Made by a program: the position numbers and the translations under genes. This document shows, piece by piece, positions 1 to 64,000 of a stretch of DNA of 64,000 nt. Numbering within the stretch: the first letter of the stretch is position 1; each line of letters starts with the position of its first letter. The stretch comes from Acidobacteriota bacterium (GTDB lineage Bacteria > Acidobacteriota > Vicinamibacteria > Vicinamibacterales > UBA2999). The DNA is taken from the NCBI GenBank assembly GCA_021730945.1, contig JAKFYH010000021.1, forward strand, positions 1 through 64,000. The letters are read 5' to 3'. The notes under the pieces were generated by a model. That model was not told the origin of the DNA. It saw only the letters and a program-made list of their open reading frames with translations, and searched no databases.

Positions 1-27
1 CCTCCCACCCCGGCCGCCAGCCTGCCG

Positions 28-33
28 TATACT
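28..33 (+). promoter_or_regulatory. candidate -10 hexamer (TATACT) for tRNA-Ser
   Basis: TATACT lies about 55 bases before the tRNA. A start near base 40 would give a short 5' leader for tRNA processing. No recognisable -35 is seen at the edge of the window, so this is a motif-level call. Confidence 0.35.
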
Positions 34-47
34 AGGAGGTCTGCGGC

Positions 48-80
48 CTGCCCTGAGCGAACCAGTGTTCGTCCGGGCAG
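48..80. repeat. hairpin in the tRNA leader
   Basis: The arms CTGCCC (48-53) and GGGCAG (75-80) enclose an inner GAAC/GTTC pair. The flanking words CCCTGAGCGA and GTCGAAGGG resemble dispersed palindromic units that I recall from many GC-rich genomes. Whether this copy belongs to such a family cannot be tested here; it may simply fold in the tRNA precursor. Confidence 0.4.
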
Positions 81-88
81 AGTCGAAG

Positions 89-182
<94 letters not shown>

Positions 183-570
183 ATTCGCTCGACGTTGTCT
201 CGCTCTTGTCGGCGAGGCCGATTCAGTCACATCCCGATTCGCCTGCGGCTCATCTGGAATGGGAGCGAATCCCTTCTACTCGCCTTCGGACGGCCTTTGG
301 CCGTCCTCGGCTCGCTGACCCACGTGCGAAGCATTCGGCTTCTTGCCATCGGCCCGCCTTCGGTTTGGCCTCGGCAGTCCTCGGCTCGCTGACTCACGTG
401 CGAAGCATTCGGCTCCTTGCCATCGGCCAGCCTTCGGCTGGCCCCGGCTCGCTCACCACCCTCGAACCGCCACACGCTATCGACAGAAGGCAGCCTCCAT
501 CGCGCTAACGGTCGAGTCGGCTCGCAACACCAATCGGCGTTCTCGCGCTCGGTTCGGGTAGCATCGGGCG
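183..570. repeat. non-coding tandem repeat with three hairpins
   Basis: This 388-base stretch has no convincing gene; the short open frames are by-products of repeats and high GC. Two direct copies of about 74 bp start at 303 and 377, sharing GTCCTCGGCTCGCTGAC and GCATTCGGCT blocks. Perfect 8-bp hairpins sit at 288-306 (GGACGGCC TTT GGCCGTCC) and 425-443 (GGCCAGCC TTC GGCTGGCC), with an imperfect third near 351-369. The first could terminate the tRNA transcript. The overall look is REP-like. Confidence 0.6.
559..564 (+). promoter_or_regulatory. -10 element (TAGCAT), leaderless promoter
   Basis: TAGCAT ends 6 nt before the ATG at 571 and no Shine-Dalgarno precedes it. A transcript started at the usual distance would begin at or next to the start codon. 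Confidence 0.45.
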
Positions 571-1791
571 ATGTTGAGCCGGCGCACGTTGCTATTCGGG
601 CTGCTCTACGCCAGCGAAGGCGCGCCGATCGGATTCATCTGGTGGGCATTGCCGACCCTGCTGCGTTCGGCCGATGTCGCCGTCGATCGCATTACCGCGC
701 TCAGTGCCGTGCTGCTATTGCCCTGGGTGTTCAAGTTCCTGTGGGCGCCGGCGCTCGACCTGCTGCGCGGACCACGCTGGGGCTATCGGGCGTGGATCAT
801 CACCATGCAGTCAGTGATGGGCCTGGCGCTGGTGCCGCTCGTCTGGCTCGATCCGGTCAGCGAGTTTGATTCGTGGCGCACGCTGCTGCTGATTCACGCC
901 CTTGCCGCGGCCACGCAGGACGTGGCCATCGACGCACTGGCGATCGGCGCCGTACCGCCAAATGAACGTGGCCGCCTGAACGGCGCCATGCAGGCCGGCA
1001 TGCTGTTGGGCCGCAGCGTGTTCGGCGGCGGCATCCTCCTGGTGGGCACGTGGGTGGGCCGCGAGGGAATGATCGTCGCGCTCATCGCCTGGATCCTGAC
1101 CGCGCTCGTTGCAGCGGTCATGCTGCGCGAGTTGGAGCCGCCACGCGACGGCGCCCGCTCGTTCCTCGACGCGGCAACGACCATGCTGCGCGTCCGCACC
1201 ACCTGGATCGGCCTGGCGTTCGCGCTGGTGTCGGCCACCGGCTTCGAAGCGACCGGCCAACTGGCCGGTCCCTATCTGGTCGATCGCGGCGTGGCGAGCA
1301 GCACCATCGGCCTCTTCTTCGGCATCTTCGTCGTCGGGTCGATGCTAATCGGCGGGCTGGCCGGCGGCCTGCTGGCCGACCGATGGGGTCGCCTGCGCGC
1401 GGCGGCAAGCTCGCTCGCCGGTTTTGTCACGATGATCGCGCTGCTGGCTGTCTTCGACCTGATCGGCGTGACCACGCCCGCCACCCGCATCGTCTTGCTG
1501 ACGACGATGTATTTCTTCGTCGGCCTGTTCACCGCCTCGTCTTACGCCATCTTCATGGACCTGACCCACCCGCGGATTGGCGCCACCCAGTTCAGCGCCT
1601 TCATGGCCGCCACCAATGCCTGCGAGTCGTGGTCGGCCTGGTCCGCCGGACGCATTGTCGCCGCCCAGGGCTATCCGCCGGCGTTCCTGATCATGAGCGC
1701 GGTGTCGCTATTGGGCCTGCCGCTGCTGTACTTGATGCGGCGACCCAGGGAACATCAGGTCCGCGCTTCCACCGACAATCAGGTAACCTGA
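571..1791 (+). CDS. AmpG-like MFS permease
   Basis: This is a 406-aa inner-membrane transporter with about 12 hydrophobic helices. The first half has the words KFLWAPALD (around residue 50) and TQDVAIDALAI followed by an ERGRLNG loop. These are hallmark positions of the AmpG/PAT branch of the major facilitator superfamily, whose members import anhydro-muropeptides or acetyl-CoA. The real substrate cannot be read from sequence. There is no Shine-Dalgarno; a TANNNT box 6 nt upstream suggests a leaderless start. It leads a same-strand run with two secreted proteins and an exported alanine racemase, which makes a cell-wall-related substrate a reasonable guess but no more. Confidence 0.8.
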   Translation: MLSRRTLLFGLLYASEGAPIGFIWWALPTLLRSADVAVDRITALSAVLLLPWVFKFLWAPALDLLRGPRWGYRAWIITMQSVMGLALVPLVWLDPVSEFDSWRTLLLIHALAAATQDVAIDALAIGAVPPNERGRLNGAMQAGMLLGRSVFGGGILLVGTWVGREGMIVALIAWILTALVAAVMLRELEPPRDGARSFLDAATTMLRVRTTWIGLAFALVSATGFEATGQLAGPYLVDRGVASSTIGLFFGIFVVGSMLIGGLAGGLLADRWGRLRAAASSLAGFVTMIALLAVFDLIGVTTPATRIVLLTTMYFFVGLFTASSYAIFMDLTHPRIGATQFSAFMAATNACESWSAWSAGRIVAAQGYPPAFLIMSAVSLLGLPLLYLMRRPREHQVRASTDNQVT

Positions 1792-1812
1792 GCCGGAAAT
1801 GGGGAGGCAACC

Positions 1813-2553
1813 ATGCCACGATTCCTGGCCGCGGCAGTAGCGACTGCAGGCGCCGCGGTTTGGCTGGGCAGCGCGGCACCGGCCGCCCAGCAAGCGCCCA
1901 ATCCGCGGCAACAGCCCGGGGCGACGGTGCATATCTTCGCGCCCGAGCAGCACGACCTCTACGACGGGCACTTCATCATGTCGGCCAACCGCATTCACTT
2001 GATCGGCGGCCTGAACGATCCCGAAGGGTGGGATCACCTCGATAATGATGCCAAGACCGTCCGGCCGGTGTCTGGCACCGCCGAGATCGACGTCGACGAG
2101 ATCAAGAACACCGGCACGTTCGAAGCCCGGCTCAAGATTCCCGAAGGCGATCTCGTCCTGACAATGGATCGCTGGAACGAGTTCAGCCCGTGCCAGAACG
2201 GCGGCATCGTCGCGTACATTCACGAGCACGGCACCGACTCAGGGTGCGGCGACAACAACTGGCCGAAGACGGTGGGGTTTCTCGCCGGGTGGGGCTTTGG
2301 TCACGCGACGCTGAACGGCAAGCCGCTCTACCAGGACTACGAAATGCACTTCATGGTCACGCAGGGCCTGCGCGACCGCAAGACCTTGCGGGTAAACTAC
2401 CCGCTGGCCGGCAAGATGCTGCCTGGCGGCGAAACCAACCCGGCCACGCAGCAGATCGACTTCTACATCCGAAGCCCGCAACCGAACGCCAAGAACCGCC
2501 CGGCGCGGCAGGTGTTCCTGCACTTCTTCGGGATGGAGATCACCTGGAAGTAG
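1813..2553 (+). CDS. secreted protein of unknown function
   Basis: This 246-aa protein begins with a clear signal peptide (hydrophobic Ala-rich stretch to about residue 26, ending AAPAAQQ). The mature part is rich in Asp, Asn, Gly and aromatic residues, with an acidic DVDEIKNTGTFEARLKI segment and two Cys near the centre (about residues 129 and 145). This suggests a beta-rich periplasmic or extracellular fold. I do not recognise a family. A strong GGGGAGG ribosome site precedes the ATG. It lies 21 nt after the MFS gene and 39 nt before an NHL-repeat protein, so the three are probably co-transcribed. Confidence 0.75.
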   Translation: MPRFLAAAVATAGAAVWLGSAAPAAQQAPNPRQQPGATVHIFAPEQHDLYDGHFIMSANRIHLIGGLNDPEGWDHLDNDAKTVRPVSGTAEIDVDEIKNTGTFEARLKIPEGDLVLTMDRWNEFSPCQNGGIVAYIHEHGTDSGCGDNNWPKTVGFLAGWGFGHATLNGKPLYQDYEMHFMVTQGLRDRKTLRVNYPLAGKMLPGGETNPATQQIDFYIRSPQPNAKNRPARQVFLHFFGMEITWK

Positions 2554-2592
2554 CGTGTCGCTGACCATGACACATCGAAGGAGCCCGAGATT

Positions 2593-3753
2593 ATGAAGTA
2601 TTCGCGCACGCTGATCGCCATCGTGGGCCTGCTGCTCATGCCACGCGTGGTGGGAACCCAGGGAGCCAACGCCAAGGTGGCGCCCGGTTCACCCACCGCC
2701 GACAACCTGCCCATCTACGTGGTCGATCCGACCTGGCCGCCGACCTTGCCGAATGACTGGATCCTCGGCGACATCCGCGGCCTGTTTGCCGACGACAACG
2801 ACCACCTGTGGATCATCCACATGCCGTCGAGCCTGACCGACCAGGAGATTGGCGCCGCCTCGAAGCCGCCGATTGCCGACTGCTGCTTCCCCGCGCCGCC
2901 CGTGCTGGAGATGGATGCCGAAGGCAAGGTGCTGCGCTCGTGGGGCGGGCCCGGCGACGGCTACACCTGGTTCAACCAGGAGCACGGCATCTACATCGAC
3001 CACAACGGCTTTGTCTGGATGGGCACCAGCAACGGCATGCACGTGATGAAGTTCACCAAGGACGGCAAGCATGTGATGACCATCGGCGAGCCGGGCGTCA
3101 ACAAGGGTAGCAACGACCCCGATCACCTGGGCGGCCCCGCCAACTTCTACGTCGAGCCCAAGACCAACGAAATCTTCATCGCCGACGGCTACATCAACAA
3201 GCGGGTGGTGGTGTACGACGCGGCCACCGGCAAGTACCTGCGGCACTGGGGCGCCTACGGCAAGAAGCCGGACGACACCGTCAAGTACGCCTATCCGGTG
3301 AAGATCGATCAGCCGCCGCAGCAGTACTCAACGCTGCACGGCCTGGTCGGCACCAAAGACGGCTTGATCTATGTGTCGGACCGCCGCGGCAATCGCATCC
3401 AGGTGTTCCGGCAGAACGGCGAGTACCTGATGGAGAAGTTCGTGCGGCCCGAGACCGGCGGCTCAGGCAGCGGCTTCAGTCTGCAGGTGTCGCGCGATCC
3501 GCAGCAGAGCCTGTTGTATCTGATCGACGGCACCAACCAGCGCGTGTGGATCCTGCGCCGCAAGGACCTGTCGATCCTCGATCGCTTCGGCCGGCCCGGC
3601 CGCCAGTCAGGCGAGTTCATCCGCGCCCACATGATCGCGATCGACTCGAAGAACCGCATGTACACCGGCGAGGCCGGCAACGGCCGCCGCATTCAGCGTT
3701 GGATTCTGAAGGGCACCAGGCCGGCCGCCAGCGTCACTCCGCCCCGTCAATAG
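2593..3753 (+). CDS. secreted NHL-repeat beta-propeller protein
   Basis: This 386-aa protein has an N-terminal signal peptide (to about residue 25). It then has repeated blade-like segments: GLFADDNDHLWIIH, GIYIDHNGFVWMG, NEIFIADGYINKRVVVYD, GLIYVSDRRGNRIQVF and SLLYLIDGTNQRVWIL. This spacing is typical of six-bladed NHL/SMP-30-like propellers, which bind ligands or act as lyases (for example peptidyl-amidoglycolate lyase). No catalytic set can be assigned with confidence. An AAGGAG site lies upstream of the ATG. It sits between an unknown secreted protein and the exported racemase and probably works in the periplasm or outside the cell. Confidence 0.8.
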   Translation: MKYSRTLIAIVGLLLMPRVVGTQGANAKVAPGSPTADNLPIYVVDPTWPPTLPNDWILGDIRGLFADDNDHLWIIHMPSSLTDQEIGAASKPPIADCCFPAPPVLEMDAEGKVLRSWGGPGDGYTWFNQEHGIYIDHNGFVWMGTSNGMHVMKFTKDGKHVMTIGEPGVNKGSNDPDHLGGPANFYVEPKTNEIFIADGYINKRVVVYDAATGKYLRHWGAYGKKPDDTVKYAYPVKIDQPPQQYSTLHGLVGTKDGLIYVSDRRGNRIQVFRQNGEYLMEKFVRPETGGSGSGFSLQVSRDPQQSLLYLIDGTNQRVWILRRKDLSILDRFGRPGRQSGEFIRAHMIAIDSKNRMYTGEAGNGRRIQRWILKGTRPAASVTPPRQ

Positions 3754-3772
3754 CAGGGATCAGGAACCGACC

Positions 3773-4963
3773 ATGAATCGACGCACCTTCCTTCAAGGCA
3801 CCACTGCCGCCGCCCTGGCACCGCTCGCGGTTCGCGCCGCGTCGGCGCAATCGCGTGAGGTGTCGCGATCGTCGGCGCTCGATCCCTGGGTCGAAATCAA
3901 TCGCGACCACCTGGCGCACAACGTCGCCGAGGTGTCGCGGGTGGCGAGCGGACGCCCGATCCTGGCCGTGATCAAGAACAACGGCTACGGCCACGGCGTC
4001 GTGCCGATCGCGCAGGCATTGTCGGCCTCGCCACACGTGCGCGGGCTGGCGGTCGTCAAGCTGCAGGAAGCCATGGCCATCCGCGACGCCGGGGTCAAGG
4101 CGCCGGTGTTACTGATGGGGCCGTTCGACGAAGCCAACCTCGCCGATATGCACGCGCGCGACATCATGCCGATGGTCTATACCCCGGTGGGCGCCGCCCT
4201 CGAGCGCATCGCCGCGCGGTCGGGGAAGCCGCTGCGGCTGCACGTGTGCGTGGATACCGGCCTCGGACGCGAGGGCGTGCCCTTTCGCGACGCGCCGGCG
4301 CTGATTCGCGACATCGCCGGCCGCAAGGGCCTGTCGATCGAGGGTGTGATGACCACCTTCACCGAAGACGAGGCTTTCGACCTGGAGCAACTACGCCGCT
4401 TCAATGCGCTGACTGCCGACTTGACGGCGTCTGGTGTTCGCCTGGGCCTGCGTCACGCGGCCTCGAGTTTCACGCTGTTCCAGAACAGCAACGCGTTCCT
4501 CGACATGGTACGCCCGGGCATGGCGCTGTTCGGTGTTTACTCGGAGCAGCCGTTTCGGACGATGAACAAGATGGCCCTCAAGCCGGCCGGCGCGCTGCGG
4601 GCGCGGGTGGCTTACGTGAAGAAGCTTGCTGCCGGCGAGAGCGCCGGCTACAACCGCGCGTATGTGGCCAGGGCCGACACCTGGGTCGCCACCCTGCCGG
4701 TCGGCCACAGCGACGGCTGGCCGCGGGTCGCGGCCAAGGGCGCCCGCGTTCGCATCGGCGGCGCGCTTTATCCCGTGATCGCCTCCATCTCCGCCAGCCA
4801 CACCATCGTCGAGATCGGCCGCGAGCCCACTGTCGCGATCGGCGACGTGGTCACGCTCTGGGACTGGGAAGACGGCTCCCGCCCCGAGGACGTGTCGGCC
4901 GCGTGTGGCGCCTCAGTCTACGACCTGCTGATGCACCTGGGCGGCCACTTGCCGCGGCGCTGA
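3773..4963 (+). CDS. alr: exported (Tat) alanine racemase
   Basis: This is a 396-aa fold-type III PLP racemase interconverting L- and D-alanine or related amino acids. The PLP lysine lies in AVIKNNGYGHG (K68) and the catalytic tyrosine in SAGYNRAYV (about Y293). DMVRPGMALFG and LPVGHSDGWPR match conserved Alr blocks. Unusually, it begins with MNRRTFLQG plus a hydrophobic Ala-rich stretch ending ASAQS, a twin-arginine signal that would export the folded, PLP-loaded enzyme. Cytosolic cell-wall Alr enzymes lack this, while periplasmic broad-spectrum racemases are exported. A GGATCAGGA site precedes the ATG. It ends the 571-4963 run, converging on an S9 peptidase 10 nt away. Confidence 0.85.
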   Translation: MNRRTFLQGTTAAALAPLAVRAASAQSREVSRSSALDPWVEINRDHLAHNVAEVSRVASGRPILAVIKNNGYGHGVVPIAQALSASPHVRGLAVVKLQEAMAIRDAGVKAPVLLMGPFDEANLADMHARDIMPMVYTPVGAALERIAARSGKPLRLHVCVDTGLGREGVPFRDAPALIRDIAGRKGLSIEGVMTTFTEDEAFDLEQLRRFNALTADLTASGVRLGLRHAASSFTLFQNSNAFLDMVRPGMALFGVYSEQPFRTMNKMALKPAGALRARVAYVKKLAAGESAGYNRAYVARADTWVATLPVGHSDGWPRVAAKGARVRIGGALYPVIASISASHTIVEIGREPTVAIGDVVTLWDWEDGSRPEDVSAACGASVYDLLMHLGGHLPRR

Positions 4964-4973
4964 GCCCGCGCGC

Positions 4974-7289
4974 TCAGCGTTTCGGTGCCGCGTCGGACGA
5001 CACTTTCGGCCGCGCCGCCTCGTCTTCGAGCGTCGTCAACACATCGCGCCATGAGAACTTCTGGCCCTTGCCGCGGACGTAGAAGTCCATCCAGGCCATC
5101 TCGCTGACCGATTTCACCAACTGGTTGCGCGGGTCGGGAATGCCGTGCGTGTTGCCCGGGTACATGTAGAGCTCGGTCGTCACGCCAAGCTGCTTCAATG
5201 CCATGTGCAGCTCGATCGACTGCGGACTCGGCACGCGTGGGTCGCCCTCAACCACGTGAATCATGGTCGGGGTCTTGGCGTTCTTGATGTACTTGAGCGG
5301 CGACTGGTTCCAATAGGCATCGAAGTCGTCGTAGGGCAGCTTGTCGCCCAGGTAGTACTGCCGGTTGCGCTGCACGTCGCTTTGCGCGTACATCGAAATC
5401 CAGTTCATGGTCCCGGCGCCGGTGCTGATGGCCTTGAAGCGATCGGTGTGGGTCAGGATCCAGTTTGACCAGTGACCGCCGGCGCTCCAGCCGAGCGCGC
5501 CCATGCGATCCGGGTCGGCCATCCCCTGCGCGATCAGGTGATCGACGCCGCTCATGATGTCGTCGTAGCCCGGCGCCATGTAGTTGCCGACGATGTCGGT
5601 TTTCAGCTTGTGGCCGTAGTTGGTGGAACCGCGGTAGTTGGGGCGGAGGACGAGGTAGCCGGCGCCGGCGTAGACCTGCGAGCCGTAGCCGCCGTTGAAC
5701 GACAGCACGTCGGCCGAGGCCGGTCCGCCGTGAATGGCGACGATCAGCGGATAGCGCTGCCCGGCCCGGTAGCCGACCGGCTTCACCAGCACGCCGCCGA
5801 CCAGCGTGCCGTCCTTCGACTTCCACGTAATCTCTTCCTGATCGCCGAGCAGGAAACCGCGCACCTGCGGGTTGGGGTCGGTCAACTGCCGCCACGAGGC
5901 GCGCGTACTGGCATCGGCAATGGCGTCAACCGTGAAGAGCGTGGGTGCCGTGGTGCCGTCCGAGTAGTTGATGAGCAACGCGCCCGTGTCGGGGTCCTCG
6001 TCGATCGAGACGCTGGCCTTCTCTTCGGTGAGCGGCCGCGTGGTGTTGAAGCGCACATCGAGCGACACCACCTGGTTGGTGGCCTTGATGCCCTCGTTGA
6101 AGTAGAGCGTGCTGCCGTCCTTGGCCCAGAAGCCAATCGTGACGTCGCCGTCGAACGACTCGCCCAGCTTGCGGAACGGCTTGCCGCGTTCGGCCACCGC
6201 GCGCACGTAGACGCGGGCGTTGCTCATGCCGTACTTCTGCAGGTCGTCGGGTCCCGAGAATGCGACGAAGCGGTTGTCGGGCGAGAAGCTCAGGCGGCTC
6301 TCGCCAATCTCGGCGTTGGTGGTCAGCCGCTCGATGGCGCCGGTCGCGGTCTCGAGCAGGTAGAGGTCGCTGTAGATGTTCTCGGAGGTGATGCCACGCT
6401 GGTAGCGGTTCGCGGACAAGCCCCGGAAGCCGACCCACTTGCTGTCCTTCGAAATCGCGACGTCATCGACCGAATACGCGCCGCCGGTGGTGAGCCGCCT
6501 GGCGTCGCGCGGGGCGGCGGCCGCCGGCGCGAGGTCGAGCGCCCACAGGCTCGAGACCGGGGTTTCAGGATTGCGGATGTTGACGGTGAACTTCTTCTCG
6601 CGTCGCAGCTTCTCGTCGGCGTCGATCGCGTCGGGTGTCACAAAGTAGATGCGCGTGCCATCGGGCGCCCATTCCCAAGAGGCCACGCCGGTGGGGTGCT
6701 GGGTGATCCGTTCAGCCGTTGCGGTCGCCAGATTCGACATGGGGAGCCGGAAGAGCTGCTCCTCGCCGGTCTTGCCGGTGCGATAGGCCAGCCACTCGCC
6801 ACCGCTGGTGACTGCGTAGTCCGAGACACCTTCCTTGGCATCGGTCAGGCGCTGCGCCTCGCCGCCGTCGGGCCGCATCATGTAGAGCTGGTTGCGGCTC
6901 GCGGCACTCTCCGGCGCTTCGCGATTCGACAGGAACAGGAAGAAGCTGCCGTCGGCAGACCAGCGGGGCGCGGTCTCGTTCTTGTCCTTCGTGAACGTCA
7001 GCTGCCGGGTCGACCTCACGCCCTGGGCCATCGAGACCAGGTAGAGGTCGGTGTAGCGCTTGGCCTCGGCCCAATCGGGGGTCGAGAGGCTGTAGAGCAG
7101 CCACTTCTTGTCCGGGCTCGGTGTCGGCGAGCCGACCTGCCGCATGTGCTGCATGTCGAGAAAGGTCATCGGGCGCCGATCGGGCGCTTGTGCCGATGCC
7201 GCCGGTTCGCCGGCCACCCACCCGGTAGCGGCAGCGATGGCAACGATGGCGACGAAGCGGCGGACGGCGGACAAGTGCGTGGCGTGCAT
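4974..7289 (-). CDS. secreted S9 (prolyl oligopeptidase/DPP-type) peptidase
   Basis: This 771-aa enzyme has a signal peptide, an N-terminal WD40/TolB-like propeller region (about residues 40-480) and a C-terminal alpha/beta-hydrolase domain. The Ser nucleophile lies in GWSAGGHW (about S602), Asp in EGDPRVP (about D683) and His in PGNTHG (about H715), the S9 triad. It should cleave peptides, often after Pro, in the periplasm. I chose the ATG at 7289 because a GGAGG site lies 5 nt upstream; the frame stays open to a TTG at 7307 that has no such site. It stands alone, converging on the racemase gene, and may provide peptides for uptake. Confidence 0.92.
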   Translation of the reverse strand: MHATHLSAVRRFVAIVAIAAATGWVAGEPAASAQAPDRRPMTFLDMQHMRQVGSPTPSPDKKWLLYSLSTPDWAEAKRYTDLYLVSMAQGVRSTRQLTFTKDKNETAPRWSADGSFFLFLSNREAPESAASRNQLYMMRPDGGEAQRLTDAKEGVSDYAVTSGGEWLAYRTGKTGEEQLFRLPMSNLATATAERITQHPTGVASWEWAPDGTRIYFVTPDAIDADEKLRREKKFTVNIRNPETPVSSLWALDLAPAAAAPRDARRLTTGGAYSVDDVAISKDSKWVGFRGLSANRYQRGITSENIYSDLYLLETATGAIERLTTNAEIGESRLSFSPDNRFVAFSGPDDLQKYGMSNARVYVRAVAERGKPFRKLGESFDGDVTIGFWAKDGSTLYFNEGIKATNQVVSLDVRFNTTRPLTEEKASVSIDEDPDTGALLINYSDGTTAPTLFTVDAIADASTRASWRQLTDPNPQVRGFLLGDQEEITWKSKDGTLVGGVLVKPVGYRAGQRYPLIVAIHGGPASADVLSFNGGYGSQVYAGAGYLVLRPNYRGSTNYGHKLKTDIVGNYMAPGYDDIMSGVDHLIAQGMADPDRMGALGWSAGGHWSNWILTHTDRFKAISTGAGTMNWISMYAQSDVQRNRQYYLGDKLPYDDFDAYWNQSPLKYIKNAKTPTMIHVVEGDPRVPSPQSIELHMALKQLGVTTELYMYPGNTHGIPDPRNQLVKSVSEMAWMDFYVRGKGQKFSWRDVLTTLEDEAARPKVSSDAAPKR

Positions 7290-7355
7290 GCAGACCTCCA
7301 TGGTCAAGTGCCTTTGATAGCCTTTTGAGCGGCCCGCGTCAATTCATCATTCCCG

Positions 7356-8672
7356 TCAGGCTGCCAGCACGCGGCCGCGGACTTCACCGAAGCCGACCGG
7401 CGCGAAGCCGTTGCGGCGGCCGTGCGCACGGAAGATCACCTCGTCGCCGTCTTCAAGAAACGTGCGGGTGTTGCCCGAGGGCAAGGCGATCGGCGCCTTG
7501 CCGCCGTCGGTGATCTCCATCAGGCTGCCGAGGCCATCCCGCGTCGGCGCGGAGATGGTGCCGGTGCCGAGCAGGTCGCCGGGCCGCAGGTTGCAGCCGT
7601 TGCTGCTGTGATGAGCTACCAGTTGCGCTACGGTCCAGTAGAGGTGGCGAGCGGAGCCAAGCGAGAGCCGATAGGCCGGCATGCCCTGGTCTCGCAGGCA
7701 CGGCGTGAGCAGGAACACTTCGAGCTCGATGTCGAATGCGCCCTGCTCCTGATCGGCCTCGTCGAGCAGGTAGGGCAGCGGCGCCGGGTCGCCATCCGGA
7801 CGTGCCGGCTGGGCAATACGGAACGGCGCGAGCGCTTCGGGCGTGACTACCCACGGTGAGATCGAAGTGACGAAGTTCTTGGCGAGGAATGGCCCGAGCG
7901 GCTGGTACTCCCATGCCTGGAGGTCGCGCGCCGACCAGTCGTTCAGCAGGCAGTAGCCGCCGACGTGGCCGGCGGCCTCGGCGATCGGAATGGCGGTGCC
8001 GAGCGCGTTGCCGGCGCCAATCCAGACGCCGAGTTCCAGTTCGAAGTCGAGTCGCCGGCTGGGACCGACGGTCGGCTCGGTCTCGGCCGGGCCCTTCCGT
8101 TGTCCCGATGGCCGGTGGACGCCGGTGTCTGACACCACGATCGAGGAACTGCGGCCGTGATAGCCGATGGGCACGTACTTGTAGTTGGGCAGCAGCGGGT
8201 TGTCGGGCCGGAACTGGCGGCCGATGTTGAGGGCGTGATGGATGCCGGCGTAGAAATCGGTGTAGTCGCCGATCGTGGCAGGCAGGTGCATGGTGCAGTC
8301 GGCGGCCGCGTGCAGCATCGGCTCGACCAGGGCCTGCTCGCGCGCGCCTTCCGCCAGCAACTCGAACAGCCGTGCCCGCACCAGTTGGCGCGCCTCGGCA
8401 CCGGCGCCCAGGAAAGCATTCAGGCTGGCACCACCGGCGAGGGTCGCCGGCTTGTTCGCGTCACCGCGGAACAGGCCGGGCCGTGCCGCCGCCGCAAGGT
8501 CCAGCACCATGTCGCCGATCGCCACGCCGCCGCGCGGCGTGGAGTCGCCGGGAGGCGAGAACACGCCGAAGGGAAGGTTCTGCAGCGGGAAGTCGGCGTG
8601 GCCGTTGGCTGACCGCACCCAACTGCGACGAGCGGCGTCGTGCGTGGCGTCGAGCAGTGAAGCAGTGGGCAT
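7356..8672 (-). CDS. fahA: fumarylacetoacetase
   Basis: This 438-aa enzyme hydrolyses 4-fumarylacetoacetate to fumarate and acetoacetate, the last step of tyrosine/homogentisate breakdown. A short N-terminal domain is followed by the FAH fold. Metal-binding positions fall in DYTDFYAGIHHA, ELELGVWIG and LLNDWSARDLQ, and AKNFVTSISPWVV is a family block. The frame is open for another 106 codons upstream, but that part is antisense-like low-quality sequence inside the dioxygenase gene. The ATG at 8672 overlaps the upstream stop as TGATG, so translation is coupled. It is last in the operon. Confidence 0.95.
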   Translation of the reverse strand: MPTASLLDATHDAARRSWVRSANGHADFPLQNLPFGVFSPPGDSTPRGGVAIGDMVLDLAAAARPGLFRGDANKPATLAGGASLNAFLGAGAEARQLVRARLFELLAEGAREQALVEPMLHAAADCTMHLPATIGDYTDFYAGIHHALNIGRQFRPDNPLLPNYKYVPIGYHGRSSSIVVSDTGVHRPSGQRKGPAETEPTVGPSRRLDFELELGVWIGAGNALGTAIPIAEAAGHVGGYCLLNDWSARDLQAWEYQPLGPFLAKNFVTSISPWVVTPEALAPFRIAQPARPDGDPAPLPYLLDEADQEQGAFDIELEVFLLTPCLRDQGMPAYRLSLGSARHLYWTVAQLVAHHSSNGCNLRPGDLLGTGTISAPTRDGLGSLMEITDGGKAPIALPSGNTRTFLEDGDEVIFRAHGRRNGFAPVGFGEVRGRVLAA

Positions 8673-9967
8673 CAGCGTTGGCTCGGGTTGAAGCGTTTCT
8701 TCATCTGCCGGCCGTACTTCGCGTAGTCCGCCTGGCGCTCGGGCAGGCCTGCTGCGTAGCCGGTGACGCGCTGCGGCAGCCGCGTCTCGAACATGAAGGC
8801 GAGCGTGCCCGACAGCTTCTTTGGTTCGAGCCTGGCCTGGCTGGCCGTCTCGAACGCCTCGAAGTCGGGGCCGTGCGGAAGCATCTGGTTGTGCAGCGAG
8901 AAACCGCCCGGCACGAAGCCCTGCGGCTTGGCGTCGTACTGTCCGTAGATGAGCCCCATGAACTCGCTCATGATGTTCATGTGGTACCACGGTGGACGAA
9001 ACGTGTCCTCGGCCACCAGCCAGCGGTCGGGAAAAATCACGAAGTCGATGTTGGCGGTGCCGGGTGTGTCTGACGGCGACGTGAGCACGGTGAAGATCGA
9101 CGGGTCGGCGTGGTCAAACAGGATCGGGCCGACCGGTGAGTAGCGCCGCAAGTCGTACTTGTAGGGCGCGTAGTTGCCGTGCCAGGCCACGACATCGAGC
9201 GGTGAGTAGTCGAGTGCGCACCGCCACATGGTGCCGCCCCACTTCACGTGCATCCGCGACGCCACGTCCTTCTCCTCGTAGGCCGCCACGGGGGTGAGGA
9301 AGTCGCGCGGGTTGGCCAGGCAGTTGGCGCCAATCGGTCCGCGCTCGGGTAGCGCGAAGGCGCCGCCGTAGTTCTCGCACAGGTAGCCGCGTGCCGGCCC
9401 ATCCGGCAGCTCGACGCGAAACTTCACGCCGCGCGGGATCACCGCGATCTCGCCGGGCTCGATGTCGATAATGCCGAACTCGGTCCACAGCCGCAGGCGG
9501 CCGCTTTGCGGCACGAACAGCAGTTCGCCGTCGGCGTTGTAGAAGTAGTCGTCGACCATCGACGCCGTTACCAGGTAGACGTGCGCGGCCATGCCGCTTT
9601 GCGCCTCGGCATCACCGGCGGTGGTGATCGTGCGCACGCCCTGAAGGAACGTCACCGGTTCGGACGGCAGTGGAATCGGACTCCAGCGCAGCGGCTGAAT
9701 CGGCAGTTCGGTTTCCGCGCAGGGCGCCGAGCGCCATAGTCCCGGGTCGACCTTCTCGAAGTCGCCGATGTGGGCCACCGTCGGCCGGATGCGATAAAGC
9801 CAGGAGCGTTCGTTGCTGGCGCGTGGTGCCGTGAACGGCGAGCCGCTCAGTTGCTCGGCGTAGAGGCCGTACGCGCACCGCTGCGGCGAGTTGCGGCCCA
9901 CCGGCAACGCTCCCGGCAGCGCCTCGCTTTCGAAGCCGTTGCCGAACCCCGACATGTAGCCCTTCAT
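8672..9967 (-). CDS. hmgA: homogentisate 1,2-dioxygenase
   Basis: This 431-aa non-haem Fe(II) dioxygenase opens the ring of homogentisate to give 4-maleylacetoacetate. The start [16 protein letters not shown], the [10 protein letters not shown] cupin block and the iron ligands are visible: His and Glu in [18 protein letters not shown] and His in [10 protein letters not shown]. Length and order match the bacterial/eukaryotic family. The start overlaps the upstream Rieske gene by 4 nt and the end overlaps fahA by 1 nt. No maleylacetoacetate isomerase gene lies in the window, so that step is either encoded elsewhere or done without enzyme. Confidence 0.96.
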
Positions 9968-10293
9968 CGCGTGGTCTCCTCGTCGCCTGGTAGATCGATG
10001 TAGATGCCGCCGCCCTCAAGCTTCACCGGAAAGGTCGCCAGCCGGCGCGCGGTGACGCTGCCATCCGACTGCCCGGTGCGGATGTCGAACAGCGCGTAGT
10101 GAACGGGACACTCAATGTAGCCCTCGACCACGCACCCGCTCGACAGGGGCGCGCCGGCGTGCGGGCAGGTGTCGCTGGTCGCAAACAGGTCGCCGGCCAG
10201 CCGGTAGACGGCCAGCCGCCGGCCGCCGACCTCAATGCCGGCCAGGTCGCGGCCTTCGAGGACCGACTGCGGTGCGGCCCAGGCCCACGCCAT
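9964..10293 (-). CDS. Rieske [2Fe-2S] ferredoxin
   Basis: This 109-aa soluble electron carrier has the full Rieske cluster set: Cys-x-His in [10 protein letters not shown] and Cys-x2-His in [11 protein letters not shown], about 19 residues apart. No signal peptide or transmembrane segment is seen, which points to the cytosolic ferredoxin type used by ring-hydroxylating oxygenases (and the similar NirD fold). It lies inside the homogentisate operon with a 4-nt gap upstream and a 4-nt overlap downstream, although neither neighbouring dioxygenase needs an external electron donor. Its partner is therefore unknown. Confidence 0.9.
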
Positions 10294-10297
10294 TCGT

Positions 10298-11407
10298 CTA
10301 GACGCCTTTCAGAACGCCACGCTCGATCTGATCGGCCTCAATCGATTCGAACAAGGCCTTGAAGTTGCCCTCCCCGAACCCATCGTCGCCCTTGCGCTGA
10401 ATGAACTCGAAGAAGATCGGGCCAATCTCGGTCTTGCTGAAGCGCTGGAGCAACACCTTGGTGAGGCCGCCCTCGACCACACCCTCGCCGTCGATCAGGA
10501 TGCCGTTCTTCGCAAGCCGGGCCAGGTCCTCGCCGTGGCCGGGCAACCGGCTGTCGACGCGATTGTAGTAGATCGGGTTGGGCGCCGGCATGAAGTCGAC
10601 GCCGTCGGCCAGCAGGCCCTCGATGGTGGCGTAGAGATCCTGCGCGCCGAACGCGATGTGCTGGATGCCCTCGCCCTTGTACTGCTGCAGGTATTCCTCG
10701 ATCTGGCCCTGGTCGCCCGCGTCCTCGTTGATCGGGATCCGGATCTTGCCGTCGGGGCTGGTCATGGCGCGCGAGTGCAGCCCGGTGTGCTTGCCGGCGA
10801 TGTCGAAATAGCGAATCTGGCGGAAGTTGAAGAGCCGTTCGTAGAAGCCGGCCCACTCGGTGAGGCGGCCGCGAATGACGTTGTGGGTGAGGTGGTCGAT
10901 GTACCACAGGCCGCGGCCTTCGGGCGCCGGGTTGGCTTCACCGGTCCACTCGAAGTCGACGTCGTAGATCGAGCCCTTGGCGCCGTAGCGGTCCACGAGG
11001 TAGATGTGCAGGCCGCCGATGCCTTCGATGGTGGGGATGTGCAGTTCGCCGGCGTTGGGGTCGCGCTCCACCGGCGTGGCGCCCAGCTTCACCGCGCGCT
11101 CGAACGCGTACTGCGCGTCGACGACCCGGAAGGCCATGGCCGGCGCCGACGGACCGTGGGCCTCGGCAAACTTCGCGGCAAACGAGTCGGGCTCGGCATT
11201 GACGATCAGGTTGATGCCGCCCTGGCGATACAGCGTGACGTTCTTCGAGCGGTGCCTGGCCACTGCCGCGAAGCCCAACCGGCGGAACAGGCGGTCGAGC
11301 ACCGCCGGATCGGGATGGCAGAACTCCACGAACTCGAAGCCATCGGTGCCCATCGGGTTCTGGTCACTGATGACTGGTGGCGGCGCGTCGTGCGGATAGG
11401 GACCCAT
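10298..11407 (-). CDS. hpd: 4-hydroxyphenylpyruvate dioxygenase
   Basis: This 369-aa vicinal-oxygen-chelate enzyme converts 4-hydroxyphenylpyruvate to homogentisate using Fe(II) and O2. Two related halves are seen. Iron ligands fall in YIDHLTHNV, IQHIAFGAQD and the C-terminal FFEFIQRKGDDGFGEGNF block, and the C-terminal gating helix is present. It supplies the substrate of hmgA downstream in the same operon. The start codon follows the end of an unknown conserved gene by 27 nt. Confidence 0.96.
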   Translation of the reverse strand: MGPYPHDAPPPVISDQNPMGTDGFEFVEFCHPDPAVLDRLFRRLGFAAVARHRSKNVTLYRQGGINLIVNAEPDSFAAKFAEAHGPSAPAMAFRVVDAQYAFERAVKLGATPVERDPNAGELHIPTIEGIGGLHIYLVDRYGAKGSIYDVDFEWTGEANPAPEGRGLWYIDHLTHNVIRGRLTEWAGFYERLFNFRQIRYFDIAGKHTGLHSRAMTSPDGKIRIPINEDAGDQGQIEEYLQQYKGEGIQHIAFGAQDLYATIEGLLADGVDFMPAPNPIYYNRVDSRLPGHGEDLARLAKNGILIDGEGVVEGGLTKVLLQRFSKTEIGPIFFEFIQRKGDDGFGEGNFKALFESIEADQIERGVLKGV

Positions 11408-11434
11408 GTGATTCTCCGGTTGGTGTCGGGCGAT

Positions 11435-12316
11435 TCAGGACGAAGAAACCAGTGCGCGATATTCGTCGCACGGCTCACGAAAGGAACAGGAGCCAAAGCT
11501 GACCAGCCACTGTTGGCGCGCCCGGTCGAGCGCGTCGATCGGCAGGGCGACGCCGCCCCAGCGCGCTTCGCGATCGGCGAAGGCCAGTGTCGACCTATCG
11601 GTGCCGACCAGCAGTTCGCGGGCGACGGCGAGCGGCTCACCCGCGCCGAGCGCGGCGGTGGCGAGCAGCACATTCAGGTAGCCATACATCGGCGCCGAGG
11701 CGGCCGCCGGCTCATAGGTCAGGCGATAGTCGCCGCGCAGGGCGTGGTGCAGGCCGGCCGTGGCCTTGAACGGCACGCCCAGCCGCACCGCGGCGTCGAG
11801 CCACGCCACCAGTGCATCGGGTGCCGGGAAGGCGTCGGCGGTCAGCCCGCCGGTGCGGACCTTGCCGCGCAGGCCACCGGCCTTGATGCGCCCCAGCCAC
11901 GCCGCGGCATCGGCATCGGCCGCGACCTCCACGTAGACGTCGAAGCCCAGGCCGAACGCGCCGGCCAGCCAGTCGATGCCGTCGAGCGCGGATGGCTTGG
12001 CCTCGATGGTGTCCACCACCGCGCCATGCTTGCCCTGGTTGAACGTGGTGATGGCGTCAAAGTCCGGTTCGGAGCGGTCGCGCACGATGGCGCTCAGGCG
12101 CCAGCGGCTGTCCGCGGAATGCGCGGCCCGGGCCTCGGCGAACTCGGCCAGGCGGGCCGCCGGCAGCACGAAGCGTCCGAGCATCCAGCGGTCGTCGCCG
12201 GCAAGCGCCGTGGCGTATTCCCGCACCGCCGCCGCCATGGCGAGGCCGGCCGGCGGAAACAAGCCGGCGTAATCGACCACTTCGCCGAGCAGGGCGCGCG
12301 CGCTGGCGTGATCCAT
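11435..12316 (-). CDS. unknown protein heading the tyrosine-catabolic operon
   Basis: This is a 293-aa soluble protein with no recognised domain. Its start, LLGEVVDYAGLFPPAGLAM, is distinctive. Alternating short beta-like and helical stretches (FDVYVEVAA, GLRGKVRTGG, GVPFKATAGLHHAL) would suit a TIM-barrel-like fold, but that is inference. It precedes hpd on the same strand and probably belongs to the same pathway. I chose the ATG at 12316, preceded by GTGAAGAG; the frame remains open to a TTG at 12352, which would place the start inside the regulatory palindrome. Confidence 0.7.
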   Translation of the reverse strand: MDHASARALLGEVVDYAGLFPPAGLAMAAAVREYATALAGDDRWMLGRFVLPAARLAEFAEARAAHSADSRWRLSAIVRDRSEPDFDAITTFNQGKHGAVVDTIEAKPSALDGIDWLAGAFGLGFDVYVEVAADADAAAWLGRIKAGGLRGKVRTGGLTADAFPAPDALVAWLDAAVRLGVPFKATAGLHHALRGDYRLTYEPAAASAPMYGYLNVLLATAALGAGEPLAVARELLVGTDRSTLAFADREARWGGVALPIDALDRARQQWLVSFGSCSFREPCDEYRALVSSS

Positions 12317-12339
12317 CTCTTCACGATAGGCCGGTTGAT

Positions 12340-12362
12340 TTATTGTGTCCAATACTCAATAA
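12340..12362. promoter_or_regulatory. LysR-type operator between the operon and its regulator
   Basis: A perfect inverted repeat, TTATTG-N11-CAATAA, lies in the divergent gap between the homogentisate operon and the LysR gene, with a T-N11-A pair inside it and an extra CCAAT in the centre. This is the usual architecture of a LysR-family binding site controlling a divergently transcribed target operon. Confidence 0.6.
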
Positions 12363-12385
12363 GTCATGATTAATTACCAGAGACT

Positions 12386-13288
12386 ATGAAAGACGCATCC
12401 CGTCTCGAGCTGCGGCACCTGCGCTACTTCTGTCAGGTGGCGACCGACCTGCACTTCGGCCGGGCGGCCGGCGTGCTGGCGGTGTCGCAGCCGGCGCTCA
12501 GCGTGCAGATTCGCCAGGTCGAGGAGATTGCCGGCGCGCGGCTGTTCGAGCGCCATACCCGGCAGGTGGCGCTGACCGACGCCGGGCGGGTGTTCGAGGA
12601 GTCGGCGCGCCGGATCCTGCGCGAGGTGGACGCCGCGCTGGACGCCGCGCGCCAGGCCGGCAGCGGCGAGGCCGGCCTGCTGCGCGTCGGCTTCGGCCCG
12701 ACCTTGATGCTCTCCACCCTTGCCCACGTGATCCGGACCTATCGCCAGCGTTATCCCGGTGTGCGGGTTGACCTGCGTGAGCTGGCGACCTCTGAACAGG
12801 TGGATGCACTGTTGCGCGGGGATCTCGACATTGGTTTTGTCCGAGGCGCCGAGGCCCATCCCCGATTGCACGCGGAAGTGTTCGCCCGCGAGCCGCTGGT
12901 GATTGCGGTCAGTCGCGATCATCGCCGCGCCCGACAGGCGCGCGTCCGGCTGGCCGAACTGGCCGACGACCCGTGGGTGCTCTCGCCTCGGGCGATCGCG
13001 CCGTCGTTTCACGACCAGGTCATCGCCCTCTGCCGCGCCGCCGGCTTCACGCCGCGGGTGGTGCAGGAGAGCCGCGAAGTCCACACCACCGTCGGGCTGG
13101 TGGGTGCCGGCGTCGGCGTGACCGTGGTGCCGGAGACGGTGCGCCGCATGACCGGCACCGACGTGGTCTTCAAGCCGGTGCCGCGCGCCGCGGTGCGGCT
13201 GTCGATCGTTCGGCCGAGCGGTCCGGTCCGGCCCGTCACCGGGACTTTTCTCGCCGTCGCCCGCAAGGCGGCGCATCACCGCATCTGA
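12386..13288 (+). CDS. LysR-family transcriptional regulator
   Basis: This 300-aa DNA-binding regulator has an N-terminal winged helix-turn-helix (LRHLRYFCQVATDLHFGRAA ... SQPALSVQIRQ, residues about 6-60). A periplasmic-binding-like effector domain follows from about residue 90 to the end. It is transcribed away from the homogentisate operon, with a dyad operator between them, so it most likely controls that operon in response to an aromatic intermediate and represses or tunes itself. The effector cannot be told from sequence. No good Shine-Dalgarno is seen. Confidence 0.9.
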   Translation: MKDASRLELRHLRYFCQVATDLHFGRAAGVLAVSQPALSVQIRQVEEIAGARLFERHTRQVALTDAGRVFEESARRILREVDAALDAARQAGSGEAGLLRVGFGPTLMLSTLAHVIRTYRQRYPGVRVDLRELATSEQVDALLRGDLDIGFVRGAEAHPRLHAEVFAREPLVIAVSRDHRRARQARVRLAELADDPWVLSPRAIAPSFHDQVIALCRAAGFTPRVVQESREVHTTVGLVGAGVGVTVVPETVRRMTGTDVVFKPVPRAAVRLSIVRPSGPVRPVTGTFLAVARKAAHHRI

Positions 13289-13364
13289 GGCGCCCCTCTG
13301 CCGGGATCGGCTTCTCCCGGCCGGCCTCGCTTGGGGTACCATTGCTGCCCAGAGGCTCTGATCC

Positions 13365-14027
13365 ATGTTCGAATCCAGCGCTCTGCTGACGTCACTGCGC
13401 GATTCGTGGAACGAGGCCGGCACGGTTCTGCCGGATCTGATCCTGGCGCTGGTCCTGCTGATCGTCGGCTGGCTGTTTGCCAAGCTGATGCGCAAGGCCG
13501 CAATCCGCATTCTCAAGCTGGCGCGGGTCGATGAACTGGCCGAGCGCTCGGGCTTCGACGACTTCCTCGTCCAGGGCGGGGTCGAGCTCACCACCATCAC
13601 CCTGGTGGCCGGCGCGGTCTACTGGCTGATCCTGGCCGCTGTCTTCATCGCCCTGCTTGACGGGCTGGGGCTGCACACCGCCGACGTGCTGCTGGCCCGG
13701 CTGTCCAACTTCGTCCCCAACCTGGTGGTGTCGATCGGCATTCTCGTCTTCGGCTCGCTGCTCTCGCGCGTGGTCGGCGGGCTGGTGTTCGGCTACTTGA
13801 GTAACATCGGCACTGAAGCGGCCGCGCCGATCGCGGCCCTGGCCCGCTATGCGCTGCTGGTGTTCGTGCTGTTCATGGCCGCCGAGCAACTGGCCATTCG
13901 CACCGAGGTCCTGGTATCGGCGTTCCAGATTGCCTTTGCCGCCTTCTGCCTGGCCGCCGCGCTGGCGTTCGGGCTGGGCGGGCGCGAGTGGGCGGAGAAG
14001 GTGATCTCCCGCTACACTCGCAAGTAG
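13365..14027 (+). CDS. conserved TM-helix (MscS-associated type) membrane protein
   Basis: This 220-aa integral membrane protein has about five hydrophobic helices. The first, LPDLILALVLLIVGWLFAKLM, is followed by a basic stretch, and another is FVPNLVVSIGILVFGSLLSRVVGG. This repeated pattern matches the 'conserved TM helix' unit found alone in CmpX-like proteins or attached to MscS channels. No MscS beta domain is present, so channel activity should not be assumed. A TACCAT box at 13337 with AGAGG near the start gives a conventional leadered promoter. The next gene begins 5 nt after its stop. Confidence 0.7.
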   Translation: MFESSALLTSLRDSWNEAGTVLPDLILALVLLIVGWLFAKLMRKAAIRILKLARVDELAERSGFDDFLVQGGVELTTITLVAGAVYWLILAAVFIALLDGLGLHTADVLLARLSNFVPNLVVSIGILVFGSLLSRVVGGLVFGYLSNIGTEAAAPIAALARYALLVFVLFMAAEQLAIRTEVLVSAFQIAFAAFCLAAALAFGLGGREWAEKVISRYTRK

Positions 14028-14032
14028 CGATC

Positions 14033-14875
14033 ATGATCATCGACTGCCATACCCACCTGAACAACTACCACGACGAAGCCAGTCATTCGCTGACGGCCGA
14101 TCTCGCCCGCTTACAGGCCGAGATGCGGCGCCATCGCGTCGATGTGTCGCTGGTGCTCACGTCCTACAAGGTCTCACCGGGCCGGCCGTCGGCCCGGGCC
14201 GTGGTCGAGGCGACCCAGGATCTGCCGAACATTCATGTCGTCGCCGGCATCTCGTGGCAGACGTTCTGCCAGGCCGACGTCGACGAGCTGCGCTCCCTGC
14301 TGACCGCCGGTGCGATCAAGGGCCTGAAGCTCTACCCCGGCTACGAACCCTTCTATCCCGGCGACCCCAAGCTGACGCCGGCCTACCTGCTGGCCGAGGA
14401 ATTCGACGTCCCGGTCATGATCCACACCGGCGACACCTACGCGCCGACCGGCAAGGTCAAGTTTGCCCACCCGCTTCACGTCGACGAAGTGGCGGTCGAC
14501 TTTCCGCGGGTGAAGTTCCTGATCTGCCACCTCGGCAACCCGTGGTTCCGCGACTGCATGGAAGTGGTCTACAAGAACGAGAATGTCTATACCGATATCT
14601 CGGGGCTGACGCTTGGCCAGTTCACCGATCGGTTCGAGGCCTACATGCGCCAGCAGCTCAAGGAAATGATCCTGTGGGGCGTCAATCCCAACAAGGTGCT
14701 CTATGGCACCGACTGGCCGCTGGCCTCGATGGAGTCGTACCTGGCGTTCATGGAAGAGCTCAAGCTGCCGCCCGGTGACAAGGACATGCTGTTCTTCGAA
14801 AACGCCGCCGCCCTCTTCAAGCTCGACGTGAAGCATCCCGCCGCCGGCATCGCGTCGATCCTCAGCCGGTTCTGA
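14033..14875 (+). CDS. amidohydrolase_2-type metal-dependent hydrolase
   Basis: This 280-aa TIM-barrel hydrolase has the metal-binding HxH at the very N-terminus (DCHTHLNNY), a central His in PVMIHTGD, a further His in LICHLGNPWFRD and the Asp in YGTDWPLAS. This is the order expected for the ACMSD-like amidohydrolase family (PF04909). It acts on C-N or C-C bonds of small acids; the substrate is unknown. The ATG at 14033 is chosen because it opens exactly at the conserved barrel start; the frame extends 15 codons further up into the previous gene. It is probably co-transcribed with the TM-helix protein. Confidence 0.85.
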   Translation: MIIDCHTHLNNYHDEASHSLTADLARLQAEMRRHRVDVSLVLTSYKVSPGRPSARAVVEATQDLPNIHVVAGISWQTFCQADVDELRSLLTAGAIKGLKLYPGYEPFYPGDPKLTPAYLLAEEFDVPVMIHTGDTYAPTGKVKFAHPLHVDEVAVDFPRVKFLICHLGNPWFRDCMEVVYKNENVYTDISGLTLGQFTDRFEAYMRQQLKEMILWGVNPNKVLYGTDWPLASMESYLAFMEELKLPPGDKDMLFFENAAALFKLDVKHPAAGIASILSRF

Positions 14876-14887
14876 TTACCGGCGCCA

Positions 14888-16444
14888 TCAGGCCTGGCGG
14901 TCGCCCTCGGGGCTGCCGTAGTGGATGCCATAAAGATCCTTGCGGCGGTCGTCCCAGTGCTGGACCGTCCCCTTCCGCCGCTGCCGCTGCAGCAGCACCA
15001 GATCCAGTTCGGCAAAGATCACCGTCTCGATATTCGGCTCGCATTCGGCGGCAATGCCGTCGCGGCTGAAGTAGAAATCCGACGGCGTCAGGATGGCCGA
15101 CTGCGCGTAGTGGATGTCGGCGTGCTCGACCTCCGGCAGGTTGCCGACGCAGCCCGACAGCACGATGTAGACCGGGTTCTCGATGCACCGCGCCTGGGCG
15201 CAGTAGCGCGCCCGCAGGTAGGCGTTGCGTTCGTCGACGTTGATCGGCGCGAACACAATCTGGGCGCCCTGGTCGAACGCCATGCGTCCCAACTCGGGAA
15301 ACTCGACGTCGTAGCCGACCAGGATCGCGATCTTGCCGCGGTCGGTGTCGAACACGCGAAGCCCGTCGCCCTTCTGCACGCCCCACCAGCGCCGCTCGTC
15401 CGCAGTGATGTGCAGTTTGCGCTGCCGATCGATCGACCCGTCGCGGCGAAACAGGTAGGCGGTGTTGTAGAGCTTCTCGCCATCGAGTTCGAACTGGCTG
15501 CCACCGACGATGTTGATGTGATAGCGGATGGCGAGATCGCGAAACAACGCGACATACCTGGGGCCGAGTTGGGCCAGCATGCGGGCCGACTGACCCGGCC
15601 GATCGGCCTTGATTGTCGACAGCAACTGCGTCGTGAACAGTTCAGGGAACAGCAGGAAGTCGGAGCGGTAGTCCGAGGCCACGTCGACGAAGAACTCGCA
15701 CTGGGTCGCGAATTCTTCGAAGGTCGCGATCCGCCGCATCTGGTACTGGACCGCCGACAGCCGCACCAGGCTCGACGGCCGCATCGTCTGCAGCTTGTTG
15801 GGCGCGACGTAGTCGAGGTTGCTCCATTCCAGAAACGTCGCGTAGCCGCGGGATTCGGAATCGCCCGGGAAATAGTTGGGAATCAGGCCCTTCAGCACGA
15901 ACCCGTTGGACAACTGCGGGGTCAGCACCGGGTCGACCAGGGTCTTGACGATCACCCGTTCGACGTACTCGCGTGCCGTCATCTGGTCGGCATGCTGCCC
16001 GTAGCCGGCAATCCGCCCGCCGATCATGATGCCGGTCAGGTTGCGGCTGCGCGCCAGTTCCTTGCGGGCGTCATACAGCCGGCGCGACAGCTTCATCCCG
16101 CGGAAGTCGGGATCGACCATGATCTCGATGCCGTAGAGAGTGTCGCCCTTCGGGTCGTGGTTCCGGATGTAGCCGTCGTCGGTGCTCTTCTTCCAGTCGT
16201 GCCAGTCACTGTGAGCGGCGGAATCGACGATCAGGCTGCTGGCCGTCGCGACCACGCGGGACTCGACTTCAATGACGAACTGACCCTCCGGGAAGATCGC
16301 CAGTTGACTGGCGACCTGCTCCCGCTTCCAGGGCCCCATGCCGGGAAAGCACTTCAACTGCAATGCGACCAGTGCCTCGAAGTCGGCGATGGTGAGCTGG
16401 CGCAGCCTCAGAGTCTCGAATCGCTTGAGGTCGGCTTCGTCCAT
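14888..16444 (-). CDS. GNAT-nitrilase fusion with Cys-to-Gly at the nucleophile
   Basis: This 518-aa two-domain protein has an N-terminal GNAT acetyltransferase fold (about 13-215, with the acyl-CoA region [13 protein letters not shown]) and a C-terminal carbon-nitrogen hydrolase (about 228-505). The hydrolase keeps Glu268 (LFPELF) and Lys343 (QRKLHIT) of the Glu-Lys-Cys triad. At the nucleophile the motif reads [11 protein letters not shown] instead of the family ICYD, so residue 377 is Gly (codon GGC at 15314-15316). Either the hydrolase half is inactive or a T-to-G base error is present. A TAGGAT box lies 9 nt before the ATG. Architecture is sure; activity is not. Confidence 0.88.
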
Positions 16445-16453
16445 GGTCCTAGG

Positions 16454-16459
16454 ATCCTA
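16454..16459 (-). promoter_or_regulatory. -10 element (TAGGAT) of the GNAT-nitrilase gene
   Basis: Read on the minus strand, TAGGAT ends 9 nt before the ATG at 16444. It sits inside the palindrome TAGGATCCTA. No Shine-Dalgarno is present, so a leader of at most a few bases is expected. Confidence 0.4.
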
Positions 16460-16524
16460 CCCTGAGCGCGGCCGGCGCGGGGCGGCTTGCGCCTCCACGG
16501 TGGCGATGGCACCATGGTTCTGCC

Positions 16525-17628
16525 TTGCGCACCGTCGTTTCGGCTCAGTCGGCGCTGACCCGTCAGCCACCGCGCGGCCGCGCGGACTGGCCGCTCGTGC
16601 TGGCGGCTGTGGCACTACTGATGGTGGTGTCGGCGCCGGCCCCGGTGGCGACCGCCCAAAGTGCGCAGGCAGGACTGCCGCGCCGGCTCGACAGTTACGT
16701 ATCCAACGTCGTGCGGCCGTCGGCAGCCGAGCGCCGGCAGCTGCTCGGCGGCGAGCCGTTCACCACGTTGCTCAAGGCCGACCCCAGCAAGGAAGTCGCG
16801 GTCTTTGGCGCGGTGTGGATCCAGGCGCCGATCAAGGCCTACGTCGACAAGGTCAAAGACATTGAGAACTTCGAGCGAGGCGAGGCGTTTCGCGTCACCA
16901 AGTTGATCAGCACGCCGCCCCGGCTGGAGGATTTCGACCGCTTGTTGCTGCCTGATGAAGATCTGTCCGACCTGCGATCCTGCCGGGTCGGCGACTGCGA
17001 ACTCAAGCTGGGTGAGCGGGCACTGCTGGCGATGCGCGCCGAAGTGGACTGGGACGCGCCCGATGCCAGAGTGGCTGCCAACGCCGTGATGCGGCGCTTC
17101 GCCTTGGACTACGTCACCGGCTACCTGCAGGGCGGCAATTCCCGCCTGGCCGTGTATCGCGACAGCGCCCGCCCGAGGTTTGTCGCGCGCGAACTGCAAG
17201 CGATGGTCAACAACATGCCGTCGCTCACGACCTACTGGCCGAATATCCGGCGCTATCTCACCGGCTTTCCCAACGTCGTGCTGCCTGACTCGACCTCGTT
17301 TCTCTATTGGCAGGAAGCGCAGTTCGGGTTGAAGCCGACGGTTCGCATCAACCACGTGGTCATTCGCGAAGGCGCCGAGGACACGGTGATTGCTTCGAAG
17401 CTCCTGTATGCGAGCCATTACTTCTGGACGGCGATCGAGCTACGGGTGTTGATTCCAGATCCGGCCCGTGGCCCGGGATTCTGGTTGGTCACCGTTGGCC
17501 GCAGCCGCTCGGATGGCCTGAGCGGCTTTACCGGACTGCTGGTGCGCCGCCGGGTTCAGTCCGAGGCGGTCGCCACGGCTCTCCAGACATTGAGGATCAC
17601 CAAGGCCAGGCTCGAATCGCCCCGCTGA
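16525..17628 (+). CDS. secreted or membrane-anchored protein of unknown function
   Basis: This 367-aa protein has a hydrophobic segment (about residues 22-45, ending VATAQSAQA) that looks like a signal peptide with a long positively charged N-region. The mature part is mixed alpha/beta with two Cys close together (RSCRVGDCELKL, about 155-160). I recognise no family. The frame starts at a TTG and lacks a clear ribosome site; a later start such as the Met just before VVSAPAPV would remove most of the signal. The gene stands alone between an antisense GNAT-nitrilase gene and the HD gene. Confidence 0.65.
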   Translation: MRTVVSAQSALTRQPPRGRADWPLVLAAVALLMVVSAPAPVATAQSAQAGLPRRLDSYVSNVVRPSAAERRQLLGGEPFTTLLKADPSKEVAVFGAVWIQAPIKAYVDKVKDIENFERGEAFRVTKLISTPPRLEDFDRLLLPDEDLSDLRSCRVGDCELKLGERALLAMRAEVDWDAPDARVAANAVMRRFALDYVTGYLQGGNSRLAVYRDSARPRFVARELQAMVNNMPSLTTYWPNIRRYLTGFPNVVLPDSTSFLYWQEAQFGLKPTVRINHVVIREGAEDTVIASKLLYASHYFWTAIELRVLIPDPARGPGFWLVTVGRSRSDGLSGFTGLLVRRRVQSEAVATALQTLRITKARLESPR

Positions 17629-17659
17629 CCGCCGACGCCCAGGCGCTACCCGGACGGCA

Positions 17660-17665
17660 TATGAT
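17660..17665 (+). promoter_or_regulatory. -10 element (TATGAT) upstream of the HD gene
   Basis: TATGAT lies 12 nt before a tiny ATG frame (17678-17713) and 44 nt before the HD-domain gene, so transcription would start near 17672. Confidence 0.35.
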
Positions 17666-17677
17666 CCAAGGCAGCTC

Positions 17678-17713
17678 ATGAATCCACGGCACGGCCACCG
17701 TCTGCCCGCATGA
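17678..17713 (+). CDS. possible 11-codon leader peptide
   Basis: An ATG frame encoding 11 residues (MNPRHGHRLPA) ends in a TGA that overlaps the ATG of the next gene as ATGA, the same coupling seen between many real genes here. It starts about 5 nt after the predicted transcription start. It could act as a coupling or regulatory leader, or be chance; the length is too small to judge by coding statistics. Confidence 0.3.
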   Translation: MNPRHGHRLPA

Positions 17714-18969
17714 CCAGCCACGCAAGCGACGCCGCAAGGGCAGCCATGCGCGACGTGGCCCTTGCGCTGACGGCCCTGGCGGCGACTGCCGGCGCGTGGC
17801 AGTTGGCGACGGGTACACCGGTACTTGGCACCGGCCTGCCGCTGCTGGTGGCCACGACGCTCGCCGTGCATTCGCACCTGGCGATGGGACGCTGGCGCGC
17901 GGCCGCGCAAGCGGTCGCGAGCGGGGCCTTGCTCTGGAGTCTCGGCGCCGGGCAGGCGCTGGCGGCGACGGTGGTGGTGACCGGACTGGTCTCGTCGCAG
18001 TTGCTCGCGGGCCCGCCACGCCGGGCTGCCGTCTTGCGCGCCGGCGCCTGGGCCGCGGCCGTTGCGGTGGCCAGCATTGTGCTTGGTACGCTGTCAGTGG
18101 GTTTGTCGCTCACGTCCTACGCGGTCGCCGGCGCCGCCATTGCCGGCCTGCTCGGGCCGTCGCTCGCGCTGTCCCTGGGTCCCGCACTCGAATGGGCGTT
18201 TGGGCATACCTCTCGCCTGACCATGGCGGAGTGGCTCAGCTACGACCATCCGCTGCTCAGCCAACTGGCCGCTGAGGCCCCCGGCACGTTCCAACACTCG
18301 GTCAATGTCGGCATCCTGGCCGATGCGGCGGCCAAGGCGGTTCGTGGTGATGCGTTTATCGCTCGCCTGGGCGGGGTGTATCACGACATCGGCAAGCTGC
18401 GCGCGCCGGCCTACTTCATCGAAAATCAATCGGGATCGAATCCGCACGACGACTTGCCGCCGTGGGAGAGCGCGCGGATTCTGCGGGCACATGTGCTGGA
18501 CGGGGTCGAGCTCGTGCGCTTGCATCAGATGGGGGACCGCATCCCCGATTTCATCCGCGAGCACCACGGCAAGGGTGTGATGCGGCTGTTCCGCGACAAG
18601 GCGGCGTCCCTGTCGCCGCCGCCGGGGATCACCGAGTCGTACCAGTATCCGGGGCCCTCGCCCACCTCACGCGAGTCGGGCATCGTCATGATTGCGGATC
18701 AGGTCGAAGCGACCGCGCGATCTTCGGCGCCGGCCGACACCGCGGCCTGTGCTGAACTGGTGGCGCGCACCATCAGCCGGGTCGAAGGGCAAGGCGAATT
18801 GCAGGCGGCGCGATTATCGGAGCGCGACCTGGCCACCATTCGGGACGCGATGTCGCGCGCGCTGGCCTCGATGTACCACCATCGACGGATCAGCTATCCG
18901 CCCGATCGCCCGCAGGCCAGGCCCCGGCTGGTCGCCAAATGGCTCGGTGGCCAAAGCTCGGCCGGATGA
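17710..18969 (+). CDS. membrane HD phosphohydrolase, PgpH-like but short
   Basis: This 419-aa protein has five or more N-terminal hydrophobic helices (to about residue 155) and a cytosolic HD domain. The words APGTFQHSVNVG, YHDIGKL, NPHDDLPPWESARI, RAHVLDG and FIREHHG reproduce the 7TM-HD (PgpH) family, whose members break down c-di-AMP or related dinucleotides using two metals bound by the His/Asp residues. PgpH proteins are normally about 700-800 aa with a large extracellular sensor, and that part is missing here. The nucleotide substrate is therefore uncertain. Its start overlaps a possible 11-codon leader. Confidence 0.82.
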   Translation: MTSHASDAARAAMRDVALALTALAATAGAWQLATGTPVLGTGLPLLVATTLAVHSHLAMGRWRAAAQAVASGALLWSLGAGQALAATVVVTGLVSSQLLAGPPRRAAVLRAGAWAAAVAVASIVLGTLSVGLSLTSYAVAGAAIAGLLGPSLALSLGPALEWAFGHTSRLTMAEWLSYDHPLLSQLAAEAPGTFQHSVNVGILADAAAKAVRGDAFIARLGGVYHDIGKLRAPAYFIENQSGSNPHDDLPPWESARILRAHVLDGVELVRLHQMGDRIPDFIREHHGKGVMRLFRDKAASLSPPPGITESYQYPGPSPTSRESGIVMIADQVEATARSSAPADTAACAELVARTISRVEGQGELQAARLSERDLATIRDAMSRALASMYHHRRISYPPDRPQARPRLVAKWLGGQSSAG

Positions 18970-18991
18970 GCGAAAGCCGTTCAGCGACCGG

Positions 18992-19861
18992 CTAGGGCAG
19001 GTTGAGCGGAACCGTCAGCACCGAGCACTTGGCGTGGCCCATCACGTATTCCGCAACGCTGCCGAGCGCCAACCGCAACAGGCCGGTCCGGCCGCGGGTG
19101 CCGACCACCACGAGCGAGGCGCCGGCTTCGGTCGCGGTGTCGACAATGCCATGTCCCGGCGAGCGAAAGGCCACCACGGGTTCGCCGGCGCGGCCGGTCG
19201 CCGCGATCGCGGCCACCAGCTTTTCTCGCGCATCGACGGTGAACTGGTCGATCACGTCCTGGGGCAGCGGCGCGGCCGCAATCATGCCCGGCGCTGCCAC
19301 CGGGGCGAGGTTCCAGTTGGGATCGACATCCACGCAGTGAATCGCCTTCAGCGTCACGCCGCGGCGCGCGGCTTCGCCGGCTGCCAGGCGGATCGCCGGC
19401 AACGAGGGATCGGAGAAATCGGTGGCCCCGAGTACCGGCCCGCCGGCGGGCGAGCTGCGCGCCACCAGGACGGGAACCTTGGCGGCTCGGGCCAGGTGCA
19501 GCGCGGTTGATCCCGGCCCGGTCACGATCAGTCCGGCATCGACACGATCGGCGATGGCCAGGAGGCCGGCGTGCGCGGACCCCGAGTCGACTTCCACCGA
19601 CGACAGGTTGTCCTTGCCCAGCACCGCAGCCACCCGATGCGCCGCCCCGGCGCGGGCCTTGGCTTCGAGCTCACTCTGCTGGGCGGCGTCAAAGCCGGCC
19701 AGGTGCGGAAACAGCACGCGAATGCGAAACGCTTCCGGCAGCACGTGCCCGACCACGAGCGGCGTGGCCATGGCAGCAGCGATCTCGTGTCCCTGGCGCA
19801 GGGCTTCGTCGGCCAACTCCGAGAAATCGAAAGCAACGAGGACAGGGCCGCGCAGTGACAT
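18992..19861 (-). CDS. tandem universal stress protein
   Basis: This 289-aa cytosolic protein has two USP folds in one chain (about 4-140 and 145-288). The second ends with GTRGRTGLLRLALGS followed by a C-terminal strand, matching the ATP-binding G-x2-G-x9-G(S/T) motif; the first copy is less well conserved there. Such proteins bind ATP or AMP and help survival under starvation or oxidative stress. A GGAGG site 4-5 nt before the ATG makes the start secure. It is divergent from the SLC12-like transporter, whose C-terminal part also looks USP-like. Confidence 0.88.
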   Translation of the reverse strand: MSLRGPVLVAFDFSELADEALRQGHEIAAAMATPLVVGHVLPEAFRIRVLFPHLAGFDAAQQSELEAKARAGAAHRVAAVLGKDNLSSVEVDSGSAHAGLLAIADRVDAGLIVTGPGSTALHLARAAKVPVLVARSSPAGGPVLGATDFSDPSLPAIRLAAGEAARRGVTLKAIHCVDVDPNWNLAPVAAPGMIAAAPLPQDVIDQFTVDAREKLVAAIAATGRAGEPVVAFRSPGHGIVDTATEAGASLVVVGTRGRTGLLRLALGSVAEYVMGHAKCSVLTVPLNLP

Positions 19862-19889
19862 GGGACCTCCTGACGGGTGTTAACACCAC

Positions 19890-19896
19890 TATGATA
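19890..19896. promoter_or_regulatory. bidirectional -10 element (TATGATA)
   Basis: TATGATA gives TATGAT on the plus strand (12 nt before the transporter ATG) and TATCAT on the minus strand (29 nt before the USP ATG, which has its own GGAGG site). Both divergent genes can be driven from this one site. Confidence 0.45.
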
Positions 19897-19907
19897 CGCG
19901 CACACGC

Positions 19908-22103
19908 ATGAGTAGTTCAGAAGCATCAGCGTCCGGCTACGGTTTCGGCACCTTCAAGGGCGTCTACACGCCGAGCATCCTCACCATCCTCGGCGTGATC
20001 ATGTACCTGCGGTTTCCGTGGGTGCTCGGCAGCGTCGGCCTGCCACAGACGTTGCTGATCGTGACCTTGTCGGTGGCGATCACGGCGCTCACCGGGCTGT
20101 CGATTTCAGCCATGGCCACCAACATGAAGGTGGGTGGTGGCGGCGCGTATTACATGATCTCCCGGACGCTCGGCCTGGAGGTTGGTGCGGCCGTGGGACT
20201 GCCGCTGTTTCTCGCCCAAGCCCTCGGCATCGCGTTCTACACCGTCGGCTTCACCGAGCTGGCGGTCAGCTACTTCCCGGCGGTGTCGCCGACAGTGATC
20301 AGCGTGGCGACACTGATGGTACTGACGGTGCTGGCCTACGTATCCGCCGACCTCGCGCTTCGCACTCAGTTTATCATCCTGATCTTGCTGGGGGCGTCCC
20401 TGGTCTCGCTGTTCCTGGGCGGTCCGCCGGCGTCGACGGCCGGACCGGTCGGCGAGGCCGTGCCGGCCGCGGCGTTCTGGGTGACCTTCGCCGTGTTTTT
20501 TCCGGCAGTGACCGGCATCGAGGCGGGACTTGGCATGTCCGGCGACCTCAAGGATCCGGCGCGCTCGCTACCGCGAGGCACGCTCCTGGCGGTGGCCACC
20601 GGCCTGGCCATCTACCTCGCGATTCCGATTTTCCTGGCGGAGGTGGTGACCGACCGCAACATCCTGTTGAGCGACTCGCTGATCATCACCAAGGTGGCGA
20701 AGTGGCCCATCCTGGTCGTGCTGGGCATCCTCGGCGCCAGCCTGTCGAGCGCCATGGGCGCGCTGCTCGGTGCGCCGCGCACCCTGCAATCGCTTGCGCA
20801 GGATGCCGTGCTGCCGCGCGTGCTCGGCCGCGGCTACGGCGAAGGCAAGGATCCGCGGATCGCCACCGTAATCGCCTTTGTCATCGCCCTGCTGGGCGTG
20901 CTGCTGGGCGACTTGAATGCGATCGCGCCAATCCTGTCGATGTTCTTCCTCACCTCCTATGCGGTCTTGAACCTGTCGGCCGGCCTCGAGGCGCTGATCG
21001 GCGGACCGGCCTGGCGGCCGACCTTCCGAATTCCCTGGTGGGTGTCGATCGCCGGCTTTGTCGCCTGTGTCAGCGCCATGCTGATGATCGACGCCGGTGC
21101 GACCTTTGTCGCGCTCTTCGTCACCGGCCTCGTGTACCACGCCGTCAAGCGTCGCGCACTCAAGGCGCAGTGGGGCGACCTGCGCTACGGCGTCCTCGTT
21201 CTGGTGGCGCGCCTGGCCATCGAGGCGCTGGCCCGCCGCCGGCCCGACGCGCGTTCGTGGAACCCCAACGTTCTGGTGTTGAGCGGCGCCCCATCGACGC
21301 GCTGGCACCTCGTGGTGATGGGCCGAGCGCTGGCGGGCGACAGCGGCTTGTTGACTGTGGCGGCCGTGCTGCCGGCGGACAATGGCGAGAGCGGCCGCAG
21401 CGAAGCGCTGACCGCGTCGATCGAGCAGTACCTCGACTCGCACAAGGTGGCCGCGCTCGTGCGCGTCGAGAGCGATCCCGACGTGCCCGCGGCGTTGATG
21501 GCGCTGGTCAAGTCGTACGGATTCGGTCCGCTGGTGCCCAACACGGTGTTACTTGGCCAGGCGGCGGCGCCGGCCGATCCGATTCGCCATGCCGAGCTGC
21601 TCACGGCGATTCAGCGGCGGCGCTGCAACCTGGTCGTGCTGCACGAAGGCACCTCGCTGCCGGCGCTGCGCCAGGCCCGGCGGATCGACATCTGGTGGCG
21701 AGGCCACCGCGGCAACATCGGATTGATGCTGGCGCTGGCGTTCCTGTTGAAGAAACACGAAGTCTGGGAGGCCGCCGACGTCGTGGTGTGGCGCATCGTC
21801 GATGTGGAGCAGGCCGTGCGCGCTGCGGCCGCCGAGCTTGAGGAAATTCTCGGCGATGCCCGGTTTCCGGTCAGGGTGCAGGTCGTGGCCGATTCCGGCG
21901 ACGCCTTCCGGACCATCCGGGCCAACTCGGCCCAGGCGGACTTGCTGTTTCTCGGCTTGCGGCCGCGTGGCGCAGACGAGGAGGCCGCCGCTTACGCCGG
22001 CTACTATGCGTCGATGGTGACCCTGACCGAAGGGCTGCCGCCCACGGCGCTGGTCACTGCCGGCGAGGAAGTCGACCTTCACCGGCTGTTCGCCGGTGGG
22101 TAG
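19908..22103 (+). CDS. SLC12-like cation-chloride / amino-acid permease
   Basis: This 731-aa protein has about 12 transmembrane helices (residues 15-430) of the APC superfamily and a cytosolic C-terminal region of about 290 residues. The N-terminal block FGTFKGVYTPSILTILGV continues into an MYLRFPWVLG segment and is close to the signature of cation-chloride cotransporters. KVGGGGAYYMISRTLG and GIEAGLGMSGDLKDPARSLP also fit. The tail (LRYGVLVLVARL..., ADLLFLGLRPRG) resembles the regulatory domain of that family with USP-like folds. Transported ions cannot be told from sequence. No Shine-Dalgarno is present; a TATGAT box lies 12 nt upstream. Confidence 0.85.
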   Translation: MSSSEASASGYGFGTFKGVYTPSILTILGVIMYLRFPWVLGSVGLPQTLLIVTLSVAITALTGLSISAMATNMKVGGGGAYYMISRTLGLEVGAAVGLPLFLAQALGIAFYTVGFTELAVSYFPAVSPTVISVATLMVLTVLAYVSADLALRTQFIILILLGASLVSLFLGGPPASTAGPVGEAVPAAAFWVTFAVFFPAVTGIEAGLGMSGDLKDPARSLPRGTLLAVATGLAIYLAIPIFLAEVVTDRNILLSDSLIITKVAKWPILVVLGILGASLSSAMGALLGAPRTLQSLAQDAVLPRVLGRGYGEGKDPRIATVIAFVIALLGVLLGDLNAIAPILSMFFLTSYAVLNLSAGLEALIGGPAWRPTFRIPWWVSIAGFVACVSAMLMIDAGATFVALFVTGLVYHAVKRRALKAQWGDLRYGVLVLVARLAIEALARRRPDARSWNPNVLVLSGAPSTRWHLVVMGRALAGDSGLLTVAAVLPADNGESGRSEALTASIEQYLDSHKVAALVRVESDPDVPAALMALVKSYGFGPLVPNTVLLGQAAAPADPIRHAELLTAIQRRRCNLVVLHEGTSLPALRQARRIDIWWRGHRGNIGLMLALAFLLKKHEVWEAADVVVWRIVDVEQAVRAAAAELEEILGDARFPVRVQVVADSGDAFRTIRANSAQADLLFLGLRPRGADEEAAAYAGYYASMVTLTEGLPPTALVTAGEEVDLHRLFAGG

Positions 22104-22207
22104 CACCCCGGCCCGCGACCCATCGGCGCCGACAAACTTTCACACATTCGGCGGAATTCGTGCCGTCTGGCCGTCTTCCAGTGCTTGCGTGCGTGGCACT
22201 CAGCCGT

Positions 22208-22213
22208 TAGGCT
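22208..22213 (+). promoter_or_regulatory. -10 element (TAGGCT) of the sensor kinase gene
   Basis: TAGGCT ends 9 nt before the GTG start at 22223, with no ribosome-binding sequence between. It is a weaker match than the other boxes of this kind in the window. Confidence 0.3.
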
Positions 22214-22222
22214 TCATGTCGC

Positions 22223-24318
22223 GTGCCTGAGAAATCCCTCCCAGCCACAATTCGCAACTGGTTTTCGGCCCACGAACTGGCCGGAGTGGTGGCGCTCAAC
22301 CTCGTCGTCGCCCTGCTCGCTTGGGGCCTGGCGGAATTGGTCGTCCTGCCGACCACCGGTGGCCGTCCCGTCACGCCAATCTGGCCGGCTGCCGGTTTGG
22401 CCGTGGCCACCGTCTACCTTGGCGGATATCGACTGTTGCCGGGCGTCGTCCTCGGGTCGTTCGCCTTCAACTTCGCCAGGAGCCCCGTTTATTGGGCGGC
22501 GCTGATCGGAACGATTCAAGTTGTTCAACCTTGGATCGACGTGCGATTACTGCGGGCGCTTCGTTTCGATCCCAGGCTCGAACGCGTCCGAGACCCGCTG
22601 GTCTTGTCGCTTGCGGTGGCCCCGGTCGGCGCCCTTGCTGGCGCTCTGCTTTCGGTCACGCTCATCTACATAGGCGGGGACGTGCCCCCCGGCGCCTTTC
22701 CCTACGCCCTCATTTTGTGGTGGCTCAGGGATTGGTTGGGCGTGATGGTGGTCGCATCGTTGATCATCGCCTGGACCCACGGTCGGCGCCTGACTTGGAC
22801 GTGGCCCCGCGTTGGCGAAGCCCTGGCCCTGCTCGCGACGGCCTTCGCTGGTGCCCAGCTGATGTTCGGACTCTGGGGTATCTTCGCCGATCGCGACGTA
22901 CCGCTGGCGTTCATCTTCTTCCCGTTGGTCGGCTGGGCCGGGCTGCGCTTCGGACCGCGTGGCGCGGCTACTTTGGTCGCGCTCATTTCAGGATTTGCGT
23001 TGGTCATCGCCGGACTGCAGATCGGTCCCTTCGCTTCCTTCACGGTTTCGTTCACCCAGTTCTTGCTGTTTGGCTTCCTGGCCCTCGCGTCACTGAGCGG
23101 TCACCTGCTGGCCGCCATCATGGCCGAGCGCGACGATGCGCTCGAGCGGCGGCTGCTGCTTGAAGAGCAGTTGCGGCACTCGCAGAAGATGGAAGCGGTC
23201 GGCCGGCTGGCCGGTGGCATCGCGCACGACTTCAACAACCTGCTGACCGCCATCATCGGCTACACCGAGATCGTGCTGACCTCGCTCGATCCCAAGGACG
23301 ACCGTCGCGCCGACGCCGAAGAGATTGCCCGCGCCGCCATGCGCGCCGCCGACCTCACCAAGCAGATGCTGGCGTTCAGCCGTCGCCAGGTGTTGCAGCC
23401 CAAGGTGATTGACCTCAATACGGCGCTGCGCAAGGTCGAGCCGATGTTGCGCCGCGTGATCGGCGAGGACATCGTGATGACGGTCACCGGCAAGGCCGCC
23501 TCGCCCTGGGTGCGCGTCGACCCGGGCCAGGTCGAGCAGGTGGTGATGAACCTGGTCGTCAACGCTCGCGATGCCATGCCACAAGGCGGCCGCCTCACGG
23601 TTGAAGCCAGCGATGCCGTGCTCGACGAAGCGGCGCTGGCGGATCAACCGGACGTCAAGCCCGGCCCGTTCGTGATGCTGTCAGTAAGCGACACCGGCGT
23701 CGGCATGCCGCCGGAAGTACGGGCGCGTATCTTCGAGCCCTACTTCACCACGAAAGACGTCGGTAAGGGCACCGGCCTCGGTCTCTCGACCGCCTATGGC
23801 ATCGTCCGCCAGAGTGACGGCCACCTGGCGGTGTCGAGTGAGCTCGGCCTGGGCACCACCTTCCGGATCTACCTGCCACGCTGCGAGGCGCCGCCACAGA
23901 TTGCCGGCGAGGCGGGGGTCGAGAAGATGCCCGATGGCACCGAGCACATCCTGCTGGTCGAAGACGACCCGTCCGTGCGCCGCTTGTCGAAGGAGCTGTT
24001 GCTCCGGCTCGGCTATTCCGTCACTGAGGCCGCTTCGGGCCGGGCCGGGCTGGCGCTCGGCAGCGACGACACGCGGCACTTTGACCTCGCGCTGTGCGAC
24101 GTTATTCTGGGCGACATGAGCGGGCCAGCCGTGGCCGAGGCCCTGCGGGCGCTGCGGCCGTCAATTCGTGTGCTCTATATGTCGGGCTACCTGGATGACG
24201 CGATCGTCAAGACCGGGGTCCTCGACGAAGGCATGCCGTTTCTTCAGAAACCGTTCACGCCGATGCAACTGGCCAAGAAGATTCGCGCGGTGCTGGACGA
24301 ACCGGAGTCGGGCAGCTT

Positions 24319-24322
<4 letters not shown>
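22223..24322 (+). CDS. MASE1 hybrid sensor histidine kinase
   Basis: This 699-aa inner-membrane sensor has a MASE1-type N-terminal region with about eight hydrophobic helices (residues 20-300, including [20 protein letters not shown]). A HisKA dimerisation helix follows with the phospho-accepting His335 in [11 protein letters not shown]. Next come an ATPase domain (about 430-545; N-box [11 protein letters not shown]-boxes DTGVGMPP and [10 protein letters not shown]) and a C-terminal receiver domain (about 574-692) with acceptor Asp626 in LCDVILGD and a late Lys in QKPF. The GTG start has no Shine-Dalgarno. Its end overlaps the start of a Ser/Thr kinase gene by 4 nt. The signal sensed is unknown. 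Confidence 0.93.
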
Positions 24323-27210
<2,888 letters not shown>

Positions 27211-27218
27211 TCCCTGCG

Positions 27219-28655
27219 TCAGCGAATCGTCTTCGGCGCCCGCTGTCCCTCGGGAATCAGCGTCGTGTACTTTTGATCCGCCATCGTCTTCCTGAGATCC
27301 TCACGCGCCCGTTGAATCAATTCGGGTGACCGGTAGAGATCGATCGCTGTGCCGGCAATGGTCTTGGCAGCCACGATCATCCCCTTCTCGCCGATGCTGG
27401 TGCCGGTGCAGGCGACGATCTGCCAGCTGTGACCGGGGGCGCCGTAGCTGTAGGTGGCGGCAGTGAACTGGCCGACCGGGAAGAACCACGTAAGGTCGCC
27501 GACGTCAGTGGAGTGCGTGCCCTGGCGCGGCGGCGTGGCTGGAAGCGGCTCGACCTGCTCGGACAGGGCCAGCGAGGGCATGGGCCTCAGGTCCTTCTGG
27601 GTGGCCCGCGCGAAGGCCTTCTCACGCTCATCGAACTTCGGCGCCCCGACCAGTTCCAGGTTCTTCTGGATGACTTCCACCAGCGTCCGGTTGGGCAGCA
27701 CTTCGTGCATGTCGGCATCGATGCGGGTCTCGATCAGCCGGGTGCGGCTCATGGCGGCAGCCGCCCGGGCGATCTCGGTGAGCCACACGAACGAGTCCTC
27801 GACGTCGGTGTGCCGGTTGGCGCGCAGGTAGTACCAGACCTCGGCCGAGGGCGGCACCACGTTGGGCTGGCCGCCGCCATTGGTGATCACGTAGTGAATG
27901 CGCGTGTCCTCCTTGACATGCTCGCGCATGTAGTTCACGCCCACGCTCATCAACTCCACCGCGTCGAGCGCGCTTCTACCCTGGTAGGGCGAGACCGAGG
28001 CGTGCGAGGCCAGCCCCTCAAACTTGAACTTCACCGAAACCATGGCCTTGGAGTAGTCCCAGGCCGCGGCGGTGGTGTCGCCGGCGTGCCACGCGAGAAT
28101 CGTGTCGACGCCCTTGAAGACGCCTTCGCGCAGCATGTAGGTCTTGCCGATGCCGGTTTCTTCGGCCGGTGTGCCAAACAGCTTGACGGTGCCCTTGATC
28201 GCGCCCGACGCCAAGGCCTGCTTGACGGCAATGGCCGCGCCGCTGCTGGCGGTGCCAAAGACGCTGTGGCCGCAGCCGTGGCCCGCGGTGGCGCCGGCCC
28301 GATTAGTCCGCTCGGGGGTGGCATCCTGCGACAGCCCGGGCAGCGCGTCGTACTCGGCGAGGATGCCGATCACCGGCTGGCCCGTGCCGTAGCTGGCGAC
28401 AAACGCGGTCGGCATGCCGGCCACGCCTGCCTCAACGGTGAAGCCGTTCGCCTTCAGCAGCGCCTGTAGCTCTTCGGACGACTTGGTTTCCTCAAGCCCG
28501 GTTTCCGCCCACGTCCAGATGTTGCGGTTGACGCGGTTCAGCACCGGCGCATTGGCGTCGACCCAGCCCAACGCGGCCGCCTTGGAGTCCGATTGGCCGG
28601 CGGGCTGAGCCACCGAAGCCACGAGCACCACCGCGGCAAGCGTGAAAATTCTCAT
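27219..28655 (-). CDS. secreted M20 amidohydrolase (AbgB-like)
   Basis: This 478-aa enzyme has a short signal peptide (MRIFTLAAVVLVASVAQPAGQ). The metallopeptidase M20 fold shows IGILAEYDALPGLSQDA, the metal-binding AGHGCGHSVFG block, the TPAEETGIGK stretch with the catalytic Glu, and LAWHAGD. Overall it is closest to aminobenzoyl-glutamate hydrolase subunit B (AbgB), which cleaves N-acyl amino acids; export suggests a different physiological substrate. The upstream open frame to 28919 is rejected because it runs across the promoter and a repeat into the next gene. A TAGCAT box lies 7 nt before the chosen ATG. Confidence 0.87.
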   Translation of the reverse strand: MRIFTLAAVVLVASVAQPAGQSDSKAAALGWVDANAPVLNRVNRNIWTWAETGLEETKSSEELQALLKANGFTVEAGVAGMPTAFVASYGTGQPVIGILAEYDALPGLSQDATPERTNRAGATAGHGCGHSVFGTASSGAAIAVKQALASGAIKGTVKLFGTPAEETGIGKTYMLREGVFKGVDTILAWHAGDTTAAAWDYSKAMVSVKFKFEGLASHASVSPYQGRSALDAVELMSVGVNYMREHVKEDTRIHYVITNGGGQPNVVPPSAEVWYYLRANRHTDVEDSFVWLTEIARAAAAMSRTRLIETRIDADMHEVLPNRTLVEVIQKNLELVGAPKFDEREKAFARATQKDLRPMPSLALSEQVEPLPATPPRQGTHSTDVGDLTWFFPVGQFTAATYSYGAPGHSWQIVACTGTSIGEKGMIVAAKTIAGTAIDLYRSPELIQRAREDLRKTMADQKYTTLIPEGQRAPKTIR

Positions 28656-28662
28656 GCCGGGA

Positions 28663-28668
28663 ATGCTA
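28663..28668 (-). promoter_or_regulatory. -10 element (TAGCAT), leaderless, M20 gene
   Basis: On the minus strand TAGCAT ends 7 nt before the ATG at 28655. This fixes the start and excludes the longer upstream frame. Confidence 0.45.
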
Positions 28669-28681
28669 CCAGACGGCAATT

Positions 28682-28711
28682 GATCTGCGTCATCTGCGTC
28701 ATCTGCGGCCC
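28682..28711 (-). repeat. minisatellite copy A (9-bp units)
   Basis: Read on the minus strand this is GGGCCGCAG followed by ATGACGCAG units. It is the same composite repeat found inside the oxidase gene (32451-32550) and before the ArsA-like gene (39310-39463). It lies between two divergent promoters. A further partial CATCTGCG piece follows at 28721. Confidence 0.8.
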
Positions 28712-28730
28712 CGGCAATGACATCTGCGTT

Positions 28731-28736
28731 TATGCT
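28731..28736 (+). promoter_or_regulatory. -10 element (TATGCT), leaderless, first M61 gene
   Basis: TATGCT ends 7 nt before the ATG at 28744, which is the codon that opens a clean signal peptide. Confidence 0.45.
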
Positions 28737-28743
28737 AGGCGGG

Positions 28744-30624
28744 ATGGCGAAACGGTTTCTGGCATTCGTGTTCCTTTTCCTGGTCAGCGCCCCGGCGTGG
28801 GCCCAGGCGCCGGTCGAATACCGGCTGTCGTTCCCCGCGCCCGAGCATCGCTGGATGCAGGTCGAAGTAAGGTTTGCGGCTGTCCCGGCCGGTCCCTTGC
28901 AGGTGCGGATGGCGCGCACTTCGCCCGGGCGCTATGCGCTTCATGAATTTGCCAAGAATGTCTTCGACGTGTCGGTGGTGAACGGCAAGGGGCAGCCGCT
29001 GACGGCCGCCCGGCCCGACCCGCATCAGTGGGACATCGCCGGTCACGACGGCACGGTGGTGGTGACCTACAAGGTGTTTGGCGACCGTACCGACGGCACC
29101 TACCTCGGCATCGACTCGATGCACGCGCACATCAACATCCCGGCCGCGCTGATGTTCGCCCGCGGGTGGTTCGAGCGCCCGGCCCGGGTCACCTTCGTGC
29201 AGCCGCCGGGCAAGGCGTGGAAGGTTGCGACGCAGTTGTTCCCGACCGCCGACCCGCTGGTCTTCACCGCACCCAACATCCACTACCTGATGGACAGCCC
29301 GACCGACTTCAGCAACTTCACCCTGCGCGAGTTCACGGTGGACGACGGCCAGAAGCGGGCGGGACCGCCGCCCACCTTCCGCATTGCCCTGACCCACGAT
29401 GGGACCGAGGCCGAAGCCGATGCGTTTGCCAGGGACGTTGAGCGGATCGTCCGCGAGACCATTCCGATCTTCGGCGAGTTGCCGCGGTTTGAAACCAACA
29501 CCTATACCTTTTTGAGCACCTACCTGCCTTGGGCCAGCGGCGACGGCATGGAGCACCGCAACAGCACCTCGCTGACCAGCTCCGGCGCACTCAGGAATCC
29601 CCAACAGCGGCAAGGCATACTCGGCACCGTCTCACACGAATTCTTCCACGCCTGGAACATGGAGCGCCTGCGCTCGGCCGGCGTCGAGCCGTTTGATTTC
29701 GAACAGGCCGACATGAGCGACGATTTGTGGCTGGGGGAAGGGTTTACCAGCTACTTCGACAGCCTGATCCTGCATCGCGCCGGCTTGCTATCGCTCGAAG
29801 CCCTGCTGGGCGAGCTGGCTGGATCGATCAACGCCGTCACACTGGGGCCCGGCCGCCAGTTCCGCAGCGCCGTCGACATGAGCCGGATGGCGCCGTTCGT
29901 GGATGCCGCCGCGGCGATCGATCGCACGGCTTTTCCGAATCTCTTCATTTCGTACTACACCTACGGCTCGGTCATCGGCCTGGGCCTTGATCTGTCGTTG
30001 CGCGATCGCTCGAGCGCCCAGGTGTCGGGCGACCTCTTCATGCGCGGCTTGTGGACCCAGTTCGGGCGGCCAGGCCAGAAGGAACCGGGCAAGGTGGCGA
30101 CGGCCTACACCATTGATGGCCTGAAGGAGACGCTGGCGAAGGTGGCGGGCGACCGCGGGTTTGCCAACGACTTCTTCGGCAAGTTCGTCGAAGGCCGCGA
30201 ACTGGTGGACTACACGCGGCTGCTCGGCCGCGCCGGCCTGGTACTGCGCAAGCGCAGCCCCGGCAAGGCGTTCGCGGGACAGGTGCAGTTGCAGGCCGGC
30301 GGCAGTGCCCTGCGCGTGGGCGGGCTGGTGCCGTGGGAATCGCCGCTCTACAAAGCCGGCGTAGCGCAAGACGATCAGTTGGTGAACCTGGGCGGCGTCG
30401 ACCTCACCTCGACGGCCGCCTTCGAGGACGCACTGTCGAAGCAGAAGCCCGGCGCCGCCGTGCCCCTCCGCTTCGTCCGGCGCAGCGGGGAAGTGGTGAA
30501 CGGCATGATCACTCTGGTCGAGGATCCGCGCATCGAGGTGGTGACGGTCGAGTCGACCGGCGGTACGCTCAGCGACGATCAGCGCAGGTTCAGGGCATCA
30601 TGGCTCAACTCACAAAGGCAGTAG
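28744..30624 (+). CDS. secreted M61 (glycyl aminopeptidase-like) peptidase with PDZ domain
   Basis: This 626-aa protein has a signal peptide (MAKRFLAFVFLFLVSAPAWAQ), an N-terminal beta-sandwich domain and a gluzincin core. HEFFH (about 298-302) and LWLGEGFTSYF (third ligand Glu332) give the zinc site. A C-terminal PDZ domain lies at about 520-610 (LRVGGLVPWESPLYKAGVAQDDQLVNLGG, split by the domain boundary). M61 enzymes remove N-terminal Gly or Ala from peptides. I start at 28744 because of the leaderless -10 box; the frame opens at 28717. A 600-aa paralogue lies at 34245. Its last 25 nt overlap the rhodanese gene. Confidence 0.9.
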   Translation: MAKRFLAFVFLFLVSAPAWAQAPVEYRLSFPAPEHRWMQVEVRFAAVPAGPLQVRMARTSPGRYALHEFAKNVFDVSVVNGKGQPLTAARPDPHQWDIAGHDGTVVVTYKVFGDRTDGTYLGIDSMHAHINIPAALMFARGWFERPARVTFVQPPGKAWKVATQLFPTADPLVFTAPNIHYLMDSPTDFSNFTLREFTVDDGQKRAGPPPTFRIALTHDGTEAEADAFARDVERIVRETIPIFGELPRFETNTYTFLSTYLPWASGDGMEHRNSTSLTSSGALRNPQQRQGILGTVSHEFFHAWNMERLRSAGVEPFDFEQADMSDDLWLGEGFTSYFDSLILHRAGLLSLEALLGELAGSINAVTLGPGRQFRSAVDMSRMAPFVDAAAAIDRTAFPNLFISYYTYGSVIGLGLDLSLRDRSSAQVSGDLFMRGLWTQFGRPGQKEPGKVATAYTIDGLKETLAKVAGDRGFANDFFGKFVEGRELVDYTRLLGRAGLVLRKRSPGKAFAGQVQLQAGGSALRVGGLVPWESPLYKAGVAQDDQLVNLGGVDLTSTAAFEDALSKQKPGAAVPLRFVRRSGEVVNGMITLVEDPRIEVVTVESTGGTLSDDQRRFRASWLNSQRQ

Positions 30625-31013
30625 TCCTCGTGCTGGCCGCGGGCCTGGTGCTGGCCGTGCTGCCGGTCGCGACCGAGGCGCAGGCGATCCGCAACGTGCC
30701 GCGGATCACGATTGACGAGCTCAAGGTCCTGATGGCCGGGAAGGCGGTCGTGGTGCTCGATGTCCGCGACCCCGGGTCGTTTACGGCGGGACGCATCCCC
30801 GGCGCCATCAACATCGACTACACCCAGGTCCTGGCGAAGGCCTCGCAGTTTGCCGGTGAGCGGCGCGTGATTGTGGCCTACTGCGCGTGTTCAAACGAGA
30901 TGACCGCCGCGCGCGCGGCGGTTGACCTCGCGGCCAGGGGCATCCCCGGCGCCAAGGCGCTCAAGGGCGGGTGGGACGAGTGGGTCAGCCGCGCAGAACC
31001 GATCGAGAAGTGA
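30600..31013 (+). CDS. exported single-domain rhodanese
   Basis: This 137-aa protein has a signal peptide (LTKAVVLVLAAGLVLAV ... TEAQA) and one rhodanese fold. VVVLDVRDPGSFTAGRIPGAINI is the CH2-like start block, and the active-site Cys is in VAYCACSNEMTAARA. The loop CACSNE departs from the usual CxxGxR pattern, so sulfur-transfer specificity is uncertain. The ATG overlaps the end of the M61 gene by 25 nt, implying co-translation. Its stop codon touches the stop of the convergent oxidase subunit II gene with no spacer. Confidence 0.85.
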   Translation: MAQLTKAVVLVLAAGLVLAVLPVATEAQAIRNVPRITIDELKVLMAGKAVVVLDVRDPGSFTAGRIPGAINIDYTQVLAKASQFAGERRVIVAYCACSNEMTAARAAVDLAARGIPGAKALKGGWDEWVSRAEPIEK

Positions 31014-31754
31014 CTAGCGGTTCAGCCTGGCCTGTTCGTCCGCGATCCAGGCGGCCCAGCCCTCGGCCGTGACCACGTGCAGCTCACCGCGCATGCGGTA
31101 GTGCCCCAGCCCGCACAGTTGTGAGCAGGCGATCTCCCAGTTTCCGGTCAACGTCGGCGTGAACCAGGTGCGCGTGATCGTGCCCGGCACCGCGTCCTGC
31201 TTCACGCGCATCTCGTTAAGGGTGAAGCCGTGCACTACGTCGCGGCTCATCAACTGGATCACCACTGTGCGATCGACCGGCAGGGTCAGGATGTTCAGCA
31301 AGCCCACATCGTCGCGGGCGGCCGCATCGGTGCGATCGATCCCGACCGGATTCGAGGCGCTGATCAGGGCGTTGTCGGTCCGTCCGAACACGCCGTCGGG
31401 ACCGGGATAGTGAATGTTCCAGGCAAACTGTTCCGCCGTGATCCGCACCTCGATCGGCGTCACGCCGGCCGGCGGCGGCGCGACCCGCGCCGACCATGCG
31501 GGCAGGGCCTTGGTCGCGAGGATGTAGGCATCGCCAAGGATGAGCAGGCCAATGGCAATCGCCGGCCACAGCAGCCGGGCGCCGGCTTGGTTCGCCGTGG
31601 GGTGGGCGCCGCTGCGAAACCTGATCAGGACGAGCGTCAACAGCGCGAGCCAGCCCACAAAGATCAGCAGCATGTGCGCGTGAATACTCACCAACACGCC
31701 ATCGAGCATGGCGGCGTGGGCCGAAGCCGCCGCCGGTAGCCAGCGCTCGATCAC
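31014..31754 (-). CDS. coxB: cytochrome c oxidase subunit II
   Basis: This 246-aa protein has two N-terminal transmembrane helices (about 20-45 and 60-85) and a periplasmic cupredoxin domain. The binuclear CuA site is complete: Cys, Cys, His and Met in CSQLCGLGHYRMRGEL, plus the upstream His in DVVHGFTLNEMRV. It accepts electrons from a c-type carrier and passes them to subunit I. There is no fused cytochrome c domain, so it is the aa3 rather than the caa3 type. The GTG at 31754 is chosen because it overlaps the stop of a 50-codon gene (GTGA). Confidence 0.93.
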   Translation of the reverse strand: MIERWLPAAASAHAAMLDGVLVSIHAHMLLIFVGWLALLTLVLIRFRSGAHPTANQAGARLLWPAIAIGLLILGDAYILATKALPAWSARVAPPPAGVTPIEVRITAEQFAWNIHYPGPDGVFGRTDNALISASNPVGIDRTDAAARDDVGLLNILTLPVDRTVVIQLMSRDVVHGFTLNEMRVKQDAVPGTITRTWFTPTLTGNWEIACSQLCGLGHYRMRGELHVVTAEGWAAWIADEQARLNR

Positions 31755-31903
31755 GCGCGATCCCTCAGGGTCCACAAGCGCCAGGCGAAGCGCGCCAGCG
31801 CCAGCACCACTACGGCCGTGACCACGATCAGCGTGCCAACACCGGCGCGGACGCCGGCGGCCATGGCCGCGCTTTCGGAGGGGCCGCAGAGCGGGCAGCT
31901 CAC
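31751..31903 (-). CDS. 50-aa membrane microprotein of the oxidase operon
   Basis: This 50-residue frame starts at a GTG overlapping the stop of the oxidase I+III gene and ends in a TGA overlapping the GTG of coxB, both as GTGA. It begins VSCPLCGPSESAAM, with a CPLC motif, and continues into one transmembrane helix (about 20-40, GTLIVVTAVVVLALARFAW) with a basic end. Perfect coupling on both sides and its clear topology argue that it is translated. It may be an accessory or small structural subunit of the oxidase, or, through its two Cys, a metal-handling factor; that is inference. Confidence 0.75.
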   Translation of the reverse strand: MSCPLCGPSESAAMAAGVRAGVGTLIVVTAVVVLALARFAWRLWTLRDRA

Positions 31904-34152
31904 AGGTAGAAGCTCCCGACGAAGGCCAGCCAGGCAAGGTCGAGGAAGATCCAGTAGCGGCGGGTCGCGCTGATGCGCGCATTCCACCCCGGGCGGTCGC
32001 CGTCGGTCGAGCTCACCTGCCCGTCGTAGCGTGGACGAAGGCCCAAGCCCGGCCCGGCCAGCCAGCCGGTGTGAATGGCGCCGGCCAGAACGTGGGCCAC
32101 CAGCACACCGCCCAGGGTGAACCAACACGCCAGTTGGAGACTGGTCGAGGGCATCAGTCCCTGCCGGATGAATACGGCTCCGTTCAGCAGCGCCACGGCC
32201 ACGAAGGCGAGGCCCAGGGCATGGGCGCCGATCAGCCGGATGCGCTCGCCCGAGAACGCGGCGCTGGCGCCGAGCAGCAGCGCGGTCTCGAGCCAGGGGA
32301 ATTGCGCCAGCGGTCCCGGCCACGTGGTCGTCGAGCCGGCGCGCAGCATGACATACGCAGAAAACAGCGACCCGAAGAACATCGTCAGGGAGGCCAGGAG
32401 GAGCCAGTTACCCAGCGCCGATGCCGAGGTGCCGGTGTCGGGGCGGACCAGGGCCACAGATGAGGCAGATGACGCAGACTCGTCCAGGGCCACAGATGAG
32501 GCAGATGACGCAGACTCGTCCAGGGCCGCAGATGACGCAGATGACGCAGAGCCTGATTGCCGATTGGTGGATTCGGGATTTATTGATTGCCACTCGCGCG
32601 AGTTGGACTGCCAGGGGTTGACCGCATCACGCTCCGCTCGCCGGGCACTGGCCCAGAGGTTCCACACGAACGGCAACTGGAAGAGACCGAGCAGGACCGC
32701 GGCGTAGGTCATGTGGGCCTGCCATGGCAGCGTGGGCTGGGCCAGGGCGTAGCTGGCGCCGGCGTCGTAGAGCCGGCGGTTCACGCCCATCAGGCCGATC
32801 AGGAACATCGGCATGAAGATCAGGTTCATGCAGATGAACGATCCCCAGAAGTGAACCTTGCCGAGCGTCTCGTTGAGTACGCGGCCGGTGATGCGCGGGA
32901 ACCAGTGGTAGATGCCGGCAAACAGCGCGAATATCGTGCCCGGGGCCACCAGGTAGTGAAAATGCGCGACCACGTAGTAGGTGTCGTGCAGCGCGACGTC
33001 GCTGGCGGCCAGTCCCAGTGGCAGGCCGGTCAGCCCGCCGATGCCGAACATGGGCAGGAACGCCAGTGCAAACAACATGGGCGTGGTGAAGCGGATCGAT
33101 CCGCCCCACAGCGACATGACCAGCGACGAGATCAGGATCACCGACGGGATCGAAATGATCATGGTCGTGACCTGGAAGAATGTGCCGAGCGACGTGCTCA
33201 TCCCGCTCAGGAACATGTGGTGGGCCCACACCACCATTGACATGCCGCCCATGAACAGCACGGCGCCCACCATCAGGCCGTAGCCCCAGAGTGGCCGGCG
33301 CGCGTTCACCGTGATCACCTCGGCCACGATGCCCATGGCCGGCAGGATGAGGACGTAGACCTCGGGATGGGCGAGAAACCAGAACAGGTGCTGCCACAGG
33401 AGCGGATTGCCGCCGGCGGCGAGGCCCTGCAGCGGCACGCCGCCGATCACCAGCCCGCTCGGCAGGAAGAAGCTGGTGCCGCCGAGTCGATCCATCAACT
33501 GAAAGATGGCCGCCGCCTGCAGCGCCGGAAATGCCAGCAGCAATAACAGCGCCGTGACCAACTGCGACCAGACAAAGAACGGGAGGGTCGTCCAGGTCAC
33601 GCCCGGCGCGCGGCTCTGGACGATGGTCACCAGCATGGTGATGGCGCCGAGCGCCGCCGACAGTCCGAGCAGGATGATGCCGACCAGCCAGAGGTTCTGG
33701 CCCGGCGTGGCAATCACGGCCAGCGGCGGGTAAGAGGTCCAGCCGGAGTTGGGCGCGCCGCCCTCGACGTAGAAGCTGGCGAGCATGACCAGGCCGGCGG
33801 CGAGGTAGATCCAAAAACTGAGTGCGCTCAGTCGGGGAAACGCCATCTGCCCGGCGCCGATTTGCAGTGGGACGAAATAGGTGCCGAATGCCGACGCGGC
33901 CAACGGGACCACCGCCAGGAACACCATGACCGAGCCGTGCATGGCGACCAGCTGGTTGTAGAACTCCGGCAGCATGATGCCGCCTGGTGCGTTGGTCTCG
34001 CCCAGCATCGGCACCAGCCACGCCGGCAGCGGCTGGCCGGGCCAGGCCAGTTGCCAGCGCATCAGGAGCATCAGCTTGAATCCGACCAGCAGGAAGACCA
34101 GGGCGGTCAGGCCGTACAGCAGCCCCACCCTCTTGTGATCGGTCCAGCGCAC
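31900..34152 (-). CDS. fused cytochrome c oxidase subunits I and III
   Basis: This is a 750-aa haem-copper oxidase polypeptide. The subunit I part (about 1-515, 12 helices) has haem a His in AMHGSVMVF, the CuB-His/Tyr block FWFLAHPEVYVLILP, a His pair in WAHHMFLSGM, and haem a3 and a His in HDTYYVVAHFHYL. A low-complexity linker (about 520-570, with SASSASSVALDE repeats encoded by the minisatellite) leads into subunit III (about 575-750, ending WLAFVGSFYL). The GTG at 34152 is chosen because TAGAAT lies 7 nt before it and the protein then begins VRWTDHKRVG, typical of subunit I. It reduces O2 and pumps protons with coxB. Confidence 0.93.
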   Translation of the reverse strand: MRWTDHKRVGLLYGLTALVFLLVGFKLMLLMRWQLAWPGQPLPAWLVPMLGETNAPGGIMLPEFYNQLVAMHGSVMVFLAVVPLAASAFGTYFVPLQIGAGQMAFPRLSALSFWIYLAAGLVMLASFYVEGGAPNSGWTSYPPLAVIATPGQNLWLVGIILLGLSAALGAITMLVTIVQSRAPGVTWTTLPFFVWSQLVTALLLLLAFPALQAAAIFQLMDRLGGTSFFLPSGLVIGGVPLQGLAAGGNPLLWQHLFWFLAHPEVYVLILPAMGIVAEVITVNARRPLWGYGLMVGAVLFMGGMSMVVWAHHMFLSGMSTSLGTFFQVTTMIISIPSVILISSLVMSLWGGSIRFTTPMLFALAFLPMFGIGGLTGLPLGLAASDVALHDTYYVVAHFHYLVAPGTIFALFAGIYHWFPRITGRVLNETLGKVHFWGSFICMNLIFMPMFLIGLMGVNRRLYDAGASYALAQPTLPWQAHMTYAAVLLGLFQLPFVWNLWASARRAERDAVNPWQSNSREWQSINPESTNRQSGSASSASSAALDESASSASSVALDESASSASSVALVRPDTGTSASALGNWLLLASLTMFFGSLFSAYVMLRAGSTTTWPGPLAQFPWLETALLLGASAAFSGERIRLIGAHALGLAFVAVALLNGAVFIRQGLMPSTSLQLACWFTLGGVLVAHVLAGAIHTGWLAGPGLGLRPRYDGQVSSTDGDRPGWNARISATRRYWIFLDLAWLAFVGSFYL
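32451..32550 (-). repeat. in-frame minisatellite copy B inside the oxidase gene
   Basis: Two exact 36-bp units (32451-32486, 32487-32522) and a 28-bp third (32523-32550) have the form GGGCCRCAG + ATGASGCAG + ATGACGCAG + ACTCGTCCA. The period of 12 codons keeps the frame and encodes SASSASSVALDE-type repeats in the linker between subunits I and III. Confidence 0.9.
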
Positions 34153-34159
34153 GACGTTG

Positions 34160-34165
34160 ATTCTA
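34160..34165 (-). promoter_or_regulatory. -10 element (TAGAAT) of the oxidase operon
   Basis: On the minus strand TAGAAT ends 7 nt before the GTG at 34152. It mirrors an identical TAGAAT serving the divergent M61 gene. Confidence 0.5.
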
Positions 34166-34167
34166 CA

Positions 34168-34227
34168 GGGCTTGGGACTTGGGGCTGGGACCTGGGAATT
34201 CAAGCCCCACGCCCCGAGCCCCAAGCC
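34168..34227. repeat. long imperfect palindrome between divergent promoters
   Basis: GGCTTGGGACTTGGGGCTGGG on one side matches, with few mismatches, the reverse complement of the CCCCACGCCCCGAGCCCC...AAGCC stretch on the other. The two outward TAGAAT boxes lie just beyond its ends. It could be an operator or cruciform-forming spacer, or simply C/G-biased low-complexity sequence. Confidence 0.5.
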
Positions 34228-34230
34228 GCA

Positions 34231-34236
34231 TAGAAT
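34231..34236 (+). promoter_or_regulatory. -10 element (TAGAAT), leaderless, second M61 gene
   Basis: TAGAAT ends 8 nt before the ATG at 34245, supporting that start rather than the upstream open codon at 34179. Confidence 0.5.
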
Positions 34237-34244
34237 GTTCCGCT

Positions 34245-36047
34245 ATGAAGCGCACGACTCTTCTCGCCCTTGCCACGGCCTGCCTGCTCGCCACCGCCAC
34301 GTCCGGACAGCTGAGCGCCCAGGCCCTTGAACCCATTCGCTACACCTTGCGCTTTCCCGCGCCGCACACCCACTACGTCGAGGTCGAGGCCACCATCCCG
34401 GCCGCCGGCCGGCCAGAGGTCGAGGTCTACATGGCGACCTGGACGCCCGGGTCGTACCTGATTCGAGAGTACGAGCGTAACGTCGAAGCCATGGCTGCCT
34501 CGAACGGCGCCAATGCTCTGGCCGTCGAGAAGACCCGGAAGAACCGGTGGAAGGTGACGACGCGGGGGGCGCGCGCGGTGACGCTGCGCTACAAGGTCTA
34601 CAGCCGGGAGATGACGGTCCGCAACAACTGGGTCGAGGCCGGCTTTGCCATGCTGAACGGCGCGCCGACGTTTGTCACGCTGGTCGAATCAGCGGCGCGG
34701 CCGCACGAAGTGCGCGTGGAGCTGGCCGCGACCTGGCGCGGCGTGCAGACGCCGCTCATGCCGGTGGCGACCATGCCGGACACGTTTCGCGCCGACGACT
34801 TCGACACGCTGATCGACAGCCCGATCATCATCGGAAACCCGGTGGTCAGGGAGTTCACGGTCGACGGCAAGAAGCACGCGCTGGTGCTCGAGGGCGATCC
34901 GTCGCTGTTTGACGCGGATCGCGCCGCCGCCGACGTCAAGAAGATCGTCGAGGCCGGCCGCAACGTGATGGGGCCGCTGCCGTATCCGCACTACTACTTC
35001 CTCAACATGGTCACCGAGTCGGGCGGCGGCCTCGAGCACAAGAACAGCTTCCTCGGCATGTCGGGCCGCTTCACCACCCGCACCCATCGCTCCTACATGA
35101 GCTGGCTGGGACTGATTGCCCACGAGTATTTCCACAATTGGAACGTCAAGCGGCTGCGTCCGGTGGAGCTGGGGCCCTTCGACTACGAGAACGAAAACTA
35201 CGTCAAGACGTTGTGGGTGGCCGAGGGTTTCACCGACTACTACGCTGAAGTGCTGCCGCGCCGCGCCGGCCTGGCCACCCAGCAGGAGTTTCTCGACGGC
35301 CTGTCGGATTCGATTGAGGCGGTGCAGACCACGCCGGGCCGGCTGGTGACGCCGGTCGATATGGCGTCGTTCGACACCTGGATCAAGCAGTACCGGCCCG
35401 ACGAGAACACCGCCAACACCAGCGTGAACTACTACCCGAAGGGGGCGGTGATCGCCTTCCTGCTCGACGCCAGGATCCGCAAGTCATCGGGCGCCGCGCG
35501 CACGCTCGATACCGGCATGCAGTGGGCCATGCAGCGCTACTCCGGCGCGAAGGGCTACACGCCGGCGCAGTTCTACGAGGTGATGAGTGAGGCCGCCGGC
35601 ACCGACCTCAAGGGCTGGTTCGCTCAGACCGCCGAATCGACCGACGAGCTGGACTACACCGAGGCGCTCGACTACTTCGGCCTGCGCTTCCGTCCCACCG
35701 ATCCGCGCAGCGCCCGCGCCTTTCTCGGCGGCGGCACCCGCAACGACAACGGCCGACTCGTGATCACGTCGGTGCGGCGCGGCACTCCGGCGATCGAGGC
35801 CGGCCTGAACGTGGACGACGAGATTCTCGCCATCGACGACGTGCGCGTGCGTGCCGATGGCTTGACGGCGCGACTCGATCAATACAAGCCGGGCGACAAG
35901 GTCGCGCTCCTGGTGGCGCGCCGTGACAAGCTCACCCGGATCGACGTGACGCTCGGATCCGAGCCCGGCCGTGCCTGGCGCCTGGAAGTGGCACCCAACG
36001 CCAGCGCGGAACAGAAGGCACGCCTTACTGCCTGGCTCGGTCAGTAG
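34245..36047 (+). CDS. second secreted M61 peptidase with PDZ domain
   Basis: This 600-aa paralogue of the enzyme at 28744 has a signal peptide (to about residue 27), the zinc motif HEYFH (about 293-297) in GLIAHEYFHNWNVKRLRP, the Glu of LWVAEGFTDYYAEV, and a C-terminal PDZ domain (about 510-590; VRRGTPAIEAGLNVDDEI). The active-site surroundings (NWNVKRLRP) are closer to classical M61 enzymes than in the first copy (AWNMERLRS), suggesting different peptide preferences. It is divergent from the oxidase operon and is followed by a DUF5916 protein on the same strand. Confidence 0.92.
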   Translation: MKRTTLLALATACLLATATSGQLSAQALEPIRYTLRFPAPHTHYVEVEATIPAAGRPEVEVYMATWTPGSYLIREYERNVEAMAASNGANALAVEKTRKNRWKVTTRGARAVTLRYKVYSREMTVRNNWVEAGFAMLNGAPTFVTLVESAARPHEVRVELAATWRGVQTPLMPVATMPDTFRADDFDTLIDSPIIIGNPVVREFTVDGKKHALVLEGDPSLFDADRAAADVKKIVEAGRNVMGPLPYPHYYFLNMVTESGGGLEHKNSFLGMSGRFTTRTHRSYMSWLGLIAHEYFHNWNVKRLRPVELGPFDYENENYVKTLWVAEGFTDYYAEVLPRRAGLATQQEFLDGLSDSIEAVQTTPGRLVTPVDMASFDTWIKQYRPDENTANTSVNYYPKGAVIAFLLDARIRKSSGAARTLDTGMQWAMQRYSGAKGYTPAQFYEVMSEAAGTDLKGWFAQTAESTDELDYTEALDYFGLRFRPTDPRSARAFLGGGTRNDNGRLVITSVRRGTPAIEAGLNVDDEILAIDDVRVRADGLTARLDQYKPGDKVALLVARRDKLTRIDVTLGSEPGRAWRLEVAPNASAEQKARLTAWLGQ

Positions 36048-36170
36048 TCACCACTGCGGCAGTAACCCGCTGAATCGGGCGCGTTTCAGGGCCGCTGGCC
36101 CCGGCTCTGGCGCGCCCGTCTGCCCGCCTCCCAACCTTTCCCGGGCAATCTCCGTCTATTGAACGTGGTT

Positions 36171-38735
36171 ATGAAATTCATGCGTCGCGGCGTGATTCCC
36201 GCGCTCATCCTGCTTGTCCCCGCCTTGGCCACTGCCTCGGATGAACGGCGTGCGGTGACCATGGCTATTGAGGCGGTCGCCGTGCCGGCCAACGGACCCA
36301 TCCTGGTCGACGGCAAGCTGAACGAGGAAATCTGGCAGCAGGCGCCGGCGATCAACGAGTTCGTGCAGCGCGAACCGGCGGAAGGCCAGGCGGCCACCAT
36401 GCGGACCGAGGCGCGCGTGGCCTACGACGCCAACGCTATTTATGTGGCGGTGCGGGCCTTCGATCGCGATGCCGCCCAGATCGTCGGCATCCTGACCCGT
36501 CGCGATCAGCGGTCGCCCTCCGACTGGATTCGCATTGTCATCGACTCGTACTTCGACAAGCGGTCGGCCTACGAGTTTGGAGTCAACCCGGTCGGCGTCA
36601 AGAGCGATCGTTACTACTTCAACGATGGCCAGAGCGACGACAGTTGGGACGCCGTCTGGGACGTCGAAGTGGTGAAGGACGCCGACGGCTGGACGGCCGA
36701 GTTCCGCATCCCGTTCTCGCAGCTGCGCTTCAACACCCTGGCGGGTGGACCGGTCGGCTTTGCCGTGATTCGCGAAGTGGGCCGCCTGGCCGAGACGTCG
36801 TCCTGGCCGCTGCTGTCGCGCAACGCCAATGGATACGTATCGCAGTTTGGCGAGATGCGCGGGCTGAAGATGAATGGGACGCCGAAGAAGTTCGAGCTGC
36901 TCCCGTACACCCTCGGCAAGCTGGCCACCCAGCCGGTCAGTGACGGCGATCTGCTCAATCCGTCGAAGGACCCTGGCGCGACCTTTGGCCTCGACATGAA
37001 GTACGCGGTGACGCCGGGTCTGACCCTGACCGCGACCGCCAATCCCGACTTCGGCCAGGTCGAAGCCGACCCCGCCGTGGTGAATCTCGATGCCTTCGAG
37101 ACGTTCTTCCCCGAGCGGCGGCCGTTCTTTGTTGAGGGCTCCGGCACCTTCCGCTTCAACATGGACTGCAACGACGGCAACTGCACCGGGTTGTTCTACT
37201 CACGCCGGATTGGCCGCGCGCCGCAGGGATACGCCAGCACCGGCGACGGCGAGTACTCGAAGGCGCCGGACTCGGCGACCATTATCGGTGCGGCGAAGTT
37301 GACCGGCCGCCTCGGCGGGTTCTCGCTCGGCGCCCTGACCGCGGTGACCGCGCGTGAGGACGCGGAGATCGCCGGCGCCGGCATGCTGGGGCGCCGCGAC
37401 CAGACGGTGGAGCCGCTCACCGGCTACACGGTGCTGCGCGCCCGCAAGGAGTTCAGGAACCAGTCGTCGATCGGCCTGATGACGACCTCGACCAACCGCC
37501 AGCTCGAGGACGCGGTGTCGTTTCTGTCAAACAACGCGCTGGCCGGCGGCGTTGACTACGACATCCGCTTCTCGCCCCGCTACAGCGTGACCGGCTACTG
37601 GGCCGGCAGCCGCATCGAAGGCAGCACCGAGGCGATCACGCGGTTGCAGGAGAACACCGTCCACGGCTTCCAGCGGCCTGATGCCGACTACGTCGGCCTC
37701 GATCCCACGGCCACCACGCTTCGCGGACATGCCGGTGCGCTGTCGTTCGGCAAGATCTCGGGCGAGCGGACGCGCTTCAGCACCAACCTGGGCTACAAGA
37801 GCCCGGGGTTCGACAGCAACGACCTGGGCTTCATGCGAAGGGCCGACGAGAAGACGCTGAACAACTGGTTCCAGTGGCGCAATTTCACGCCCGGCAAGTA
37901 CGTGCGCACCCGCAACTTCAATCTCAACCAGTGGGCGGCGTGGAATTTCGGCGGCGACCGGCTCTACTCTGGCGGCAACGTCAACTCGCACTGGACATTC
38001 ACCAACTACTTCAGCATCGGTGGTGGCTTCAACGTGGACGCCGCGCCCTTTCGCGATCGCAGCACGCGCGGCGGACCCGGCGTGCTCGGCAATCCGGGCA
38101 AGAGCGGGTGGTACTACTTCAATACCGACAACCGCAAGAACCTGTCGTTCTACTACAACGGCGACCATGGCGGCGACCGGTTCAACTCGATGCGCCACGG
38201 GTTCAGCCCCGGCTTCAACTGGCGCGCGTCCTCATCGATGTCGCTCAACATGGGCATCCGTTACAGCCTCAACAAGGACGATTCACAGTGGGTCGAGAAT
38301 GTCGACCTCGCCAGTGGCGGGCAGCGCTACGTGTTTGGCCGCATCGATCAGAAGACGCTGTCATTCAACACGCGCTTCAACTACACGATGACGCCCAATT
38401 TGTCGCTGCAGGTCTACGCCGAGCCGTTCGTGTCGGCCGGGCACTACACCAACTTCAAGGAGCTGGTGGACGGCCGCGCCGCCAACTACGCCGACCGCTA
38501 TCGGCCGCTGGCCTACACCGGCAATCCCGACTTCAACATCCGCTCGTTCCGCACCACCAACGTGCTGCGCTGGGAGTACAAGCCCGGCTCGGCGCTGTTC
38601 CTGGTGTGGCAGCAGGGCAAGTCCGATTACCAGAACTTCGGCGACTTTCGCTTCGGCCGCGACTTCGACGGCGTGTTTTCGGCGCCGTCTCACAACGTGT
38701 TTCTCGTGAAGTTTTCTTACTGGCTCAACATGTAA
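36171..38735 (+). CDS. DUF5916 outer-membrane protein with CBM9-like domain
   Basis: This protein of about 854 aa has a signal peptide and an N-terminal CBM9-like beta-sandwich (about 35-240; ILVDGKLNEEIWQQAPAINEFVQREP, AVWDVEVVKDADGWTAEFRIPFSQLRF). A long C-terminal DUF5916 region follows, rich in alternating aromatic strands and ending in a terminal aromatic strand (FLVKFSYWLNM), as outer-membrane barrels do. GQVEADPAVVNLDAFETFFPERRPFFVEG is a family hallmark. It is thought to bind glycans or peptides at the cell surface, but its role is not established. The frame opens at a TTG (36159); the ATG at 36171 gives a compact signal peptide. A paralogue lies at 47227. Confidence 0.88.
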   Translation: MKFMRRGVIPALILLVPALATASDERRAVTMAIEAVAVPANGPILVDGKLNEEIWQQAPAINEFVQREPAEGQAATMRTEARVAYDANAIYVAVRAFDRDAAQIVGILTRRDQRSPSDWIRIVIDSYFDKRSAYEFGVNPVGVKSDRYYFNDGQSDDSWDAVWDVEVVKDADGWTAEFRIPFSQLRFNTLAGGPVGFAVIREVGRLAETSSWPLLSRNANGYVSQFGEMRGLKMNGTPKKFELLPYTLGKLATQPVSDGDLLNPSKDPGATFGLDMKYAVTPGLTLTATANPDFGQVEADPAVVNLDAFETFFPERRPFFVEGSGTFRFNMDCNDGNCTGLFYSRRIGRAPQGYASTGDGEYSKAPDSATIIGAAKLTGRLGGFSLGALTAVTAREDAEIAGAGMLGRRDQTVEPLTGYTVLRARKEFRNQSSIGLMTTSTNRQLEDAVSFLSNNALAGGVDYDIRFSPRYSVTGYWAGSRIEGSTEAITRLQENTVHGFQRPDADYVGLDPTATTLRGHAGALSFGKISGERTRFSTNLGYKSPGFDSNDLGFMRRADEKTLNNWFQWRNFTPGKYVRTRNFNLNQWAAWNFGGDRLYSGGNVNSHWTFTNYFSIGGGFNVDAAPFRDRSTRGGPGVLGNPGKSGWYYFNTDNRKNLSFYYNGDHGGDRFNSMRHGFSPGFNWRASSSMSLNMGIRYSLNKDDSQWVENVDLASGGQRYVFGRIDQKTLSFNTRFNYTMTPNLSLQVYAEPFVSAGHYTNFKELVDGRAANYADRYRPLAYTGNPDFNIRSFRTTNVLRWEYKPGSALFLVWQQGKSDYQNFGDFRFGRDFDGVFSAPSHNVFLVKFSYWLNM

Positions 38736-38747
38736 AGAGGCTACTTG

Positions 38748-39020
38748 CCGGGAGGGCACCCCTCGTCGGGAGGGCACTTCTGGTCGGGAGGGTGCCCGCT
38801 GGTCGGGACGGTACGGCTAGCGGGATTTCCGAATCGCCCACATCCCGGGGGTCGAAGCTGAAGGGCTCCGGCCGGCCAACCACCAGTCGCGGAAAGTCGG
38901 CGTGCGCCGGGTTGGATTTCCTCTCGAAGGAGGCAATGGCCGCGCAGGTCAGACCTCGACGGGACATGCCCTCCCGACAGGCAGGCACCAAGTTCCCTCC
39001 CGACAAGAGGTGCCCTCCCG
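38748..39020. repeat. inverted array of CGGGAGGGC motifs around a non-coding core
   Basis: Four GTCGGGAGGGCA-like units (about 38748, 38765, 38783, 38802) face three inverted TGCCCTCCCGAC-like units (about 38967, 38994, 39011) across a core of about 140 bp. The stretch 38736-39035 has no credible gene. The arrangement, with repeated short arms pointing inwards, resembles a miniature inverted-repeat element or a strong multi-stem RNA/DNA structure. The right arm ends just before the promoter of the next gene. Confidence 0.6.
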
Positions 39021-39022
39021 GC

Positions 39023-39028
39023 TATGAT
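39023..39028 (+). promoter_or_regulatory. -10 element (TATGAT), leaderless
   Basis: TATGAT ends 7 nt before the GTG at 39036, directly after the last GCCCTCCCG unit of the inverted array. Confidence 0.5.
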
Positions 39029-39035
39029 CGGGTAA

Positions 39036-39290
39036 GTGTCCATCCGCCAGAACCTCGCCGACTTCTTCCACGGCGCCGCCTACGGCTCCTACGAGCGGGA
39101 ACTGCGGATGCAGGCCGCGGAACTGAACGACATGTTCCTGCTGCTCTGCTATATGGAAGTCGTCGGGCTGCCGAATCCCGCAACGTTGTATCTACTGGAC
39201 GTCTATCCCTACCTGCTCGACCAGTTCCACCTGTGGCACAAGCGCATGGGTATGGAACGCTCGCCGCTTGGAAATCTCCCCTGCTGCTGA
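39036..39290 (+). CDS. small CC-ending protein next to the ArsA-like ATPase (cory-CC-star type)
   Basis: This 84-aa soluble protein begins MSIRQNLADFFHGAAYGSYE and ends GNLPCC immediately before the stop, with a central conserved-looking LCYMEVVGLPNP and YLLDQFHLWHKRMGM. From memory this fits the small family that NCBI names 'cory-CC-star', which keeps a C-terminal Cys-Cys and occurs beside ArsA-like ATPases; no function is known to me. The paired terminal Cys could bind metal, form a disulfide or be modified. The GTG start has a TATGAT box 7 nt upstream. A repeat array of about 150 bp separates it from the ATPase gene. Confidence 0.75.
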   Translation: MSIRQNLADFFHGAAYGSYERELRMQAAELNDMFLLLCYMEVVGLPNPATLYLLDVYPYLLDQFHLWHKRMGMERSPLGNLPCC

Positions 39291-39309
39291 CACCGATGCC
39301 GTCAAACCG

Positions 39310-39463
39310 GGGCCGCAGATGACACAGATGACACAGATGGCGCAGGGCGTCCAGGGCCGCAGATGACACAGATGGCGCAGGGCGTCCAGGGCCGCAGATG
39401 ACACAGATGACGCAGATGATGCAGGGCGTCCAGGGCCGCAGATGACGCAGATGACGCAGATGG
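39310..39463 (+). repeat. minisatellite copy C (four composite units)
   Basis: Units of 44, 35, 44 and about 31 bp start at 39310, 39354, 39389 and 39433. Each has the head GGGCCGCAG, then two to four ATGACRCAG-type 9-mers, then GGCGTCCA. Unit lengths differ by one 9-mer, as expected from slippage. The last unit runs into the coding start of the ArsA-like gene, supplying ATG codons at 39442 and 39451 and the CAG before the ATG at 39460. Confidence 0.9.
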
Positions 39464-40386
39464 GTCGTCTACTGGAAAAGAAGGTGCTGTTTTTCGGCGG
39501 CAAGGGCGGCGTCGGCAAGACCACCTGTGCGTCGGCGACGGCGCTGGCGGCCAGTCATGCCGGCAAGCGCGTGTTGCTCGTGTCGACCGATCCGGCGCAT
39601 TCCACCTCTGACATCTTCGAGCGCGAGATCGGTCCCGAACCGGTGGAGCTGCTGCCCAACCTGTGGGGGCTGGAGATCGACGGCGCGATCGAATCGAAGC
39701 GCTATGTCGCCAACGTCAAGCAGCAGATCCAGGGACTGTTTGGCGACCACATCATGAAGGAAGCAAACAAGCAGATCGACCTGGCCGCCAGCATGCCCGG
39801 CGCCGAGGAGATGGCGCTGTTCGATCGCATGGGCGGGTTGATCCGCGGCGAGGACACGCGCTTCGACCTGATCGTGTTTGACACCGCGCCCACCGGCCAC
39901 ACCTTGCGGCTGATCCGCATGCCCGAATTGATGGAGGCCTGGATTCGCGCGCTGTCGCGCTCGCGCCAGGCCATGCTCGGCATCGAGCAGGACGACAAGA
40001 CCGATCCAGTGATGATCTCGCTGACTGGACGTCTTGAGGGACTGCGCGAGTTCCGGGCCCGGCTGCTGAGCCCCCGGGTGAGTGCGTTCCTGCTGGTGCT
40101 GGTGGCCGAGCGGCTCCCCATTGAAGAGACCGCGCGTGCCATCGAGCAGTTGGACGAGGCCGGCGTCAGCCTGGGTGGACTGATCGTCAACCGCATCCTG
40201 CCCGAATCGAGCCCAGACCCGTTCCTTCAATCGCGCCACGCGCAGGAGGTGGTCTACCTCAACGAAATCGACCGCCGCTTCGCAAAGCACACCCGCGTGC
40301 GGGTGCCGCAGTTACCTTCCGACGTCCACGGCATCAAAACTCTCCAGACCCTCGCCGAGATCCTGGTGCCCAACGGAGATGCATGA
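39460..40386 (+). CDS. ArsA/Get3-family ATPase
   Basis: This 308-aa cytosolic P-loop ATPase has the deviant Walker A GGKGGVGKTT, switch I STDPAHSTSDIF and switch II DTAPTGHTLRLIRMPEL, the signature of the ArsA/GET3 group. Eukaryotic Get3 delivers tail-anchored membrane proteins; ArsA drives arsenite export. No arsenite pump or ArsR lies nearby and the ArsA Cys sites are not evident, so arsenic resistance is unlikely. In-frame ATGs at 39442 and 39451 fall within the minisatellite; I choose 39460, where non-repeat sequence begins. It follows the CC-ending small gene and overlaps the DinB-like gene by 4 nt (ATGA). Confidence 0.9.
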   Translation: MGRLLEKKVLFFGGKGGVGKTTCASATALAASHAGKRVLLVSTDPAHSTSDIFEREIGPEPVELLPNLWGLEIDGAIESKRYVANVKQQIQGLFGDHIMKEANKQIDLAASMPGAEEMALFDRMGGLIRGEDTRFDLIVFDTAPTGHTLRLIRMPELMEAWIRALSRSRQAMLGIEQDDKTDPVMISLTGRLEGLREFRARLLSPRVSAFLLVLVAERLPIEETARAIEQLDEAGVSLGGLIVNRILPESSPDPFLQSRHAQEVVYLNEIDRRFAKHTRVRVPQLPSDVHGIKTLQTLAEILVPNGDA

Positions 40387-40913
40387 TGATGACGATTCCG
40401 CGACCCGCCGCGAACGAGTTCGACGCCTTTTATCAGGGTTACGTCGGCAAGATTTCCGATGCCGGCCCGCTGGCCCTGCTCAGGGATCAGGTCGCTGTGT
40501 TCCGGCAACTCCGTGGTCTGGGCGAGGCGGTGGGGGATCACCGGTATGCCGAGGGTAAGTGGAGCGTCAAGGAACTGATTGGCCACCTGGCCGATACCGA
40601 GCGTGTTTTCGCCTACCGGCTGCTTCGCATTGCCCGCGCCGACAAGACGCCGCTCGCCGGTTTTGACGAGAACGCGTGGGCCGCGGTCGCGCCGCACGGC
40701 AGGCGCTTGCTGGGTGATGTCGTCGACGAGTTGATCGGCGTCCGCATGGCAACCATCACGCTGGTCGAGTCGCTCGATGACACCGCACTGGCCAACGCCG
40801 GCGTAGCCAACAACTGTCCCGTGTCCGGCCGTGCGATCTGCTGGATCATCCCCGGCCACGCCCAGCACCACTTGGCGATCCTTGCGGAGCGATATGGCGT
40901 GGGGATCTTGTGA
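40383..40913 (+). CDS. DinB-like four-helix metalloprotein
   Basis: This 176-aa protein is mostly helical. A metal-binding-type His lies in WSVKELIGHLADTERVF and a second His pair in GHAQHHLAILAERYG, the arrangement of the DinB/YfiT-like four-helix fold. Known members are thiol-dependent transferases or hydrolases (for example with bacillithiol or mycothiol), others have no known role. It overlaps the ATPase gene by 4 nt, so the small CC protein, ATPase and DinB-like protein form one unit. Start could be any of three consecutive ATGs. Confidence 0.85.
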   Translation: MMMTIPRPAANEFDAFYQGYVGKISDAGPLALLRDQVAVFRQLRGLGEAVGDHRYAEGKWSVKELIGHLADTERVFAYRLLRIARADKTPLAGFDENAWAAVAPHGRRLLGDVVDELIGVRMATITLVESLDDTALANAGVANNCPVSGRAICWIIPGHAQHHLAILAERYGVGIL

Positions 40914-40919
40914 TCTCGT

Positions 40920-41029
40920 GATTTGGCGATCTGGTGATTTCGAGCGCTGATCTGAAGTCTCCAGATCTTGAGATTTGGAAATCGTGAGAGCCAGATCATC
41001 AAGTCACCAAATCACCAGATCGCGAAATC
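40920..41029. repeat. long inverted repeat between convergent genes
   Basis: The 21-bp arms 40920-40940 and 41009-41029 (GATTTGGCGATCTGGTGATTT and its partner) match at 19 of 21 positions. Additional ATCTTGAGATTTGG-like pieces lie between. The right arm reaches the stop codon of the acylase-family gene. It may work as a two-way terminator or RNA-stabilising structure, although it lacks a T tract and is AT-richer than its surroundings. Confidence 0.6.
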
Positions 41030-43487
41030 ATCGACTGCCGGGAGCGAGCCGCGTGACGCCCTTCGTCACCGACTCCACCTTGGCGCGCGAGTAGGCCACC
41101 GGGAAGTACGACCCCTGCGCCCACAGCTCAAACAAGTCCCGGTAATGCGGGCTGTCGGGATCGCCAGACTGGCCCGGCGTGTTGATTCCCACCGAATTGT
41201 CCCAGTCGTCCGTGTCGGCGATGATCTTGAGCGACCCGCCGGCGGCCTGGTTGTCGCCGCCGCCGGTGGCGCTCACCGTCAGGTTGTCACCGCCGCGGGG
41301 CAGCGGCCCGACCTCGAGCTTCGCGCGCGTCGCGGCGTTGACGGCCTCTGACAACGGGTGGCCCAACAGCGCGTGGTGATAGCGCTCCTGTCCGTACTGC
41401 CATTTCTGCATGTCCCCACCGAATCGCTTCGTCAGCTCGGCCACCGCCTCGTCCATGCTGCGCGCCACCAGCGCATCGCGGCCGGCAATCGGGTTGGCGC
41501 CAAAGCGGCCATCGGGCGCGTGCAACCAATCGATCATCCGCTTGGTCGAGACCTGCGTGAGCCCCGCCGTGCGGAGTGCCGCCGGCAGCACGACGTCGCT
41601 CGTGTTGGCGAGGATTCGCCGTTGCCACATCGCGTAGACGCCGGCGGCGACCGAATCCTTGTCGAGGACGAAGTCCCAGGTAGTCAGCAGGTCCCGCGCT
41701 TTCGCGCTCGCCGGGTTCGACAAGGTGACCCGCCTCAGGAGCGGCGTCAGGGCGCGCGCCACCACCGACAGATCGTCGTTCTGCAAGCGCGTCATCTCCG
41801 GAACCGTGAACAGCCGGCCCGAGCCGAGCACCTCGGCAATCCGGGTCGCGCGGAAGGCGTCGGTCCAGTTGGTGACGTGCAGCAGATCCTTGTAGGGATA
41901 GTCTTCGGGCAGCAGGTAGTTGTTGGCGGTGGCAATGTAGCCACGGGCCGGGTTGCTTTCGGACGGCAGCGACTTGATCGGAAGGTAGCCACTCCACTCG
42001 TAGCGTCCATCGCCCGGCACCGGCAGGACGCCGCTCCAGTTGCGGCGGATCGGCTGGATACCTGAAGCCTGCCAGCCGATGGTGCCGCTGCGATCGACCC
42101 ACACCATGTTCTCGGAGGGCATCTGGCTGAAGCTGCACGCCTCGCGGAACTCCTCCCAGTTGCGCGCCTGGTTCATGCGGAGGCTGGCCAGGTACGGCGC
42201 GCTGCCGGGTTCCAGCCATGCCGCGCGCAGCGCGTAGGCCTTGCGGTTGGCGCGGTCTTCAAACACCACGGGCCCGTGGCGGGTGTACTTCAGCTCCACG
42301 GCTTCGGGCTTCGCACCCTTGACGGGAATGGTGTCGGCGATCACCCGCATCGGCTCCCACCGGCCCTGGTAGCGATACTCGTTGGCATTCGCCGGATTGG
42401 TGTCGTAGACGTACAAGTCTTCTGAGTCCTGCCCGAAGATCGTGAGGCCCCACGCGCCATGCTCGTTGTGCCCAATCGACACGCCGGGCAGTACCGGTTC
42501 GCCACCGCCGATCACGTTCCAGCCAGGCGCCACCAGGTGCACCCAGTAGCGCAGTGACGGGGCTGCCACCACCCGATGCGGGTCGTTGGCGAGGATCGGC
42601 CTGGTGCTCATCGTCTTCGACCCTGACACCACCCAGTTGTTGGAGCCGATGTCACGCGCGTCGGCGTCGAGGTCGGCCGGCCCGGCGGGATCGGCCGCGA
42701 ACGCAGGGTTGTCGGGCAACCGTAAAGGGTTGCCCCCACGAGCCTCCGACAAGCGGTACTCAGGCAACACGTCCTCGGGCCTGAACTGGATGCCGGCGCG
42801 GAACGCGGTGTAGATCTCCAGTACGTTGTCCGGGAAGGTCGCCGGGTCAATGGCGGCATCCAGCTCGAAGCGCGGGTTGCCGCCCTGGAAATACATCAGC
42901 GCTCGCGCCTGGTCGATGCCAATGGCCTTGATGGCGCGCATCGATCGCGCCTCTTCACCGGCATTCGAGGCCAGCGCCTGGTGCCGCGAAATCACCACCG
43001 CCGGCGTCCACCGCCCCGGCGTGATGCCGAGCATGCGAAACTCCATGGGGAGCAGCGCGGCGTTCTCCTCGGTTTCAGCGATGTAGGCGTTGATGCCCTG
43101 CACGTACGACTCGACGATGGCCTTTCCGCGCGGGTGATAGCGGTTCAGTTCCTCGTCCAGGTCACCGCGAAACATGTGCAGGCGGGCGCCCTGGTCGCGC
43201 CTGGCCTCGCGGGGTCCCAGCATCTCGGCCACCGTGCCGGTGGCCTGCCGGCGCCACATCTCGAACTGGAACAGGCGATCCTTTGCCGCCGCGTAGCCTT
43301 GCGCGAAGAACAGGTCGGCCTCGTTCTGCGCATAGATGTGGTTGATGCCCCAATGGTCGCGCAGGATCTCCACCGGCTGGCTGAGTCCGGCCACCTGGAG
43401 GCTGGCGGCCGGCGCCTGGGCGGAAGCGCCGCTCCCGGCCGCGGACAGGGCAAGCAGGAGCACGAGGGCGAGGCGGTATGGCGTCAT
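41028..43487 (-). CDS. secreted penicillin acylase-family N-terminal nucleophile hydrolase
   Basis: This 819-aa precursor has a signal peptide (MTPYRLALVLLLALSAAGSGASAQ). The alpha part has HIYAQNEADLFFAQGYAAAKDRLFQFEMWRRQATG, the family hallmark, in which the residues run continuously. A processing site before Ser in DIGSNNWVVSGSKT would expose the catalytic serine of the beta chain. Such enzymes cleave amides, for example beta-lactam side chains, acyl-homoserine lactones or N-acyl peptides. The ATG at 43487 has TATATT 7 nt upstream; the open frame continues to 43601 through the neighbouring promoter and is rejected. Confidence 0.92.
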   Translation of the reverse strand: MTPYRLALVLLLALSAAGSGASAQAPAASLQVAGLSQPVEILRDHWGINHIYAQNEADLFFAQGYAAAKDRLFQFEMWRRQATGTVAEMLGPREARRDQGARLHMFRGDLDEELNRYHPRGKAIVESYVQGINAYIAETEENAALLPMEFRMLGITPGRWTPAVVISRHQALASNAGEEARSMRAIKAIGIDQARALMYFQGGNPRFELDAAIDPATFPDNVLEIYTAFRAGIQFRPEDVLPEYRLSEARGGNPLRLPDNPAFAADPAGPADLDADARDIGSNNWVVSGSKTMSTRPILANDPHRVVAAPSLRYWVHLVAPGWNVIGGGEPVLPGVSIGHNEHGAWGLTIFGQDSEDLYVYDTNPANANEYRYQGRWEPMRVIADTIPVKGAKPEAVELKYTRHGPVVFEDRANRKAYALRAAWLEPGSAPYLASLRMNQARNWEEFREACSFSQMPSENMVWVDRSGTIGWQASGIQPIRRNWSGVLPVPGDGRYEWSGYLPIKSLPSESNPARGYIATANNYLLPEDYPYKDLLHVTNWTDAFRATRIAEVLGSGRLFTVPEMTRLQNDDLSVVARALTPLLRRVTLSNPASAKARDLLTTWDFVLDKDSVAAGVYAMWQRRILANTSDVVLPAALRTAGLTQVSTKRMIDWLHAPDGRFGANPIAGRDALVARSMDEAVAELTKRFGGDMQKWQYGQERYHHALLGHPLSEAVNAATRAKLEVGPLPRGGDNLTVSATGGGDNQAAGGSLKIIADTDDWDNSVGINTPGQSGDPDSPHYRDLFELWAQGSYFPVAYSRAKVESVTKGVTRLAPGSR

Positions 43488-43494
43488 GACCCGC

Positions 43495-43502
43495 AATATA
43501 CT
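43495..43502. promoter_or_regulatory. overlapping divergent -10 elements (AATATACT)
   Basis: The plus strand reads TATACT (43497-43502), 7 nt before the ArgH-like ATG. The minus strand reads TATATT (43495-43500), 7 nt before the acylase ATG. The two start codons are only 22 nt apart, so both genes use one shared site. Confidence 0.6.
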
Positions 43503-43509
43503 GCTAGTG

Positions 43510-44964
43510 ATGAAGTTCGCGCCCGAGTACGTCACCAACGTCCTCAACGAAAATTTCGAAGACGCCAAGGAGCTCCTCCTCACGCCCTTGATGTCGATCA
43601 ACTACGCCCATCTGGTGATGCTCACCGACCAGGGCATCATCACCAAGGCCGATGCCCACGCACTGCGGGTGGCCCTCGACGGGATCTCGCTCGACAGCGT
43701 GCGCGAAGTGCTTTACGACGGCACCTACGAAGACCTGTTCTTCTATATCGAGCGCCTGATCAAGCAGTCGTGCGACGAAGACGTCGCCGGCCGCCTGCAC
43801 ACCGCGCGCAGCCGCAACGACATCGACATGACGATGTACCGCATTCGGCAGCGCGAGTTCATCGCCGCGCTGGCGTCGGCGGCGCTCGATCTGCGCGAGG
43901 CGCTGCTGGCGCTGGCCGAGCGGCACACCCACACCGTCTACGGCGCCCATACCCACACCCAGCCGGCGCAGCCATCCACGATCGCCCACTACCTGCTGGC
44001 CGTGATCGAGCAGCTCGAACGCGACACCACCCGGCTGGCGGCGGCGTTTGAATCTACCAACCGCAATCCGCTCGGCGCCTGCGCCATTACCGGCACGGGA
44101 TTTCCGATCGACCGCAACCGCACCAGTGAGCTGCTCGGCTTCAACGGCCCCACCGGTAACACCTACGGCAGCATTGCCACGGTTGACTACCTGCTGGAAA
44201 GCGTCGCCGCCACCAGCACGATGATCGTCGGCATCGGCCGCGTGATTCAGGACTTTCTGCTCTGGTGCACGATGGAGTTCGGCTACCTGCGTTTGAGCGA
44301 CGGCTTCGTGCAGGGCAGCAGCATCATGCCGCAGAAGCGCAACCCGGTGGCGCTCGAGCACGCCCGCGCGATCGGCAGCAAGGCCGTCGGCCAGGCCCAG
44401 GCCATCATCACCACCGTCCACAACACCCCCTTCGGCGACATCGTCGATACCGAAGACGACCTGCAGCCGCTGGTGGCGTCGATGTTCGACGATGCGACCC
44501 GTATGGTGACACTGGTGGCGGCGGCCATGCGGCTGGCGGATTTCAACGTCGAGCACCTGGCCTCGCGTGCCTCGATTGGCGGCACCACCATGACCGAGCT
44601 GGCCGATACCCTGGTGCGCGACCACGACCTGCCGTTCCGCTCGGCGCACGCCATTGCCGCGTTGCTGCTGAAGGCGCAAATCGAGGATCCGAATGTGTCG
44701 CTGTCGGCAGCCCTCACGAGCGCGTCGAGCGCGATCCTGGGCCGGCCGCTGGCGTACCCGGAAGCCGAACTGCAGAAGGTGCTGAGTCCCGCTCACTTCG
44801 TGAGCGTGCGCAAGACCCACGGTGGCCCGGCGCCGGAGGAAACCGGTCGCGCGATCGGCGAGTCGCACCGGTTGCTCGACACCGACCGCGAAAGCTGGGG
44901 CTTGCGGCGCGAGCGGCTGGACCGCGCCGCCGCCAACCTTGCCGAAAGGGCCCGGCAACTGTGA
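43510..44964 (+). CDS. argH: argininosuccinate lyase-like enzyme
   Basis: This 484-aa fumarase/aspartase-superfamily lyase has the ArgH-type block GRLHTARSRNDIDM (about 95-107), a HTHTQPAQPSTIAHY segment with the acid/base His, and the catalytic loop GSSIMPQKRNP (about 269-279). Classical ArgH splits argininosuccinate to arginine and fumarate. Here it is not beside other arginine genes but is followed by a microprotein and a sodium symporter, and its N-terminus lacks the usual WGGRF opening. It may therefore use a related substrate. The frame opens far upstream inside the divergent gene; the ATG at 43510 is set by a TATACT box. Confidence 0.85.
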   Translation: MKFAPEYVTNVLNENFEDAKELLLTPLMSINYAHLVMLTDQGIITKADAHALRVALDGISLDSVREVLYDGTYEDLFFYIERLIKQSCDEDVAGRLHTARSRNDIDMTMYRIRQREFIAALASAALDLREALLALAERHTHTVYGAHTHTQPAQPSTIAHYLLAVIEQLERDTTRLAAAFESTNRNPLGACAITGTGFPIDRNRTSELLGFNGPTGNTYGSIATVDYLLESVAATSTMIVGIGRVIQDFLLWCTMEFGYLRLSDGFVQGSSIMPQKRNPVALEHARAIGSKAVGQAQAIITTVHNTPFGDIVDTEDDLQPLVASMFDDATRMVTLVAAAMRLADFNVEHLASRASIGGTTMTELADTLVRDHDLPFRSAHAIAALLLKAQIEDPNVSLSAALTSASSAILGRPLAYPEAELQKVLSPAHFVSVRKTHGGPAPEETGRAIGESHRLLDTDRESWGLRRERLDRAAANLAERARQL

Positions 44965-45056
44965 CCGGCATGTCCCGCACCTACATCCGGGTGGCGGCGG
45001 TATGGGCGATCACGCTGGCCGCCCTTTACTTCTTCCAGGCCTACTTCACCCGCTGA
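44961..45056 (+). CDS. 31-aa single-helix microprotein before the symporter
   Basis: This GTG frame encodes 31 residues, VTGMSRTYIRVAAVW continuing AITLAALYFFQAYFTR: a basic start, one hydrophobic helix and a short aromatic/basic end. The GTG overlaps the lyase stop (GTGA) and its TGA overlaps the symporter ATG (TGATG), so it is placed as a coupled gene in the operon. It may help assembly or regulation of the symporter. An internal ATG three codons in would give 28 residues. Confidence 0.65.
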   Translation: MTGMSRTYIRVAAVWAITLAALYFFQAYFTR

Positions 45057-46747
45057 TGTCGGCCATCGACTGGGGCATCATCGTCGCCTACCTGAGCTGG
45101 GTCATCTGGGACGGCATCCGGCTCAGCAAGAACACCCACGAAATCGAGGGCTACTTCCTGGCCAGCCGCAGCCTGCCGTGGTGGGCGGTCGGTTTGTCGG
45201 TGATGGCCACGCAGTTGTCGGCGATCACCATGATCGGCACCACCGGCCAGGGTTATGCCGTCGGCATGAGCCTGCTGCAGCAGTACTACGCGCTGCCGAT
45301 TGCGATGCTGATCATCGCCGTCACCTTCGTGCCGTTCTTTCACCACGCGCGGATCTTCACGGCCTACGAGTACCTGGAGCGCCGCTTCGACGCCAAGACC
45401 AGGGCCTTCACGGCGCTGCTGTTCCTGTTCTCGCGCGGCATGTCCACCGGTGTCGTGATTTCCGCGCCGGCGGTGGTGCTGTCAGTGATGCTCGGGCTCG
45501 ACGTCACCACCACCTGCCTGCTGCTGGCGCTGCCGACTGCCGTCTACACCATGGTCGGCGGCGTGCAGGCGGTCGCCTGGACCGACGTCAAGCAGATGTA
45601 CTTGATCGTGTTCGGCCTGGGCGCGGCCTGCATCGCCCTGATGATGGGCCTGCCCGACAACGTCAGCGTCGGCGATGCGCTGCGGATCGCCGGCACGACC
45701 GGCCGGCTGCAGGTGTTCAACTTCTCGACCGACCCGGCGGTGAGCTACACGTTCTGGACCGGAACCATCGGCGCGCTGTTCCTGTTCCTGTCGTACTTCG
45801 GCACCGACCAGAGCCAGGTGCAGCGCTACCTGACCGCCAAGTCGGTGGACGAGGCGCGCACGTCGCTGTTCATGAGCGCCTACTGGAAGATCCCGCTCCA
45901 GGCGCTGGTGATGATCATCGGCGTGTTCATGTTCCTGTTCTACCTGTTCACGCCGCCGCCGATGCTGTTCAATCGCGCGCACGACCAGCGGGTGCGCGAG
46001 AGCGCGCGGGCCGGCGAGTATGTGGCGATCGAACAGAAGTTTGGCGAGGCGCTGGCCTCGCGCAAGCTCGCGGCCGAGCAACTGGCGGATGTGCAGCGCT
46101 CGGGCGATGCCGGCGCCAGGGCGGCCCGCACCGAGTCCTTCAAGGCCGAGGAACAGCGGGTACTCGATGTTCGTGCCGAGGCTGTCGCGCTGGTCAAGGA
46201 CGTCACCGGCGACGCCAACTATAACGACATCAACTACGTGTTTCCCACGTTTGTCGTCACCCACCTGCCGATTGGCCTGATTGGCTTGCTGATGGCGGCG
46301 ATCTTTGCCGCCGCCATGTCCACGATCGCCGGCGAGTTGTCGGCGCTCTCGACTACCACCGTGATCGACTTCTACCGCCGCTGGGTGAGAGACGACGGCG
46401 ACCAGGTGCACCTGCTGCGGGTGTCAAAGGTCGCGACCTTGTTCTGGGCGGTGTTTGCGTCGATCGTGGCGATCTGGGCGGCCGAGCTCGGCTCGTTGAT
46501 CGAGGTGGTCAACCGGTTCGGGTCCTTCTTCTACGGATCGATCCTCGGCGTGTTCCTGCTGGCGATTGGCTGGAAGCGGGCGAACTCGACCGGCGCGTTC
46601 GCCGGCTTGATCGCCGGCATGGGCGTGGTCGCCTACGTGACCATCAATACGCCGATCGCCTTCTTGTGGCACAACCTGATCGGCGCCGCGGTCGTGTTCG
46701 CCGTTGGCATGGTGGTGAGCGAACTCACCGGCCCGCGTAAGGCGTAG
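45056..46747 (+). CDS. sodium:solute symporter (SSS family)
   Basis: This 563-aa inner-membrane transporter has the LeuT-like SSS fold, about 13 helices. YFLASRSLPWWAVGLSVMATQLSAITMIGTTGQGY spans the first sodium-site region, and FLSYFGTDQSQVQRYLTAKSVDEA is the family signature loop. A charged, helical insertion of about 70 residues (around 310-385) lies between two helices and may be cytosolic. The substrate is unknown; a small carboxylate or amino acid linked to the upstream lyase is possible. The ATG overlaps the upstream microprotein stop by 1 nt and its TAG overlaps a second microprotein GTG. Confidence 0.9.
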   Translation: MSAIDWGIIVAYLSWVIWDGIRLSKNTHEIEGYFLASRSLPWWAVGLSVMATQLSAITMIGTTGQGYAVGMSLLQQYYALPIAMLIIAVTFVPFFHHARIFTAYEYLERRFDAKTRAFTALLFLFSRGMSTGVVISAPAVVLSVMLGLDVTTTCLLLALPTAVYTMVGGVQAVAWTDVKQMYLIVFGLGAACIALMMGLPDNVSVGDALRIAGTTGRLQVFNFSTDPAVSYTFWTGTIGALFLFLSYFGTDQSQVQRYLTAKSVDEARTSLFMSAYWKIPLQALVMIIGVFMFLFYLFTPPPMLFNRAHDQRVRESARAGEYVAIEQKFGEALASRKLAAEQLADVQRSGDAGARAARTESFKAEEQRVLDVRAEAVALVKDVTGDANYNDINYVFPTFVVTHLPIGLIGLLMAAIFAAAMSTIAGELSALSTTTVIDFYRRWVRDDGDQVHLLRVSKVATLFWAVFASIVAIWAAELGSLIEVVNRFGSFFYGSILGVFLLAIGWKRANSTGAFAGLIAGMGVVAYVTINTPIAFLWHNLIGAAVVFAVGMVVSELTGPRKA

Positions 46748-46845
46748 TGGCCAAGCCGCTTCTCGTCGCACTCCTGGCCGTGATCGCGCTGATGGTAGCG
46801 TCGTGGACCCTCGGCGAGTGGCTCCGGCAGCGAAAAGACAAGTAA
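46747..46845 (+). CDS. 32-aa single-helix microprotein after the symporter
   Basis: This GTG frame overlaps the symporter stop (TAGTG) and encodes 32 residues: VAKPLLVALLAVIALMVASW followed by TLGEWLRQRKDK. It has one hydrophobic helix and a strongly basic tail, so a membrane protein with the tail in the cytosol is expected. It ends just before a hairpin. Like the 31-aa gene on the other side, it may be an accessory peptide of the transporter. Confidence 0.65.
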   Translation: MAKPLLVALLAVIALMVASWTLGEWLRQRKDK

Positions 46846-46856
46846 CAGGAGACCAA

Positions 46857-46885
46857 GAGTTAAGGAGCCATCTTCTTCTTAACTC
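46857..46885. terminator. hairpin between convergent genes, probable two-way terminator
   Basis: The perfect arms GAGTTAAG (46857-46864) and CTTAACTC (46878-46885) enclose a 13-nt loop with a TCTTCTTCTT run. It lies between the end of the symporter unit and the end of the YciI-like gene. There is no long T tract, so intrinsic termination strength is uncertain. Confidence 0.5.
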
Positions 46886-46896
46886 CTGAGCTCTTG

Positions 46897-47190
46897 TTAA
46901 AGCTTGTCCAGGTTGTCTTTTCCTATCACCACATTCCACGCCAGCAGTTCGTACTGGGCCACTCCGGCCTGGTAGTACGGGTCGGCATCGCGGATGGCGT
47001 CGAGCGCCTGCTGGGGGTTTTCGTCCGGCACGCGGACCAGGAACATCCCGCCAAAGCGGGGCTCGTGAGGGCCGCCCGCAATCATGACGCCGTCCGCCGT
47101 CAACTTTCGCTGGAATGCCCGGTGGGCTTCCTGATGGACGAGCACTTCTTCAATGGGCCGACGGTAGCGGACGATCACCATTCCATACAT
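46897..47190 (-). CDS. YciI-like small protein
   Basis: This 97-aa dimeric alpha+beta (ferredoxin-like) protein has MYGMVIVRYRRP at the start, a mid-chain His in LVHQEAHRAF, the GGPHEPRFGGMFLVRV strand region and the DADPYYQAGVAQYELLAW stretch that ends the YciI/muconolactone-isomerase-like domain. The conserved Asp-Pro and His suggest a ligand site; no reaction is established for most members. A TATCCT box lies 7 nt before the ATG, so it is probably a leaderless single-gene unit. Confidence 0.85.
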   Translation of the reverse strand: MYGMVIVRYRRPIEEVLVHQEAHRAFQRKLTADGVMIAGGPHEPRFGGMFLVRVPDENPQQALDAIRDADPYYQAGVAQYELLAWNVVIGKDNLDKL

Positions 47191-47197
47191 GCGGAAC

Positions 47198-47203
47198 AGG
47201 ATA
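47198..47203 (-). promoter_or_regulatory. -10 element (TATCCT), leaderless, YciI-like gene
   Basis: On the minus strand TATCCT ends 7 nt before the ATG at 47190. The next gene upstream ends 37 nt away, so this box lies in the short spacer. Confidence 0.45.
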
Positions 47204-47226
47204 CTTCAGGGATCGGGGATCAGGGA

Positions 47227-49470
47227 TCAGAAGCGAAACGTCTTCAGGATCTTCGCGGCGCCGCGGCGGTCGAGCGCCAGGAAGCCGCGCTCGGTGTCGT
47301 CCAGCCAGTTCTGCGTCCAGATGAAGTAGAGGTCGTTGCCTGGTTTCTGGATCCAGCGGAAGCGCATCTGCCACCCGACCTCGCTGCTTTCGGAGTCGTA
47401 CTGCACGTTGTTTGAGAGCGAGAGCCAGGGGCTGAGCTGGGTACGCGCGTCGAGACGGTAGAGCCGGGTGGCAAACGAGCCCTGGGGCAAGTCCACATCG
47501 TTAGATTCGCTGACCAGTTGCACGAAGACGCCCGGCCGCGGCCTGAGGTTGATTTCAAGATTGAATTCGCGCCGGTCGCCTTCCCAGAACGGCCCAAACG
47601 AATACTCCACCCGTCCCGACACCATGCGCCGAGAGGCCGCGTTGTATTGCATCTGGTAGCGCTGCCATTCATAGCGCCGGCCCATTGGCAGCACGACGCC
47701 GTCACTGATTTCGAAGTCTTCGTCCGGCTGGTCGGTGATCCGGAATAGATCAAATTGCACCCGGTCACCGCTGTGGAACTCGACTTCGAGCGGCGTCAAG
47801 TGCAGGTTGCGGTCCACCAACTGGTTCTGCAGGTTGAGGCGCAGGTCCATCTGTGCCTCGAACTGCAGGCCGCGAATCAGTGGATGGTCGTTGAATCGCG
47901 GCTGCCATGACGCTTCTGGCTGCCATTCCCGGTAATTCCGCCGCGGCGTAAATCCGATGGCGGCGTCGTAGGCCGCCTGGACTTCCTTGAACGAGACGCT
48001 TGCGTCCCAGGGATCCTTGGCGACCCGGGCGCTCCAGCCGAAGGCGTCGCTGCCGCCGGCAGGCGGCAGTTCGCCGTCCTCCGTCAGTTGATTTGGTTTC
48101 GACGTGTGGATGAACCAGAGGCTGGAGTCGAACAGCTTGTCGCCGAGGAAGGTAGGCGTCGCGATGGTGAGGTCGCCGGCGAGCGAATGGCGGGCGTCGA
48201 CCAATGAATCACGCGGCGCCCGGCGGGTGTACAGCACGCCGATACCGGATTGGCTGCCCATGCGGCGGCGCACCCGGGCCACGGTGAAGTCCTCACCCTT
48301 CAGCTGCAACGGCGCACCGTCGACCGTCAGGTTCTCCTCGCCGGTAATCACGTGCAGCAGGCCAACATCCTGGCGGCCCACCTGCCCGGTCAGCTTGGCG
48401 CCGAACAGTACCGGCTGCGGCTCGCCATTATTGAGGCCGATGCGCCGGCTGAAGAACGGGTTGGTGTCGCCGGTGAACGACAGGAAGTTGGCGCCGTCGA
48501 GGAAGAACTCGCGCTTCTCCGGAAAGAACAGGGGAAAGCGGGTAAGGTTAGTGCGCCGCTGATCCACCTCGGTCTCGGCAAAGTCGGTGTTGATGGTGAA
48601 GTTGGCCTTCAGCGCCGGTGTCACGTTGTAAAAAGTATCGAGCCCGATCTCGTACTCGCCGGTGGTGCCCGGCGTGCCGCGCCCGGCGGCGTTGCCGGCG
48701 GCCCCAAGTGCGTAGGGCTTCAAGTCGAGCCCGACGCCCTGCGAAATATCTTCGATGCCGTTCAGCCGCCCGGCATTCGACATCCGCGTCAGCCCCTCGT
48801 CGCGCAACCAGCCGGTCCACAAGCTCTCTTCGTTCTTGCGCTTGACCGTCCGCTGGAAGTTGGCGCCCCAGACCGTGGTGTTGGGATCGAAGTTGAGGGT
48901 CTTGAACGGAATCTCGATCTCGGCGGTCCAGCCGATGGCGCTGCGGCGCACCCGTGCCGTCCAGATGCCGTCCCATGACTTGTTCATCTGGCCACCGAAG
49001 CCGCCGCCGCCGACAGGTCCGGTGATCAGGCCGTCGCCCATCGCCCCCGACGGATTGATCTCGAAGAAATAGCCGGAGCGTCCATCCAGGAAAGGGTCGA
49101 TCGACCACAGGAACCGATCGTCGCCGCCAAACGACTCGTCGCGCTGCATCTGGTTGCCGAGCAGGCGATCGGGCTCCGAATCAAAGCAGGTGACACCGAT
49201 GATGAGCCGGTCGCGGTCGAAGACCACCCGCACCTCGGTCCGCTCGGTGGCCGGTTGGCCGTTGAAGGGGTCGCGTTGCAGGAAGTTGGTCGCGGGCGCT
49301 GCCGTCTGCCAGACCGGCTCGTTCGGCGCGCCGTCAATGACGATGACGTCGCGGTCGCCGAGGCGCACCGCGGCCAGCTCAGGCCGGGGCTCCTGAGCGC
49401 TGGCAGCGCCGGGACCAAGAAGACACCAGAAGACGAACAGCCGCAACGGCAAGCAGTGTTTTCGGGACAA
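47227..49470 (-). CDS. second DUF5916 outer-membrane protein
   Basis: This 747-aa paralogue of the protein at 36171 has a signal peptide (MSRKHCLPLRLFVFW ... ASAQ) and a CBM9-like domain (about 35-225; VIVIDGAPNEPVWQTAAPATNFLQRDP, FEINPSGAMGDGLI, GWTAEIEIPFKTLNF). The DUF5916 region shows NFTINTDFAETEVDQRRTN and LFFPEKREFFLDGANF. The C-terminus is rich in aromatic beta-strands. The start is a TTG with TATCAT 9 nt upstream; no ATG lies close enough to preserve the signal peptide. It is divergent from a beta-CASP nuclease whose ATG is only 20 nt away. Confidence 0.87.
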   Translation of the reverse strand: MSRKHCLPLRLFVFWCLLGPGAASAQEPRPELAAVRLGDRDVIVIDGAPNEPVWQTAAPATNFLQRDPFNGQPATERTEVRVVFDRDRLIIGVTCFDSEPDRLLGNQMQRDESFGGDDRFLWSIDPFLDGRSGYFFEINPSGAMGDGLITGPVGGGGFGGQMNKSWDGIWTARVRRSAIGWTAEIEIPFKTLNFDPNTTVWGANFQRTVKRKNEESLWTGWLRDEGLTRMSNAGRLNGIEDISQGVGLDLKPYALGAAGNAAGRGTPGTTGEYEIGLDTFYNVTPALKANFTINTDFAETEVDQRRTNLTRFPLFFPEKREFFLDGANFLSFTGDTNPFFSRRIGLNNGEPQPVLFGAKLTGQVGRQDVGLLHVITGEENLTVDGAPLQLKGEDFTVARVRRRMGSQSGIGVLYTRRAPRDSLVDARHSLAGDLTIATPTFLGDKLFDSSLWFIHTSKPNQLTEDGELPPAGGSDAFGWSARVAKDPWDASVSFKEVQAAYDAAIGFTPRRNYREWQPEASWQPRFNDHPLIRGLQFEAQMDLRLNLQNQLVDRNLHLTPLEVEFHSGDRVQFDLFRITDQPDEDFEISDGVVLPMGRRYEWQRYQMQYNAASRRMVSGRVEYSFGPFWEGDRREFNLEINLRPRPGVFVQLVSESNDVDLPQGSFATRLYRLDARTQLSPWLSLSNNVQYDSESSEVGWQMRFRWIQKPGNDLYFIWTQNWLDDTERGFLALDRRGAAKILKTFRF

Positions 49471-49478
49471 TAGCTGTC

Positions 49479-49485
49479 TATGATA
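49479..49485. promoter_or_regulatory. shared bidirectional -10 element (TATGATA)
   Basis: The plus strand reads TATGAT, 6 nt before the ATG at 49491. The minus strand reads TATCAT, 9 nt before the TTG at 49470. The same CTATGATACG word occurs at 19889 between another divergent pair. Confidence 0.6.
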
Positions 49486-49490
49486 CGACC

Positions 49491-50864
49491 ATGGCCTCGC
49501 TGACGTTTCTTGGCGCCGCTCGAACCGTGACCGGCTCCAAGCACCTGCTCGAGCTCGACGGGCACCGCGTGCTGTTTGACTGCGGGATGTTCCAGGGCCT
49601 CAAGCAGCTGCGCCAGCGCAACTGGGCCGCCCTGCCGGTGCCGGCCGACAGCATCCACGCGGTGGTTCTCACCCACGGCCACCTCGACCACACCGGCTGG
49701 CTGCCGCGGCTGGTCGCCGCCGGCTTCAAGGGCAAGGTCTACTGCACGGGCGGCACCCGCGATCTGTCGCAGCTCATCCTCCCCGACGCCGCCCGCATCC
49801 AGGAAGAAGACGCGCGTCACGCCAACAAGCACGGCTTCTCGAAGCACCATCCGGCGATGCCGCTCTACACCGAGCAGGATGCGGCCGCGGCGCTGGCCCG
49901 GTTCACCACCTGCGAGTTCGAGACCAAGATTCAGGTCAGCGACCAGCTCGAGGTCGAGTTCATCAACGCCGGCCACCTGCTCGGTTCGGCGTTCGTACTG
50001 GCCACCCGCCGTGGCAACGGTGGCGGCCGGGTTCTGTTCGGCGGCGACCTCGGCCGTTACGGCCGGCCGGTGCTGCCCGATCCGTCTCCCGGTGTCGAAA
50101 CCGACGTGCTGCTGGTGGAATCGACCTACGGCGACCGCCGCCATCCTCCTGACGACGATGGCGCGGCGATCGCGGAGGTGGTGCAGGACACCGTGGCCCG
50201 CCGCGGCAAGCTCATCATCCCCTCGTTTGCCATCGGCCGGACCGAGGAGATGCTCTATTGGCTGTTCCGGCTCGAGGACCAGAAGCGCATTCCCAAGTTG
50301 CCGATCTATGTCGACAGCCCGATGGCGCTTGAAGGAATCGAGTACTACAAGCGGCGCGCCGACGAGCTCGATCCCGAACTGGCCGCGCTTCGCCGCGCCC
50401 ACCCGCGCTTCACCGCGGTCGAAAGCGCCGATGAGTCGAAGCGCGTGGTGCAAACGCCGGGTCCCGCCATTGTCATTGCGTCCAGCGGCATGGCGACCGG
50501 CGGCCGCGTCGTGCATCACCTGTTCGCGGAACTGCCGTACGAACGCAACACCGTGCTGTTTGTCGGCTACCAGGCGGCCGGCACGCGCGGCCGTCAACTG
50601 ATCGAGGGCGCGCACCACATCAAGATGTACGGCCAGCACGTGCCGGTCCGGGCGCGCATCGCCAAGGTCAACGGCATGTCATCGCACGCCGACGCCGACG
50701 AGATCATCAAGTGGCTGCGGACGTTTCCGCGGGCGCCGAAGATGACCTATCTCGTGCACGGCGAGCCGGTCGCCCAGAACGCCCTCCAGGCCCGCATCCA
50801 GACGGAACTGTCGTGGAGTGTCGAGATCCCCAACCACGGTCAGACCGTCGAACTGCCCCTTTAA
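49491..50864 (+). CDS. beta-CASP metallo-beta-lactamase-fold ribonuclease
   Basis: This 457-aa zinc-dependent RNA-processing nuclease is of the CPSF73/Ysh1-like bacterial group. Motif 2 is THGHLDHTGW (His62, His64, Asp66, His67), with a further His in INAGHLLGSAF, Asp in LFGGDLGRYG and the late His in GMSSHADADE. The beta-CASP part (about 200-400; LIIPSFAIGRTEEMLYWL, IASSGMATGGRVVHH) narrows it to nucleic acids rather than small molecules. It should act on RNA in the cytosol. A TATGAT box 6 nt before the ATG gives a leaderless start. An M49 peptidase gene begins 2 nt after its stop. Confidence 0.92.
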   Translation: MASLTFLGAARTVTGSKHLLELDGHRVLFDCGMFQGLKQLRQRNWAALPVPADSIHAVVLTHGHLDHTGWLPRLVAAGFKGKVYCTGGTRDLSQLILPDAARIQEEDARHANKHGFSKHHPAMPLYTEQDAAAALARFTTCEFETKIQVSDQLEVEFINAGHLLGSAFVLATRRGNGGGRVLFGGDLGRYGRPVLPDPSPGVETDVLLVESTYGDRRHPPDDDGAAIAEVVQDTVARRGKLIIPSFAIGRTEEMLYWLFRLEDQKRIPKLPIYVDSPMALEGIEYYKRRADELDPELAALRRAHPRFTAVESADESKRVVQTPGPAIVIASSGMATGGRVVHHLFAELPYERNTVLFVGYQAAGTRGRQLIEGAHHIKMYGQHVPVRARIAKVNGMSSHADADEIIKWLRTFPRAPKMTYLVHGEPVAQNALQARIQTELSWSVEIPNHGQTVELPL

Positions 50865-50866
50865 AC

Positions 50867-52789
50867 ATGACGACATCACGCCCTTACCTGCTCGAACAGA
50901 TCGATGACGCGGCCGTCGTGCAGCTGTACGCGGACGGATTTAATGAGCTCACACTGAAGGAAAAGACGCTGGTCTGGCACCTGACGCAGGCCGCCATCGC
51001 CGGGCGCGACATTTACTACGACCAGCGTCATCGCCACAACCTCGGCATCCGCGACTTGCTGGAGGGAGTACTGACGCACGCGCAGGGCCTGCCGCCTGGG
51101 ACGCTGGCCGAGCTGACCCGCTACACCAAGCTGTTCTGGCTCAACACCGGCCCATATAACAACCTGACTGCGCGCAAGTTCCTGCTGAACCTCGATCGTG
51201 CCCAGGTCATCGAAGCGATGGAGATCGCCGCTCGCAATGGCGCCGACTTCGGGTTGGCAGCGGATGAGACGATCGCCGCGCGGGTCGAGCGTTACGCGCG
51301 GATGTTCTTCGATCCCGACTTCGAGCCGATGGTCACCAACAAGACGCCGGGGCCCGGCCACGACATTCTCGCCCAGAGCGCCAACAACCTCTACGACGGT
51401 GTGACCATGGCCGACCTCGAGGGCTTCAGCGAGAAGCACCAGTTGAACTCGCGGCTGGCCAAGCGCGACGGCGTGCTGGTCGAAGAGGTCTACAAGGTGG
51501 GCGGGCTCTACGATCTCCAGATCCGCCGCATCGTCGGCCACCTGCGCGCCGCGCTGCCGTTCGCGCCCGAGGCGCTCGGCCGGGCGCTGACCGCCCTGAT
51601 CGCCTTCTATGAAACCGGCACCGATGCCGACCGCGAGGCGTTCGACATCGCGTGGGTGCACAACCGCGACACCGCGGTCGACACCATGAACGGCTTCATC
51701 GAGGTCTACATGGACGCCCGCGGCATGAAGGGAGCCTGGGAGGGCCTGGTCTACTACGCCAACCACGAGCGGACCGAGAAGATCCGCGCGCTGGCCACCC
51801 ACGCGCAGTGGTTCGAGGACCACTTGCCGATCGATCCGAAGTATCGCAAGCCAAAGGTGCAGGGCGTGTCGGCGATGGCGATCGAAGTGGTGATCGAGAT
51901 CGGCGACTCGGGTCCGATTACGCCGATTGGCGTCAACCTGCCGAACGATCAGCGCATTCGCGAAGAGCATGGCAGCAAGTCAGTGTCGCTGTCGAACGTG
52001 CTCGAGGCCTATGAGCAGGCCCTGCCCGACAGCTATCGCCAGGAGTTCGCGTGGGACGATGCCGAGGTTGAACGGGCGAAGCGGTGGGGCGCCTTTGCCA
52101 GTGAGCTGACGACCGAGATTCACGAGGTGTTGGGCCACGGTTCTGGCCGCATGGCCGATCACATCGAGGTGACGCCGCAGGACCTGCTGAAGGAGCAGTA
52201 CTCCGCGCTCGAGGAGTCGCGCGCCGACCTGGTGGCGCTCTATTTCGTTGCTGATCCCTACCTCGCGTCGCTCGGCCTGGTGCCGGCCGACGAGCAACAG
52301 GCCGTGGTGCAGACCGAGTACGAGGCCTACGCCCGCAACGCCCTGGTCCAGTTGCGCCGGGTGCGGGTCGGCGCACAACTCGAAGAAGATCACATGCGCA
52401 ACCGCCAGGCGATCGTGCATTGGTTGCTGGCCAACACCCGGGCCATCGACGTGCGGCGCCGCGACGGCAAGACCTACTTTGTGGTGAACGATTCCGACGC
52501 GTTCCGCCTCGGCGTCGCCCGCCTGCTGGCGGAAGTGCAGCGGATCAAGTCGGAAGGCGACTACCAGGCCGCCCGCGCCCTGTTTGAAACCTACGGCGTG
52601 CATTTCGACCCCGACCTGAGGGACGAAGTGGTCTCCCGCGTGGACCATTTGGGGTTGCCGTCCTATACCGGCTTCGTGATGCCCCGGCTCGAACCCGTGA
52701 GGGATGCCTCCGGCGCGATCACCGACGTGAAAATCTCGTATCCTTGTGATCTCTCAACGCAGATGCTCGAGTACTCCGGGCACTCGTGA
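50867..52789 (+). CDS. M49-type (dipeptidyl peptidase III-like) zinc hydrolase
   Basis: This 640-aa protein has no signal peptide. The M49 zinc motif HExxxH is seen as HEVLGH (about 419-424) and the second motif as EESRAD (about 449-454) with the third zinc ligand Glu. DPP III removes dipeptides from peptide N-termini in the cytosol; bacterial relatives are poorly studied. The ATG at 50867 lies just after the nuclease stop; the frame extends 52 codons into that gene but the extension has no family-like sequence. It is probably co-transcribed with the nuclease. Confidence 0.9.
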   Translation: MTTSRPYLLEQIDDAAVVQLYADGFNELTLKEKTLVWHLTQAAIAGRDIYYDQRHRHNLGIRDLLEGVLTHAQGLPPGTLAELTRYTKLFWLNTGPYNNLTARKFLLNLDRAQVIEAMEIAARNGADFGLAADETIAARVERYARMFFDPDFEPMVTNKTPGPGHDILAQSANNLYDGVTMADLEGFSEKHQLNSRLAKRDGVLVEEVYKVGGLYDLQIRRIVGHLRAALPFAPEALGRALTALIAFYETGTDADREAFDIAWVHNRDTAVDTMNGFIEVYMDARGMKGAWEGLVYYANHERTEKIRALATHAQWFEDHLPIDPKYRKPKVQGVSAMAIEVVIEIGDSGPITPIGVNLPNDQRIREEHGSKSVSLSNVLEAYEQALPDSYRQEFAWDDAEVERAKRWGAFASELTTEIHEVLGHGSGRMADHIEVTPQDLLKEQYSALEESRADLVALYFVADPYLASLGLVPADEQQAVVQTEYEAYARNALVQLRRVRVGAQLEEDHMRNRQAIVHWLLANTRAIDVRRRDGKTYFVVNDSDAFRLGVARLLAEVQRIKSEGDYQAARALFETYGVHFDPDLRDEVVSRVDHLGLPSYTGFVMPRLEPVRDASGAITDVKISYPCDLSTQMLEYSGHS

Positions 52790-52836
52790 ACAAGAGGTAA
52801 ATGTTCTCCTGACCTCCTAATCTCCTTTCAACACTG

Positions 52837-54873
52837 ATGACGCACAGACTGCTGATACTTCTGATTTGTATGGCCGCGCCGGCAGGCGCTCAGTCTCTCC
52901 AGGAGCGGATGCTCCAGGCCGAGGACGCGCGGCCGGTCACCGAGGCCGGCCTGGCCCCGTTGATGGAAGGGCTCAAGGGCAACAGCCGCCGCACCGCCAT
53001 TCGCGCCATCGGCCGGCTCGAACGGCCGGCGATGATTCCGCTGATCGCGCCGATGCTGTCCGACGGCGTCGGCCAGCGCGCCGAAGCCGCCAACGCGCTG
53101 GCGCAGTTGGCGCGAACGCCCGAGGCCGTGGTCGCGGTACAGAAGCTGCTGATCGACCGTGCCGCCGTTGACGCCAACCTGAACACATGGGAGCCGTGGG
53201 GCGAGATCGCCGCCGCGCTGGGGCGGCTGCCGTACGACACGGCGGAGCAGGTGGCGGCAGCCGAGGCCGTGCTCATCACCGGACTGCCATCGCCCGACTC
53301 CATGAACGATGTCGATTCCGCGGCGCTCATCGGATCGGCGCGGGGACTGGAGTCGCTCGCCCGCACGGTGCGCGCCCGGAAGTTGCCGCCGCTTGGGTCG
53401 CGCACCTGGGACTTGTTGCGATGGGCGGCCACGGCGCAACGGCCCCCGGCCGATCCGCGTTCGGTGGCGACCCGTCGGCTGGCGATGGCGGCACTTGTGA
53501 CCGGCAACCAGGCGACCTCGTCGGTGATCGAACGCGGCCTGCTCGATGTCGATGCCGAAGTGCGCCGCTTTGCGGCGGCCGCCGCCGCCGACGCGCCGAT
53601 CACCGACCGTGACGTGCTGCTCAAGAAGGCCATGGCCGACAAGCAACCCAGGGTCCGCCTCGAGGGCCTGCGCGGGTGGGGCCGGCAATTGCAGAAGACC
53701 ACTTGCGCACCGGTCGGCGCGGCGGTCGGCGACGCCGATATGCACGTGCGGCTGCAGGCCATCGATCAGCTCGGCGCCGGCTGTCCCGCCAATGAAAGCC
53801 CCTTCGACCTCGGCGCGATCGCGGCCGGGCTGTCAAATGAGCCGCGGGCCTGGCATGCGCCGGTACACGCGCTCGTGGCCCTGGCGCGCACCCAGCCCGA
53901 TGCCGCCCGCCAGGCCATGCCGCGATTTACCGCCCACGCCACGTGGCAAGTTCGCATGTATGCCGCCCGCGCGGCCGGCGCCCTCGGCGCGGTCGACACG
54001 CTGACCGCGCTCATGAACGACCGGGTCGACAATGTCCGCGAGGCCGCCTTGTCGGCGCTGATCGACCTGAAGCGCCCCGAGGCCGCGTCGGCCGCGATCG
54101 AGTCGCTCGGCCGCACTGATTACCAGTTGGTCTTGACTGCCGTGCGGGCGCTCGAGGACCGGAGCCTGGCGGCCAGGGCGACCACCCCGCTCGTGACCGC
54201 GCTCGGCCGGATCACCAAGGAACACAAGGACACCTCGCGCGATCCGCGCATGGCGATCCTCGGTCGCCTGCAGGCCTATGGCGACCCGTCGCCGGCCGCG
54301 AACCTCGAGGGCTACCTGCGCGATTTTGACCCGGCAATCGCCGCGAAGGCCGCCGAGATCCTGACCGCGTGGTCCGGCAAGCCGCGCACCGCGGAGCCGC
54401 AACCCCTGGTCGCGCCCGGCGTGACGATGGCCGCCGTGAACGCACTCCGGGGCAAGGCCCTGCGTGTTCACATGGCCGGCCTCGGGTCCTTCGAAATTGC
54501 ACTCGAAGTGGATGCGGCGCCGCTGACCGCGGTGCGCATTGCCCGCCGCGCCGGCGAAGGCTACTACGACGGACTCACGTTCCACCGCATTGCCCCCAAC
54601 TTCGTGATCCAGGGCGGCAGCCCCGGCGCCAACGAGTATGTCGGTGAGCCGTTCTACATGCGCGATGAAGTCGGCCTGCACGTGCGCGGCACCGTCGGCA
54701 TCTCGACCCGGGGCCGCGACACCGGCGATGCGCAGCTCTTCGTCAACATGGTCGACTCGCCCCGGCTCGATCACATCTATACCGTGTTTGGCACCATCAG
54801 CGCCGGCATGGACGTGGTCGATCGCGTGCTCGAAGGCGACGTGATTCAACGCGTGGAACTGGTTACCCGCTGA
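52837..54873 (+). CDS. secreted HEAT-repeat / cyclophilin fusion
   Basis: This 678-aa protein has a signal peptide (MTHRLLILLICMAAPAGAQS), a long helical region of HEAT-like repeats (about 40-515; for example RRTAIRAIGRLERPAMIPLI, AEVRRFAAAAAADAP) and a C-terminal cyclophilin-type peptidyl-prolyl isomerase domain (about 535-675). The latter has GYYDGLTFHRIAPNFVIQGG, QLFVNMVDSPRLDHIYTVFG and the active-site Arg in FHRI. It may act as a periplasmic folding factor with the HEAT array as a docking surface. A TAATCT word lies 13 nt before the ATG; the start is otherwise without a ribosome site. The next gene follows immediately after its stop. Confidence 0.9.
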   Translation: MTHRLLILLICMAAPAGAQSLQERMLQAEDARPVTEAGLAPLMEGLKGNSRRTAIRAIGRLERPAMIPLIAPMLSDGVGQRAEAANALAQLARTPEAVVAVQKLLIDRAAVDANLNTWEPWGEIAAALGRLPYDTAEQVAAAEAVLITGLPSPDSMNDVDSAALIGSARGLESLARTVRARKLPPLGSRTWDLLRWAATAQRPPADPRSVATRRLAMAALVTGNQATSSVIERGLLDVDAEVRRFAAAAAADAPITDRDVLLKKAMADKQPRVRLEGLRGWGRQLQKTTCAPVGAAVGDADMHVRLQAIDQLGAGCPANESPFDLGAIAAGLSNEPRAWHAPVHALVALARTQPDAARQAMPRFTAHATWQVRMYAARAAGALGAVDTLTALMNDRVDNVREAALSALIDLKRPEAASAAIESLGRTDYQLVLTAVRALEDRSLAARATTPLVTALGRITKEHKDTSRDPRMAILGRLQAYGDPSPAANLEGYLRDFDPAIAAKAAEILTAWSGKPRTAEPQPLVAPGVTMAAVNALRGKALRVHMAGLGSFEIALEVDAAPLTAVRIARRAGEGYYDGLTFHRIAPNFVIQGGSPGANEYVGEPFYMRDEVGLHVRGTVGISTRGRDTGDAQLFVNMVDSPRLDHIYTVFGTISAGMDVVDRVLEGDVIQRVELVTR

Positions 54874-56052
54874 ATGACGTCGTCGCGACTGCCCGCCAAC
54901 CTGGAACCGAACGCTCTCAGTCGTGCGATCGACGCCCGGCGCCGCCGCGGCGGTGCGGTGATTGACCTGACCGAATCCAACCCGACCCGGGTCGGCCTGG
55001 CCTATCCGCCAGACCTGCTGTCGCAGTTGTCGCACCCCCAGGGACTGGATTACGACCCGCAGCCGCTTGGGTTGTGGCCGGCGCGGGCAGCCGTGGCCGC
55101 CGACTTCCGCCGCCGGGGCATTGTCATTTCCGCCGATCGCGTGGCGCTGACATCGAGCACCAGCGAGGCCTATGCGCTGCTGTTCAAGCTGTTTTGCGAT
55201 CCCGGCGACGCCGTGCTGGTGCCTCGCCCGAGCTATCCGCTGTTTGAGCATTTGACCCGTCTCGAAGCCGTCACAGCCGTACCCTACGATCTGGAGTACC
55301 ACGGCGCCTGGCGCATCGACCTGGATTCGGTGCGGCGTGCTGTGACCCCCCGGGTGAAGGCCTTGCTGATCGTCTCGCCAAATAACCCGACGGGATCGTT
55401 CCTGCATCGCGACGACCTCGCCGAGCTATCGGAAATTAGTGCCGCCCACGGCTGGCCGATCATCGGCGACGAGGTGTTCGCCGATTACCCAATTGATCTG
55501 GCGCCGGCGGCGGCCTCGGTGATGTCGCCCCCCGGCGATGTGCTGACCCTGAGCCTCGGAGGCCTGTCGAAGTCGGCCGGCTTGCCCCAGGTGAAGCTGG
55601 GTTGGATCGGATTCGGCGGCCCGGATGAGAAGGTCGATGCGGCGATGGCCGCCTACGAGATGGTGGCCGATACCTATTTGTCGGTGTCGACGCCGGTGCA
55701 GGTGGCGGCGGCCTCCTTGATCGAGCAGGGCGCTGTGGTGCGGGCGCAGATCCTCACCCGGGTGCGCCAGAATCTTGCCTCGCTGCGCGCGCTGGCCGCG
55801 TCCTTCCCGTCGATCGACGTGTTGCCGGTCGAGGGCGGATGGTCCGCGGTCCTCCAGGTGCCGGCGGTGCGCGCGGAAGAAGCGCTGGCGCTGGAGTTGC
55901 TGGAGCACGACGATGTGCTCGTGCATCCGGGGTACTTCTTCGACCTCCCGCGCGAGTCCTGCCTGGTGGTCAGTCTCTTACCCACGCCGCTCGTGTTCGA
56001 CGCGGGCGCCACCCGGGTGTTGCGCCGCGCATCGGCAGGGGCGGCGGCATGA
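54874..56052 (+). CDS. class I/II pyridoxal-phosphate aminotransferase
   Basis: This 392-aa fold-type I PLP enzyme has PLP lysine K233 in GGLSKSAGLPQVKLGWIG, Asp199 in IIGDEVFADY and the Asn of SPNNPTGSF. The N-terminal IDLTESNPTRVGLAYP fits alanine/aspartate-type or MalY-like enzymes. Amino-donor specificity cannot be decided. It starts directly after the stop of the HEAT-cyclophilin gene and overlaps malQ by 4 nt (ATGA), so it is in the middle of an operon running from 50867 at least to 57539. Confidence 0.9.
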   Translation: MTSSRLPANLEPNALSRAIDARRRRGGAVIDLTESNPTRVGLAYPPDLLSQLSHPQGLDYDPQPLGLWPARAAVAADFRRRGIVISADRVALTSSTSEAYALLFKLFCDPGDAVLVPRPSYPLFEHLTRLEAVTAVPYDLEYHGAWRIDLDSVRRAVTPRVKALLIVSPNNPTGSFLHRDDLAELSEISAAHGWPIIGDEVFADYPIDLAPAAASVMSPPGDVLTLSLGGLSKSAGLPQVKLGWIGFGGPDEKVDAAMAAYEMVADTYLSVSTPVQVAAASLIEQGAVVRAQILTRVRQNLASLRALAASFPSIDVLPVEGGWSAVLQVPAVRAEEALALELLEHDDVLVHPGYFFDLPRESCLVVSLLPTPLVFDAGATRVLRRASAGAAA

Positions 56053-57539
56053 TGCGCCGTCAAAGCGGCATCAGCGTGCCACTGTTCGCGCTGGCCTCGC
56101 GGCAGAGCTGGGGCATTGGCGAGTTCCAGGATCTGGCGGTGTTCGCCCGATGGGCGGCCGAGGCCGGGCAGTCGGTCGTGCAGATTCTGCCGATCAACGA
56201 AATGCCGCCGATCGAGCGGTCGCCCTACTCGGCGATGACGGCCATGGCGCTCGATCCGATCTACATCTCGTTGCCCACCATGGTCGACTTCGAGGGCCTT
56301 GGCGGCGAGCTGGCGCTCGACGCGGCCGACGCCTCGGCGGTGCGACGATTGCGCGCGGCGCCACGCATCGAGTACGCCGGGATTCGGCGGCTCAAGGAGC
56401 GATGGCTGCGGCGGTCGTTTGAGCGGTTCCTCCATCTCGAGGTGTCGCGCGGTTCACCGCGGGCGGCGCGCTTCGATGCGTTCATCGCCGACGAGGCCTG
56501 GTGGCTCGACGAGTACGCGGTGTTCCGCGCGCTCCATGCCTTGCACGAGGAGTTGCCCTGGCAATTGTGGCCCGAGCCGCTGGCGCGGGCCGAGCCGGCG
56601 GCCGTCAAGGCGGCGCGTGGCGCACTGCACCTTGAAATTCGCTACCGCATGTACCTGCAGTGGATCGCCGCCGAGCAGTGGGCCGACGCCAAGCGGCTGG
56701 CGTGGCCGACACGAATTTTCGGCGACTTGCCTTTCATGAATGCCGCCGACAGTCCCGATGTATGGGCGCGGCAGGACGAATTTCGCTTCGATGCCACGAT
56801 TGGCGTGCCTCCCGATGCATTCAGCGACACCGGCCAGGATTGGGGATTGCCGCCGTGGCGGTGGGACACCATGGCGGCCACCGACTTCGCCTGGATGCGC
56901 GCCCGGGCGCGCCGCTATGCCGCGCTCTACGACGGCTTCCGAATCGATCACCTCGTGGGCTTGTATCGCATGTACATCCGGCCGATCGACACGGCGGTGC
57001 CGGCGTTCTTCGAGCCCGACGGCGAGCCGGCCCAGACTCGCCTGGGCGAGACGATGATCGGCGTGCTGGGCTCTGGGTCGCCCACACCTGAGCTGATCGC
57101 CGAGGACCTGGGCGTGATCCCGGACTTTGTTCGCGCCTCGATGGCCCGGCTCGGCCTGCCTGGACTCAAGGTGCTGCGATGGGAGCGTCAGTGGAAGCAG
57201 CCGGGCACGCCGTTGATTGATCCCAGGGACTATCCCGAGTGCTCGGTGGCGACCACCGGGACCCACGACATCGAGCCGCTGGCATCGACCGCCGACGGGC
57301 AGACCCCCGAGCAGCGCGAGGCCGTGCTGCAGGCCCTGTTGTCGGCGGGTTCGTATCTGTCGCTGATCCCGTTGCAGGACGTATTCGGCTGGACCGATCG
57401 CATCAACACGCCGGCCGTGGTCGACGACATCAACTGGACCTGGCGCCTGCCGTGGCCGGTCGACACCTGGCTGGATGGCCCCGGCACCGTGGCGCCGGCC
57501 GACCTTCTCCGCGGCTGGACGCGCGCCGCCGGCCGCTGA
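56049..57539 (+). CDS. malQ: 4-alpha-glucanotransferase (amylomaltase)
   Basis: This 496-aa GH77 enzyme transfers alpha-1,4-glucan segments during maltodextrin and glycogen turnover. The start MMRRQSGISVPLFALASRQSWGIGEF is typical. The catalytic nucleophile Asp is in DGFRIDHLVGLYR, the acid/base Glu in LIAEDLGVIPDF and the third Asp in TTGTHDIEPLA. The frame is open upstream for 70 codons, but the ATG at 56049 overlaps the aminotransferase stop and begins the conserved sequence. No other glycogen genes are in the window. Confidence 0.94.
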   Translation: MMRRQSGISVPLFALASRQSWGIGEFQDLAVFARWAAEAGQSVVQILPINEMPPIERSPYSAMTAMALDPIYISLPTMVDFEGLGGELALDAADASAVRRLRAAPRIEYAGIRRLKERWLRRSFERFLHLEVSRGSPRAARFDAFIADEAWWLDEYAVFRALHALHEELPWQLWPEPLARAEPAAVKAARGALHLEIRYRMYLQWIAAEQWADAKRLAWPTRIFGDLPFMNAADSPDVWARQDEFRFDATIGVPPDAFSDTGQDWGLPPWRWDTMAATDFAWMRARARRYAALYDGFRIDHLVGLYRMYIRPIDTAVPAFFEPDGEPAQTRLGETMIGVLGSGSPTPELIAEDLGVIPDFVRASMARLGLPGLKVLRWERQWKQPGTPLIDPRDYPECSVATTGTHDIEPLASTADGQTPEQREAVLQALLSAGSYLSLIPLQDVFGWTDRINTPAVVDDINWTWRLPWPVDTWLDGPGTVAPADLLRGWTRAAGR

Positions 57540-57543
57540 CACC

Positions 57544-59127
57544 ATGAGCGCGCAGGATCCCGCCGGCGAGGCCGGCGCCGGTGCCCCAATTGCGGCGCCC
57601 AGCCTCGAGGGCGCCGTCGCCTGGTTGAACGTGGCCGCGCCGATCGCGCTGGCGCAACTGCGCGGCAAGGTCGTGGTGCTCGACTTCTGGACCTACGGCT
57701 GCGTCAACTGCATGCACATCCTGCGTGACCTGAAGACGCTCGAGCAACGCTTTCCCGACGAGCTGGTCGTAATCGGCATTCACTCGCCCAAGTTCACGAA
57801 CGAGAAAGACACCGGCAACCTGAGGCGCATTCTCGTGCGCTACGAGATCGAGCATCCGGTCGCCAACGACGCCGACCACCACATCTGGCGGCGATACGGC
57901 GTGCAGGCGTGGCCCACCCGCGTCATCATCGACCCGGCCGGCAACCTCGTGGGCACCGCCATGGGCGAGGGCAACCTCGAGGGTTTCATCAGCGCCATTC
58001 GCACAGTCATCCGCGTCTTCGATCCGGCGACGGCTGGGTTTGCCGGTTCGCCCGGCGCGCACGACCAGACGATCGATCGCCGGCCGCTGGCGCTCGATCT
58101 CGAGCGCACCCGGCATGCCGATCGCCCGCTGCTGTATCCCGGCAAGGTGTGGGCCGACGAGGCTTCAGGCCGGCTGTTCATTGCCGACTCCAATCACAAT
58201 CGCATCGTGGTCGCGTCGTTGGACGGCCGACTGATCGAAACGATCGGCTCGGGCCTGCAAGGCGACAACGACGGCATCTTCAGCCAGGCGCGGTTCTACC
58301 GGCCGCAGGGCCTGGTACTCGGGTCGGACAACGAGTTGTACGTCGCAGACACCGAGAATCACCAGATTCGGGTGATCGACTTCCCGGCGCGGGCGGTTCA
58401 TACCGTGGCCGGCACCGGCAAGCAGGGGGCATGGAGCGGCGAGGGCGGCGAGGCCATGCGCATCGACCTCAACTCGCCCTGGGACCTGGCACTCAAGCCG
58501 GGCATCTTGATCATCGCCATGGCCGGCCCGCACCAGATCTGGGTGGTCGACCTGCTGCACGACCGCGCTTATCCCTACGCCGGCACCGGCGAAGAGGCGC
58601 GCAAGGACGGCCCCGTCAACACCGCCACGTTCGCGCAGCCATCGGGCCTGGCGCTGGACGGCAACACCCTCTACGTCGCCGACGCCGAAGCCAATGTGGT
58701 GCGGGCGCTTGAGCTGCCGCCCGGGAACAAGGTTACGACCCTCGCCGGCGGTGATCTCTTCGCCTTCGGCGACGAGGACGGCGTGGGCGATACCGCGCGG
58801 CTGCAGCATCCGTTGGGGGTTGCCGTCCACGCCGGTCGCGTCTTCATCGCCGACACCTACAATCACAAGATCAAGATGCTCGACCCGTCGACCGGGCAAG
58901 TGACGACGCTGGCCGGCACTGGCCGGGCTGGCCACGCTGATGGCCCGGCGGCGACCGCGCAGTTCTTCGAGCCCGGCGGCCTGTCGGTGGCCGGCCACAC
59001 GCTCTACATTGCCGACACCAACAACCACGCCGTCCGCACCATCGATCTCGCGACGAAACAAGTGGGGACGCTGGAGATTGCCGGCCTGGCGCCGCCGGTC
59101 GCGTGGAGCTACCTTCGCCGCGGGTGA
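57544..59127 (+). CDS. NHLRC2-like thioredoxin-NHL protein
   Basis: This 527-aa protein combines an N-terminal thioredoxin-like domain (about 20-170; redox pair Cys53-Val-Asn-Cys56 in FWTYGCVNCMHIL) with a C-terminal six-bladed NHL propeller (about 200-510; GRLFIADSNHNRIVV, NELYVADTENHQIRV, GRVFIADTYNHKIKM, HTLYIADTNNHAVRT). This is the architecture of human NHLRC2 and its bacterial relatives, whose chemistry remains unclear. No signal peptide is seen. The ATG lies 4 nt after the malQ stop. Confidence 0.92.
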   Translation: MSAQDPAGEAGAGAPIAAPSLEGAVAWLNVAAPIALAQLRGKVVVLDFWTYGCVNCMHILRDLKTLEQRFPDELVVIGIHSPKFTNEKDTGNLRRILVRYEIEHPVANDADHHIWRRYGVQAWPTRVIIDPAGNLVGTAMGEGNLEGFISAIRTVIRVFDPATAGFAGSPGAHDQTIDRRPLALDLERTRHADRPLLYPGKVWADEASGRLFIADSNHNRIVVASLDGRLIETIGSGLQGDNDGIFSQARFYRPQGLVLGSDNELYVADTENHQIRVIDFPARAVHTVAGTGKQGAWSGEGGEAMRIDLNSPWDLALKPGILIIAMAGPHQIWVVDLLHDRAYPYAGTGEEARKDGPVNTATFAQPSGLALDGNTLYVADAEANVVRALELPPGNKVTTLAGGDLFAFGDEDGVGDTARLQHPLGVAVHAGRVFIADTYNHKIKMLDPSTGQVTTLAGTGRAGHADGPAATAQFFEPGGLSVAGHTLYIADTNNHAVRTIDLATKQVGTLEIAGLAPPVAWSYLRRG

Positions 59128-59129
59128 AC

Positions 59130-59135
59130 TACACT
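59130..59135 (+). promoter_or_regulatory. -10 element (TACACT), leaderless, phosphodiesterase gene
   Basis: TACACT ends 6 nt before the GTG at 59142, giving an internal promoter just after the NHLRC2-like gene and deciding the start of the next one. Confidence 0.45.
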
Positions 59136-59141
59136 CTTGCC

Positions 59142-60377
59142 GTGATTCGCCGCACCGTGCTGGGCCTGCTGATGCTGCTGGCAGCGCTTGGCTGCCGTCC
59201 CTCAACCCCGCCGCCGTCCGATCGCCCCATCCTGATCCTGATCTCGATCGACGGCTGGCGCTGGGACTACCTCGAGCGTTTCGCGCCGCCCACCCTGTCG
59301 CGGCTGGCGGCGGAAGGGGTGCGATCCGAGGGACTGATCCCGCAGTTTCCGTCGAAGACCTTTCCCAATCACTACACGATCGTCACCGGACTCACGCTGG
59401 CACACCACGGCATCGTCTCGAACAACATGCGGGCGCCCGATATTCCCGGCGCCTACGCGATGTCGAACCGTGACGTGCTCGCCGATCCGCGGTGGTGGGG
59501 AGGAGATCCCATCTGGAACACGGCTGAACGGCAGGGCCTGATCGCCGCGCCGATGTTCTGGCCTGGGTCGGAGGCCCCGATCGGCGGCCGCCACGCCACC
59601 TTCTGGCGTCCGTTCGACGACGACCTGTCGAATGCGGATCGGGTCAGCCAGTTGCTTGCCTGGTTGCGGTTGCCTGAAGGAGAGCGGCCATCGTTTCTCA
59701 CGCTGTATATCAGCGATGTCGACAACGCCGGCCACACCTTCGGGCCTGACGCTCAGCAGACCCGGGCGGCCGCGCTTGGCGCCGATCGCTCGGTGGGCGA
59801 GCTGGTCGCCGGCGTCGCCGCCGCCGGGCTGGCCGATCGCGTCAACTACGTCATTGTCAGCGACCATGGCATGGCCGCACTCAGCCGCGACCGGATGATC
59901 GTGGTGGATGACTACATCGATCCCGCCACGGCCGACATCGTCGATTGGGCGCCGGTGCTGGGGTTGTCGCCGAAGGATGGCGACGTCGACAAGATGTACG
60001 CGGCGCTCAAGGACAAGCATCCTCACTTGCAGGTGTACCGCCGCGACGACATCCCGCCCGTCTATGGACTGGCCGGGCATCCGCGGGTGCCGCCGGTTGT
60101 CGGCATTGCCGACGAGGGGTGGTACATCACCTCGAGGAGCGAGGCCACGCGCTGGGAACAGCATGAGCGAGACTCGCCCGGCGGCACGCACGGCTACGAT
60201 GCGCGGGCCAGGTCGATGCAGGGTTTGTTTATTGCCGCTGGTCCCGGTCTGCGCCGCGGTCTGATCACGGGACCATTGGAGAACATTCACCTCTACAATC
60301 TGATGTGCGCCGTGCTCGGCCTTAACCCTTCACCGAACGACGGCGACCCGGCTGTCATTCAGGACATGTTGCGATAA
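59142..60377 (+). CDS. NPP-type alkaline-phosphatase-superfamily lipoprotein
   Basis: This 411-aa enzyme of the nucleotide pyrophosphatase/phosphodiesterase family has an N-terminal lipobox-like LAALGC (Cys18), so a lipid anchor is likely. The first metal Asp37 is in LISIDGWRWDY and the catalytic Thr73 in FPSKTFPNHYT; later metal ligands are in ISDVDNAGHTFGPD, VSDHGMAAL and the His of GGTHGYDA. It should hydrolyse phosphodiesters or pyrophosphates outside the inner membrane. The GTG at 59142 is chosen from the TACACT box 6 nt upstream and because it puts the lipobox at the usual place. A transporter gene follows after 2 nt. Confidence 0.9.
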   Translation: MIRRTVLGLLMLLAALGCRPSTPPPSDRPILILISIDGWRWDYLERFAPPTLSRLAAEGVRSEGLIPQFPSKTFPNHYTIVTGLTLAHHGIVSNNMRAPDIPGAYAMSNRDVLADPRWWGGDPIWNTAERQGLIAAPMFWPGSEAPIGGRHATFWRPFDDDLSNADRVSQLLAWLRLPEGERPSFLTLYISDVDNAGHTFGPDAQQTRAAALGADRSVGELVAGVAAAGLADRVNYVIVSDHGMAALSRDRMIVVDDYIDPATADIVDWAPVLGLSPKDGDVDKMYAALKDKHPHLQVYRRDDIPPVYGLAGHPRVPPVVGIADEGWYITSRSEATRWEQHERDSPGGTHGYDARARSMQGLFIAAGPGLRRGLITGPLENIHLYNLMCAVLGLNPSPNDGDPAVIQDMLR

Positions 60378-60379
60378 CC

Positions 60380-61693
60380 ATGATGTCGAATGCTTCCGCC
60401 AGTCCGTCTCCGTCCAATCGCATCACGGCTGCCGGGTGGCGCATCGTGTTGCTGGCCAGCCTCGGCGGCACGCTTGAGTTCTACGACTTCGTCATCTTCG
60501 GCGTGTTCGCCCGCGACATTGCCGCCGCCGTGTTTCCCAACGAGTCGCCGATCGTTTCCCTGATGGCGGCGTTTGCCACGTTTGCGGCCGGCTACCTGGC
60601 GCGGCCGCTCGGCGGCATCATTCTCAGTCACTACGGCGATCGCTACGGGCGGCGGCAGGTGTTCTTGTGGTCGGTGTTTGTCATGTCGGCGGCCACCCTG
60701 GGCATGGGGCTGGTGCCGTCGTACGCGCAGTGGGGCGTGGCGGCCAGCGCGCTGATGGTCATCCTGAGATTGCTTCAGGGCTTCTGCCTTGGCGGCGAAT
60801 TGCCCGGTGCCCTGACCTACGTGGTCGAGACCGCGCCTCGGATCGCGCCGCTGGTGTGCGGAGTGGTGTTTGCGTGCGTCACCATGGGCGTGGCCGTGGC
60901 GACCGCGGTCAGCCTGTCGGTGCGAACCTGGCTGGATCCGGCGCTGGTGCCGGTGTACGGCTGGCGCATCGCGTTTATCCTCGGCGGTCTTGGCGGCGTG
61001 CTCAGCTTCGTGCTGCGGCGGTCGCTCGAGGAGTCGCCGGAGTTCGAGCGGATGAAAAGCCTGGCCTCGAAGCAGCCGTTTGGCGACCTGCTGCGCACGC
61101 ACAAGACCCAGGTGCTGGTCGGTTGTGCCGTGCTTGCCGGCACGGCGTGTTTCAACGGGCTGTATTTTTCGCACATGCCGGCCTACCTGTCGGCCGTGCT
61201 GCAGTACGACCCGCGCCAGGCGATCTTTTCGCAAACTGTCGGGGTCATCACCTCCGCGATCGCCATCCTGGCCACTGGGTGGCTGGGCGATCGCATCGCA
61301 CCGCGCCACCTGCTGCGTCTCGGGGTGACGTTGCTGCTGGTGTTCTCGTATCCGTTCTACCTGGCTCTTGAGTCACGCTCGGTCAACCTGACGCTGCTCC
61401 TGGTGTTGGCCGGGCTGGCCGCCGGCTTCACCAATGGGTCGTTTGCCGTGCTGTTGACCGACCTGTTTCCCACCCGCATTCGCTTCACCGGCGTGGCGCT
61501 GGTGTTCAACGTGAGCTTCACGTTGTTCAGCGGCACCGCTCCCCTCGTGGCCACGTCGCTGATCGGCGAGACGGGCCGCAACGCCTCGCCGGCGTTCCTG
61601 ATGATTGGCAGCGCTATTCTGGCGCTGGCGGGCAGCCTGTGGGTCGAACGGCATGGCGGCAACGTGATGCGCCGGCCGGCAGCGGCAGCCTAG
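60380..61693 (+). CDS. MFS transporter of the metabolite:H+ symporter type
   Basis: This 437-aa protein has 12 helices. The N-terminal LGGTLEFYDFVIFGVFA is the opening of the metabolite:H+ symporter (ProP/KgtP/ShiA-like) subgroup; RPLGGIILSHYGDRYGRRQVF is the loop 2-3 motif, and LRLLQGFCLGGELPG and LEESPEFERMK are further family blocks. It likely brings in a carboxylate, betaine or similar solute with protons; the substrate is undecided. It starts 2 nt after the NPP gene, suggesting that the phosphodiesterase product or a linked compound is taken up. Confidence 0.9.
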   Translation: MMSNASASPSPSNRITAAGWRIVLLASLGGTLEFYDFVIFGVFARDIAAAVFPNESPIVSLMAAFATFAAGYLARPLGGIILSHYGDRYGRRQVFLWSVFVMSAATLGMGLVPSYAQWGVAASALMVILRLLQGFCLGGELPGALTYVVETAPRIAPLVCGVVFACVTMGVAVATAVSLSVRTWLDPALVPVYGWRIAFILGGLGGVLSFVLRRSLEESPEFERMKSLASKQPFGDLLRTHKTQVLVGCAVLAGTACFNGLYFSHMPAYLSAVLQYDPRQAIFSQTVGVITSAIAILATGWLGDRIAPRHLLRLGVTLLLVFSYPFYLALESRSVNLTLLLVLAGLAAGFTNGSFAVLLTDLFPTRIRFTGVALVFNVSFTLFSGTAPLVATSLIGETGRNASPAFLMIGSAILALAGSLWVERHGGNVMRRPAAAA

Positions 61694-61772
61694 CCGCCGC
61701 GCATCGAGAGTTTCTCGGTTGCTGTCCGTCTATGCCTGTGCGGGCGGGCAGCCCCACCGGAGGAGGCGACCA

Positions 61773-62603
61773 ATGATCATCGTCAGTTGCCGCAAGGACT
61801 TTGCATCCGACTACTTCTTCAGCGACGCGCTCGTCATAAGGGATTACCCCAATCCGGCCAACCTGTCGGTATTCACCGAGATCACTGAGCAGGATCTCCA
61901 GGCCCGGGCGGCCGGCCGGCATGTGCTGACCCTCGTGCACGGCTATCGCAACCCACTGAAGAACGCCGTCACCGCCTACAAGGAACTGGCCGCGTCACTG
62001 GCGGCTGCCGGCCTGTTGGTGGAGAATTCGCCGGCGCCGAACAACCAATACGGCCTGGCGGTGGGATTTGTCTGGCCCGGCTTTCGCACCAAGGTGCTCG
62101 GCTTCATTGCGGCCAGACCGGCCGCCAGTCGCGCCGGGGGATTTCTGCGCCAACTGCTCCACGGGGTGCGAGTCACCGCCCGGACGGTCGACATCCAAAC
62201 CCACAGTCTGGGCGCCCGGGTCGCCTTGCAGGCCCTGTCCACCGACGACAGCCTCTGGGTGGACAACCTGATGCTGACCGCCCCGGCCGTGGACAACGAG
62301 TGCCTGGAGCCGAACCAGGAGTTCTTCGAAGCCATCGACAGTTGTGGCCGCGTGGTGGTCTACCACTCGAAACACGATCCGGTCCTCAAGGCCTACGTCG
62401 GCGCCGCGCTGGATCGCGCGCTCGGCAGCAAGGGTCCGGAGCACAAGAGCATCATTCTCGCGCAGTGCCCCAACGTGTTCGTCGTCGATTGCCAGTCGCA
62501 GGTCAAGCAGCACAGCGACTACCGCAAAAAGGCGAAGTACATCGAACACTGGGCCGGGGTGTTGAGCCAGGTACCGCTGCCGCGCTACGACGCGCTTGCA
62601 TGA
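61773..62603 (+). CDS. alpha/beta hydrolase (DUF900-like)
   Basis: This 276-aa protein has MIIVSCRKDFASDYFF at the start, HVLTLVHGYRNPLKN as the oxyanion/HG loop, TVDIQTHSLGARVALQAL as the nucleophile elbow (Ser in HSLG), and a late Asp and His pattern (VYHSKHDPVLKAYV). This is the lipase/esterase-like fold of the DUF900 group. The substrate is unknown; no signal peptide is seen. A GGAGGAGG site 7-8 nt before the ATG at 61773 makes the start firm and shows a leadered message. Confidence 0.8.
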   Translation: MIIVSCRKDFASDYFFSDALVIRDYPNPANLSVFTEITEQDLQARAAGRHVLTLVHGYRNPLKNAVTAYKELAASLAAAGLLVENSPAPNNQYGLAVGFVWPGFRTKVLGFIAARPAASRAGGFLRQLLHGVRVTARTVDIQTHSLGARVALQALSTDDSLWVDNLMLTAPAVDNECLEPNQEFFEAIDSCGRVVVYHSKHDPVLKAYVGAALDRALGSKGPEHKSIILAQCPNVFVVDCQSQVKQHSDYRKKAKYIEHWAGVLSQVPLPRYDALA

Positions 62604-62745
62604 ACCGCGTCTTGACGATTGACCGTCACAGGTGACCTCACGGGCCTGCGAACTATTCAGCGCCGGTTCCTGCGGTGTTGGGGGATATTTCCGACCCCCG
62701 CGGCACCTCCGCTGTGGGGCGATCAACGGCCGGGTTCTTGCAGTC

Positions 62746-62770
62746 AGCCGGTTACAGCCGATTACCGGCT
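62746..62770. promoter_or_regulatory. dyad AGCCGGT-N11-ACCGGCT over the -35 region
   Basis: Perfect 7-bp inverted arms with an 11-base centre, containing a T-N11-A pair, end 13 nt before the TACAAT -10 box. The position covers the -35 region, so a regulator bound here would control the small membrane protein gene. The spacing matches LysR-type sites. Confidence 0.5.
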
Positions 62771-62783
62771 CTCGCATGTCAGG

Positions 62784-62789
62784 TACAAT
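62784..62789 (+). promoter_or_regulatory. -10 element (TACAAT), leaderless
   Basis: TACAAT ends 6 nt before the ATG at 62796 and fixes that start in a frame that is open upstream to 62619. Confidence 0.5.
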
Positions 62790-62795
62790 GCCGTG

Positions 62796-63335
62796 ATGCT
62801 CTCCCGTCCCTACACGTGGCCGTCGCGCCTCGAGCGGTATCGCTCGCTGGCCCGGACGACGGCGGTCGTGGCTGGAGCGCTGCTGGTGGCCTTCCACGGC
62901 TGGCTGTTCGCGTCGCAAGCTGCGGCCGGACGGCTGGAGGATCCGTGGCTGGTCTTCCGCTGGATTGTCGCCGCCGGACTGGTGGCCGCCTTCGCCGGCC
63001 TTCGCCGGCGTGGCGTTTCAGTGTGGAGCCGTCAGGGCATTGCCGTGTGGGTGCTGGCGGCTTTGCTGCATGGCCCGGCCGTGGCCACCGACCTCGGCGA
63101 TTCCGTCAATGCGCTGGCGCTGCCGGAGACCGTGGCCACACTGGTGCTCCAGCAACTGGTGTCGGTGTCGACGCTGGTCGTCGCGCTGTGGTTACTGGCC
63201 GGTCTGCTCGCGACCCGCCGCGACCGGCACGCCCGCCTCTACGCTGGCCCGGTCGGCGCGACCGGCCTGGCCGGAATCTTCGGCGATGGGTTTTCCCCGC
63301 ACTACGCCTCTCGACCGCCTCCGCGCGAACGTTAA
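62796..63335 (+). CDS. membrane protein of unknown function
   Basis: This 179-aa protein has about four hydrophobic helices (about 22-42, 55-75, 88-105 and 120-145) and a basic, Gly/Pro-rich C-terminal tail (about 146-179). No family is recognised. The start is set by a TACAAT box with no ribosome site, and a dyad operator lies upstream. It precedes a TonB-dependent receptor by 70 nt on the same strand. In other bacteria small membrane proteins beside metal-uptake receptors are common, so a link to regulated metal or cofactor uptake is possible but unproven. Confidence 0.7.
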   Translation: MLSRPYTWPSRLERYRSLARTTAVVAGALLVAFHGWLFASQAAAGRLEDPWLVFRWIVAAGLVAAFAGLRRRGVSVWSRQGIAVWVLAALLHGPAVATDLGDSVNALALPETVATLVLQQLVSVSTLVVALWLLAGLLATRRDRHARLYAGPVGATGLAGIFGDGFSPHYASRPPPRER

Positions 63336-63371
63336 GACGCGTCTCCCTCTTAACTCATAGTTCGTAACTCT

Positions 63372-63390
63372 GAACCCGGTACCCGGGTTC
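63372..63390. promoter_or_regulatory. dyad GAACCCGG-TAC-CCGGGTTC upstream of the TonB receptor
   Basis: Perfect 8-bp inverted arms separated by 3 bases end 15 nt before the receptor ATG. The site could be an operator or a short mRNA hairpin just upstream of the GGAG ribosome site. A GTTAAG/CTTAAC pair lies immediately before it (about 63331-63356). Confidence 0.5.
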
Positions 63391-63405
63391 GCGGAGCATT
63401 TGATC

Positions 63406-64000
63406 ATGCGTAGCATTCGTGTCTTCATGTTTGCGGCGGCGCTCTTTGCCGCCACCCCCGGCCTGGCTGCCACCATTCGCGGTTCGGTCCTTGATTCGTC
63501 AGGCGCCGCGGTGCCGTCGGCGCAGGTCATCCTGCGCGCGGTCGCCAGCGGCCAGGAAACCGTCGTCGAAACCGATGGCCAGGGGCGCTATCGTGTCGAC
63601 GCGCCGGCCACCGGCACTTACCTGGTGATCGTCAGCCGTGCGGGCTTTTCCGAAGCGGCGCGCACCGTTGTCGTGGAACAGGCCGAGGCGGAGCTGGAGC
63701 TTTCGTTCGCACTCGACATTGGCGTGCTGAGCGCCGAGGTCAGCGTGACGGCCAGCCGATCGGAGCGCGAAGTGCGCCAGATCCCGCTGCACGTCGAAAC
63801 CATTTCCCAGGCGGCGATCGAACAGTCGAACCCGCTGTCGACCGGCGACACCCTCGCCTCGGCGGTCAACGTGACACCGGTGGGCAACGGGCCGTTTGGC
63901 GTGCGTCCGCGCCTGCGCGGCCTGGACTCCACGCGACTGCTGGTGCTGGTGGACGGCGAGCGCCTGAACACCGCCCGCCAGGCCACCGACCGGACCGGCG
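63406..64000 (+). CDS. TonB-dependent outer-membrane receptor, 5' part (runs off the window)
   Basis: At least 198 residues are present and the frame is still open at the end of the window. A signal peptide (MRSIRVFMFAAALFAATPGLA) is followed by a carboxypeptidase-regulatory-like beta-sandwich (about 22-105; IRGSVLDSSGAAVPSAQVIL, TDGQGRYRVDAPATGTYLV). The plug domain begins at about 110 (VSVTASRSEREVRQIPLHVETI; VRPRLRGLDSTRLLVLVDGERLN). It should import a scarce ligand such as a siderophore, cobalamin or glycan using TonB energy. A GGAG site lies 9 nt before the ATG, and a strong dyad sits just upstream of that. Confidence 0.92.
   Translation, partial: MRSIRVFMFAAALFAATPGLAATIRGSVLDSSGAAVPSAQVILRAVASGQETVVETDGQGRYRVDAPATGTYLVIVSRAGFSEAARTVVVEQAEAELELSFALDIGVLSAEVSVTASRSEREVRQIPLHVETISQAAIEQSNPLSTGDTLASAVNVTPVGNGPFGVRPRLRGLDSTRLLVLVDGERLNTARQATDRTG

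Follow-up and report, generated by a model that had tools for sequence, protein, structure and literature searches.

Systems related to the analyzed locus

Castillo and Saier (2010; PMC2963123) described 26 associations of cstA and arsA genes, 24 of which include a small protein of approximately 90 aa, named CstX, in the order cstA-cstX-arsA. In their analysis the trees of CstA, CstX and ArsA were largely matching (co-evolving), the three cysteines of ArsA were reported as missing from the single-domain ArsA homologues, and it was proposed that ArsA energizes CstA, with CstX as a possible linker. CstA carriers import pyruvate, and perhaps peptides, under carbon shortage. In Escherichia coli, CstA relies on the proton gradient and on a 65-aa protein, YbdD: uptake by this carrier is stopped by protonophores and runs on the proton gradient with no known ATPase (PMC7730263), and YbdD is required for CstA-dependent pyruvate uptake (PMC5847655). 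YbdD represents the DUF466 family, whose last residue in some Campylobacterales is a selenocysteine preceded by Cys, which led the authors to suggest a redox activity (PMC4607533); the KCU-star family (NF033934) has been listed with YbdD/YjiX-type proteins (PMC13188914).

Two further systems resemble parts of the locus analyzed here. In the ArsD-ArsA pair a gene for a small, CC-ending partner precedes that for an ArsA-type ATPase, but ArsA is a two-domain protein and ArsD belongs to another family (PF06953); the genome from which the window (the whole 64,000-nucleotide stretch of DNA analyzed) originates carries such a pair at a separate place. The second system is Get3/TRC40, with which the window ATPase shares the fold, the P-loop and the DTAP motif, and whose archaeal representative is its best structural match; unlike Get3/TRC40, the window ATPase is devoid of a CxxC motif and has a conserved small protein, encoded alongside, as its partner.

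Structure of the locus

The locus is composed of three open reading frames (ORFs) placed in a row on the (+) strand, and our analysis confirmed both this arrangement and the boundaries given in the original prediction. They encode (i) a small protein of the cory-CC-star family (39036..39290; 84 aa, GTG start codon, C-terminus LPCC), (ii) a single-domain Get3/ArsA-type ATPase (39460..40386, with an alternative upstream start at 39442) and (iii) a DinB_2 (YfiT-like) protein of 176 aa (40383..40913). The last two ORFs overlap as ATGA, as had been noticed earlier; the DinB ORF begins with three consecutive ATG codons, so its true start is uncertain. The cory and ATPase genes are separated by a tandem repeat on the (+) strand (39310..39463; 44-bp unit, 3.7 copies by Tandem Repeats Finder), and this 154-bp array contrasts with the short cory-ATPase spacing in the stand-alone relatives examined (tblastn positions). 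The annotated flanks are genes of a DUF5916 protein and a penicillin amidase, and no ars families occur among the annotated neighbors, in agreement with the earlier statement that arsenic genes are missing beside the ATPase. An Rfam search of positions 36000-44000 returned zero matches. A single cory match was found across the 4.7-Mb genome; cstA is absent from the cory locus, and one intact, long-type cstA is located elsewhere.

Comparison with six relatives revealed strong purifying selection on cory and the ATPase gene, e.g., dN of 0.066 and dS of 0.959 for cory against genome G293, with a dN of 0.055 for the ATPase in the same comparison. The DinB gene (dN 0.168 against G293), found in four of the six relatives, is under weaker constraint than the other two.

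The small protein scored 88.8 bits with the NCBIfam model NF041419, above the cut-off of 80, so its original assignment to the cory-CC-star family holds. Its AlphaFold2 model (pLDDT 73, pTM 0.35), with helices at residues 2-43 and 48-71 and a tail in coil conformation, predicts a helical hairpin with modest confidence. With regard to the single transmembrane segment of CstX, the best 19-residue Kyte-Doolittle mean is 1.35 for the window cory and 1.02 for a Halomonas-type protein. A search for solved relatives of cory detected none (best E 0.86), its low-confidence model found no counterpart in a structural look-up, and a single-sequence query, whose reach is limited to close relatives, revealed no virally encoded ones.

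Conservation of the cory-ATPase pair and its association with cstA

In the phylum of the window, NF041419 matches were found in 30 of 297 genomes (11 above the cut-off), and an ArsA-type ORF follows the small protein gene in 29 of the 30 loci, the exception (L019) being an incomplete sequence. A scan of contigs for further cory relatives, performed with peptide patterns that exclude the tail, yielded at least 302 matches, the best 80 of which were kept. Judging by their titles, these 80 of at least 302 come mainly from Halomonas and its kin, Idiomarina, Halopseudomonas, Ectothiorhodospiraceae and Vicinamibacterales, most being gammaproteobacterial. The ATPase gene is located behind cory in 79 of these 80 named loci (best 80 of at least 302); in the remaining one (L054, whose DNA is identical to that of L166) cstA and cory are followed by no ATPase gene within the approximately 770 remaining bases of the contig. 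Clustering of neighbors placed a membrane protein upstream of cory in 69 of the best 80 of at least 302 loci, and this protein was identified as CstA (PF02554, 456 bits). With tblastn, cstA was found directly upstream of cory in 79 of the 80 (again the best of at least 302), L125 ending at a contig edge. Among the same best 80 of at least 302, and with estimated starts, the median gap is 15 bp on the cstA side of cory (79 loci) and 35 bp on its ATPase side (72 loci), which is an operon-like spacing. In a large bacterial group, this carrier gene is followed by genes for a Get3/ArsA-type ATPase and for a CC-ending protein different from YbdD.

Cory and the ATPase are therefore a conserved pair that travels together. 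The possibility that they are chance neighbors with no shared function, for which the 154-bp repeat array splitting the two genes in the window might speak, is effectively refuted by their co-occurrence (79 of the best 80 of at least 302 named loci, and 29 of 30 loci in the phylum) and by the strong purifying selection acting on both; for the DinB gene, chance neighborhood is the default.

The presence of cstA next to the pair is variable within the phylum. Among 24 genomes with the small protein that were checked, CstA is encoded adjacently in 14 and elsewhere in 10, including the window genome; in G060 and G144 the pair is likewise apart from cstA. In distant relatives, two small proteins without the CC end and two tandem ATPases are encoded behind CstA. 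These tandem-type small proteins join cory in a profile comparison (hhalign probability 97.1%), as do the third and fourth small-protein groups when pooled (96.3%). For the carrier itself, represented by E. coli CstA, phmmer found no solved relatives at E 0.01.

The gene order of the operon-type loci is that of the published cstA-cstX-arsA module. Cluster 17 of Castillo and Saier (2010; PMC2963123) contains Alkalilimnicola ehrlichei, and locus L099, which originates from this species, has the arrangement cstA-cory-ATPase; for this reason cory is very likely CstX. The two also agree in that a small protein of approximately 90 aa accompanies a single-domain ArsA homologue of approximately 300-330 aa without the ArsA cysteines (PMC2963123). 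In contrast to the published module, the cory genes of the window and of the other stand-alone genomes (21 in the order sample) have no adjacent cstA, and the ATPase is approximately 28 residues shorter. The module is thus not new, since its association was published in 2010 (PMC2963123), and the earlier view that the combination has no known function had to be abandoned. The window pair is a detached variant of the published CstA-CstX-ArsA module and not a new three-gene system. No paper was found under the cory-CC-star name, nor one joining carbon starvation with the ArsA family ATPase, and the literature search found no experiment on cory or on the CstA-linked ATPase. The portions of the earlier literature consulted describe neither a detached pair nor a shortened ATPase nor a convergent CC tail, and those of Castillo and Saier (2010; PMC2963123) make no mention of the CC end of CstX.

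The DinB gene

The DinB protein matches DinB_2 (PF12867) with 60.3 bits (cut-off 24.8) but remains below the cut-off of the YfiT model NF009807 (33 vs. 160 bits), and it is classified here as a DinB_2 member only. Among 18 stand-alone loci of relatives, nine have its gene behind the pair, and all nine come from three related genera (g1, g4 and g169); most of these 18 loci extend approximately 560 bases past the ATPase gene, so a more remote DinB gene would be missed. Three loci that could be read across longer stretches (L035, L040 and L041) contained no DinB gene. In eight stand-alone loci that were compared, nothing besides the pair and shadow frames was common to all, and DinB was present in five. 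Beside the pair in the named loci elsewhere, DinB was found in none of the best 80 of at least 302.

The original prediction of three genes kept together in relatives therefore stands for cory and the ATPase (79 of the best 80 of at least 302 named loci; 29 of 30 in the phylum) and fails for DinB. With DinB behind the pair at 9 of 18 stand-alone loci and at 0 of these 80, its gene is a lineage-specific neighbor, outside the conserved module. The idea of a three-gene system was rejected, because DinB is missing from 80 of 80 (best of at least 302) and from half of the stand-alone loci and, among the loci examined, its link to the pair is confined to three related genera.

The ATPase

The ATPase matches TIGR00345 (264.8 bits) and PF02374 (260.8 bits), and its Get3/ArsA type, assigned earlier from the sequence, is thereby corroborated; with TIGR04291 it remains below the cut-off (151.9 vs. 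650). The motifs GKGGVGKT, DPAHS and DTAPTGHT were recognized. In a comparison of its AlphaFold2 model (pLDDT 88.9) with solved structures, the closest was the archaeal TRC40/Get3 3zq6 (Z 31.7, rmsd 2.5, 281 aligned residues), followed by yeast Get3 and ArsA (Z 28-29).

The protein is composed of a single domain with one Cys (position 22), and thus departs from the ArsA pump ATPases, which have two domains and three metalloid cysteines. Get3/TRC40 typically has a CxxC zinc site. This motif occurs in none of 32 aligned sequences and in none of the 107 stand-alone and operon-type rows. The operon-type ATPases have no conserved Cys, and in the stand-alone type a Cys adjoins the P-loop in 88% of 17 sequences. 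The original prediction had considered the CC end a possible metal or thiol site; a metal site formed jointly by this tail and the ATPase is not supported, given the single Cys of the ATPase and the lack of CxxC (0 of 32 aligned sequences). More broadly, the pair could be an ArsD-ArsA-like module, in which the CC tail would bind a soft metal or metalloid and hand it to the ATPase: a small protein with vicinal cysteines adjoins an ArsA-type ATPase, and in the same genome an ArsD ending in GSGCC precedes the two-domain ArsA. We regard this as quite improbable, given the one Cys of the window ATPase, the absence of a conserved one in the operon types and of ars genes among the annotated neighbors, the lack of the three ArsA cysteines reported for single-domain homologues (PMC2963123), and the assignment of the chaperone function of ArsD to its N-terminal rather than C-terminal cysteines (PMC4562236).

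The stand-alone and operon-type ATPases differ in length. The segment between the DTAP and ERLPI motifs comprises 74-89 residues in the stand-alone proteins (17 of 17) vs. 99-105 in the operon type (all 90 rows, six or more of which duplicate a locus), in an alignment that took in these 17 and 90 rows and left out those of the tandem type and of groups 3-4. After the DTAP motif the stand-alone ATPase is approximately 28 residues shorter than the operon type, and consequently the detached form differs in structure and not just in location. The operon-type protein of L063 aligns to 3zq6 through the helical subdomain, and part of the longer stretch falls there. We take the shortened segment to be the region where Get3 carries its client lid.

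These features bear on the main rival explanation, in which the ATPase is a Get3-like targeting factor or holdase that brings CstA segments or cory to the membrane, or assembles the carrier, ATP being spent on insertion and not on transport. Such a role would fit the archaeal TRC40/Get3 as the closest structure, the alignment of L063 through the helical subdomain, the longer operon-type segment (99-105 vs. 74-89 residues) and the helical hairpin predicted, with modest confidence, for cory. It remains doubtful because CxxC is absent from 32 of 32 sequences, the CstA of other genomes, e.g., E. coli, has no ATPase neighbor, and the stand-alone ATPase is short by approximately 28 residues precisely where the client lid of Get3 is presumed to sit.

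The detached pair and the distribution of CstA

To the co-distribution of cory and CstA we applied a sample of 120 genomes of the order, 38 of which carry cory. CstA is encoded in 37 of these 38 vs. 52 of the 82 genomes without cory (Fisher p 3e-5, kinship ignored), and the lone cory genome without CstA (G330) is 77% complete. In 17 cory genomes the carrier is of the short class, and in all of them its gene precedes cory on one contig and in one orientation, at a distance of approximately 0.3 kb or less from the cory match (1.5 kb in G341). The other 21 cory genomes are of the stand-alone type of the window: 19 have a long CstA (673-711 bits) on a different contig, G381 has a weak CstA fragment only, and G330 has none. 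The ATPase beside cory was confirmed in 17 of these 21 genomes, namely the 17 that were checked. The long CstA class thus occurs in 19 of 21 stand-alone-cory genomes vs. 23 of the 99 others (665-711 bits, plus two fragments).

Within the family of the window (43 genomes), cory is present in 0 of 10 genomes with CstA of the 800-bit class vs. 21 of 22 with that of the 700-bit class, the classes (short, 700-bit and 800-bit) being our own cuts on PF02554 scores, set post hoc, and G408, in which two contigs each carry a part of CstA, being counted in the 700-bit class. Outside this contrast stand the four genomes of the short class (cory is adjacent in three and absent from one), two fragment-only genomes (one with and one without cory) and five CstA-less genomes, one of which (G400) has cory. 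Per genus, the same contrast is 0 of 9 vs. 7 of 7, where a single cory-bearing member suffices for a genus to count, and a fragment represents one of the seven.

The Fisher tests of cory against CstA class ignore kinship. On an rpoB tree of 21 genomes the cory label needs three changes, and the three cory-positive genomes placed within the mainly 800-class clade each have a CstA of a class other than this one. The tree provides three independent pairs, two in the expected direction and none against (p 0.5). The co-distribution is therefore largely inherited, and because the independent pairs are too few, shared ancestry may be its source; the link in trans between the pair and a remote CstA rests on this co-distribution. 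Cory is absent from G277, a member of the genus of the window with the same CstA class, and from 23 of the 42 genomes of the order sample with the long class.

Another reading is that the detached pair was repurposed in the lineage of the window and, together with the DinB-fold, thiol-transferase-like protein, constitutes a new thiol/redox module unrelated to CstA. The DinB gene found behind half of the stand-alone pairs (9 of 18; g1, g4, g169), the shorter ATPase (17 of 17), the lack of cstA at the locus and the retention of the CstA class by G277 without the pair are in its favor. It is unlikely, as DinB is missing from the other nine of the stand-alone loci examined, the DinB gene evolves faster (dN 0.168), and the stand-alone pairs still follow one CstA class.

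Proposed role of the pair

Our preferred reading, to which we assign a probability of about one half, is that cory (very likely CstX) and the Get3/ArsA-like ATPase form an accessory module of CstA-family carriers that, in the lineage of the window, acts in trans on a distant long-type CstA. Beyond the association, gene order, co-occurrence and constant tail that were observed, we infer the contacts, the direction of energy and the action in trans as follows. A dimer of the ATPase would bind cory, which, as an adaptor, would dock it onto CstA. ATP binding and hydrolysis would then power or gate the carrier, by analogy with the action of ArsA on ArsB. The Cys-Cys tail of cory may fill the role of the E. 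coli YbdD tail, possibly acting as a thiol switch at the CstA face. The pair of the window lineage, split from cstA, would most likely serve in trans the one long-type CstA of the genome. Against this reading stand the lack of cstA at the window locus, the largely inherited co-distribution, the absence of cory from G277 and from 23 of 42 genomes with the long class, the L054 contig with no ATPase gene in its last 770 bases or so, the pairs of G060 and G144 that are also apart from cstA, and the dependence of E. coli CstA on the proton gradient with no known ATPase (PMC7730263). If the ATPase does power or gate CstA, this would be a further secondary carrier made ATP-driven, besides ArsA-ArsB.

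The Cys-Cys end

The C-terminal Cys-Cys is invariant in 116 of 116 cory loci, which amount to 109 distinct ones because seven occur in both collections (L052/L168, L053/L165, L054/L166, L057/L170, L061/L171, L072/L172 and L101/L176). The protein of L013 (28% identity) also ends in CC, although its match had stopped short of the tail positions. A shared end of two residues provides a direct experimental handle.

The same ending terminates E. coli YbdD, the ArsD of the window genome (GSGCC; PF06953) and the CstA of L142 (PGSGCC). Like cory, the YbdD/YjiX proteins (PF04328 Sel_put, DUF466) are small (60-75 aa), are encoded beside CstA and end in CC (CU in some Campylobacterales); unlike cory, E. 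coli ybdD has no adjoining ATPase gene. Homology of the two was not detected, as hhalign gave probabilities of 0.8 and 0.9%, with 11 residues aligned for one sequence and five for a seven-sequence profile, and none of 49 cory members matched PF04328. The search for Sel_put/YbdD found no match in 24 genomes that have both cory and CstA (those behind 24 of the best 80 of at least 302 loci), and none in 31 genomes of the phylum; in the phylum this is uninformative, because the seven genomes without the small protein among the 31 have no match either. In L132 (genome G257) a CC-ending, YbdD-like ORF follows CstA and was unreported by the Sel_put search, which evidently overlooks divergent members, and for this reason 0 of 31 and 0 of 24 are no proof that YbdD is absent. 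We tentatively suggest that cory may replace YbdD.

Because the ATPase has no obvious partner cysteine, the CC tail is more likely to be turned towards CstA or the solvent than towards the ATPase. This end may have a redox role, which gains plausibility from DUF466, a CstA partner unrelated to cory that has a Cys-Sec end in some species. In CstA itself a cysteine (Cys350 in E. coli; motif IACGAxSGFH) is conserved in 137 of 137 sequences. It was expected that CstA proteins without cory bring a CC end of their own; this was rejected, as merely one of the 137 (L142) ends so. A broader and rather speculative proposal, which we hold to be doubtful, is that CstA-type carriers in general work with a CC tail, which is supplied in trans by the unrelated YbdD and cory and, in one case (L142), by CstA itself and which acts on the invariant CstA cysteine, that the Get3-like ATPase would load or reset this tail, and that in the order of the window the free-standing ATPase-cory unit would serve a distant CstA. 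A second CstA cysteine is present in 79 of 79 cory-operon CstA proteins (from the best 80 of at least 302 loci) and in approximately half of a mixed set of 24 others.

Neighborhood of the cstA-cory-ATPase operons

Several operons composed of the genes for the carrier CstA (PF02554), the small CC-ending protein cory (cory-CC-star, NF041419) and the single-domain Get3/ArsA-type ATPase carry a second CstA gene 3' of the ATPase (loci L032, L090, L163-L165 and L167-L169). In Halomonas-type loci, the opposite strand upstream of cstA carries, among others, one gene for a PAS plus exonuclease protein and another for a response regulator (L080:703-2763 and L091:3650-4033). A second, distant cory-ATPase pair is found in genome G060 (L013, contig C2); it retains the CC end, and CstA is encoded on a different contig. 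At L054/L166 of genome G379, cstA and cory are both present and no ATPase gene was found within the approximately 770 bases remaining on the contig.

Other families of the phylum contain tandem operons (L014-L017 and L020-L025), each composed of cstA, genes for two small proteins lacking the CC end and two ArsA-type ATPase genes. In most of them, the first small protein ends with ..LHG(V/L/M) and the second with ..SDAMF or a similar sequence.

CC ends outside cory

Within the window genome, an ArsD protein ending with ..GSGCC is followed directly by a two-domain ArsA (L242:3679-6002, G000:C1). The C-terminus of CstA itself reads ..HVPGSGCC at L142 (G029:C27); among 137 CstA sequences, no other has a CC end. 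At L132 (G257), a long CstA is followed by an ORF ending with KPRCC and resembling YbdD, the unrelated small CC-ending partner of CstA; this ORF was not picked up by the genome search with PF04328 (Sel_put).

Repeats around cory

The region between cory (39036-39290, + strand) and the ATPase gene (39460-40386, + strand) contains a repeat built on GCAGATGACACAGATG (39310-39463), with related copies at 28682-28706 and 32528-32543. Allowing at most two mismatches, GCAGATGACACAGATG has 11 matches in the window versus 0.03 expected. By eye, the region upstream of cory is flanked by short repeats similar to GGGAGGGCAC, which are also present in reverse-complement form (approximately 38750-38830 and 38960-39030).
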